Part shown: positions 1 to 37,759 of the stretch, one piece after another
How the letters are laid out: each line of letters opens with the position of its first letter
Numbering within the stretch: position 1 is the stretch's first letter
NCBI GenBank assembly: GCA_007131725.1
Contig: SLPZ01000246.1
Coordinates: 1-37,759 of the forward strand
DNA length: 37,759 bases
DNA from: Balneolaceae bacterium
GTDB lineage: Bacteria > Bacteroidota > Rhodothermia > Balneolales > Balneolaceae
Reading direction: 5' to 3'
Translations under genes and position numbers: made by a program
Notes under the pieces: model-generated
The model's input: the letters and a program-made list of their open reading frames with translations, nothing else
Told to the model about the DNA's origin: nothing
The model's database searches: none

Positions 1-22
1 AAAATTAGAGTCAGTAAAATTT

Positions 23-1612
23 ATGGTCTATAAAACACCAACATTTTGTTTCCTCTTACTATCATTCGCTCTGTTTTCGATACAACCTGCGAATTCGCAA
101 AGTGTGGTAGAAGAAGCTGCAACAAGTGACGAAATTACCATAACACTGGATGAGGCCATACAGATTGCCCTGATTAATAACTACATGATACGCCAGGGTA
201 TTCTTGATGTGGAAAATGCCGAAGCACAAATCAGGGAAGCCTGGGGATCGGTTTATCCACAGGTGGCAACATCCGGCAGTTATACCCGGAACATTAAAAC
301 GCCCAATCCATTTGCCGGTTCAGACGCAGGCGGGCTTTTTGAAACACTGGGCGCACTGGAATGGCTTGCCTTCAACGAGCAGGCACGCACCGATGGTGAT
401 CCGGATACAGAGCCCATTCCGCTCGATGAATTTTTTGAACGTCAGCAGCAGGGTTATCGGGATGCAGGGCTGACTCCTCCCGGTATGGATGATACAAACC
501 CGTTTGCCGTGGAAAATCAATTCGAATTTGGCCTGTCGGTAACTCAAACCATTTATAATGGAGCTGCCTTTGCGGCAATCCGCGGTGCAAGGCAGGTTCG
601 GGAGTTGAATGAAGAGCAGGCTGAACTGGACAGACAGGTTGTAGTAGACGAAATAAAAAGCTCTTTTTATTCGGCACTGCTTGCCAGAGAACAGAGGGAA
701 GTGATTCGCGCAAGTGTAGACCGGTTACGGGAAACTGTTGAAGAGACGAAAAAATCCGTTCAGGCCGGTGTTCTTTCAAAATACGACAGAATTAGTGCAG
801 AGGTTGAACTCGTAAATCTTGAAACCAATCTGATTGAAGTGGAAAATCAGGCTGATCTGGCCGTAAAAAATCTGGCTCTGCAGCTTGGAATACCCACTCA
901 AACCAAGGTAAACCTCAGGGGAGCTTTGGTATACGATGATTCTATGCTTCCCGAATTTCTTGATGCTGACATTGCATATGAAAGAGCTCTGCAGCAGCGT
1001 CCGGATTTACGGCAGTCTGAAGGAATGATAGATCTGCTGAATGTTGAAGGAGATATCGCCCGCTCATCGTATTTGCCTACTGTAAATGCTTTTGCAAATG
1101 CAGCATACATCGGGCAGGTGCCATCAAACCGTGTCAGGGTTTTCCCGGTGGAGGGTGAAGAATTTACCTACGATTCAGAATCCAGAAGATTTTTTGATGA
1201 TTCCTACTGGAACCCCGCTGTGGCTGTCGGACTTAGTTTTAGCTGGAATATTTTCACAGGATTTCAGACCAGAATGAGGGTAGAACAAAATAAAATTGCA
1301 GTCAGGCAGGCTGAGATTAACCAGGAATTTCAGAAAAATGCAATCTACCTTGAAATTGAACAAGCCGTACGCAACCTGGAAACCGCTTTAAAGCGAATTG
1401 AAAGCCAGGAACGAAACATCGAACAGGCAGAGCTAAACTACGAATTTGCCCTAAAACGGTTGACCGAGGGCGCCGGAACACCCCTGCAGGAAAGGCAGGC
1501 ATCCTCGCTGCTGGATCAGAGCAGGGTAAATTACCTCTCAGCAGTGTACGATTATCTGATTGCATTAAGTAGGTATGAAAAAGCACTTGGCAATCCCATA
1601 TTAAAAGACTAA
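23..1612 (+). CDS. TolC-family outer-membrane efflux channel
   Basis: A 529-residue protein with an N-terminal signal peptide (hydrophobic core about residues 8-20) and the long alternating helical/strand pattern of the outer membrane efflux protein (OEP) family: two repeats, roughly residues 40-300 and 320-525, each with long coiled-coil helices. It would form the trimeric outer-membrane duct of a tripartite efflux pump. It is first in a co-directional operon: the adaptor gene starts 22 bases after its stop, followed by the RND pump. A loop-rich insertion around residues 90-165 makes it somewhat longer than typical TolC relatives. The ATG at 23 is followed directly by the signal peptide; no strong Shine-Dalgarno is seen upstream. 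The exported substrate cannot be read from sequence. Confidence 0.93.
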   Translation: MVYKTPTFCFLLLSFALFSIQPANSQSVVEEAATSDEITITLDEAIQIALINNYMIRQGILDVENAEAQIREAWGSVYPQVATSGSYTRNIKTPNPFAGSDAGGLFETLGALEWLAFNEQARTDGDPDTEPIPLDEFFERQQQGYRDAGLTPPGMDDTNPFAVENQFEFGLSVTQTIYNGAAFAAIRGARQVRELNEEQAELDRQVVVDEIKSSFYSALLAREQREVIRASVDRLRETVEETKKSVQAGVLSKYDRISAEVELVNLETNLIEVENQADLAVKNLALQLGIPTQTKVNLRGALVYDDSMLPEFLDADIAYERALQQRPDLRQSEGMIDLLNVEGDIARSSYLPTVNAFANAAYIGQVPSNRVRVFPVEGEEFTYDSESRRFFDDSYWNPAVAVGLSFSWNIFTGFQTRMRVEQNKIAVRQAEINQEFQKNAIYLEIEQAVRNLETALKRIESQERNIEQAELNYEFALKRLTEGAGTPLQERQASSLLDQSRVNYLSAVYDYLIALSRYEKALGNPILKD

Positions 1613-1634
1613 TTAAAAAAGACTCAATAAAACC

Positions 1635-2750
1635 ATGTTTAAAACGGCAATAAAAATAGGTATTGCAGCAGTATTAACAGCATTTGCCATCTCGTGCAAC
1701 GGCGATACAGAGAGCAGTGAAAATAATAATGATGCAGTCCGGCTGGTTCCGGTAGAAACTATCACTATTGAAATGGGTGATTTTGAAGATTTCATCAGGC
1801 TGACAGGAACTGTTGAGGCTATTGAAGATGCGATCATATCTTCCGAAAGTTCAGGGCGAATTTTATCTATAAGCGACCGCGGGCAGCGGGTGCGGCAGGG
1901 AGAGGTGATTGCGCAACTGGACGATCGAGTTCTAAGATCTCAGTACGAAGCGGCACGAACGGCTTACAACCTTGCCGATGATACCTATAACAGGCTGGAA
2001 GCACTCTATGCTGATTCTATCATCAGTACGCAGGATTATGAAAGTGCCAAAGCACAGCGCGATCAGGCCAGGGCACAGCTTGACCTCACCGAAAAACAAC
2101 TTCAGGATTCGAGAATTGAAGCTCCGTTCGACGGCCGGGTGGAAGACAGAATGATCCGTATGGGAGAATTGATAAATCCGGGTCAACCCGTGGTCAGATT
2201 GGTAAATACCAACACTGTAAGAATTTTGGCTGGAATTCCGGAAAGGTATTCTGGTGAAATTACAGAAGGTTCGGAAGTAATCGCCAATTTCAGGGGAATT
2301 GGAGGCCAGTTATTTACGAGTGAGGTTACCTATGCCGGCAACGTAATTGATCCTGATACACGTACTTTCACCGTAGAGGTCGAATTAAGCAATCCCGACA
2401 GAAGGGTTAAACCCGACATGGTTGCGGATCTTCAGGTGAAACGAAGCACTCTTAGTGATGTGATTGTGATTCCAAGAACAGCAATTTTGAGGGATGAAGA
2501 GGGAGTGTCGGTGTTTCGCTCGAGAGAAGAAAACGGAAGAAAAATTGCCGAGCTTGTGAATGTGAGGACAGGGCCTGCATCAGGACCGCTGATCCAGATT
2601 ATAGAAGGTTTATCCGAAGGAGATGACGTGGTGGTTTCAGGAATGAGAACTCTAAGTATAGGGGACGAGCTGAATGTGTTAAAAAATGAACCAAGTTTAG
2701 AACGCGCTGAACGCCTGAGAGAGCGTGACCGCCCTGTTGTTTCATTTTAA
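1635..2750 (+). CDS. Periplasmic adaptor (MFP) lipoprotein of an RND efflux pump
   Basis: A 371-residue membrane fusion protein of the AcrA/HlyD family. The N-terminus is a lipoprotein signal with an AISC box placing the lipid-bearing cysteine at residue 21. The order is the usual one: first lipoyl half-motif (about 65-98), alpha-helical hairpin (99-155), second lipoyl half with the family motif IEAPFDGRV at 161-169, then beta-barrel and membrane-proximal domains with IPRTAIL near residue 280. It should bridge the TolC-like channel encoded upstream and the RND pump encoded 44 bases downstream. The position between them fixes the role as an efflux adaptor. No regulator gene is visible in the window. 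Confidence 0.93.
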   Translation: MFKTAIKIGIAAVLTAFAISCNGDTESSENNNDAVRLVPVETITIEMGDFEDFIRLTGTVEAIEDAIISSESSGRILSISDRGQRVRQGEVIAQLDDRVLRSQYEAARTAYNLADDTYNRLEALYADSIISTQDYESAKAQRDQARAQLDLTEKQLQDSRIEAPFDGRVEDRMIRMGELINPGQPVVRLVNTNTVRILAGIPERYSGEITEGSEVIANFRGIGGQLFTSEVTYAGNVIDPDTRTFTVEVELSNPDRRVKPDMVADLQVKRSTLSDVIVIPRTAILRDEEGVSVFRSREENGRKIAELVNVRTGPASGPLIQIIEGLSEGDDVVVSGMRTLSIGDELNVLKNEPSLERAERLRERDRPVVSF

Positions 2751-2794
2751 GCCTACCTGAAAGCTGTCAAAAAAATTTGTAAAAATTTATCCAG

Positions 2795-5700
2795 ATGAAA
2801 TTAACTGAAATTACACTTAAGAACAGAACGGCGATTGTTGTATTAACGGCAATTTTGATAATTGCCGGCGCATACAGCTACAGTACAATCCCGAAAGAGT
2901 CGAACCCCTCGATCGAAATACCAATCTTTATCGTGAGCACCATTTATCCGGGTATATCGCCATCCGATATGGAGTCGCTGGTTACACAACCTATTGAGAG
3001 AGAACTTCAGGGAATCACCGGGGTTAAAGAAATCCGGTCTACCACAACCGAAAGCTTCAGCAGTGTGGTTGTTGAATTTGACCTCGATGTGCCGATTACG
3101 GAAGCCAGCCAGCGGGTGCGCGAACGTGTTGACCTTGCACGCAACGAACTGCCTCCCGATGCCGAAGAACCTTTCATTATAGAAATTGACGTGGATGATT
3201 TTCCAATTATGACCGTGAACCTGGCGGCAGATTATCCTCTGTCGAGATTAACGGAGGTTGCCGAACGCCTCGAAGAAGATATTGAGGCACTCGCAGGTAT
3301 CCGGGAAGTAGAAATGATCGGGAATATTGAACGGGAAGTTCAGGTGAATGTGGATCTTGCCAAATTAAATGGCTACGGATTGAGTTTTGGCCAGCTTGTA
3401 AATGCCATTCAGGGGCAAAACCTTACGATTCCCGGAGGCACGGTTGATGTTGATATGATGAGCTATCTGATTCGGGTTAGTGGTGAGTTTGATCAACCCG
3501 AAGAAATTGAAAATCTTGTAGTTGCCCGGCCCATGGGGGAAGGCCCGCTTGGCCCCGGGCTGGTTTATATGAGAGATGTGGCCGAAGTGCTTTTTGGATT
3601 TAAAGACCGGGAAAGTTTTGCACGGTTAAGAGCTTATAAAATTGATGAAAACGGCGAAAAAATAGATCTGCCGGAAGACGAGATACAAGACAACCAGGTA
3701 ATCAGCCTCAACATCAAAAAAAGGCCCGGAGTAAATATCCTGGATACCGCATACGAAGTAAAAGAAGTACTTGAAGAATATCCATTTCCTTCCGGCACGA
3801 GTGTTGTGATTTCAGGTGATTTCAGTGAGGATATTGAATCTCTGATATCAGACCTCGAAAACAGTATCATCAGCGGTATGCTCTTTGTGATATTGGTACT
3901 TGTTTTCTTCCTGGGAATTAGAAACGCCCTTTTAGTGGGTACAGCAGTTCCGCTGTCAATCCTTGTTGGCTTTATTGTGTTGGTTGTAATGGGGCAGACA
4001 GTAAATTTTATTATTCTCTTCAGTCTTATTATCGCATTGGGCCTTTTGGTGGATAACTCCATTGTGGTGGTTGAGAATATTTACCGGTATCGTGAAATGG
4101 GGTACGGGCGTTTCGAGGCCGCAAAACTTGCCACCGATGAGGTGGGATACGCTCTTATTGCGGCAACATCAACGCTGCTGGCAGCATTTATTCCCATGAC
4201 TTTCTGGCCCGGTATTATCGGCCAGTTTATGGGATACCTGCCCATGACGCTGATCATTGTTTTGTTATGTTCACTCTTTGTGGCCTTGGTATTATACCCG
4301 GTTTTAACAGCCTACCTGGTGAGACTGGATCACGAAGAGAGAAAACCCATTCCGGCTGTCCTGAAAGGAATATTGCTGGGACTTGCCATCTTTTTTGCTG
4401 TAGCCATAGGCATGGCAAACTGGATTACACTGATAGTTACGCTGCTGGTGATTGCTTTCTTTGTTTTAACATACCGGTACATCGTTAAGCCGCTTTCAAT
4501 TATTTTTACTGAGAAAACCTTGCCGCGTATCCTCAAATATTACAAAGTGATGATGCGGTCATTTCTGAAAAGAGATTACCGGCCGAGGTATGCACTGCTT
4601 CGCAATACAATGGCGCTTGGAAGTCTTGCACTGGCACTGCTGCTGGCCATACTGGGTGCTTTAGTGGGGTTATTTTCTCCAGCCTCAGGAATTATGCTTG
4701 CTGCGGCGGGTTTGTTTGGTGTGATCGGTGTTGTGATGGTGATTATCCATTTTTTAGAGGCAATGTATATTGGCGGAAAAATATCAATCATCATTGGTTT
4801 GGTACTGGGAATTTTCAATGCATTTATATTGATGCTTATCTCATTCACACAAACAGTCTCAATGCAGGTTTGGATTGTGCTTCTGGCTGTGCCAGTTGTG
4901 CTGATTGTTATGGGTGCACTGGGGCTTCTCAGAAAATCAACAAAACCAATCATTTTAACAGATAACCGATCACTGCTTCTGAATGCAGTTATGGGTACAC
5001 TTTTTGCCATTTTTGCCATGTTTAGTTTCGCTCCAACCGGGGTGGAGTTTTTCCCGGAAACTGATCCGAACCGGATTATTGTTGAGCTGGAAGGCCCGAT
5101 TGGGATGAATGTGCATGCAAGCAACGAAATCGCGGAAGACGTTCAGCAGCGAATCTACGATCTGATTGACAGAGATTCCGCAGTAAAAGCCAATATCGAA
5201 AATATCCAAACCAATGTGGGAGTATCCGGAGATCCGTTCTTTGGGGGTGGAGGCCAAAGCCCGGAATTGTCCAGGCTCACGGTAAACCTGGTAGATTTTG
5301 GTGATCGAGCTGAACCCTCAGCCAAAACGTTGAGTAAAATCAGAGAAGTTGTCAGAGATATTCCTGATATCATCATAAATATTGATGGTGAAGAGATTGG
5401 CCCACCAACCGGGGCACCGGTAAATATTGAGATTTCAGGAGACGATTTTGATGAGATTGTTCGAATTACCAGGGAAATCACAGAAAAATTAGTTGAAGCA
5501 TCCACCACGCAAAGAGTACCGGGGCTTGTTGATGTGCGAAATAATGTGAGTGGAGGGCTGCCCGAATACAGAATTCTGGTGGATTACGAAAAAGCCAGCC
5601 GGTTTGGCTTGAGTATGTCAGATATAGCTCAAACCATTCGTATTGCCAATAACGGCCTTGATGCCAGCAAATGGCGTGATGGAGAAGATGAGTATGACAT

Positions 5701-6574
5701 TGTAGTAAGGCTTCGGGAGGAAGACCGCCAGGACCTGGAAAGCCTCAGAAACCTCAACATTATGACGATGGCCAATACAATGGTGCCGCTGGTTTCGGTA
5801 GCTTCTTTTGAAGAGGGCTCAGGGCTTGGCAGCATCACACGTCTAAATTTGCAGCGTACTGCAACCGTAGAAGGTCAGGCTGCCCCCGGATTCAGTGGGC
5901 CTGAAGTACTGATGGAAGTGGAGGATCTGTTGGCAGAATACAAGGAGAACCTGCCGCCCGGGTATACCATGGAGTACACCGGTGAAAGTGAAGACCAGGA
6001 AGAGGCATTCGGATTCCTTACTACCGCTCTGATGGTTGGTTTTGCATTAATATTTTTGGTGATGCTCGCAAAATTCAACAACCTGATTTCCCCATTAATT
6101 ATTATTACAGCCGTGGGGCTCAGCCTGATTGGTGTTCTGCTTGGGCTGATTTTGACCCGCACCGCCTTTGGTCTGATGACCTTTATCGGTATTATATCCC
6201 TGGCCGGTATTGTTTGTGTGAACAATATTGTATTGATGGATTATGTGAAACAGTTAACTGAACAGGGGCTGAAAAAGAAAAATGCCATAATTGAGGCCGG
6301 TCTGATTCGATTCAGGCCGGTAATCCTGACCGCGATGACGACAATTCTGGGCCTTGTGCCGCTTACGTTTGGCATCAACATCGATTTTGTTGAATTTTTC
6401 ATCAGTTTTGATCCACAATTCCAGCTGGGTTCCGAAAATACGGCATTCTGGGGGCCGATGGGTATTGCCATTATCAGCGGTTTAACTTTTGCCACATTTT
6501 TGACCCTGGTGGTTGTTCCGGTACTCTATTCCGCGTTTGATTCTGTGGCTGCCAGGCTCTCAAACCTTAGATAA
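2795..6574 (+). CDS. RND-family efflux permease with an enlarged membrane domain
   Basis: A 1259-residue inner-membrane proton-driven efflux pump of the AcrB/HAE superfamily, which is usually about 1030-1060 residues. TM1 lies near residues 10-30, the first periplasmic porter region at about 35-350, and TM2-TM6 at about 355-508. TM4 carries GLLVDN (417-421), where the Asp-Asp proton relay of AcrB is Asp-Asn, a variant frequent in related pumps. TM7 starts near 727, followed by FPETDP (753-758), the second porter region and the C-terminal helices. The extra length lies mostly in residues about 510-725, which hold several additional hydrophobic segments. It is the last gene of the tolC-mfp-rnd operon, ending just before an intrinsic terminator. 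Confidence 0.93.
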   Translation: MKLTEITLKNRTAIVVLTAILIIAGAYSYSTIPKESNPSIEIPIFIVSTIYPGISPSDMESLVTQPIERELQGITGVKEIRSTTTESFSSVVVEFDLDVPITEASQRVRERVDLARNELPPDAEEPFIIEIDVDDFPIMTVNLAADYPLSRLTEVAERLEEDIEALAGIREVEMIGNIEREVQVNVDLAKLNGYGLSFGQLVNAIQGQNLTIPGGTVDVDMMSYLIRVSGEFDQPEEIENLVVARPMGEGPLGPGLVYMRDVAEVLFGFKDRESFARLRAYKIDENGEKIDLPEDEIQDNQVISLNIKKRPGVNILDTAYEVKEVLEEYPFPSGTSVVISGDFSEDIESLISDLENSIISGMLFVILVLVFFLGIRNALLVGTAVPLSILVGFIVLVVMGQTVNFIILFSLIIALGLLVDNSIVVVENIYRYREMGYGRFEAAKLATDEVGYALIAATSTLLAAFIPMTFWPGIIGQFMGYLPMTLIIVLLCSLFVALVLYPVLTAYLVRLDHEERKPIPAVLKGILLGLAIFFAVAIGMANWITLIVTLLVIAFFVLTYRYIVKPLSIIFTEKTLPRILKYYKVMMRSFLKRDYRPRYALLRNTMALGSLALALLLAILGALVGLFSPASGIMLAAAGLFGVIGVVMVIIHFLEAMYIGGKISIIIGLVLGIFNAFILMLISFTQTVSMQVWIVLLAVPVVLIVMGALGLLRKSTKPIILTDNRSLLLNAVMGTLFAIFAMFSFAPTGVEFFPETDPNRIIVELEGPIGMNVHASNEIAEDVQQRIYDLIDRDSAVKANIENIQTNVGVSGDPFFGGGGQSPELSRLTVNLVDFGDRAEPSAKTLSKIREVVRDIPDIIINIDGEEIGPPTGAPVNIEISGDDFDEIVRITREITEKLVEASTTQRVPGLVDVRNNVSGGLPEYRILVDYEKASRFGLSMSDIAQTIRIANNGLDASKWRDGEDEYDIVVRLREEDRQDLESLRNLNIMTMANTMVPLVSVASFEEGSGLGSITRLNLQRTATVEGQAAPGFSGPEVLMEVEDLLAEYKENLPPGYTMEYTGESEDQEEAFGFLTTALMVGFALIFLVMLAKFNNLISPLIIITAVGLSLIGVLLGLILTRTAFGLMTFIGIISLAGIVCVNNIVLMDYVKQLTEQGLKKKNAIIEAGLIRFRPVILTAMTTILGLVPLTFGINIDFVEFFISFDPQFQLGSENTAFWGPMGIAIISGLTFATFLTLVVVPVLYSAFDSVAARLSNLR

Positions 6575-6591
6575 ATCCGGATTTATTGAAT

Positions 6592-6627
6592 AAGCCAATT
6601 CCGGCAAATATACCGGGATTGGCTTTT
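6592..6627 (+). terminator. Intrinsic terminator of the efflux operon
   Basis: A 13-bp stem (6592-6604 with 6613-6625, one G-T pair) with an 8-base loop, running into a short T-run. It begins 18 bases after the RND stop codon and points the same way as the operon. Confidence 0.8.
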
Positions 6628-6761
6628 CCATAAACAATCGATCCATCGGGATGATGTGCATCCGGAAGATATTTATCCCGATTTCTGTTTTTATTTTCAG
6701 AATCCTCTTACCTTTTATACGTGAGTTCGAGATTGAATCGTTTAAATGAGCATCAAAAAGT

Positions 6762-6920
6762 GAGGCTGTTCAAAAAGGTCGTCATCCCGCACTTGATGCG
6801 GGATCTCCAGCCGTTGATATAGGCAGGAGATGCCAGTCTGTCCCTTTCGGGAGATCGGGGGTCCGGCATGACGAAATTGATTATGTTTTTTGCAATTTCG
6901 CACCCTTTTTGGACAGCCTC
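6762..6920. repeat. MITE-like palindromic element with 17-bp terminal inverted repeats
   Basis: The ends 6762-6778 and 6904-6920 are inverted repeats matching at 16 of 17 positions (GAGGCTGTTCAAAAAGG against its complement). Inside are smaller palindromes: GATGCGGGATC around 6793-6812, CTCCAGCC/GGAGATGCC-type arms, and GGTCCGGCATGACG at 6861-6874. Sequence blocks from it recur at 22283-22380 (TTCAAAAAGG..CGTCATCCCGC and CATGACGAAATTGATTATG) and, in part, at 37421-37452. Just downstream a small hairpin, AACGTC/GACGTT near 6941-6957, has a counterpart after the second copy. No ORF with protein features is seen inside. The stretch 6628-7037 otherwise holds nothing I recognise. Confidence 0.7.
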
Positions 6921-7037
6921 AGGCTCTTTTTTCAATTTCTAACGTCGAACTGACGTTTCATTAGTTTGTTTAATAACAAAACTGCAAGTAGTTTAATCTA
7001 ACTTATCTGAAATAACCGATCATTAAATCAAGTAACC

Positions 7038-7445
7038 GTGATTCAACGACCACAGTCTGTCTATCTTTTTATTGTATCTCTGATAAATCTCTTCGTTTTT
7101 TTTACACCGATCTACAGCAGGGCAATGGATGATCCCTACTCCTGGATCGGGATAGTGCTTGCGATTTCTTTAACGATCGCTATGATCGTTGCCTTCATCT
7201 CAATCTTTCTGTTCAAAAACCGAACGCTGCAGCTCAAAACGGTGAAACTTGCCACATCTATTCAGATAGTTGCAGTTGCCTCAGCAGCCGGTGTTATTTT
7301 TTCGATGGGTGGGATAGGATCTTATTTATGGCAGGAAGCATTGGGTCTGCTGCTCATCATTGTATCCTTGCTCTTACTCTGGATGGCCGGCCGGGGAATA
7401 AAAAAAGACAATGAGCTTGTTAAATCAATGGACCGAATACGATAA
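7038..7445 (+). CDS. DUF4293 family four-helix membrane protein
   Basis: A 135-residue protein starting with GTG. The opening MIQRPQSVYL matches the highly conserved start of the DUF4293 family (typically MIQRIQTVYL), known mainly from Bacteroidota and relatives. Four hydrophobic helices lie at about residues 8-25, 35-58, 68-90 and 95-115, and the C-terminus is charged. Its molecular function is unknown; in related genomes it is often next to housekeeping genes. It is followed after 6 bases by the EamA transporter gene, so the two are probably co-transcribed. Confidence 0.85.
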   Translation: MIQRPQSVYLFIVSLINLFVFFTPIYSRAMDDPYSWIGIVLAISLTIAMIVAFISIFLFKNRTLQLKTVKLATSIQIVAVASAAGVIFSMGGIGSYLWQEALGLLLIIVSLLLLWMAGRGIKKDNELVKSMDRIR

Positions 7446-7451
7446 TTAACA

Positions 7452-8369
7452 TTGAATAATCCCGCCCCTTCAGAAACACCGGTTTTAAAAGTTACATTGC
7501 TTCTGATAGCCGGTCTGCTAACGTTTGGTTTCGCGCCGATACTGGTGCGTTTTGCCACCGATGTTGAGCCCATTACCCTTGCTGCAATGCGGACCTTTTT
7601 TGCAGCGCTGTTTCTGGTCCCGTTTTGGTTAAAAGCCAGGGTTTCCTATTCACAGTTAAGAACAGAAGGAGCCAATCCATACTTGCTATTAGCCGCAGGG
7701 GTTGCTCTCGGATTGCATTTCACCCTGTGGATTGCCTCACTTCACTATACTTCTGTTGCATCGGCTTCGGTGCTTGTTACAATTCACCCCGTTATGCTGA
7801 TTGTTGCCGAAAGCATGTTGTTCAAAAAAAGATTTCGTCCGCTTGTCTGGATCGGGGTTTTTATAGCTTTTGGAGGTTCCGTTTTACTTGGTATTGCAGA
7901 TGATACCAACGCAGGGCAATTCCCAAATGCACTTTTAGGCAACTTTCTGGCATTTTCGGCAGCAGTAATATTTGTAATCTATTTTTTGCTCGGACGGCGC
8001 ATCCGCCAGTACACCGAATGGATAGATTATGTTTTTAATGTCTATCTATACGCAGCCATCGTTTGCATTATCCTGACATTTATTTGGACAGGCGGCTGGC
8101 CTTTTATCAGTTTCACGGCATTGTTGGTTGGAATTGCACTCGGTGTTGGGCCAACCATTATCGGCCACGGCTCCATGAATTATGCAGTGAAATATGTCTC
8201 GCCAACACTTCTTTCAACACTAATTTTGTCTGAAGCAGTATTTGCCGCCATTGCTGCCTATTTTATTTTTTCAGAGGTGCCATCACCTCTATCCATCACT
8301 GCCATGCTGATTATTATGGCCGGAGTTGCATTTAGCTGGACACGGCGTCTCGCCAGGAACAGAAATTAG
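7452..8369 (+). CDS. EamA/DMT-family inner-membrane transporter
   Basis: A 305-residue protein with ten predicted transmembrane helices arranged as two EamA repeats (about residues 10-150 and 165-300), the hallmark of drug/metabolite transporters such as RhaT and YdcZ relatives. The second half carries GPTIIGHGSMNYAVKYVSP, close to the conserved C-terminal EamA pattern. The start is a TTG 6 bases after the DUF4293 stop; the next internal ATG codons would remove the first helix, so TTG is preferred. Substrates in this family range from amino acids to metabolites and nucleotide sugars and cannot be assigned here. Confidence 0.88.
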   Translation: MNNPAPSETPVLKVTLLLIAGLLTFGFAPILVRFATDVEPITLAAMRTFFAALFLVPFWLKARVSYSQLRTEGANPYLLLAAGVALGLHFTLWIASLHYTSVASASVLVTIHPVMLIVAESMLFKKRFRPLVWIGVFIAFGGSVLLGIADDTNAGQFPNALLGNFLAFSAAVIFVIYFLLGRRIRQYTEWIDYVFNVYLYAAIVCIILTFIWTGGWPFISFTALLVGIALGVGPTIIGHGSMNYAVKYVSPTLLSTLILSEAVFAAIAAYFIFSEVPSPLSITAMLIIMAGVAFSWTRRLARNRN

Positions 8370-8855
8370 TATTTATAATGGAAGGAAAATGAAAACTTTT
8401 TTGTTTACCCTACAATAAATCACGCAATTTTCAGATGTTTCAATTCATTTATTATAAAATTATATGTAAATATGAGTAAGAATTAATGTTACCGGAAAAA
8501 CCCTCACTTACAGTTGAAAAAAGCCGTTTTTTATCGGTTTGAATACTATAATATCCGGCGATTTTTTGCATTGCAGCGCCAGTAATAGGGCAATATTTTG
8601 CTGGTCAGCAATAAAACCGGTATCTTTTTCGTTTGATATTGCTGATAAATTGAATGAGAAATTAAATAGTAACTTAAACAAGAAACAATCGTAACAGGCA
8701 GCTTCAAGAGAAATCTTATTTCTGTTCAATTAAATGTAAGTTTGATGATTATAGAAAATCACAAGTTTGGTAGGTGCCCGGAAGGCTACGTTAATTATAT
8801 TAATTGATTTTTTCAGTTAACGAAGCCTTTTTTAACAGGAACGAACCTGTAACAT
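8370..8855. other. AT-rich intergenic stretch upstream of the lytic transglycosylase gene
   Basis: About 486 bases without a gene I can support. It contains a 9-bp inverted repeat (8605-8613 with 8637-8645, loop 23) and, near the 3' end, the leader hairpin listed separately. A minus-strand reading frame of 73 codons at 8508-8729 has no recognisable protein features. Confidence 0.5.
8784..8833 (+). terminator. Leader hairpin with T-run before the mltF-like gene
   Basis: An 11-bp stem with one mismatch (8784-8794 with 8817-8827) encloses a 22-base AT-rich loop and is followed directly by six T residues, 22 bases before the ATG at 8856. It has the form of an intrinsic terminator or attenuator in the 5' leader. 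It could instead end a short upstream transcript. The large loop makes it weaker than the other terminators in this window. Confidence 0.45.
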
Positions 8856-10370
8856 ATGGAATCCAAATCTCTCCCAATAAAAATAGCAGTAACTCTTTCA
8901 TTATTTGTCATTTCTGTAATTTTCAGTGCTTGTAGTTCAGATAAAGAATCCACTGATGATAGATCACGATACGCTCTGACTGATGTTGAACCGATAGAGC
9001 GTGACTTTGATGATATCAAAAGTGGTGGAGTATTGAGGATGATTACCTACTACAGCTCCAACACTTATTTTCTGAATCAGGGAATTGAAGTGGGTTTCGA
9101 ATATGAGCTGCTTCGGGAATTTGCGCGCGAAAACGACCTTGCCCTTGAAGTGATTATTGTCGGAACCGATGAAAATCCATTCGAACTGCTGAATAAGGGT
9201 GTGGGTGATGTGATTGCGGCTAATTACACAATCACCCCGACAAGAAGAGAAGTTGCCAGCTTCACGCGTCCATACAACATTGTAGATCAGATGCTGGTCT
9301 ATTCTGTGGATGCCAGAAACAGGCCTGCAACACTTGAGGAGCTGTCTGGTTCCGGGATTCCAATATCGGTACGAAAAAACAGCTCTTACTATTTCAGACT
9401 GCTCGAATTGATTGAGGAAGGGTATGATCTGAATATCGATCTTATCTCGAGCGGAGTCGACACCGAAGCAGCCTTAATGCAGCTCTCTAATGGTACTTTA
9501 CTGTCAACCGTTGCTGATGATAATATGTTTCATGCAGCTAACCGATACATGGAAGGACTCATTCCCGGCCCCACAATTGCGAAATCTGATACCATTGCCT
9601 GGGCAGTGAGAAAAAATGCTCCCGATCTTGAGTCAAAAATGAACCGTTTTCTCTACAAACATTTTCGTTTTTCTGAAGACAGAGACCGGCCCCGCCGCTC
9701 AACATTTTTAAATGTATTGAGGAGAAAATATTTTGAGCAAAGCCGGCCAATGGCACAATATTACAACCCGGACTGGCACTATCAGTCAATCGGAATCATT
9801 TCTCCCTACGATGATATTGTAAAAACTGTTGCAGACTCATTGGATCTTGACTGGCTGATGCTCAACGCGATGATTGCGCAGGAATCAAGTTTTAATCAAG
9901 ACAGTAAAAGCTGGGCGGGTGCTGTTGGATTGATGCAAATTATGCCGCGTTTTGTAGATACAGCATACGAGGATCTTTACAATCCGAAAATCAATATCAG
10001 GGTGGGTGCAGAAATTTTCAAAGAGCATCTCGACCATTACGCGTACTTAGACAGTACCAACCAATTAGCTTTTGCACTGGCCACATATAATGTAGGAATG
10101 GGGCATATGGCCGACGCAAGACGTCTTGCAATCGATCAAAACCGTAATCCGAATTCATGGGAAGATGTATCTGAGGCATTACTGAAATTGATGCAGCGGC
10201 GTTATTACCAGGATGCAAGATATGGTTTTGCCCGTGGAATTGAGCCGGTGAGATATGTAGAGGAGATAAAGAACCGATACAGAACTTACGAGGCAATTAT
10301 TGCTCTTGCCGAACAGCAGCAACAGGCAGGTTTTACTGATTTAATTACCCCGGTTATTCGCAGGCCTTGA
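8856..10370 (+). CDS. mltF: MltF-like membrane-bound lytic transglycosylase
   Basis: A 504-residue lipoprotein: signal segment followed by the lipobox FSAC with the lipidated cysteine at residue 26. Residues about 55-275 form a periplasmic solute-binding-protein family 3 domain, and residues about 320-490 an SLT (goose-lysozyme-like) transglycosylase domain. The catalytic glutamate is in AQESSF (Glu343), followed by the family motif GAVGLMQIMP (355-364) and ATYNVG. This two-domain order is that of MltF, which cleaves the glycan strands of peptidoglycan and is modulated by its binding domain. The gene lies alone on the plus strand; its stop overlaps by 17 bases the 3' end of the convergent phosphatase gene. 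Confidence 0.92.
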   Translation: MESKSLPIKIAVTLSLFVISVIFSACSSDKESTDDRSRYALTDVEPIERDFDDIKSGGVLRMITYYSSNTYFLNQGIEVGFEYELLREFARENDLALEVIIVGTDENPFELLNKGVGDVIAANYTITPTRREVASFTRPYNIVDQMLVYSVDARNRPATLEELSGSGIPISVRKNSSYYFRLLELIEEGYDLNIDLISSGVDTEAALMQLSNGTLLSTVADDNMFHAANRYMEGLIPGPTIAKSDTIAWAVRKNAPDLESKMNRFLYKHFRFSEDRDRPRRSTFLNVLRRKYFEQSRPMAQYYNPDWHYQSIGIISPYDDIVKTVADSLDLDWLMLNAMIAQESSFNQDSKSWAGAVGLMQIMPRFVDTAYEDLYNPKINIRVGAEIFKEHLDHYAYLDSTNQLAFALATYNVGMGHMADARRLAIDQNRNPNSWEDVSEALLKLMQRRYYQDARYGFARGIEPVRYVEEIKNRYRTYEAIIALAEQQQQAGFTDLITPVIRRP

Positions 10371-12090
10371 GAACCAATAGGGTAAGATCATCGGTCAATT
10401 GATTGCTTGAAAAGGCATTCACGTCCTGAACAATTCCATCCAAAATTTCTTCACAGGTTTTGTCTCTGTTTTTCAGGATAGATTCCTTCAGCCGTTCAGT
10501 CCCGAATTCTTTTTGATCGATGGGGTGCATGGCTTCATCTACCCCGTCTGTATAGCAAACCAGCAGATCGTTCGGATTTAACTGAATATCGGTTTGTTCG
10601 TACGGAGCTATGGTTTCAAGAGCACCGAGCAATAAGCCGCCTTTGTCCAGTTCTTCAAATTCAGCCTTATCGTGCCGGAGAAGCAGCGGAGGATTGTGTC
10701 CGGCATTTACATATCTCAATATTTTGTGATCACTTAAATATTTTGCCCAAAAGAACGTGATAAATTTATCGGAGGGTGTATTTTTAAAAATTATATTGTT
10801 GACACGTTCTGTAGCTTCTGCAAAAGAAATATCCACCGGCAGCAAAAGGTGCAGCATAGACTGCATGTTTGCCATTAATAGAGCTGCAGGAACACCTTTG
10901 CCGGTAACATCCGCAATTGCAAATATCGTGTTTCCGTCGGGTGATCTTGCAACATCAAAATAATCACCACCCACCTCGCGGGATGAGATTGTTTTTGCAG
11001 CAAGTTCGGCTCCGGGAACCGGCGGAATTGGATCGGGCAGCAACCCTTGCTGAATAGATTTGGCAATTGACAATTCCTCTTCCATTCGCTCTTTATCAAT
11101 TCTTTCTTCCAGAAAATAGGTTTTCTGAATTGAAATGGCGGCCAGGTTAGCCAGCGATTTAAGAAAATTAAAATCGTTTTCGCTGAATGGTATTTTGTTT
11201 ACTCTTTCGCCAACACCGATAACCGCAACTTTTTCATTTTGGATAGAAATTCCAATAAGTGCAATGATTTCATTTTCTTCCACCCAAGGATTCTGTTGTT
11301 TGAATTCGTCATCAATGAGAAAGACTTCCTGGTTGGGAACCGAAAAAATGTGTTCTACATGGCTATTGTCAGGATCGCTTGTCAACCCGCTGGAGGCCAA
11401 AAGGGAGATGTTATCCTGGTTTTTGTAAATCAGAAAGAATTTTCTGATGAAGAGTTGGCCCAAAAGTGCGAATTTAAAAATTCTGGAAATTTTTTCGCGG
11501 TCTACCAGCAGGTTAAACTCTTTTGACAGGTCGAACAACGTGTTCAGTTCATGAATTCTCCGGTCGAGGTTGCGATAGGTTTTATTTAGTTCGTTGAAAA
11601 GCTGAGAATTGACCAGCGCGGCAGTTGATATGATGGTGAGCCCTTCAACAAAATCTATTTCATGAGGCTCATATGGTTTTTTATTAGCTTTTGGGCCCAG
11701 CAGCAGAAATCCGTGATGGTTGTTGCTCGTGCGCAGGTTAAAATAAAATGAATTTTCTTCATCGTGTAAAACATCAGGGAAAACATTTTGGGCATCACTT
11801 ACAGGGAAATATGCCAACTTTTTTTGTTCATCATTTGAAAGAATCTGGTATTCTTTTTCTTCAGAATAGCCCTGATAGCCCTTGGATTTTTTTAGGGTGT
11901 ATTTGTCGGCAACCGGGTCGTAGATAAAAATGGCAGCTTTTGTAACAAGTAGCCTGCCCATCAAAATCAGTAACAGATTGTTCAGAATAAAGGAAGTATC
12001 GCGGGATTCTACCAGCATTCTGCTGGTTTCAAGAACTGTTTTTAATTCAAAACTTGACTGAAAATCTCTGTTGCCGTTTGGTATATTCAC
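10354..12090 (-). CDS. GAF-domain SpoIIE/RsbU-type PP2C serine phosphatase
   Basis: A 578-residue cytoplasmic regulator. Two GAF-like sensor regions (about residues 15-165 and 185-325) are joined by helices, and a short coiled-coil linker leads to a PP2C_SIG/SpoIIE phosphatase domain (about 345-575). Metal-binding motifs are present: GGDYFD (374-379), DVTGKG (394-399), TDGVDE (514-519) and the final DDLTLLVL (567-574). Family members dephosphorylate STAS anti-anti-sigma proteins, releasing them to bind the HATPase kinase. Both partner genes lie immediately upstream on the same strand, 5 bases separating this gene from the HATPase gene. The GAF ligand is unknown. Confidence 0.92.
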   Translation of the reverse strand: MNIPNGNRDFQSSFELKTVLETSRMLVESRDTSFILNNLLLILMGRLLVTKAAIFIYDPVADKYTLKKSKGYQGYSEEKEYQILSNDEQKKLAYFPVSDAQNVFPDVLHDEENSFYFNLRTSNNHHGFLLLGPKANKKPYEPHEIDFVEGLTIISTAALVNSQLFNELNKTYRNLDRRIHELNTLFDLSKEFNLLVDREKISRIFKFALLGQLFIRKFFLIYKNQDNISLLASSGLTSDPDNSHVEHIFSVPNQEVFLIDDEFKQQNPWVEENEIIALIGISIQNEKVAVIGVGERVNKIPFSENDFNFLKSLANLAAISIQKTYFLEERIDKERMEEELSIAKSIQQGLLPDPIPPVPGAELAAKTISSREVGGDYFDVARSPDGNTIFAIADVTGKGVPAALLMANMQSMLHLLLPVDISFAEATERVNNIIFKNTPSDKFITFFWAKYLSDHKILRYVNAGHNPPLLLRHDKAEFEELDKGGLLLGALETIAPYEQTDIQLNPNDLLVCYTDGVDEAMHPIDQKEFGTERLKESILKNRDKTCEEILDGIVQDVNAFSSNQLTDDLTLLVLKACE

Positions 12091-12095
12091 GCGAA

Positions 12096-12518
12096 TTAAT
12101 TTCTGTTTTTACTCATCTTGAGTACATTTTTCTGATTCTGCACATTGTAAGATACATCATCCATCAGGTTTTTCATCAGGCGAATTCCCATGCCACCGCG
12201 CTTTCTTTTTTCAATTTGCTGCCTGATGTCCGGACTTTTGTACTTTTTTAAATCAAAAGAAACTCCCTGATCAGTCAGTGTAACGTTAAGTTTTTCGTCG
12301 TCAAATTCAAGCTTTAACGTTAACGTTTGAGTATCATCATTTTTGTAGCCGTGCTTGATGATATTTGTAGCAGCCTCGTCTACTGCAAGACGGATATCTG
12401 AAATCTGATCTTGAGTAAACCCGTGCTCCTCGGCATACTTTGATACAAACTTTCTGATATCAGAAAGATTCTTTGTGGATGCTTTGATACTCTTTTGATA
12501 TGATGCAGCTTTATCCAA
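12096..12518 (-). CDS. RsbW-like anti-sigma-factor HATPase kinase
   Basis: A 140-residue single-domain GHKL ATPase of the RsbW/SpoIIAB type. The N-box is LAVDEAATNIIKHG with Glu48, Asn52 and His56, the G1 box is DQG at 83-85, and the G2 box GGMGIRL at 108-114. Such proteins phosphorylate a STAS antagonist and, when free, sequester an output protein such as a sigma factor. It sits between the STAS gene (5 bases upstream) and the SpoIIE phosphatase gene (5 bases downstream) on the minus strand, a complete partner-switching cassette. No sigma-factor gene is adjacent, so the output could be encoded elsewhere or may not be a sigma factor. Confidence 0.92.
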   Translation of the reverse strand: MDKAASYQKSIKASTKNLSDIRKFVSKYAEEHGFTQDQISDIRLAVDEAATNIIKHGYKNDDTQTLTLKLEFDDEKLNVTLTDQGVSFDLKKYKSPDIRQQIEKRKRGGMGIRLMKNLMDDVSYNVQNQKNVLKMSKNRN

Positions 12519-12523
12519 ATAGA

Positions 12524-12880
12524 TTACTCACTATCATTTAAAAATTTTGCAACGGCGTGTTGCTCATCTTCAAAAATGTCGTACAGGGTGGGGAATCCAA
12601 GCAAATCGAAAACATTATAAACCTTCTCGTTCATATTGGTAAGTTTGATGTCTCCGCCAATTGAACGCACATCTTCTATATAAGCCATAAATACACCAAG
12701 GCCTGCACTGGCTATATAATCAAGGTCTTTAAAATTAACGATGATATTAGATTTGTTTTTATTGATCAGGGATTTTAGAACATCTTCGAGCTGGGAGGCT
12801 GTATGTGCATCCAATTCACCTTGCAGGTCTAAAACCTCGAAGCCGCTTTTATTGCGATGGTTGATTTTAAAATTCTTCAT
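12524..12880 (-). CDS. STAS-domain anti-sigma-factor antagonist
   Basis: A 118-residue single STAS domain of the RsbV/SpoIIAA type. The diagnostic phosphorylation loop is DYIASAGLG, with Ser58 as the expected phosphoacceptor, preceded by the conserved beta strand NIIVNFKDLDYI. The unphosphorylated form would bind the HATPase kinase encoded 5 bases downstream, and the SpoIIE phosphatase encoded third would regenerate it. It is the first gene of the minus-strand operon. Upstream on that strand there is AT-rich DNA with a possible TATATT-type -7 element near 12921-12928, too weak to call as a promoter. Confidence 0.92.
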   Translation of the reverse strand: MKNFKINHRNKSGFEVLDLQGELDAHTASQLEDVLKSLINKNKSNIIVNFKDLDYIASAGLGVFMAYIEDVRSIGGDIKLTNMNEKVYNVFDLLGFPTLYDIFEDEQHAVAKFLNDSE

Positions 12881-12980
12881 GTAACATGGGTCTTTTTTTT
12901 GATTTGATGAAATATAACCAATATAGAACTATGAGGAATAGACCGAAACTAAGAATACGATTTATTAGAAGGGAGGTTTC

Positions 12981-13050
12981 AAAAAAGAAGGTATCACACC
13001 TATCCGGTGTGATACCCTGACTATTCATCAAGAGAGACGCTACTTGAGCG
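12981..13050 (-). ncRNA. Candidate small RNA ending in an orphan intrinsic terminator
   Basis: Read on the minus strand, an 11-bp perfect stem (13006-13016 with 12990-13000, loop of 5) is followed by a T-rich tail (complement of 12981-12989), a strong intrinsic terminator. No minus-strand gene ends just upstream: the nearest already has its own terminator at 13481-13514. A possible -10 box TAATAT (13062 to 13057) with TTGTTG 18 bases upstream would give a transcript of about 70 bases. The block TCTCTCTTGAT just before the stem also occurs just before the terminator of tRNA-Lys. It matches no RNA family I recognise; it might instead be a leader of the STAS operon. Confidence 0.35.
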
Positions 13051-13271
13051 CACTACATATTAGTAAAAATCAAGGAAAAACAACAATATTTATTCAACTG
13101 TTAGCCAAGAAAATTCAAAAATCGGCATTTTTACTGAGAGAATTTTGCCTATTTATAGGTTTTTATAGTAAATAGACAGTAAATAACAGGATATTCATCT
13201 GTTAATTTCGGTTCAATTAATTAAGTAAATTCAGACTATTGTCGTGTCAATTTTAAAATATCGGCCTATGG

Positions 13272-13362
13272 AGACTTCCGAAGTCTTCATCGACACTGCC
13301 AAAAGGTCAGACAAATTAAATTAGCCGATGATTTATTAAAACCAGAAAGACTTCGGAAGTCT
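13272..13362. repeat. Pair of 15-bp palindromes in inverted arrangement
   Basis: AGACTTCCGAAGTCT at 13272-13286 and its exact reverse complement AGACTTCGGAAGTCT at 13348-13362. Each copy is itself almost a perfect palindrome around one central base, so the 91-base unit can fold as a long hairpin or two short ones. A further weaker inverted match (TCGGCCTA near 13261 with TTAGCCGA near 13321) accompanies the left copy. Function is unknown; such repeats may be protein-binding sites or parts of dispersed elements. Confidence 0.6.
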
Positions 13363-13480
13363 TTACCAACCTGCCAATCTATAATTGACATAACACTATT
13401 AGTTAGATTCAGTATGATTATTTTCACTCTTTACCTGAAAATTCCGGTTTTTTTATTCCTGTTAATGGAAATACCGACAT

Positions 13481-13514
13481 AAAAAAAAGCCATCACGGTT
13501 TGGTGATGGCTTTT
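13481..13514 (-). terminator. Intrinsic terminator of the DUF1080/oxidoreductase operon
   Basis: A 12-bp perfect stem, AAAAGCCATCAC (13485-13496) with its complement at 13503-13514, and on the minus strand a run of eight T (13488 to 13481). It lies 28 bases beyond the DUF1080 stop codon. The A and T runs on both sides mean it could also work in the plus direction. Confidence 0.85.
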
Positions 13515-13542
13515 AAGTTTGGTTGAGAATTACAGTTGTAAC

Positions 13543-14316
13543 CTAATCCAGGCTTCTGAGTTTAATATTTCTGAACCATACATCGTCATTATGATCCTGA
13601 AGACCGATGTAGCCGGGTTCATATTTGCCAAAAACATCATCAATTTCAGCAAATTTACTGTTAGCTACCATCTCATCCCAGGCCGGTGTGCCAAGCTGAT
13701 ATTCAAGAACCTGTTCACCGTTTTGGAAATGTACAACTGTGCCTCTGTGAACCAGCACTTCGGCGTGATTCCACTCTCCAGCCGGTTTGGTATTTTGCGG
13801 ATCAGCGGGAATCAGATCATAAAGGCTGCCCGCTTTTCTGTTACCATCCACTCCCTGGGTTGCATCTGGGTGGCGTTCGTTATCCAGAATTTGCATTTCC
13901 GGTGCCGAATGCCAGATCGGCCTTCCTTCCAGCTCTTGTGCAAGATAGAAAATGCCGGAATTGGCAGCTTCCGAAACTTTCCATTCAAGTGAGAGTCTGA
14001 AGTTTTGAAATTTTTGATCGTAGATGATGTCTCCGGGGCGTTCGCCGCCAATAACCCGCAGTGTGCCATCTTCGATGACCCACCCTGATTCGGGAAACGC
14101 ATCCTGTCCGTATCCTCTCCAGCCATCAGTTGTTTCTCCGTCAAAAAGGAGAACCCAGCCTTCGGCAACTTCTTCATCGGTGAGGGTATTCAGTGGAGCG
14201 TCTTCTGTTTCGGCTTCAACCCGCTGTTCTTGCTGATCATCAGACTCGCAGGCCATTAACAGGCCTGCGGTCAGAAAGATCATTAATACTGCTTTTAAAA
14301 TATGTTCTGTTTTCAT
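13543..14316 (-). CDS. DUF1080 (3-keto-disaccharide hydrolase family) lipoprotein
   Basis: A 257-residue lipoprotein with lipobox LMAC (lipidated Cys23) and a single DUF1080 domain (about residues 50-255), a concanavalin-like beta-sandwich. Typical motifs are GWVLLFDGETTDGWRGYG near the start, SGIFYLAQE, APEMQILDNERHPDA and the closing DVWFRNIKLR. The family is named 3-keto-disaccharide hydrolase for members that cleave 3-keto-glycosides made by periplasmic Gfo/Idh/MocA oxidoreductases. Here it lies 31 bases downstream of such an oxidoreductase gene on the same strand and is followed by a terminator, which supports a shared pathway. The actual substrate is not visible. Confidence 0.9.
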   Translation of the reverse strand: MKTEHILKAVLMIFLTAGLLMACESDDQQEQRVEAETEDAPLNTLTDEEVAEGWVLLFDGETTDGWRGYGQDAFPESGWVIEDGTLRVIGGERPGDIIYDQKFQNFRLSLEWKVSEAANSGIFYLAQELEGRPIWHSAPEMQILDNERHPDATQGVDGNRKAGSLYDLIPADPQNTKPAGEWNHAEVLVHRGTVVHFQNGEQVLEYQLGTPAWDEMVANSKFAEIDDVFGKYEPGYIGLQDHNDDVWFRNIKLRSLD

Positions 14317-14347
14317 TGTTATTATTTAAGTGAATACAGACTCTGCA

Positions 14348-15868
14348 TTAAGCAGGCATATCGGGGAGATACCATCCTTCGCGGTAGTCGGTCTTGATCA
14401 ATCCATTTGCAAACTCAAGAGCATTCAGCGGATCGGTCATATCACGTTGGAACGACGGATGTCCATCCTCAATGGTGAAGCCATCTTCGATGATAATTCT
14501 GAGTGTCTCATTCTCATCGATGTTTGTAAACTTCATGTTTTCGCCATCCCAGTGGAGCTCTTTGTTAAGTTCCTGTAAGCGAACGGCAAGAACACCCATT
14601 ACCACCATTTCGTTAAATGGTCCGGCTTCGAAGAAGTTGGATTTTGCTTCTACACGGTTTTCCGGGCTTTCTTTACATGCACGTACCCAGTCCATGTAGT
14701 GATCGGTTTCCACTCTTCTTTCGGTTTTTGGTACATCAGGCACTCTGCCTGAGAGTAACCATGGATCTGCACCATAACATCCGCAAACCAGCGTGTCTTT
14801 ACTTCCGTGGAAGATAACGGCTCCACCTCTGTGGTTCATATTGCCGCCTTCCGGCCATGCATCGGGCTTATACTTTTGTGCTTCCATCCAGCCTTCAGGT
14901 CTTTCGGGCTGCAGTCCGCCATCATACCAGTGCACTTCTACAGGCGGCTGAATGCCAAAGCTGGTTTGTCTTCTTGGATAAACCAGTTTAACTTTTTGTG
15001 CTACAGGTGCACTGTCGCGAAGCAGCATGGTAGAGCTTCCCTGAACTTTGGTTGGATATCCAAGTTCAAGTGCCTTAAATGGTGGTTCCAGAATATGGCA
15101 AGCCATATCGCCGAGAGCACCTGTTCCGAAATCCCACCAGCCTCTGAAGTTCCAGGGTGTGTAAATTTCGTGGTAAGGCCTCATTCTTGCAGGGCCTACA
15201 AAAAGATCCCAGTCCATTGTATCTGGCACTTCCATCTCCTCGCTCGGAGTATTTAAGCCCTGAGGCCAAATGGGTCTGTCAGTAAAGGATTCAATTTTTC
15301 TGACTTCACCAATTTCACCTGCTCTGATCCATTCAATCATCAGGTTAATTCCTTCATCAGAAGACCCCTGGTTCCCCATTTGGGTTGCTACTTTATGCTT
15401 TTCAGCAAGTTTGGTAAGCAGCCTTGATTCGTAAACCGTGTGTGTAAGCGGCTTTTCTACATATACGTGCTTGCCTTCAACCATTGCGTGAGCAGCCTGA
15501 ATGGCATGTGTATGGTCAGATCCGGCAACCATTACCGCATCGATGTCATCCATCATTTCATCATACATTTTGCGGTAATCCCAGTATCTTTTTGCATCGG
15601 GGAAATTGTTGAATGCGCTTTCTGAATATCTCCAGTCAACATCACAGACAGCCACGATGTTTTCAGATCTCATTGCCTGAAGCACAGCGTTGCCACGGCC
15701 ACCGACTCCAATTCCGGCAATGTTTAATTTGTCGCTGGGAGCTTTATGGCCTAACCCGCTTACTACTGTGCTTGGAAGTATGGTAAAACCAGCACCGATT
15801 GCTGCCGAACGTGTAAGAAATTCGCGGCGAGACAATCCACTTGTTTTTGCTTTTTTATCTTCTTTCAT
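14348..15868 (-). CDS. Tat-exported Gfo/Idh/MocA-family oxidoreductase
   Basis: A 506-residue NAD(P)-dependent oxidoreductase. The N-terminus has a twin-arginine export signal (SRREFL at 13-18 followed by a hydrophobic stretch), so it should work folded in the periplasm. The Rossmann fold starts with LNIAGIGVGGRGNA (about 48-61), and the Gfo/Idh/MocA signature EKPLTH is at 138-143. Length and the GALGDMACHILEPP motif fit the long exported subfamily common in Bacteroidota and Planctomycetota. It is first in a two-gene minus-strand operon with the DUF1080 lipoprotein, which suggests oxidation of sugars or glycosides at C3. This pathway is an inference. Confidence 0.9.
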   Translation of the reverse strand: MKEDKKAKTSGLSRREFLTRSAAIGAGFTILPSTVVSGLGHKAPSDKLNIAGIGVGGRGNAVLQAMRSENIVAVCDVDWRYSESAFNNFPDAKRYWDYRKMYDEMMDDIDAVMVAGSDHTHAIQAAHAMVEGKHVYVEKPLTHTVYESRLLTKLAEKHKVATQMGNQGSSDEGINLMIEWIRAGEIGEVRKIESFTDRPIWPQGLNTPSEEMEVPDTMDWDLFVGPARMRPYHEIYTPWNFRGWWDFGTGALGDMACHILEPPFKALELGYPTKVQGSSTMLLRDSAPVAQKVKLVYPRRQTSFGIQPPVEVHWYDGGLQPERPEGWMEAQKYKPDAWPEGGNMNHRGGAVIFHGSKDTLVCGCYGADPWLLSGRVPDVPKTERRVETDHYMDWVRACKESPENRVEAKSNFFEAGPFNEMVVMGVLAVRLQELNKELHWDGENMKFTNIDENETLRIIIEDGFTIEDGHPSFQRDMTDPLNALEFANGLIKTDYREGWYLPDMPA

Positions 15869-16237
15869 GATTAAGACTTATTTATTATTGGTTCAGTTTC
15901 TATGATTTGCCTTCACAAACATCAAACCCATTACAGCATATACTTTTATTGCAGGCTATATTGCGAGTTTAACACAACAGGATTTGTAGATTTGTCGGCA
16001 GATAATCGTTTCATAAGGTATATATTAAACTTTTTTTACTGTTACTTCAATTAAAAGAAGTGTGATTTCAGCTTTTAACATATTCTTATGTATTTATCTT
16101 TAACCAAACTATTTCAATTGTACGGTGAAGATGAAACAATTTGAAGCTTTATAGCATAAAAAACGGTTTAACAAGTTAAATTCACAAAATTTATATCTTT
16201 AACAAAAACCAATCAAACTAATTGGAACTATATCGAC
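15869..16237. other. Divergent intergenic region between oxidoreductase and barrel-protein genes
   Basis: About 370 AT-rich bases between two genes reading away from each other, so it must hold promoters for both. The only element I can point to is the TATATCTTTAACAAAAACCAA block at 16192-16212, described separately. No small gene or hairpin stands out. Confidence 0.5.
16192..16212 (+). promoter_or_regulatory. Possible promoter or leader block shared with the HIT gene
   Basis: TATATCTTTAACAAAAACCA ends 25 bases before the ATG at 16238. The same block with one substitution (A to G) lies at 30930-30950, 34 bases before the HIT gene. It includes TATCTTTA, close to the Bacteroidetes TAnnTTTG -7 element. 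I do not see a TTTG element at the right distance upstream of either copy. Confidence 0.35.
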
Positions 16238-16792
16238 ATGAGGAACATAGCTTTTATACTTGCAGGATTTATTTTTGCACTAACACTGGCCACAGAACAA
16301 GCCGAAGCACAGTGGGGGATTGGCGCATCTTATGAAATCAGAAATGAAGATCCGAATAATGGTTTCGGGTTTCGCGTTGAAAAAGAAATTTTATCCGGTT
16401 TGCCCTTGCTGGATTTAAACATGAGAGGCCATTTCAGTTTTTTCAATGAAACAAATAGGGTTACCCTGCAGGATGGCATCAGGGCCAGTCAGGATCTGGA
16501 CGTCTACGATTTCGGGCTTGCTGCAGTAGCAGGTTTCAACATCGGGATGGTAAAACCGTTTGCCGGACTTGGTATTGGCCGTGAACGGTTTGAATTGAGC
16601 GCAGACCATCAAAACCTGCAAAGTTTTAAAGAATCAAACTTTTACTGGAATGCTTTTGGCGGTGCCGAGGTTTCACTATTGCCTTTTTTAAAACCGTTTA
16701 TTGAATATCGAATCAGCCGCCTCACAAGCACCGACGATCTGGATGTTGATAATGTGGGTAGGCTTGCAGTTGGTGTCAACCTGAGGTTTTAA
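16238..16792 (+). CDS. Small outer-membrane beta-barrel protein
   Basis: A 184-residue protein with a clear signal peptide (hydrophobic residues 4-20, probable cut after AEA at 23-25). The mature part is built of alternating amphipathic strands, with about eight expected, and ends in GRLAVGVNLRF, a terminal aromatic typical of outer-membrane barrels. The pattern resembles small OmpA-like/opacity-type barrels without a periplasmic domain. It appears to be a single-gene unit: the next gene starts about 150 bases on. Function is unknown. The ATG at 16238 directly precedes the signal peptide. Confidence 0.75.
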   Translation: MRNIAFILAGFIFALTLATEQAEAQWGIGASYEIRNEDPNNGFGFRVEKEILSGLPLLDLNMRGHFSFFNETNRVTLQDGIRASQDLDVYDFGLAAVAGFNIGMVKPFAGLGIGRERFELSADHQNLQSFKESNFYWNAFGGAEVSLLPFLKPFIEYRISRLTSTDDLDVDNVGRLAVGVNLRF

Positions 16793-16940
16793 GTTACACT
16801 TACCTGGATTACAAACTCCTGCTTATTTATTACGAGTTTTTATTTCATAAAGATTTTAAAGATCGAAATTTTTGCTTAGTTTTATATAGACTGAATATAA
16901 ATAAGATTACAGGTTAAATTTGAGAGTTTGCAGGTAAACG

Positions 16941-17984
16941 ATGCTGCTGGAAGTAAAAGACATAGAAAAATCTTTTGAGAAGGATGTTCCTGTTGTCCAA
17001 AAAAGCTCTTTTGGAGTAAAAGACAATGAAATTTTTGCATTGCTTGGCCCCAGCGGATGTGGAAAAACCACAACATTGAGGCTAATCTCCGGTTTTGAGC
17101 AACTTGATAATGGCGAAGTTTATCTCGGCGGTAAACTTTTATCTTCAACAAAAAAACATGTGCCGCCTCAAAAACGTGGAATCGGGTTTGTTTTCCAGGA
17201 TTATGCACTATTTCCACACATGAGTGCCCTCGAAAATGTTGCTTTTGGCCTGACCAAACTGCCAAAGTATAAACGCAATGTTTTTGCCGAAGAGGTTTTA
17301 TGCCGGACCGGAATGGGACAACACAAACATAAAAGCCCGGCCGAACTTTCCGGCGGGCAGCAGCAGCGTGTTGCACTTGCCAGGGCTATTGCCCCCAAAC
17401 CTAACCTGGTGCTGTTGGATGAACCGTTTTCAAATCTTGATGCAATACTGCGTGATTCAACACGAAAAGAAGTTCGCGCAATTCTCAAAAAAGCCGGAAT
17501 GAGTGCCATTCTGGTTACCCACGACCAGGAAGAAGCTCTCTCTTTTGCAGACCGTGTTGCAGTGATGAATGATGGCCGCATCGAACAAATTGGCACACCT
17601 GAAGAGATTTATTACAATCCCAAAACCAAGTTTGTTGCACAATTTTTAGGCCGCACCAATATTTTTGAAGCGCGAGTGGATGATTCCGATACCATTGATA
17701 CAAAAATTGGCCACATTAAATTAAAATGTAAAGCGTCCGGCCAAATCACCTGTTCCATCCGTCCGGAGCATCTTACCATCGAGCGTCCGAACGGAACCAC
17801 AAATGGCTGGAGTAAAGGGATTGTAGTAGCAAGAGAGTTTAAAGGCCACGACATTACCTATCATGTAGACTGCAATGGCGAAAAATTTATTGTTCACACA
17901 GATAATCGCGTTCTCTTCAACCGGGATGATGAAGTAGTTTTGAAGCAGCTCGAACCGGCCGTTGTACTCCAAAATGTGAATTGA
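16941..17984 (+). CDS. Orphan ABC transporter ATPase of the FbpC/PotA type
   Basis: A 347-residue cytoplasmic ATPase. It has Walker A GPSGCGKTT (36-44), Q-loop Gln86 in VFQDYALFPHM, signature LSGGQ (136-140), Walker B LVLLDEP (156-162) and H-loop His194. The C-terminal region (about 240-345) is a TOBE-like regulatory domain with SIRPEHL. This layout matches import ATPases for ferric iron, spermidine/putrescine, sulfate or molybdate, closest in feel to FbpC. No permease or binding-protein gene is next to it, which is unusual; its partners must be elsewhere. The ATG at 16941 gives the expected N-terminus for the family. Confidence 0.9.
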   Translation: MLLEVKDIEKSFEKDVPVVQKSSFGVKDNEIFALLGPSGCGKTTTLRLISGFEQLDNGEVYLGGKLLSSTKKHVPPQKRGIGFVFQDYALFPHMSALENVAFGLTKLPKYKRNVFAEEVLCRTGMGQHKHKSPAELSGGQQQRVALARAIAPKPNLVLLDEPFSNLDAILRDSTRKEVRAILKKAGMSAILVTHDQEEALSFADRVAVMNDGRIEQIGTPEEIYYNPKTKFVAQFLGRTNIFEARVDDSDTIDTKIGHIKLKCKASGQITCSIRPEHLTIERPNGTTNGWSKGIVVAREFKGHDITYHVDCNGEKFIVHTDNRVLFNRDDEVVLKQLEPAVVLQNVN

Positions 17985-18011
17985 TTTTATCCCATTCTCT
18001 TCTTGTAGTTG

Positions 18012-18031
18012 AAAGCACACAGACTGCTTTT
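18012..18031 (+). terminator. Weak possible terminator after the ABC ATPase gene
   Basis: A 6-bp stem AAAGCA/TGCTTT with a 7-base loop ending in four T, 28 bases after the stop. The stem is AT-rich and short, so this is a tentative call. Confidence 0.3.
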
Positions 18032-18136
18032 CTGAATCAATAATTATTCTCTCCTTCAAAATAATCCGCAACGAATGGAAGTTACATTCGTAGTAATAGG
18101 AACGAAAAAATTACTATTCAACTTTGCTCAATAATA

Positions 18137-20497
18137 ATGAGAATTCTTTTACTGATCGTTTTACAGTTTTTTCTTTTCCAGGTTGTTTATGCACAAGTAG
18201 ACATTACTGGAACTGTTGCTGATGAGCGCACAGGAGAGAAACTACCCTCGGCTACCATACAGATTGAAGACACATACCGGGGAACCATCACCAATAATGA
18301 GGGAAATTTTTCTATCACCGTTGATGAACTACCTGTTACACTGGTAATCCGTTACATTGGATATGAAAGCAAGAGATTAGAAATATCAACTGATACCCAT
18401 TTGCCGGTTGTTGCAGAACTTTCAGAATCCGTAACAGAACTGGGTGAAATTGTGGTGACCGGCGACGACCCCGGGCTTTCCATCATGGAACGGGTTATTG
18501 AACGGAAAAAAATCTGGAGAACCGGTCTTGAATCCTACCAGGCAGATGCATACACAAGACAGATTTTAAGTAATGATACATCCATCGTATCCATTTCTGA
18601 AAGCAGCTCCATCGCTTACTGGGATGCTGAAAAAGGGCACAGGGAGGTTCTATTATCTCGCAAGCAGACATCAAACCTGTCGGAAGATCAAAATTTTGCC
18701 GGAGTCAGTTACATGCCCAACTTTTACGATGATAATGTAACTATTGCGGGATACAATGTTGTGGGGATTACTCATCCCAACGCCTTAAGGTATTATCGAT
18801 TTCGCTTGCTTGAAACCCAGCAGATGGACGGCAAACCCCTCTACAAAATCGAAGTGGTTCCCCGCAGAGTCCGCCAGCCGCTGTTTGAGGGCACCGCATG
18901 GGTTCTGGGACGCGATTATGCCCTGCTTGAAGTAGACCTGAAACCAAATGATGTGGTTAATTTCCCTCCGCCGGTTCAGGATTTTGATCTCTCCTACAAG
19001 CAGCAATTCAGTAATTATGGAGGAGAGTTCTGGCTGCCTGTAGATATGAGAATAGATGGTTTGATTCGAATCGGGATTATAGGGCTTCGATTTCCATCTA
19101 TTCTGTTCAGCCAGGTGTCCAGATTATCTGATTACGAAGTAAATATACAGGTTCCCGATTCGGTTTATGATTCCCAAGATCTACTCGTAAGTGCGGATAC
19201 GCTGAATGGTGTGAAAGACCGTTCACAAATTGAACCTATTCCGCTCACTATTGAGGAAAGCCTTGCATACGAAACTATCGACAGCACCCGGACTTTTGAT
19301 GAAGCCTTCAAACCGGAAGGATTCCTGGCCCGGAGGATTGAATCAGATTCGGGTGATCAGAGAGAACGGTCAGAATTTTTAGGAGGCATTGTTCCGTCCG
19401 GCCTCGGGATTCGCAGCCATTTTAACCGGATGGATGGCTTTCATCTTGGACTGAAATATCAAAAAAGGTTCAGTGATGCAGGATTCAGGTTTCAGGGATT
19501 TTCAGGATACAGTTTCAACAGCGAAGATTGGGATTACGGTATTTCTGCTGAGCAAAGGGCATTCAGAATTTCGGAAAGCACGGTACACCTTCTCGGTGGA
19601 TACAAAAAAACTTCATCTCCGCGATATCAATCATCATTTTACACAACAGGTATGAACAGTGTAACCGCGCTTATGGGAGCGGATGATTATTTCGATTATT
19701 TCAGGAATGAACGCATGTACACCGGTATTCGGATCCAACGAATTCTGCCAGGAGTAAACCTTAAATTAACGGCAAACCGGGAGCATCACCGTGCGTTCGA
19801 TTCCCAGTCAGTTCACGATTACAGCCTTTTTGGCTGGCATCAAACCCGGCGCATAAATCCGGAAATTGAAGAAGGAACCCTCCAATCTGCAAAAATTGAG
19901 CTTGGCTATAATGTTACATCCAGAGACTTTGGTTTTTCTGGTCGGAGACAGGTTCAGCTATCTGCAGAGTTTAGTGATCCGTCTTTTGGCAGTGATTTCG
20001 ATTTCACCAAGCTATCCTTCAGTATAGACTGGAATTTCGAGACATTTTATAAACGCCGGCTTTTTGCAAACACGCTGGATCTGCATGTTTCCGGCGGCAC
20101 ATCAACAGGAGAGCTGCCAATACAGCGATTTGGCACGGTGGATGGCTCGCTGCACAGATTTACACCGTTCGGTACATTAAAAACAAGAAATTATGTGCCT
20201 TACGAGGGCAACCGGTACTGGCTGGCAACAGCCGAGCATAATTTCAGAACCATTCCGTTCGAACTTTTGGGAATCCGGCCGCTTGTAGATCGCGGATGGG
20301 GATTGATACTGTTTGGTGGTGCCGGCTACAGTGAAGCCAACGCCAATTATACCGATCAACTACTTGTTTCGGATGGAATCCACTCAGAAATCGGAGTAAG
20401 CCTGAACAGCATTTTCGGTATCCTGAGACTTGATTTTGCAAAAAGGCTGGATGCACCGGGCACGTTTATCGGCTTTAGTGTTCCAAGGTATTTTTAA
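18137..20497 (+). CDS. DUF5686 outer-membrane protein with carboxypeptidase-like N-terminal domain
   Basis: A 786-residue protein with a signal peptide (1-19, ending VYA). A carboxypeptidase-regulatory-like domain follows at about 21-105 (DITGTVADERTGEKLPSA, then TNNEGNF and IRYIGYESK), then the DUF5686 region and a C-terminal half of amphipathic strands ending in the aromatic GFSVPRYF, suggesting an outer-membrane barrel. The N-terminal domain is like that of SusC/TonB receptors, but no TonB plug is evident. DUF5686 proteins are widespread in Bacteroidota and of unknown function. It seems to be transcribed alone and is followed by a terminator-like hairpin. Confidence 0.85.
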   Translation: MRILLLIVLQFFLFQVVYAQVDITGTVADERTGEKLPSATIQIEDTYRGTITNNEGNFSITVDELPVTLVIRYIGYESKRLEISTDTHLPVVAELSESVTELGEIVVTGDDPGLSIMERVIERKKIWRTGLESYQADAYTRQILSNDTSIVSISESSSIAYWDAEKGHREVLLSRKQTSNLSEDQNFAGVSYMPNFYDDNVTIAGYNVVGITHPNALRYYRFRLLETQQMDGKPLYKIEVVPRRVRQPLFEGTAWVLGRDYALLEVDLKPNDVVNFPPPVQDFDLSYKQQFSNYGGEFWLPVDMRIDGLIRIGIIGLRFPSILFSQVSRLSDYEVNIQVPDSVYDSQDLLVSADTLNGVKDRSQIEPIPLTIEESLAYETIDSTRTFDEAFKPEGFLARRIESDSGDQRERSEFLGGIVPSGLGIRSHFNRMDGFHLGLKYQKRFSDAGFRFQGFSGYSFNSEDWDYGISAEQRAFRISESTVHLLGGYKKTSSPRYQSSFYTTGMNSVTALMGADDYFDYFRNERMYTGIRIQRILPGVNLKLTANREHHRAFDSQSVHDYSLFGWHQTRRINPEIEEGTLQSAKIELGYNVTSRDFGFSGRRQVQLSAEFSDPSFGSDFDFTKLSFSIDWNFETFYKRRLFANTLDLHVSGGTSTGELPIQRFGTVDGSLHRFTPFGTLKTRNYVPYEGNRYWLATAEHNFRTIPFELLGIRPLVDRGWGLILFGGAGYSEANANYTDQLLVSDGIHSEIGVSLNSIFGILRLDFAKRLDAPGTFIGFSVPRYF

Positions 20498-20500
20498 CCC

Positions 20501-20523
20501 AAAAAAGTCGATAGACCTTTTTT
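20501..20523 (+). terminator. Intrinsic terminator after the DUF5686 gene
   Basis: Six A then GTC, a GATA loop, then GACC and six T: a stem of 10 pairs with one bulged C, starting 3 bases after the stop codon and ending in a T-run. It can work in either direction because of the A and T runs. Confidence 0.6.
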
Positions 20524-20533
20524 GCCCTGTGGG

Positions 20534-20681
20534 CCGACATTGAAACACAAAGGTTTATGAGCATTTATTAAAGAATAAACCCCTACTGGTTTCAATGTCG
20601 GAGTTAACCCCGACAAATCATTGGTTGACAATGATTTGCCGGCCCTTCTGGCAAAATTGTCATTGTTTCAATGACAATTTT
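20534..20681. repeat. Cluster of three consecutive perfect inverted repeats
   Basis: CCGACATTGAAAC (20534-20546) pairs with 20589-20601. CAAATCATT (20614-20622) pairs with 20630-20638. AAAATTGTCATTG (20653-20665) pairs with the reverse complement ending at 20681. Between them lie smaller arms (GTCGG/CCGAC at 20597-20614). No reading frame is present. This fills most of the roughly 280-base gap between the DUF5686 gene and tRNA-Ala. Confidence 0.65.
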
Positions 20682-20740
20682 GGGTTTAATTTGGGTGATA
20701 TATTTTGAGAATTCAAAATTGTGAGTAATGTGAAATGCTT

Positions 20741-20773
20741 TTTGACTCTTATCAAGAAAACATCATATATTTA
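20741..20773 (+). promoter_or_regulatory. Bacteroidetes-type promoter of tRNA-Ala
   Basis: TTTG at 20741-20744, a 21-base spacer, and TATATTTA at 20766-20773, matching the Bacteroidetes primary sigma pattern TTTG/TAnnTTTG except for the last base. It also reads as a sigma70-like TTGACT-18-TATATT. The mature tRNA begins 9 bases further on. Confidence 0.7.
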
Positions 20774-20781
20774 CTGTTCTC

Positions 20782-20855
20782 GGGGCTATAGCTCAGCTGG
20801 CTAGAGCGTCGCGCTGGCAGCGCGAAGGTCCGGGGTTCGAATCCCCGTAGCTCCA
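20782..20855 (+). tRNA. tRNA-Ala (anticodon GGC)
   Basis: A full cloverleaf of 74 bases: acceptor GGGGCTA (20782-20788) paired with TAGCTCC (20848-20854, one G-U), D arm GCTC/GAGC, anticodon stem TCGCG/CGCGA with loop CTGGCAG, and T arm CGGGG/CCCCG with loop TTCGAAT. The anticodon is GGC, so it reads alanine codons. The discriminator is A at 20855; the following bases are CAC, not CCA, so the CCA end is added after transcription. Confidence 0.97.
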
Positions 20856-20933
20856 CAAAAAAGCGCAGGATCATTTTAGTATATACATCCACGCTGGTAT
20901 TGACAATGTGAAAGAGTGATTGGGCTTTGATGT

Positions 20934-20976
20934 TGCGAAGCAGTGCTTCGCGGGTTCGAATCCCCGTGGCTCCACA
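20934..20976 (+). pseudogene. tRNA 3'-end fragment downstream of tRNA-Ala
   Basis: Bases 20950-20976 match the last part of tRNA-Ala (20831-20857) at 24 of 27 positions, covering the T arm, the acceptor 3' strand and the bases just after it. The 5' half of a tRNA is missing; in its place is a hairpin, GCGAAGCA/TGCTTCGC, at 20935-20950. The T stem is damaged (GCGGG against CCCCG), so it is not a working tRNA. Such 3' duplications often mark past site-specific integration (an att site) or recombination at a tRNA gene. No integrase is visible nearby. Confidence 0.65.
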
Positions 20977-21107
20977 TTTATTCAGTCTGATTTTACATCG
21001 GACAATGAACAGAGGATGATTTTCGTTCTCTTATCAGGAATCAAAACCCGGATGATGAACAGTGACCGGGTTTTCTTTTTTGATGTATTGATTGTTTTAA
21101 ATTACAT

Positions 21108-21206
21108 GGGGCAAGTTCCATACAGCCAGCTCCCTGTGAACTCCGTCAGGGTCGGAAGGCAGCAGCGGTAGCAGGTCGTAGCGGCGTGATGTGGGCAGCT
21201 TGCCCC
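21108..21206 (+). ncRNA. ffs: Signal recognition particle RNA (small bacterial 4.5S type)
   Basis: A 99-base RNA whose ends pair (GGGGCAAG at 21108-21115 with the complement ending at 21206). The conserved apical domain is intact: the symmetric-loop strand TCAGGTC/GGAAGGCAGCAG-type core is seen as CAGGGTCGGAAGGCAGCAGC around 21147-21166, the binding site for the Ffh M domain. A T-run follows directly (21207-21215) as terminator. It forms, with Ffh, the particle that targets nascent membrane proteins. The convergent ypdA-like gene ends inside that T-run. Confidence 0.93.
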
Positions 21207-21215
21207 TCTTTTTTT
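21207..21215 (+). terminator. T-run terminator of the SRP RNA
   Basis: The closing helix of the SRP RNA is followed by TCTTTTTTT and so serves as the terminator stem. The last two bases are shared with the stop codon (complement of 21214-21216) of the convergent reductase gene. Confidence 0.75.
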
Positions 21216-22167
21216 ACAGGCTATTCTCAATGTGAGCAGCAATATGATCCGCATGAATTCGGGTATTCTCGATAAAGAGGCTGCTCGTGTCCATTCCTCC
21301 GCAAACCACACCGGCTACAAATAATCCTTTCCGGTTGGTTTCAAGAGATTTTTCATCATAAACCGGCATTTTTTTCTCATCGTTGGTCAGCTCAATTCCA
21401 AGTTTTTTCATCAGGCCAAAATGTGGATGGTAACCGGTCATAGCCAGTACAAAATCATTGGGGATGGTAATTTTTCCATCTGGTGTTTGTATGTCGGCTT
21501 CAGTTTCCCGAATCTCAAGCAATTCAGAATTAAAATAGGCTGTTATCGAGCCCTCTTTAATCCGGTTTTCGATGTCCGGCTTTACCCAATATTTTACCGA
21601 AGGTTTAATTGTGGCTTCACGTACGAGAATGGATACGTTGGCTTTACATCGCCAGGTTTCCAGGGCCGCGTCCACAGCAGAATTGCCGCCGCCAACCACA
21701 AGTATATTCTGCCAGGCATATCGGTGAGGTTCGTCGTAATAATGGGTTACTTTTGGCAATTCTTCTCCCGGAATATTCATCAGGTTTTCCTGCCCGTAAA
21801 ATCCGGTGGCTAATACCACTTTTTTAGCCGGGTAGGATCCTTTATCCGTAATCACTTCAAAATCACCATCGCTGCCGTTTAATTCTTTCACCTCTTCATA
21901 TAACCTGATGTTTAAATCGTAATGTTCGGCTGCCCGGCGGTAATATTCGAGAGCTTCACTTCGGGTAGGTTTTGGCCCGTGTGAGATGAATGGAATATTG
22001 CCGATTTCAAGCTTATCCGATGTTGAGAAGAAGGTCATATTGGTTGGATAGTGAAAAATAGAGTTAACCAAAGCGCCCCGTTCAATAATCAGTGATGGAA
22101 CACCTCTCTTTTTTAATTCGATTGAAACGGCCAGGCCAATGGGACCCGCGCCAATAATAATTACCAT
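21214..22167 (-). CDS. YpdA-family FAD/NAD(P)-dependent disulfide reductase
   Basis: A 317-residue flavoprotein of the pyridine-nucleotide disulfide oxidoreductase fold. The FAD site is IIGAGPIGLAVS (4-15), and the NADPH site LVVGGGNSAVDAALE starts near residue 156. The C-terminal FVAGVVCGG motif contributes the second FAD contact. No CxxC redox pair of thioredoxin reductases is present, in line with the YpdA family, which in Firmicutes reduces bacillithiol disulfide. Whether this organism makes bacillithiol is not visible here. It follows the yheT-like gene on the same strand after about 270 bases that contain a repeat element. Confidence 0.88.
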   Translation of the reverse strand: MVIIIGAGPIGLAVSIELKKRGVPSLIIERGALVNSIFHYPTNMTFFSTSDKLEIGNIPFISHGPKPTRSEALEYYRRAAEHYDLNIRLYEEVKELNGSDGDFEVITDKGSYPAKKVVLATGFYGQENLMNIPGEELPKVTHYYDEPHRYAWQNILVVGGGNSAVDAALETWRCKANVSILVREATIKPSVKYWVKPDIENRIKEGSITAYFNSELLEIRETEADIQTPDGKITIPNDFVLAMTGYHPHFGLMKKLGIELTNDEKKMPVYDEKSLETNRKGLFVAGVVCGGMDTSSLFIENTRIHADHIAAHIENSL

Positions 22168-22282
22168 TTTTGTGATGTTTTTATGATTCTGATTAAAAAT
22201 TTTATTGTGAAAATATTTTACTCGAAATAATTATTTAACGTGAGCTCGATATAAGATTATTGAATTAGATGCATAAAGGCGT

Positions 22283-22380
22283 TGTAGTTCAAAAAGGGCG
22301 TCATCCCGCCTGTCCCATTGGGGGATCAGAGTCCTGCATGACGAAATTGATTATGTTATGCAATTTCACGCCCTTTTTCT
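22283..22380. repeat. Second copy of the dispersed palindromic element
   Basis: The ends are inverted repeats (AAAAAGGGCGT near 22291-22301 with ACGCCCTTTTT near 22368-22378). The interior shares CGTCATCCCGC and CATGACGAAATTGATTATG with the element at 6762-6920, but the middle is shorter. Downstream, GTCGAACTGACG near 22411-22422 also matches the flank of the first copy. It sits between the yheT-like and ypdA-like genes and may act as a terminator between them. Confidence 0.65.
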
Positions 22381-22437
22381 TAACCCCATATTCATTTATT
22401 AAATTCTTATGTCGAACTGACGGCATTTAGTTACACC

Positions 22438-23406
22438 TTAAGCTCGCTGCTTTCCATTCATTAAAAACGACCTGAAATACCCGGTAACCGTTACCTCCAG
22501 CCATCCGGGCGGCAGGCTCCAGAAGCCAACATGGCCGCCCTGGTCGGGTAAACAGGGAGTGAGTTTTGGATTGTTTTGAATTTCATTCACCGGTGTCCAT
22601 TTGAACGGACACATTGGATCGTCTTTACTGTGAACAATCAATGTATCGGTTTTTATCTGATCCATAAAATAGTAGCTTGAGCACTGTTGATAGTAATCAT
22701 CGGCATCCTCAAAACCGTGAATGGGCGCCGTAACCTGGTCATCAAAATCGTAGAGAGTACTGCCGCTGAATGTTGGCAAATCGGGATAGGTTTTGCGCTT
22801 GATTTCGAGCTTCTTCACCAGTGTTCTCAAAAACCGGATTGAATAAATTCTGTTGAACCCTTTTTCAAGATTCAGAGACCCTTTTTTTAGTTCGAAAGGA
22901 GTGGATATTGCAGCCACGGCACGAAGAGGATGGTTTGAGCCGTGTTTCTTCAAAAAGTTGAGCAGCGCACTGGCACCAAGAGAAAAACCTGCGGAGAAGA
23001 TCTCAGAATTCGGATACTGCTCCTTAATCCATTTTAAAACAGTTTCAATATCTTCAGTTTCACCGGAGTGATAAAATCTGCGCTGTCGGTTCATCCTGCT
23101 TCCACACCCTCTGAAATTGACCAGAACCACCGTAAATTTTTGCAAAACCAATTGCTCGGCCAGCCTTGCTACATAAAACCGTTTGCTGTGCCCTTCAAGC
23201 CCGTGAAAGAGCACGGCTACCGGACTTTTTTCGCCTTTATCAATCACATCAAGTTCAAGAAAATCATCATCGGGTGTATTGATAACTTGCCGTTCTGAAT
23301 TTAACGCCGGAGATGTAAAAAGCAGCGAACAAAAAACCGTGTGTGCATGGCCATTAAAGCACCAGGGTGCCTGGCTGAATGATTCATTCGGGGTGTAATT
23401 ATTCAT
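22438..23406 (-). CDS. YheT-family alpha/beta hydrolase
   Basis: A 322-residue alpha/beta-hydrolase of the YheT/ABHD1-3 group. The oxyanion region is LFHGLEGHSKRFY (66-78), the group signature NFRGCGSRMNR follows at 97-107, and the nucleophile elbow is GFSLGAS with Ser142. The likely acid is in HSKDDPMCPF, and the catalytic histidine is in QGGHVGFW. Bacterial YheT proteins are presumed esterases or lipases of unknown natural substrate. The gene is cytoplasmic (no signal peptide) and apparently monocistronic or loosely linked with the reductase gene downstream. Confidence 0.9.
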   Translation of the reverse strand: MNNYTPNESFSQAPWCFNGHAHTVFCSLLFTSPALNSERQVINTPDDDFLELDVIDKGEKSPVAVLFHGLEGHSKRFYVARLAEQLVLQKFTVVLVNFRGCGSRMNRQRRFYHSGETEDIETVLKWIKEQYPNSEIFSAGFSLGASALLNFLKKHGSNHPLRAVAAISTPFELKKGSLNLEKGFNRIYSIRFLRTLVKKLEIKRKTYPDLPTFSGSTLYDFDDQVTAPIHGFEDADDYYQQCSSYYFMDQIKTDTLIVHSKDDPMCPFKWTPVNEIQNNPKLTPCLPDQGGHVGFWSLPPGWLEVTVTGYFRSFLMNGKQRA

Positions 23407-23501
23407 CCATCAAAAATATGAAAGGCAGCGGTGAACTTCATTAGTGAATGATTATGGATTTACTTCATTTTTTGTGACACAGGGTTTTGCATGGTGGAAC
23501 T

Positions 23502-23646
23502 GACCCACCCCAACCCCTCCCTCCGGCGAAAAGCGCGCCGCAAGGAGGGGCTAATTTACTATGGCTGAAAATTCCGCAAAAAGTCACCCCTTCCTTGTGG
23601 TGGTGCGTTGTTTGTACCGACATAGGGAAGGGGCCGGGGAATGGGT
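23502..23646. repeat. Composite palindromic element, copy 1
   Basis: Outer arms GACCCACCCC (from 23502) and GGGGAATGGGTTT (to 23646) are imperfectly complementary. Inside are two hairpins: CCCCTCC...GGAGGGG (23514-23550) and CCCCTTCC...GGAAGGGG (23587-23633). The layout is the same as copy 2 but more diverged. Confidence 0.6.
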
Positions 23647-23654
23647 TTGAAAAG

Positions 23655-23807
23655 GGACCCACCCTAAATCCCTCCCTATTCCACTGGAAAGGCACCAGTG
23701 GAACAAGGAGGGACTTTATTTTATTGATAAAATTTTTACAAAAAGTCACTCCCTCCTTGTCCCGATGCAGTTAAATCGGGATAGGGAGGGAGCCGGAGGG
23801 TGGGTCC
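23655..23807. repeat. Composite palindromic element, copy 2
   Basis: The outer 11-bp inverted repeats are perfect: GGACCCACCCT (23655-23665) and AGGGTGGGTCC (23797-23807). Two inner hairpins are CCCTCC...GGAGGG with arms TTCCACTGG/CCAGTGGAA (23670-23712) and CCCTCC...GGAGGG with TCCCGAT/ATCGGGA (23751-23790). A further inverted match links the two inner units (GGAGGGACTTT with AAAGTCACTCCC). The whole can fold as a four-way cruciform. Confidence 0.7.
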
Positions 23808-23898
23808 AAAAAGCCAGAAGCCAGAACAGATGGTCATAAATTTTTTTTTAATAACAATTCTTTTTGAAACTTTAAGCCCTGGTACCTCGTGACAATTC

Positions 23899-24330
23899 TT
23901 ACTTTTTTAAAGAAAACTTTTCTTTCTGAAGCTGTTTGAGCTTTTGGATGTATTCATACCGTGCCTTTATACCTGCACGGTTACCGTAGATGGTGCCTAA
24001 AACTCCGGAGAGGGCAAGAAATAAAATGAGAAGCAGTTCATTCTGGCTGATGGAATTAGCAGATGTTATAACCCAAACTACCGGTGGTACTAATATTAAA
24101 ACTGCCAGAACGATATGAAGATTGGTTGGAGCCGGCACTTTTCTGATATAGCGTTTAATTACAGAATAAATGAAGTTGAAATAAATCAACCCAAAACCGA
24201 AAACAATCAGCAGCGCCACCCAAATTGATTCATCCATGTACTGGATAAAACGATGGGTAAAAATTATAATGGCTACCGAAATCATTAATGCCCAGGTAGT
24301 GTAGGCGAAAAAACGTGCTCCGTCCTGCAT
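23899..24330 (-). CDS. Four-helix membrane protein of unknown function
   Basis: Read from the ATG at 24330, this is a 143-residue protein with four hydrophobic helices (about residues 8-25, 32-55, 68-88 and 95-113) and a strongly basic, helical C-terminal tail (KQLQKEKFSLKK). I do not recognise the family. The frame is open back to an ATG at 24441, which would add 37 polar residues and overlap the lptD coding end by 47 bases. The shorter start is preferred because the extension has no structure of its own and shadows the other gene. It is last in the minus-strand ftsB-lptD run. Confidence 0.6.
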   Translation of the reverse strand: MQDGARFFAYTTWALMISVAIIIFTHRFIQYMDESIWVALLIVFGFGLIYFNFIYSVIKRYIRKVPAPTNLHIVLAVLILVPPVVWVITSANSISQNELLLILFLALSGVLGTIYGNRAGIKARYEYIQKLKQLQKEKFSLKK

Positions 24331-24394
24331 GTATATACTTTCGTGATGTTGTTTAGCTGAAAGGTACGGTTTCTTCAAATTCAGACAAAAACCA

Positions 24395-27169
24395 TCAGAA
24401 TGTTGGCGGCCTTCTTCCGGTTGGGGTAGAGCTGCGTTCAAGATTGTTCAGCCCCGGTAATTTCTGGAACAGGCTTTGCATTTGTCCGCCCGAAAGCGAT
24501 AGCCTGAACATGTAGTACTGAAAATCTCCGAATGGGTTGAACTGAAACGCGAGGTTCCAGCAAACCATGTTGCGCTGAAGGCTGAATTGTGATGGAGTCA
24601 GGTCTTTTTCAATAAAATCGTAACCGATTCGGGTGCTTACACTCCATTTGGGAGTTAGGTTAAACCGGATATTGTTGGCGTTGAGTACTGCCGATTTTCT
24701 GGCGCTTTGGCCGTGCCGGTATGTCCACCGGTAACTGAAGTCAAGCCCCACCTCAAAAGGCGAGCTGAAATCCTGTACGGGTTGATAGTTAAACCGGGAA
24801 TCAACCGGATTGAAAAACTGCTGATCGAGCGGATCGTAGGGGCGGTAATGTGGTGTGGAAACTCTGGCCCCGCGCCTGCCTCTTCTGATATTTGTCGATA
24901 AACTGAGGTTATAATTGATTGGCTGCAAAATTTTATTGCTGTCCTGCCAAATGTAACGATCAATCTCAGATCCTCTTTCATCACGGCTGTAGAACGAATA
25001 GGATGCACTTGCCGAGAAACGCAGACCATCAACCACACGGGATGAGAGTGAAACATTCACACGGCCAAAGTTCAAACTGTCTGCCGCGAAGTTATAGCTC
25101 GATGTTGCCGAGAGATTATCAATCAGCCTCAGGTTGGTGGAGGTGACCTCGCCGGTAGAATCGCGTCGCACACGTTTGGTTTCCAGAATATTGGTCACCC
25201 CGAACGACATGGTTTGCTGTTCTCCGGCTGACGGTCCGCCAAAAATTTCGTTCTGAAAAATGGAATATTTTCGCGTATTGCCGAGGGTATCGGTTTGAAC
25301 TTCACGGAAAAATCCCCATCGTTCATCAGAAAAGTCGGGGCTGTAACTGAAACTGATATTTGGCCTTACAGTATGCCGCAACCCCTCGAAACTGCCGATG
25401 CTTATCTGGGAAATCCCATAAAATGTGGTCGAAAAATTGAGTGAGGTTGAAAAGTCTCTTGCAGTTACAAATCCTTGTTCAGTGAAGGTTTCAACTCTGT
25501 TTTCTTCTTCAATAAACTCCTGCCGTGTGGACGTGGGATACCAGTATTCGTTATAATTAATCCCTGCGCTGATATTTAAGAATTGACTTGGAATTAATTG
25601 TGAGGCATTTACCTGTACTCGCTGAACCAATCCATAACTTATGTGGCGGTCATCACCGGTAGCTTCGCGGTGTTTGGATGGATTCAGCAGGGCTTCAAAC
25701 CAGTTCACCTCAGCGGTGTCGCGGTCAATGGGTGTGAAGTTATATTGGCTTCGGAAATTGTTTCTGTAATTCACCGAAATACGCTCGTACCATTTCTCTT
25801 CCTGCAGGCCGGGTCGATCTGATTTGAACGGAGAAAACTGTCGCAAAGAAAAGTTTACTTCCGGGCCGGTGAGACGCGTGATGTTTGTGGTAAACTGCTG
25901 ATTCAGGTTGGTGGTTGCACTCAGGTTATAACGTCCTTCAGGATGGCTGTAACGATATGATATTCTTGATGTACTGCTGGTTTCGGCCCGGTCGTCTATG
26001 TCAAACGAGTTGCGCTGAAAAAAGTCGGCACTGCGCAGGTTTATGTTGGCAGAAAGATTGGCAAACGGCGAAAGCTGCTGGTCGTGTGTAACAGAAATTC
26101 TGCGTGTTCTTGTTTCAGTAAAATTGGGATCGGTGGGCTCAAGGCCTCTTTCAAAAGAGTAACCCAAAACAACATTTCCATTAAAACTTCCCGTTTTTCT
26201 GTACTGAAACCGGCTCTCATTAAAAACAGTGCCTGATGTAAAAACATCAAAAGAGGTTTGAGCGGTCAAATAGTCATTGATGTACTGAAACCATCCCAGG
26301 TTTTGAAGGCCAATGCCGCGTGCAGATGTATTTTCAAAAACATAAGTGGGTTCAAGCAGTCCAGAGCGGCGCCTGTCGATGCCGGCGGGTACATACCCGA
26401 AAGGGAAAATCAACGGATAAGGAATATCGAGAATAAACAGGCGGGCATTGGTGAAGAAAATCTCTTCTTCGTCTACTACTTTCATTCTCTGGGCTTTTAT
26501 GTAGTAGTACATGTGATCCGGAGGACAAGTGGAATAAATTCCGTCTTCGATAAATACCTCAGTCTGAGATACATTTTTTACCTGTGTGCCTATCAGGTAG
26601 CCATCATCAACCTGAATTTCGGCAACTTCGAATTTGCCTTTTTCCGTCTGGTAATTAAATAAAATCCTGTTGCTGCGAAGGTCTTTTCCATTTTGCCTGA
26701 GTACGGGGTAAGAGAGGGTGTCTTCAGGCGAACTGGCAACAGCCTGAACCTGCGATTTGTTAAGGTCGAGTTCAATCACTCCCGAAGATAGCTCTCCGCT
26801 TTGATGCCTTACATTGCCCGATCCAAATAAATTGCCGGTTCGTTCTCCCCGGAATCTAAATGTGAGAGAGTCGCGTGCCTGAAAATTAACAGCACCTTGT
26901 GCCGCTTCTCTGTCGGCATGGCGGTCTTGCGGGCGCTGCATTTCCTGAGGAATGTCCTGAGGAGGCCCATCCCGCATTTGTTCAAGGTCGATGTCGGCAG
27001 GCTGTTCGGGTATGGTGTCGTTTTGTGCTCTCTGAAGGGTGTCGTTTTGTGCCGTTTGCAGGGTATCATTAACGACCTGTGCATGCACCCTGTTTCCAAG
27101 GCACACAAAAAGCAGGGTACATAAAATAACCGGCCAGAATAAGTTGTTTAAGGATAGGTTTTCCTGCAT
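24395..27169 (-). CDS. lptD: LptD-like LPS-assembly outer-membrane protein
   Basis: A 924-residue protein with a signal peptide (hydrophobic segment about 10-26, cut after VHA). A low-complexity, glutamine- and aspartate-rich linker (30-90) leads to an OstA/LptA-like beta-jellyroll (about 95-260, with GSGNVRHQSGELSSG and DDGYLIGTQV), then a large C-terminal barrel (about 270-900). The motif DIPYPLIFPFGYVPAG, followed by RRSGLLEPTY, matches the conserved start of the barrel in Bacteroidota LptD-type proteins. LptD with LptE inserts lipopolysaccharide into the outer leaflet. It lies downstream of an ftsB-like gene on the same strand after a 234-base gap. Confidence 0.9.
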   Translation of the reverse strand: MQENLSLNNLFWPVILCTLLFVCLGNRVHAQVVNDTLQTAQNDTLQRAQNDTIPEQPADIDLEQMRDGPPQDIPQEMQRPQDRHADREAAQGAVNFQARDSLTFRFRGERTGNLFGSGNVRHQSGELSSGVIELDLNKSQVQAVASSPEDTLSYPVLRQNGKDLRSNRILFNYQTEKGKFEVAEIQVDDGYLIGTQVKNVSQTEVFIEDGIYSTCPPDHMYYYIKAQRMKVVDEEEIFFTNARLFILDIPYPLIFPFGYVPAGIDRRRSGLLEPTYVFENTSARGIGLQNLGWFQYINDYLTAQTSFDVFTSGTVFNESRFQYRKTGSFNGNVVLGYSFERGLEPTDPNFTETRTRRISVTHDQQLSPFANLSANINLRSADFFQRNSFDIDDRAETSSTSRISYRYSHPEGRYNLSATTNLNQQFTTNITRLTGPEVNFSLRQFSPFKSDRPGLQEEKWYERISVNYRNNFRSQYNFTPIDRDTAEVNWFEALLNPSKHREATGDDRHISYGLVQRVQVNASQLIPSQFLNISAGINYNEYWYPTSTRQEFIEEENRVETFTEQGFVTARDFSTSLNFSTTFYGISQISIGSFEGLRHTVRPNISFSYSPDFSDERWGFFREVQTDTLGNTRKYSIFQNEIFGGPSAGEQQTMSFGVTNILETKRVRRDSTGEVTSTNLRLIDNLSATSSYNFAADSLNFGRVNVSLSSRVVDGLRFSASASYSFYSRDERGSEIDRYIWQDSNKILQPINYNLSLSTNIRRGRRGARVSTPHYRPYDPLDQQFFNPVDSRFNYQPVQDFSSPFEVGLDFSYRWTYRHGQSARKSAVLNANNIRFNLTPKWSVSTRIGYDFIEKDLTPSQFSLQRNMVCWNLAFQFNPFGDFQYYMFRLSLSGGQMQSLFQKLPGLNNLERSSTPTGRRPPTF

Positions 27170-27403
27170 GTTGTAAGCTACGCAACTGATCTCTTCAAAC
27201 GCAAGAATTGCAGAATTGATCTTTGTTGCTTTCTTCGCATCACCAAATATATTTCAATTGAACCCGAATATTTTCAATCAAAAACATTTAAAGTGATAAC
27301 TGATTAAGAATGTTTTGTTTGAACGGCAGCCGGCTTTAATTAGTGTTGAAGAGAAATGCCGTTTTTATATCATTGTCGCAGATATTACGGCCTGATTGGA
27401 GAA

Positions 27404-27709
27404 TTAATCGATGGTTTGAATTTTATAAACAGTTTCGTCCGGTTTTCTCATCCCGTAGTCTTCGCGGGCAATACGTTCAATTAAATCGGGATCGCTGTTA
27501 AGTGCTTCAATTTTTTTATCGAGCTCTTCTGCACGTTTTTCATACTCTTCGGTTCGCTCAATTAACTCCTTTTTCTGCCGTTCGAGCTGAATTTTTGTCA
27601 TCAGGCTGTATGTATCAAAGAAAAGAAACCATGTACCGGTAAAGAGTACAAGCGCAATAACAAGCCAGGAGCGTTTCCATCGGAACGAATTAAAATACTC
27701 TTTTTTCAT
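27404..27709 (-). CDS. FtsB/DivIC-like septum formation initiator
   Basis: A 101-residue bitopic protein: short basic cytoplasmic start, one transmembrane helix (about residues 14-32), a coiled coil (about 36-70, heptads rich in Glu and Lys) and a C-terminal globular tip with IERIAREDYGMRKPDET, the hallmark of the FtsB/DivIC family. In cell division such proteins join FtsL and FtsQ to activate septal peptidoglycan synthesis. The gene faces away from the PLD-like gene; the intergenic 27710-27920 must hold both promoters. Confidence 0.88.
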   Translation of the reverse strand: MKKEYFNSFRWKRSWLVIALVLFTGTWFLFFDTYSLMTKIQLERQKKELIERTEEYEKRAEELDKKIEALNSDPDLIERIAREDYGMRKPDETVYKIQTID

Positions 27710-27920
27710 AGTATGTTTGATCTAACCGATTTGTGTTCATATTCAGCCATCAAAAAAACCGGATTAGCCGGACGTTTTGTTAAATAGTTTGCAGATGATA
27801 TGATACTCTGTTCATTTTTTACGAAATTACTCTAAATATTGCGTATTAACAACATGATTTGCCAAATTCCGGATACTGTCAGGTCTATTTGATTTGATTT
27901 TTTCCGGCTCAGAAGTACAC

Positions 27921-29870
27921 ATGAAATATTTATTTTGGTTCCGTTCGGTTCTCGTTGCTGCCCTGCTGCTCATTAACGGTTTATCTCATGCCCAAAATGC
28001 TGATACCAGTTCTGTTGAGTGGATTGAAGTTTATTTTAATATGCCTGCTGACCGGTCTGTAGCAAAAGAAGGCAACGACATCAACGACAATGCAGACCTT
28101 TTGCATACACTTCTCGATCTTTTGGATTCGGCAAAGTACAGCATCGATCTCTCTATCTATAACCTTGAGCATCATAAGGTTGGTGAGGCATTGGTGCGTG
28201 CTGCCGAGCGGGGCGTGCGTGTGAGGGTTGTAACCGATCATTACAATCGGTTCAGAAACCGCGAACACGGCGAAAAGATGTGGGGCATGTTGCAGGATGC
28301 TGGAATCTACACGATTGACGATGCCGGAGATGTGTTCAATCCCGACGGATCCATTACATCGCACAGGCTGGTAGGTGCGAGCTACGATATGCACAACAAG
28401 TTTGCCATAATCGATATTTTGAGTGATGACCCGGATGATTATTACGTCTGGACAGGCTCCATGAACCTGACCTATACCGGCCCTTACAATTCAAACAACA
28501 CCATTGTAATTAAAGACAGCGGTATAGCCGAAGCATATTACCGCGAATTTAACCAGATGTGGGGCGGTGATGGTGATGTCCCAAATCCCGAGCGTGCCCG
28601 TTTTCATAAAGACAAGCGCTACATCGGCGAAAAAGTGTTTTATGTAGATACGACAAAAGTGGAGCTCTATTTCGGCCCGATAAACCGCGACCGCTCCAAG
28701 CCATCCATCGGAGAAAGGCTGAACGAACTCATACGCGATGAAGCACAGCACGATGTGAATTTCCTGGCTTTTGCCATCACACACGATATTCCCATGAGCG
28801 AAACCATGTGGGAACGCTCCTTTACCGATGACATTAAAGTTCAGGGTTTGATTGATCCGCGGTTTTATGCGCAGTATCGAAATGCGGGAGTAAAATGGGC
28901 ATCACCAGAGGCAACAATAGGCAACCGAAATATTCGCCAGGCGCGGGAACTCAGAACCCTGCACCACAAGGTGCTTTTGATTGATGTTACCAAACCGTTC
29001 GAAAACGATCGCGGAATTGCCATTGCCGGTTCATACAATTTTTCGCGGAATGCCGAGGAGAACAACGACGAAAACCTGCTCATTTTTCACTGTCAGTACA
29101 TTGCCAATCAGTACTACCAGGATTTTATGGGGGCTATGAACCGGGCAACGGGCGATGCCGAACCGCCGGTGCCTCACATCACCCACGAGCAGTGGTATCC
29201 CGTTTCGAGAGTGCACGATGGCAGCCGTTTCGAAATTGAGCTGGCTTACCGGTTCGGTTACCCGGTTCGGTTTCTTGGTGTGAATGTTCCCCGTATTTAC
29301 GCCGGCCAGGATTCATCGGAATTTTATTCGGCCGAGGCAGCCGAATTTTTATCCAACCTTATTGAGGATAAAGAGATCAGAATGTATGGATACGACATGT
29401 TTACACCCGAGTCGAGATATGGCTCGTTCCGGGCCTATGTACAGGCAAGAGGGGAAGATGGTGAAATCATTGATGTGAACCGGGAGTTATTAGTAAACGG
29501 TTTTGGAGAGTGGGTGCGGTATTACCGGCAGCATCCGGATTCGATTTCAGCATTTCAGGAGTACGCTCAAATAGCAAAGGAGAACGGAGTGGGGATGTGG
29601 AGTGAACCGGACAGTATTGGCAAGCGAATTCCTCGTGTGGAACTTGGCCGTGGTGCTGATGCATTAGCTGTATCCTTTCCGGTCAACATCAATACAGCAG
29701 ATGAAAACACCCTTCAGGCATTAACAGGCATCGGACCTGCTTTTGCAGAAAGAATTGTAGAGTACAGGGCCGAACACGGCGGGTTTTCTGATGTTGAAGA
29801 ACTGATAAACGTCAGCGGAATCGGCCCGGTTACCATGGAACGGCTGCGTCCATACATCACTGTGGAGTAA
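27921..29870 (+). CDS. Secreted PLD-family protein fused to SNase-like and helix-hairpin-helix domains
   Basis: A 649-residue protein with a signal peptide (1-25, ending SHA). Two phospholipase D motifs give a complete HKD active site: HNKFAIID (His158, Lys160, Asp165) with GSMNLT after it, and HHKVLLID (His348, Lys350, Asp355) with GSYNFS. Residues about 427-562 resemble a staphylococcal-nuclease fold (VRFLGVNVPR, then RYGSFRAYV and NGVGMWS), but the usual catalytic residues appear changed. Residues about 587-648 are two ComEA-type helix-hairpin-helix DNA-binding motifs (INTADENTLQALTGIGPAFA and VSGIGPVTMERLRPYI). This suggests an exported nuclease. The ATG at 27921 is chosen over an upstream TTG at 27894 because it starts directly at the signal peptide. 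Confidence 0.85.
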   Translation: MKYLFWFRSVLVAALLLINGLSHAQNADTSSVEWIEVYFNMPADRSVAKEGNDINDNADLLHTLLDLLDSAKYSIDLSIYNLEHHKVGEALVRAAERGVRVRVVTDHYNRFRNREHGEKMWGMLQDAGIYTIDDAGDVFNPDGSITSHRLVGASYDMHNKFAIIDILSDDPDDYYVWTGSMNLTYTGPYNSNNTIVIKDSGIAEAYYREFNQMWGGDGDVPNPERARFHKDKRYIGEKVFYVDTTKVELYFGPINRDRSKPSIGERLNELIRDEAQHDVNFLAFAITHDIPMSETMWERSFTDDIKVQGLIDPRFYAQYRNAGVKWASPEATIGNRNIRQARELRTLHHKVLLIDVTKPFENDRGIAIAGSYNFSRNAEENNDENLLIFHCQYIANQYYQDFMGAMNRATGDAEPPVPHITHEQWYPVSRVHDGSRFEIELAYRFGYPVRFLGVNVPRIYAGQDSSEFYSAEAAEFLSNLIEDKEIRMYGYDMFTPESRYGSFRAYVQARGEDGEIIDVNRELLVNGFGEWVRYYRQHPDSISAFQEYAQIAKENGVGMWSEPDSIGKRIPRVELGRGADALAVSFPVNINTADENTLQALTGIGPAFAERIVEYRAEHGGFSDVEELINVSGIGPVTMERLRPYITVE

Positions 29871-29878
29871 TTATTATT

Positions 29879-29984
29879 ACTTCAAACATCGCACAACACA
29901 CATCGTCTTTCATAAACAATCGTGACAAACCGGGAAGCGATGTGATTCACGAAATTAGATATGCGGTACACGATGTGCGATTTT
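29879..29984. repeat. Direct repeat A flanking the four-helix-bundle pseudogene
   Basis: About 106 bases that recur in the same orientation at 30507-30619. Its left part has CATCGCACA and ACACATCGT (29898-29906), its right part ACGATGTGCG (29970-29979), so each copy can also fold back on itself. It begins 8 bases after the stop codon of the PLD-like gene. Confidence 0.75.
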
Positions 29985-30038
29985 CTTGCATTTCAAATAT
30001 ATGGATTGATTAATGCATTTAGCCTGATTCCGAGAAAA

Positions 30039-30071
30039 TTTTGTAAGGGTTTTGAAAATATTGGTTCATAC
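30039..30071 (+). promoter_or_regulatory. Conserved 33-base leader of the four-helix-bundle pseudogene
   Basis: This leader starts with TTTTGTAAGGG and ends with TTGGTTCATAC. It matches 26 of 33 positions, without gaps, with 34163-34195, which precedes a second remnant of the same gene family. It ends 40 bases before the ATG at 30112. Its role (promoter, binding site or element end) is unknown. Confidence 0.55.
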
Positions 30072-30111
30072 ATGTGAGCAATAAAAATAATTCCAAAATA
30101 ATCAAATCACT

Positions 30112-30471
30112 ATGAACCAATTAGATTTAGAAAATCGCCTGATAGATTTTGCGGTTTTAATCATTAATGTTATTGAAGACATTCCAAATAGTAAGTCAGG
30201 AAACCATTTATAGGGGCAGTTAATCCGATCAGGAACATCACCTGCTCTTAATTATGGAGAAGCAAGAGGAGCCGAGTCACGGAAAGATTTTATTCATAAA
30301 ATTCAGGTGGTTCTTAAAGAGTTGCGTGAAACGTATATTGCCTTAAAAATAATTCACAAGTCAAAAATGTGCGAAAAGAACAAACTCCTTAAGGCAGGAA
30401 TAAAAGAAAGCGATGAACTGATATCAATTTTTGTAAAAAGCACTCAAACAGCAAAGAAAAATATGCCGTAG
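30112..30471 (+). pseudogene. Four-helix-bundle (S23/IVP family) gene with a premature stop
   Basis: An otherwise intact 119-codon frame interrupted by TAG at codon 34 (30211-30213). The protein reads MNQLDLENRLIDFAVLIINV before the stop and QLIRSGTSPALNYGEA, ESRKDFIHKI and LKELRETYIALK after it, ending SDELISIFVKSTQTAKKN. These are the hallmark segments of the small four-helix-bundle family related to proteins encoded in 23S rRNA intervening sequences. Family function is unclear; an Avd-like member assists a retroelement. The rest of the frame is undamaged, so the mutation looks recent. Flanking direct repeats suggest it belonged to a mobile or recombining cassette. Confidence 0.8.
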
Positions 30472-30506
30472 GCAGGATTCATATTAATTTGTGTGCAATT
30501 AAAAAA

Positions 30507-30619
30507 ACTTCAAACATCGCACATCACACAACGCACATCGTCTATTATTAACGATCGTGGCAAACCGGGGAATAGATTGAATCACGATATCAGATGTGCG
30601 GTACACGATGTGCGATTTT
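30507..30619. repeat. Direct repeat B flanking the four-helix-bundle pseudogene
   Basis: The second, slightly longer copy of repeat A (an extra 7 bases in the left part). Internal arms CGCACATCGT (30532-30541) and ACGATGTGCG (30605-30614) are perfectly complementary. It ends a few bases before the terminator of tRNA-Lys. Confidence 0.75.
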
Positions 30620-30626
30620 TATATTT

Positions 30627-30665
30627 AAAAAAATAACCCCTACCGGGTATCAGCCGATAGAGGTT
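30627..30665 (-). terminator. Intrinsic terminator of tRNA-Lys
   Basis: On the minus strand, a 12-pair stem (30665-30654 with 30646-30635, including G-U pairs) and 7-base loop are followed by A then seven T. It lies 43 bases after the tRNA end. The block TCTCTCTTGAT just before it recurs before the orphan terminator at 12981-13016. Confidence 0.8.
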
Positions 30666-30708
30666 AATCAAGAGAGAGTCTTAAAAAATGTTTTTGCTCA
30701 GTCAAATG

Positions 30709-30781
30709 TGAATCGGGAGGGGCTCGAACCCTCGACCCACGGCTTAAAAGGCCGTTGCTCTACCAACTGAGCTACCGATTC
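30709..30781 (-). tRNA. tRNA-Lys (anticodon TTT)
   Basis: A full cloverleaf of 73 bases on the minus strand: acceptor GAATCGG (30781-30775) pairs perfectly with CCGATTC (30716-30710), D arm GCTC/GAGC, anticodon stem ACGGC/GCCGT with loop CTTTTAA, T arm GAGGG/CCCTC with loop TTCGAGC. The anticodon TTT reads lysine codons. The discriminator is A (30709), and CCA is not encoded. Confidence 0.97.
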
Positions 30782-30807
30782 TTCATAGAGCATTTTTTCA
30801 AAGACAA

Positions 30808-30840
30808 CAAAGATAAAGGTTTCGAAGGGTTAAAATCAAA
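30808..30840 (-). promoter_or_regulatory. Bacteroidetes-type promoter of tRNA-Lys
   Basis: Read on the minus strand: TTTG (30840-30837), a 21-base spacer, TATCTTTG (30815-30808), an exact match to TTTG / TAnnTTTG. The tRNA starts about 26 bases further on. Confidence 0.75.
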
Positions 30841-30929
30841 CCTCCCAAAATAAAAATTTAATTCACTTGAACGTTCAAAATATTAACTCTTTTCAAGTAT
30901 ACAAAATAATGAAGTACTGATACATTCTA

Positions 30930-30950
30930 TATATCTTTAACGAAAACCAA
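30930..30950 (+). promoter_or_regulatory. Possible promoter or leader block of the HIT-aroQ operon
   Basis: TATATCTTTAACGAAAACCA, 34 bases before the ATG, is the same as the block before the barrel-protein gene at 16192-16212 apart from one base. It contains the -7-like TATCTTTA. A matching upstream element is not evident. Confidence 0.35.
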
Positions 30951-30984
30951 CCCGCTGTAGTTTGAACTTTAAATAACAAATATT

Positions 30985-31383
30985 ATGGCAACGATATTCA
31001 CAAAAATAGTTCGCGGTGAAATACCAAGCTATAAAATAGCCGAAAACGATACACATTTTGCGTTTTTAGACATCAACCCGATAGCTGAAGGGCATACGCT
31101 TGTAATTCCGAAAAAGGAAATTGATTACGTGTTTGACCTGCCGGACGAGCTTTTAGGAGAAACCCTGGTTTTTGCCAAAAAAGTAGCTCACGGCATCGAT
31201 AAGGCTCTGGATACTATACGGACAGGGATCATTGTTGAAGGGCTGGAAGTTCCTCATGCGCACATCCATTTGGTGCCCATTTATTCGGTGAGCCAGAACG
31301 TATCTCTTCGAAACAAAGTGGATGTGACTGAAGACCGGATGAAGGAACTGGCTGAAATCATTTCTGCCGAGGTGAAGGTATGA
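30985..31383 (+). CDS. HIT-family nucleotide hydrolase/transferase
   Basis: A 132-residue protein of the histidine triad family. The N-terminal TIFTKIVRGEIPSYKIAE is typical of the Hint branch, and the triad is HAHIHLVPI with His91, His93 and His95 (His93 and His95 within the active-site loop). Hint proteins cleave nucleoside phosphoramidates such as AMP-lysine, but the physiological substrate in bacteria is unclear. Its stop codon overlaps the aroQ start by 4 bases (ATGA), so the two genes are translationally coupled. Confidence 0.92.
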   Translation: MATIFTKIVRGEIPSYKIAENDTHFAFLDINPIAEGHTLVIPKKEIDYVFDLPDELLGETLVFAKKVAHGIDKALDTIRTGIIVEGLEVPHAHIHLVPIYSVSQNVSLRNKVDVTEDRMKELAEIISAEVKV

Positions 31384-31814
31384 CATTCCTGATCCTCAAC
31401 GGGCCAAATCTCAATCTGCTGGGTGAACGTGATCCTAAAACGTATGGGGTTCAGGCCTTGTCGGATATTGAAGATCTGCTTAAAAAGGCCTATCCCGATA
31501 TCGACTTCATTTTTGTTCAGAGCAATCACGAAGGGGACCTGGTGGATGCCATACAATCGGCACGAATCGGCACGGTTAATGCGATCATTGCAAATTGGGG
31601 AGGTTTTACGCACACTTCGGTTGCCATCCATGATGCGCTGGAACTTGTTGATATCCCGAAGGTTGAAGTTCATATCTCCAATATTCACGCGCGCGAGGAG
31701 TTCCGTGAGCGCTCCATAACCGGCCGGGCAATGGATGGCATTATTACGGGATTTGGAGTGAACAGCTATCTGCTTGGTGTAGATGCAGCTCTGAAAATGC
31801 TTTCAGACAATTAA
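31380..31814 (+). CDS. aroQ: Type II 3-dehydroquinate dehydratase
   Basis: A 144-residue enzyme of the shikimate pathway that converts 3-dehydroquinate to 3-dehydroshikimate by anti elimination. The N-terminus ILNGPNLNLLGERDP is diagnostic, with the catalytic Arg17 and Tyr22 in the flexible lid. NWGGFTHTSVAIHDAL and VHISNIHAREEFRERS provide the substrate-binding Asn and His residues. Length is normal for the dodecameric type II family. It begins within the HIT stop codon, so it is expressed from the same transcript. Confidence 0.96.
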   Translation: MTFLILNGPNLNLLGERDPKTYGVQALSDIEDLLKKAYPDIDFIFVQSNHEGDLVDAIQSARIGTVNAIIANWGGFTHTSVAIHDALELVDIPKVEVHISNIHAREEFRERSITGRAMDGIITGFGVNSYLLGVDAALKMLSDN

Positions 31815-31867
31815 TCGATAAGCAAGTTATTTATACTTGTAAGTGTGCAGAAAAAGTTGAATGAACA

Positions 31868-32200
31868 ATGCGTTTAAGTGAATTTCAAATTGAACAAATC
31901 CGAAAAATTGCCCGAAGTATATTTGGGGATGATGTCAAAGTAGTGTTGTTCGGGTCAAGGGTTGATGACAAAGCAAGGGGAGGAGATATTGACCTTCTGA
32001 TAGATTCATCACATCAGGATAGAATGAATTTCGAAAATAAAATTGAATTTTTGACCAACTTAAAATTATCCATTGGAGACCAAAAGATTGATGTGATTTA
32101 TAATAAACCTGCGGATGAAATTTCTTTCGGTAAGGGAAGTAAATCGATTACAAAAAATGAAATAATTAATAAAGCTTTTCAGGAAGGAGTAGAACTTTGA
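31868..32200 (+). CDS. MNT-type nucleotidyltransferase (MntA-like antitoxin)
   Basis: A 110-residue minimal nucleotidyltransferase of the pol-beta fold. The motif GSRVDDKARGGDIDLLID has the glycine-serine at 29-30 and metal-binding Asp40 and Asp42. In characterised MntA-HepT pairs the enzyme adds AMP units to a tyrosine of the HEPN partner and so silences it. The HEPN partner gene here overlaps its end by 4 bases (TTGA). The pair is more AT-rich than the flanking aroQ and flippase genes, which hints at separate acquisition. Confidence 0.85.
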   Translation: MRLSEFQIEQIRKIARSIFGDDVKVVLFGSRVDDKARGGDIDLLIDSSHQDRMNFENKIEFLTNLKLSIGDQKIDVIYNKPADEISFGKGSKSITKNEIINKAFQEGVEL

Positions 32201-32679
32201 AAAATTCAGATTATCAAAAATCTACATTGTTACAGACACTTGAAATCTGTGACCTGCATCAGAAGCGGATGAAATTTGCAATAGAACAGTTGCGGGATAT
32301 CTTTCCTCTTGATGAGAAAAGTTACAACGAACTTACCGAACATGACATCTCAATCATTGACCAAATGATTTACAGATTCAGCAAACTTCAGGATACAATG
32401 GGCAGCAGACTTTTTATTCAAACACTTGGAATACTCGAAGAAGATTATTCTGATAAACCGTTTATTGATATTCTGATACGACTTGAAAAGCTGGGTTTAA
32501 TACAAGATTATCAAGAATGGATAAAAATGAGAGAAATTCGTAATCAATTGGCTCATGAATATCCCTCTGAAGTAAAAGAAATAATTGATTCACTGAATCT
32601 TTTATTTTCCAGTACAGAAAAGATCAGCAAAATTTACGCTGATTTGAAATCCTATTTGGATCAGCGATTGCAGAAATAA
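32197..32679 (+). CDS. HEPN-domain ribonuclease-like protein (HepT-like toxin)
   Basis: A 160-residue all-helical protein. The HEPN active-site motif R-x4-H-x-Y is exact: Arg115, His120 and Tyr122 in REIRNQLAHEY, the tyrosine being the residue AMPylated in HepT. The start is TTG at 32197 with a strong Shine-Dalgarno (GGAAGGAG) 7-8 bases upstream and inside the MNT gene, so the two are coupled. HepT toxins cleave RNA. This one is longer than the shortest HepT proteins and shows a distinct N-terminal helical region, so it could also be a substrate-binding partner of the nucleotidyltransferase. Confidence 0.8.
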   Translation: MKNSDYQKSTLLQTLEICDLHQKRMKFAIEQLRDIFPLDEKSYNELTEHDISIIDQMIYRFSKLQDTMGSRLFIQTLGILEEDYSDKPFIDILIRLEKLGLIQDYQEWIKMREIRNQLAHEYPSEVKEIIDSLNLLFSSTEKISKIYADLKSYLDQRLQK

Positions 32680-32693
32680 TACTACGCTAACCT

Positions 32694-34157
32694 GTGAAAA
32701 AACTTCGAGAACTCTTTTCCGATACGTTGATCTACGGCATCAGCAGCGTGCTGGCGCGGTTTATTAACTATCTGCTGGTTCCGTTTCACACCGATGTATT
32801 TAATCCTGCCAAATACGGAATTATCGGCCTGATTTACGCCGCTATTGCTTTTCTGAATGTGGTGTTTACGTTTGGCATGGAATCGGCCTATCTGCGATAT
32901 GCCGAAAACCGGAAAGAAGCCGCCAATATTTTTAAAACACTTCAGCTTGGTCTGTTGGGTTTTGCTTCTCTTTTGTGTGGCATTTTATGGCTGGCCATGC
33001 CGTCGCTTCTCCCTCTTTTTAATCTCGGCCCCGAAACTTCCGGTATTTTCCTGCTGATGCTGGGCATTCTCTGGTTCGATACTCTTTCCATTGTGCCGAT
33101 GGCCGAACTTCGATTGGTGCGCCGGTCAGTGCTATTTGCCGTACTGAAAACCACGCATGTGATTGTCAATCTCGTACTCAATTTTTACCTGATTCTGGCC
33201 TTAAATTTCGGCATAGAGGCTGTGTTTATCGCCAATCTTGCCGCTTCGATGCTGATGACGATTATTGTCTGGGCGTTTACCGCCGATCTGATGCGCGGCA
33301 AGTGGAACAGCATCTGGATGAAACGTGCATTTGAGTTCGGCTGGCCGTTTGTGCCTTCGGGAATCGGGTATGCCATCAACGAAATGCTCGACCGTTTTTT
33401 GCTCAATAACATGGATCCCGCCAATGCAGAGCGCCTCTACGGGATGGACACCACCCCGGAAGATGTGGTAGGAATCTACAATGCATGCTACAAAATGGCT
33501 GTGTTTATGCTTCTGCTGGTGCAGATGTACCGGATGGCCTGGCAGCCGTTTTTTATGCGGCACGCGTCTGATAAGGAATCGCCCAAGCTATTTGGTCAGG
33601 CGTTTATCTGGTTTAATGGTTTTTCGGCCATCCTGTTTTTAGTGGTGGCACTTTTCAAAGAGCAGATTGTAGCCATTAATATACCTGTGCTGAATGCTAC
33701 TTTAATCGGCAGCAATTTCTGGGCAGGCCTCGATATTGTGCCGTACCTGCTGCTTGCCTACTGGTTCCACGGGTGGTACATCAATTTTTCGTCGGGCATC
33801 TTCATCAAAGAAAAAACCCGTGTGCTTTATAAAATAACACTGATGGGAGCAGGCATCACCATCATCGCTAACCTGATCCTGATTCCGTTTTTTGGCATGA
33901 TTGGCTCGGCGGCCGCTACGCTTCTCAGCTATAGCGCCATGGCTGTAACACTGGGCATCTACAGTAAAAAAGTGATGGATGTACCCTATCAGCTTCCCGC
34001 CAGTTTCGGGTTGATGGCAATCCTCGCCGTTCTTGTTTTCGGAGAACCTTACCTGCAGCTTTGGCTTGATGGAGTCATGCCCGGGAGAGCTCTAATCCTC
34101 GGTTCAGGAATTGCTGTCACGGCGATTTATCTGTGGCGCTACCTGAGGTTTGATTGA
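32694..34157 (+). CDS. Wzx/MATE-like polysaccharide flippase
   Basis: A 487-residue polytopic membrane protein with about 14 predicted helices, of the oligosaccharidyl-lipid/polysaccharide (MOP) flippase type. The N-terminus LFSDTLIYGISSVLARFINYLLVP is the pattern of Wzx/RfbX proteins, which flip lipid-linked oligosaccharide repeat units across the inner membrane. The start is GTG at 32694. No glycosyltransferases are adjacent, so it is outside a typical polysaccharide locus. It begins 14 bases after the HEPN stop, which may reflect read-through transcription. Confidence 0.88.
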   Translation: MKKLRELFSDTLIYGISSVLARFINYLLVPFHTDVFNPAKYGIIGLIYAAIAFLNVVFTFGMESAYLRYAENRKEAANIFKTLQLGLLGFASLLCGILWLAMPSLLPLFNLGPETSGIFLLMLGILWFDTLSIVPMAELRLVRRSVLFAVLKTTHVIVNLVLNFYLILALNFGIEAVFIANLAASMLMTIIVWAFTADLMRGKWNSIWMKRAFEFGWPFVPSGIGYAINEMLDRFLLNNMDPANAERLYGMDTTPEDVVGIYNACYKMAVFMLLLVQMYRMAWQPFFMRHASDKESPKLFGQAFIWFNGFSAILFLVVALFKEQIVAINIPVLNATLIGSNFWAGLDIVPYLLLAYWFHGWYINFSSGIFIKEKTRVLYKITLMGAGITIIANLILIPFFGMIGSAAATLLSYSAMAVTLGIYSKKVMDVPYQLPASFGLMAILAVLVFGEPYLQLWLDGVMPGRALILGSGIAVTAIYLWRYLRFD

Positions 34158-34162
34158 TTTTG

Positions 34163-34290
34163 TTTTGTAAGGGATTGAAGTTTTTTGGTTCATACTATTA
34201 GAAATTCCCGATGAATATTTTTCTGAGATCAACCAGATAAACGCTATTTTAACATCAATTGTAAAAACTACTACTGAATCATTAAAATGA
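34163..34290 (+). pseudogene. Deleted remnant of a second four-helix-bundle gene
   Basis: Bases 34163-34195 repeat the leader found before the four-helix-bundle pseudogene at 30039-30071. After a short join, 34201-34290 reads EIPDEYFSEINQINAILTSI followed by VKTTTESLK and a stop, resembling the last helix of that family (compare SDELISIFVKSTQTAKKN). About 80-90 codons in the middle are missing. It appears to be an internally deleted relic. Confidence 0.55.
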
Positions 34291-34347
34291 CGATGGCTGT
34301 AGCTTTATTAATTCAGCATTCATCATTAAACATTGATAATTATAAAC

Positions 34348-36054
34348 ATGATCAAATCCCTCTACATCAAAGATTTTGCACTGATCGATGAACTGGATGT
34401 TCAGTTTGAAGAAGGCCTGAATATACTCACAGGACAGACCGGCGCCGGAAAGTCGATCATTATCGGTGCGCTGAATATGATTCTCGGAGAGCGCGCAGAT
34501 ACGGAAGTGATCCGCCAGGGTGCTGATAAGGCGATATCCGAAGCAACGATTTTGGTGGGGGATAACGGATGGATGAAATCATTTTTGGAAGAGAACGCCG
34601 TGGATTTCAGCCCGGAATTGATTTTGCGAAGGGAAATCCGCCAAACCGGCAGCCGGGCATTTATTAATGATACGCCGGTGAATATTTCGGTTTTGAAGCA
34701 GGTGGGCGATCAGCTTGTGGATCTGCACGGGCAGCACGATCACCAATTGTTGCTGAAGGATGAAAATCATTTGGGTGTGATTGACCGGTTCGATTCGGTT
34801 CAGCCGGTATTGAAGGAATATCAGGCCGAGTTCAGAAAAATGACGGAGCTGCAGAAAGAACTCAAAAACCTGGAAAAAAGTGAACGCGAACTGAAGGAGA
34901 AAACTGAGCTGTATCAATTCCAGGTGAAAGAGCTGGAGGCCGCAGGCCTGAACCCGGATGAGGAGGAACAGCTGGCCGCAGAGATGAATCTGCTTGATAA
35001 CGCCGAAGACCTGGATCAAAAAGCGGCAGCCATCACGGAGATTGGCAATGGAGATGAGATCAGCCTGATGGATATGCTCAACACCATCAAGCTAAACCTT
35101 GAGGATATGGCGCGAATTGAACCGGAATTTGAAACCTACCTGCAGGAAGTTTCAACAGCGCGCATCAGCATCCAGGAAACCATTCAGTTTGCCGAGCGCT
35201 ACCGTGCACGAATTGAATTTAACCCTCAGAGGCTGGAGAAGCTCCGCCAGAGGCAGGCAGAACTTAAACGGCTCCAGAAAAAATATGCACGGACAATACC
35301 CGAGTTAATTCAGTATTATAACCAGATTAAATCCGAATTAAACACGGCCGAAAATTTTGACATTGAGATTGAACGCATCGAAAATGCGATCTCAAATCAG
35401 GCTGAAAACCTGAAAGAAAAAGCCGTTGCACTTCACGAAAAAAGGCTTACAACGGGGCGGCAGCTTTCTGCAGAAATTGTGGAAGCCCTGAAAAATTTGG
35501 GCATCATGAATGGGCAGTTTGTGGTAAGTGTTGAATGGCTCAAATCAGAAAACGGCTGGATTAAAGTAAACGGCCAGCCTATTGACTGCCAGGAGCACGG
35601 ATGCGATGATGTGCGGTTTTTTATTTCAACCAACAAGGGCGAAGAGCCCAAGCCGCTGGCAAAAATTGCATCCGGCGGGGAGATAAGCCGTGTGATGCTG
35701 TCGCTGAAATCGATTCTGGCCAAAGAGCACCATTTGCCGGTGATGATTTTTGATGAAATCGACAACGGCATCAGCGGAAATATTTCTGAGAAAGTGGGGA
35801 GGGAAATGCGAAAATTATCTGAACACTGCCAGATTGTGGCCATCACCCATCAGCCGCAAATTGCCAGCCAGGCCCACAAGCATTACCGTGTTGAAAAAAT
35901 GGAGGATGGCGGCCGCACCATCACAAAAATTGAGCCGCTTTCTGAAGAAGAGCACATCCGCGAAGTGGCCAGCCTGATGAGCGGTGAGGAGATCACGGAA
36001 TCGGCCCTCAGCAGTGCCCGCGAACTGATTGAACGAGGCGGGATGAGGAATTAA
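34348..36054 (+). CDS. recN: DNA repair ATPase RecN
   Basis: A 568-residue SMC-like ATPase that helps repair double-strand breaks. Walker A is GQTGAGKSI (29-37). A long coiled coil covers about 155-380 with a hinge region in the middle. The ABC-type signature is in IASGGEISRVMLSL, and Walker B is VMIFDEIDNGISG with Asp469-Glu470 near 463-475; the H-loop is in AITHQPQIAS. Length is usual for RecN. The ATG at 34348 is preferred over a TTG at 34333, because it gives the family start MIKSLYIKDFALI. No promoter is obvious; the remnant of a four-helix-bundle gene lies just upstream. Confidence 0.95.
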   Translation: MIKSLYIKDFALIDELDVQFEEGLNILTGQTGAGKSIIIGALNMILGERADTEVIRQGADKAISEATILVGDNGWMKSFLEENAVDFSPELILRREIRQTGSRAFINDTPVNISVLKQVGDQLVDLHGQHDHQLLLKDENHLGVIDRFDSVQPVLKEYQAEFRKMTELQKELKNLEKSERELKEKTELYQFQVKELEAAGLNPDEEEQLAAEMNLLDNAEDLDQKAAAITEIGNGDEISLMDMLNTIKLNLEDMARIEPEFETYLQEVSTARISIQETIQFAERYRARIEFNPQRLEKLRQRQAELKRLQKKYARTIPELIQYYNQIKSELNTAENFDIEIERIENAISNQAENLKEKAVALHEKRLTTGRQLSAEIVEALKNLGIMNGQFVVSVEWLKSENGWIKVNGQPIDCQEHGCDDVRFFISTNKGEEPKPLAKIASGGEISRVMLSLKSILAKEHHLPVMIFDEIDNGISGNISEKVGREMRKLSEHCQIVAITHQPQIASQAHKHYRVEKMEDGGRTITKIEPLSEEEHIREVASLMSGEEITESALSSARELIERGGMRN

Positions 36055-36171
36055 TTTTTACATTTGCAACTATTGAGCAAACTCATAACATGCTCTAGTT
36101 ACTGTCTGTTTTGTTTGTGTTTGGTGGCCTGTTATCAGGAGATTGACCTTGAAGCACCTGATGCATAGCGT

Positions 36172-36286
36172 CCCGAAGCGTCGGGAAAGCGTCACTGTGT
36201 AGCCATCAAAAGAACACTCAAGGAGCTTACGCACGCTTGAAGGTTCTGCTGTGCCCTGCGAACTAAGATGGCGAGCGTCTCGCTCG
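36172..36286. repeat. Short hairpin repeats after recN
   Basis: Two perfect small hairpins, CCCGA/TCGGG (36172-36185) and CGAGCG/CGCTCG with a 3-base loop (36272-36286), in a 250-base region between the convergent recN and ctaA genes. They look like dispersed intergenic repeats. Neither is followed by a T-run. Confidence 0.4.
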
Positions 36287-36306
36287 TGACTTTCGCTATT
36301 ACCCTG

Positions 36307-37359
36307 CTACCCTTGAACAAATTCAGTAGGAATAGTTGGCTTTTCTTTCAAAAAATGAATGAAACCCAGCACAATTCCGAACAATACCATGGCCAAAGCC
36401 TGGTGCAGAACCCCCAGCCAGATGGGTACGTGATAAATCAGCGTGAACACACCGGTTGCATATTGCAGCAAGGTGATACTGAACAAGCCCAAAGCCCACA
36501 TTTTTGTGGTGAATGAAGTTTTTAGCTGGAAGCTTCTGAGCCAGATAAAAATCACCAGCAACCCCAGAACGGTGCCCACCACCCGGTGAATCCATTGAAC
36601 GGTGACCATGTTTTCAACAAAGTTCATAAGAAATGGCTCATACAGCCACAGTTCGGGCGGGAACCAGTATTGAAACATTTTGGGGAATGTGTTATAAATG
36701 TGTCCGGCATTCAGCCCCGCGGTAAATGCACCATAGATTACCTGTATAACCAGCAGAACCAGAAATGCAGCCAGCCATCGGTTCAGCCGGGCGGCCTGGT
36801 CACCGGCAGATTGGAATTTTTCTTTCAGGTCCAGGGCGAACCAGACACAGCAACCAAAAATGATGAATGCGAGCAATAAATGCGCGGCCAGCCTGTAGTG
36901 GCTCACGGCGGGAACGTCTATCAATCCGCTCATCACCATGTACCAGCCCATCAGTGCCTGCCCGGCACCGAGTACAAGAAGCAAAAGTGCCCGCCTCAGT
37001 TGAGTTTTGTCAAATTTCTTTTTGAAGAGGAACCATCCGAATGGAATCAGAAAAACCAGCCCGAGCAGTCTGCCGGCCATTCGGTGCAGGTATTCCCAGA
37101 AAAAAATAAATTGAAATTCGGAGAGGCTCATGCCACGGTTTACCTGCTGATATTCGGGAAACTGTTTGTACTGATCGAAGGCTTCTTCCCACTGTGCTTC
37201 TGTCAGCGGCGGAATGGCACCCATGATTGGTTTCCAGTCGGTCATAGACAAGCCTGAGCCGGTCAGCCTTGTAATTCCGCCAATTATGAGAATGATGAAA
37301 ACAAGCGCCGCACCGCACCAGTACCAGGTGCGGATATGCTTTCTGTCTTTTGGGGTCAT
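36307..37359 (-). CDS. ctaA: Heme A synthase (COX15/CtaA)
   Basis: A 350-residue eight-helix membrane protein that oxidises the C8 methyl group of heme O to form heme A for cytochrome oxidases. Conserved heme ligand histidines are found in EYLHRMAGR (His92), AAHLLLA (His160), QWIHRVVG (His258) and VLHQALAM (His319). GSGLSMTDWKPIMGAIPP, after TM1, is the family hallmark. The length suggests the single-polypeptide type with two four-helix halves. It lies on the minus strand downstream of a probable ABC permease, and no other cytochrome oxidase genes are in the window. Confidence 0.94.
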   Translation of the reverse strand: MTPKDRKHIRTWYWCGAALVFIILIIGGITRLTGSGLSMTDWKPIMGAIPPLTEAQWEEAFDQYKQFPEYQQVNRGMSLSEFQFIFFWEYLHRMAGRLLGLVFLIPFGWFLFKKKFDKTQLRRALLLLVLGAGQALMGWYMVMSGLIDVPAVSHYRLAAHLLLAFIIFGCCVWFALDLKEKFQSAGDQAARLNRWLAAFLVLLVIQVIYGAFTAGLNAGHIYNTFPKMFQYWFPPELWLYEPFLMNFVENMVTVQWIHRVVGTVLGLLVIFIWLRSFQLKTSFTTKMWALGLFSITLLQYATGVFTLIYHVPIWLGVLHQALAMVLFGIVLGFIHFLKEKPTIPTEFVQG

Positions 37360-37420
37360 GAACTACAGCAGATGATTTTTACAGGTTAGTCAGCCCGGAA
37401 TATTAAGTCTTTGATAAAAG

Positions 37421-37601
37421 CAGGAGATGCCGGATCTGGGTCCGGCATGACGGTATCGAGCTTTTTCGGGATCCTTCAAGCATCACTTTTTCGTTACAGA
37501 AGAACGCTTCAAGGATCCCGACCGCCGTCAGGAACGCTTGAAGATTCTTTTTTCGCTAAATGGCCAACAACTCTTGCAGGACCCCGACAAGCCTGTCGGG
37601 G
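37421..37601. repeat. Palindrome cluster upstream of ctaA
   Basis: Three hairpins in tandem: GATGCCGGA/TCCGGCAT near 37427-37449 (related to the inner part of the element at 6762-6920), GGGATCCTTCAAGC with its near-complement (37468-37481 with 37506-37519, one mismatch), and CCCCGACA/TGTCGGGG (37582-37601). The 281-base gap between the upstream gene and ctaA is otherwise empty. Confidence 0.6.
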
Positions 37602-37640
37602 ACTCTGCCAGGTTGTTTAATTCAGTCCAGTCAATAAATA

Positions 37641-37759
37641 CTAAAAATCTTTTCGCTGAAAGACTTTCATTCCAAACCACATGGGTACGGCAAGCCAGAG
37701 TGTGAGCATGCCGCTTGCTGTAATGATACCCATATTTGAACCAAAAAACCTGTTAAAAA
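37641..37759 (-). CDS. C-terminal end of a probable ABC-2 type permease (cut by the window edge)
   Basis: The last 39 codons of a minus-strand gene, ending NMGIITASGMLTLWLAVPMW followed by FGMKVFQRKDF and a stop. One hydrophobic helix followed by a short basic tail ending in RKDF is typical of ABC-2 permeases, including gliding-motility and copper-type transporters in Bacteroidota. With so little sequence the family call is tentative. The gene reads towards ctaA but is separated from it by a repeat cluster. Confidence 0.45.
   Translation of the reverse strand, partial: FNRFFGSNMGIITASGMLTLWLAVPMWFGMKVFQRKDF

Follow-up and report, generated by a model that had tools for sequence, protein, structure and literature searches.

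A broken S23/IVP-type gene between direct hairpin repeats in a Balneolaceae genome: probably a decayed member of a small non-autonomous mobile-element family

From our analysis of a 37,759-nt stretch of a Balneolaceae MAG (the window, by which we mean the whole stretch at its full length), a broken gene enclosed by direct repeats between a nuclease gene and tRNA-Lys is probably the decayed remnant of a small mobile element that is not autonomous, one of a family built on a heptamer hairpin with a PF05635 gene as the only gene. We draw this from the anatomy of the site, the association of the repeats with the gene, the co-variation of repeat and protein, the states of the sites, the dispersal of the hairpins, selection on the protein and a shared promoter motif. 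In our best reading the window holds a decayed copy, with its gene killed by a stop codon and its repeats diverging. To our knowledge, freestanding S23/IVP four-helix-bundle genes are widespread and functionally uncharacterised. The features of the site, in window coordinates, are as follows.

27894-29870, plus strand: PLD-like, SNase and HhH nuclease gene (Pfam PLDc_2, SNase, HHH_3), left neighbour, outside the element
29879-29984, unstranded: direct repeat copy 1, a hairpin with 7-bp-phased arms at about 29886-29907 and 29958-29984 and a middle region between them
30042-30071, plus strand: leader or promoter-like motif TGTAAG-N15-GGTTCATAC
30112-30471, plus strand: PF05635/TIGR02436 four-helix-bundle (S23/IVP) pseudogene, with TAG codon 34 at 30211-30213
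30507-30619, unstranded: direct repeat copy 2, a hairpin with arms at 30512-30539 and 30593-30620
About 30627-30680, minus strand: terminator-like sequence of tRNA-Lys, conserved in the genus, right edge of the site
30708-30781, minus strand: tRNA-Lys(TTT) (ARAGORN, Rfam), right neighbour

The first-pass annotation of this DNA had placed the unit between the nuclease gene and the tRNA-Lys terminator and had remarked on the lack of a transposase. Pfam, ARAGORN and Rfam agree with the placement, and no transposase gene was found between the nuclease gene and tRNA-Lys; the site likewise carries no Y1 (HUH) gene and no reverse transcriptase. Orthologues of the nuclease gene border the corresponding site in G007, G012, G008, G013, G002 and other genomes. 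Elsewhere in the window, an MNT-type nucleotidyltransferase (PF01909) overlaps a weak match to its substrate-binding partner (PF08780) at 31868-32679, a possible HEPN/MNT toxin-antitoxin pair, and a small SRP RNA lies downstream of tRNA-Ala at 21102-21209 (Rfam RF04183, Bacteroidales_small_SRP, 92.3 bits).

The two direct repeats, judged by eye at first pass to be about four-fifths identical, agree at 85 of 106 positions (80%) in an ungapped comparison of 29879-29984 with 30514-30619, and a gapped alignment puts the start of copy 2 at 30507. The match is not due to chance: the upstream/downstream direct-repeat score is 125, while mismatched locus pairs have a median of 19 and reach 34 at the 99th percentile. 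Each repeat is built of an arm, a middle region and an inverted arm, in line with the complementary arms described earlier. The arms of copy 2 are 79% complementary and the copy folds as RNA with a z of -4.1, beating 200 of 200 shuffles; the decayed copy 1 has such arms too, but its fold reaches a z of only -1.3. The 3' arm of copy 1 is also 74% complementary to the 5' arm of copy 2 over 27 nt, and each copy folds alone. The heptad pattern of the window's own arms is weak but visible: copy 2 contains the heptads CATCGCA CATCACA CAACGCA CATCGTC, and the best self-match over 21 nt at lag 7 is 0.62 in copy 1 and 0.76 in copy 2, as against 0.24-0.38 at lags 6 and 8 (0.24-0.29 in copy 1).

The ORF at 30112-30471 comprises 119 codons and a stop, is interrupted by the single TAG at codon 34 and scores 44.2 bits against PF05635 (cut-off 33.8), which bears out its annotation as a broken S23/IVP gene. 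Relatives in the window's subfamily match both TIGR02436 and PF05635, and the predicted fold of one member (pLDDT 93) matches the S23 structures 2rld and 2gsc as well as the DGR protein Avd (4DWL; RNP 8UB7) in Foldseek. The homology of Avd to PF05635 has been noted before (PMC10053308), and S23 is described as a homopentamer (Lin et al., 2006, as cited in PMC4990558). By analogy with Avd, proteins of the PF05635 family may bind nucleic acid, and they are probably pentameric rings like S23 and Avd. Unlike a DGR, the window site has neither a reverse transcriptase nor template and variable repeats. Pairs of intact PF05635 genes gave dN/dS values of 0.03-0.28, so the protein is under purifying selection, and in-frame stops like that of the window copy were counted by us in 23 of about 150 listed PF05635 genes of the genus. 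A search for PF05635 in phage records returned no match.

We then surveyed the genus, in which PF05635 was present in 27 of the 28 genomes searched. Most of these genomes are draft MAGs, the contigs of which break at repeats (one congener contig is the public record RECI01000115.1). The search yielded 70 loci that we read out, and 69 were scored for repeats: 20 in the window's subfamily (subfamily B, recognised by the motif SPALNYGEAxxAES.KDF.HKM) and 49 others, the boundaries of subfamilies and groups being drawn by eye from sequence motifs. A joint search for repeat and gene in relatives had been proposed at first pass. In this genus, 17 of the 20 subfamily-B genes are enclosed by long direct repeats that are specific to the locus and form a hairpin each; these repeats are mostly 100-250 bp in length and 70-99% identical. 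Direct repeats of comparable score were found at 0 of the 49 other genes. One locus (L068) is a tandem of two units whose repeats are 99% identical. In the window's subfamily the order is thus hairpin, gene, hairpin, and the hairpins therefore read as direct repeats. In the larger subfamily the gene is flanked by inverted repeats instead (arm, gene, inverted arm); across the genus the inverted-repeat score had a matched median of 34 against 19 for mismatched flanks, with 20 of 69 loci above the 99th percentile, and the other five PF05635 genes of the source genome lie in or near inverted repeats, mostly of 7-bp units.

In both subfamilies the arms are imperfect tandem units of 7 bp, sometimes of 8 bp. 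Lag-7 arrays were detected in 35.5% of inner flanks in the genus against 0.8% of outer flanks (650-900 bp away), and the inner flanks showed lag 8 in 5.8% and every other lag in none. Since the outer flanks are largely coding, ordinary intergenic DNA is the fairer control, and there, in 400 kb of a single genome (G023), lag-7 arrays occurred in 1 of 119 gaps. Among pairs of loci in different genomes with unrelated outer flanks, that is, at non-syntenic sites, the share with similar inner flanks rose from 1-2% for distant proteins to 68-80% at a protein similarity of at least 0.7. The similarity of the inner flanks tracks that of the proteins, and the repeats therefore travel, or are maintained, with the gene.

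The association extends well beyond the genus. In 79 subfamily relatives from Bacteroidota, Ignavibacteriota, Neomarinimicrobiota, Planctomycetota, Verrucomicrobiota and other phyla, lag-7 arrays marked 37.9% of inner and 0.7% of outer flanks, and long direct repeats were present at 23 of 68 cross-phylum subfamily-B loci, about two thirds being without them. A fresh test set of 26 plasmid-borne PF05635 genes, on mostly complete records from Cyanobacteriota, Pseudomonadota, Gemmatimonadota, Chloroflexota, Spirochaetota and Bacteroidota, gave lag-7 arrays in 65.4% and lag-8 arrays in 9.6% of inner flanks and 0% in outer flanks, with a matched median inverted-repeat score of 47 against 18. Examples are AAAAGCT repeated six times (L319), GTCGGAA repeated six times with CTTCCGA downstream (L247), and ACAGGTG with CACCTGT (L321). 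Altogether, intact PF05635 relatives with matching 7-base repeats were found in about ten bacterial phyla; this spread, the heptamer link and the inverted-repeat form were all absent from the earlier reading of the sequence. Several plasmid genes lie between or beside cas genes (L249, L256, L319 and L321 with lag-7 heptads, L324 with lag-8), and others (L246, L251, L252, L257), most with heptads, sit amid DISARM-like defence operons, with a large helicase/DUF1156 gene on one side and a methylase or HEPN gene on the other.

We then compared the states of individual sites. A site with one repeat copy and no gene had been predicted for close relatives, and such sites came to light. In G007 the gap between the nuclease gene and tRNA-Lys holds one diverged repeat of the window type and no gene (alignment score 50 against a shuffle maximum of 32); in other congeners this gap is a short spacer with no recognisable repeat copy. 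The L093 element, a sister of the window element, is hairpin-gene-hairpin in G015, a single hairpin with identical junctions in G005, and nothing in G012, and the L073 element is absent from G018. Within the loop of this lone hairpin of G005 (L195, G005:C17:42977-43700) lies an unrelated insertion of about 600 bp, the ends of which (ACTGGCGCAAGTGTTAA...) resemble a further mobile repeat. The fixC-fixX interval is a hotspot of turnover: it carries a PF05635 gene in six genomes, from two clades with their own heptads each, gene-free heptad hairpins in G020 (z 9.9), G001 (z 8.6) and G015 (z 3.2), a lone array in G009 and G014, and nothing in several genomes. The combination of a gene enclosed by direct repeats with single-repeat sites is analogous to solo-LTR formation; unlike LTR elements, these have no reverse transcriptase or integrase and their repeats are hairpins. 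In joining a gene to a hairpin, the elements also resemble integron cassettes in a general way. The site comparisons gave no clear target-site duplication, the sequences being too diverged for a short one to be defined, and the same site states could also stem from gene loss in old elements.

G020 also carries L085-type hairpins without a gene at many other places. Some of the octad hairpins of this genome (solos L226-L240) lie inside longer dispersed repeats that continue with GGTTTTGCC...GCCAGGGATA. The whole window-type hairpin, when sought elsewhere, was not widely dispersed, and only its arms recurred, such as a near-exact 30-nt copy of one copy-2 arm, with no gene, at G000:C275:18589-18618. 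The first-pass annotation had proposed a small mobile cassette and had held that repeats occurring in many places without the gene would speak against it. Such repeats do occur, and the proposal survives in altered form: repeat-gene-repeat units and single-repeat sites recur, as a cassette would have them, but the basic unit seems to be the hairpin, with the gene as an optional part, so the dispersed hairpins modify the idea of a cassette and do not overturn it.

A promoter-like motif is shared by many of these genes. The pattern TGTAAG-N15-GGTTCATAC, with two substitutions allowed, stands upstream of 43 of the 70 genus PF05635 genes, the window gene included. With at most one mismatch it has 22 sites in the source genome, and the reversed pattern has none. 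In that genome it precedes recA (two sites), recN, radC, yifB/comM and a comEA-like gene, and also a putative ECF/anti-sigma gene pair, at least two RAYT-like genes, and GxxExxY and DUF559 genes. The recN gene of the window itself (34333-36054) has this promoter-like motif ahead of it at 34166-34195. From the genes it precedes, the motif is a candidate mark of a DNA-repair and competence regulon of Balneolaceae, and expression together with DNA-repair and DNA-uptake genes would suit an element dependent on host recombination. We rejected the motif as a mark of PF05635 genes in general, for it is confined to the genus (1 of 69 elsewhere). At G000:C299:10854-11892 (L328) the end of an ECF-sigma-like gene is followed by the motif and then by a membrane anti-sigma-like gene; this locus is a candidate regulator of the promoter class, the assignment of the sigma factor being a guess.

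In the mechanism we favour, the PF05635 protein would bind its cognate heptad hairpin as single-stranded DNA or RNA and promote the copying or insertion of the hairpin via the host recombination or competence machinery, with help in trans; both this mobilising step and the movement in trans are what we infer from the comparisons. Recombination between two direct hairpin copies could then leave a lone hairpin or amplify the unit in tandem. We know of no insertion enzyme for heptad-hairpin elements. A reverse transcriptase was ruled out as an obligatory partner, as it is present in just 9 of the 28 genus genomes, and a resident RAYT transposase is dispensable as well. The faint heptads in the window's own arms, the cross-phylum subfamily-B loci with no long direct repeats and the arrays in genomes with no identified cognate gene also speak against the mobile-element reading.

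The strongest competitor to a mobile element, which we nevertheless consider unlikely, is that the heptad stems are RNA-processing signals comparable to those of intervening sequences (IVS), cut by RNase III to free the PF05635 message or insulate it from the transcript of the host, with any mobility incidental; binding of the protein to its own RNA would make repeat and protein co-evolve. The Coxiella 23S IVS is excised by RNase III and has tandem heptamers, GACAGAT, ahead of its S23p ORF (PMC4990558), copy 2 of the window folds well as RNA, and many PF05635 genes lie inside operons (fixC-fixX, cas, DISARM-like). The likeness to the 23S rRNA IVS of Leptospira and Coxiella includes a PF05635/TIGR02436 protein and in Coxiella the heptamers upstream of the ORF, and it may extend to an ORF within a base-paired stem. 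The window element differs in its setting between a protein gene and a tRNA gene (no rRNA was found in the window, so the feature does not lie in a 23S rRNA gene), in its direct repeats, which put a complete hairpin on either side of the gene, and in the gene-free hairpins dispersed through the genome. RNA processing alone leaves the dispersed gene-free hairpins, the orthologous lone hairpins and the locus-specific direct repeats unexplained.

Rather improbable is the view that heptad arrays are independent slippage repeats serving as preferred landing sites, with PF05635 genes put in by something else. Among the intergenic tandem repeats of prokaryotes, heptamers are reported to be the most frequent, and their function to be unexplained (PMC6344855). 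Arrays do occur apart from any gene, and also in genomes in which we identified neither a cognate gene nor a matching gene clade; a strict one-to-one relation of heptad type to gene presence per genome is not supported by the AGTCTTG arrays. The Nostoc STRR and Xanthomonas GGGAATC repeats are alike in being tandem, 7-bp and intergenic, often as inverted pairs, of which Xanthomonas has many (PMC4692102), but they were described without a link to a gene family, whereas the present heptads bracket PF05635 genes. Independent slippage does not account for two flanks that match as inverted or direct copies far above mismatched pairs, for a heptad type that tracks the protein clade at non-syntenic sites, or for the rarity of arrays in ordinary intergenic gaps.

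We regard it as very improbable that resident RAYT/Y1 transposases move the hairpins as REP-like elements and that PF05635 is a passenger on them. Y1_Tnp genes are present in 25 of the 28 genus genomes, RAYT-like genes share the promoter motif as noted above, and the REP/REPIN-RAYT systems resemble the present elements in having a small gene flanked by cognate hairpins and gene-free hairpins dispersed (the L085 type in G020). In contrast to REP-RAYT, the elements here have no HUH nuclease or transposase, a four-helix-bundle protein and 7-bp-phased arms. RAYT is disfavoured as the owner of the repeats since 0 of 40 flanks beside the RAYT transposase genes of this genus carry lag-7 arrays, unlike the flanks of PF05635 genes, and since the two genomes G011 and G006 have no Y1_Tnp gene and yet carry PF05635 genes. 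That a local tandem duplication trapped a pseudogene in the window, with no wider meaning, agrees with locus-specific repeats and a broken gene but is hardly credible, because the comparative data show the same architecture at 16 further subfamily loci of the genus and at many in other phyla.

Beyond the mobile-element reading of the window, we put forward tentatively that PF05635 rings are dedicated non-transposase mobilisers or guardians of bacteria-wide heptamer-hairpin elements, reading a 7-nt register. If true, one pairing would explain freestanding S23/IVP genes, the 23S rRNA IVS and many intergenic heptamer repeats of unexplained function, and the IVP genes in operons for CRISPR or other kinds of defence would be insertions. 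Published lists place IVP genes in cas loci (PMC3936711, PMC10910872) and with immunity genes linked to DGRs (PMC10053308); those given there as CRISPR- or DGR-associated may be insertions with their own repeats. Our literature search, which was made without subscription papers and bioRxiv so that a prior description is possible, returned none that connects heptamers with PF05635 genes of the freestanding kind. In essence, the function of the heptamers and that of the freestanding S23/IVP genes are two questions that may be one, and heptamers bracketing PF05635 genes in about ten phyla make both testable together.
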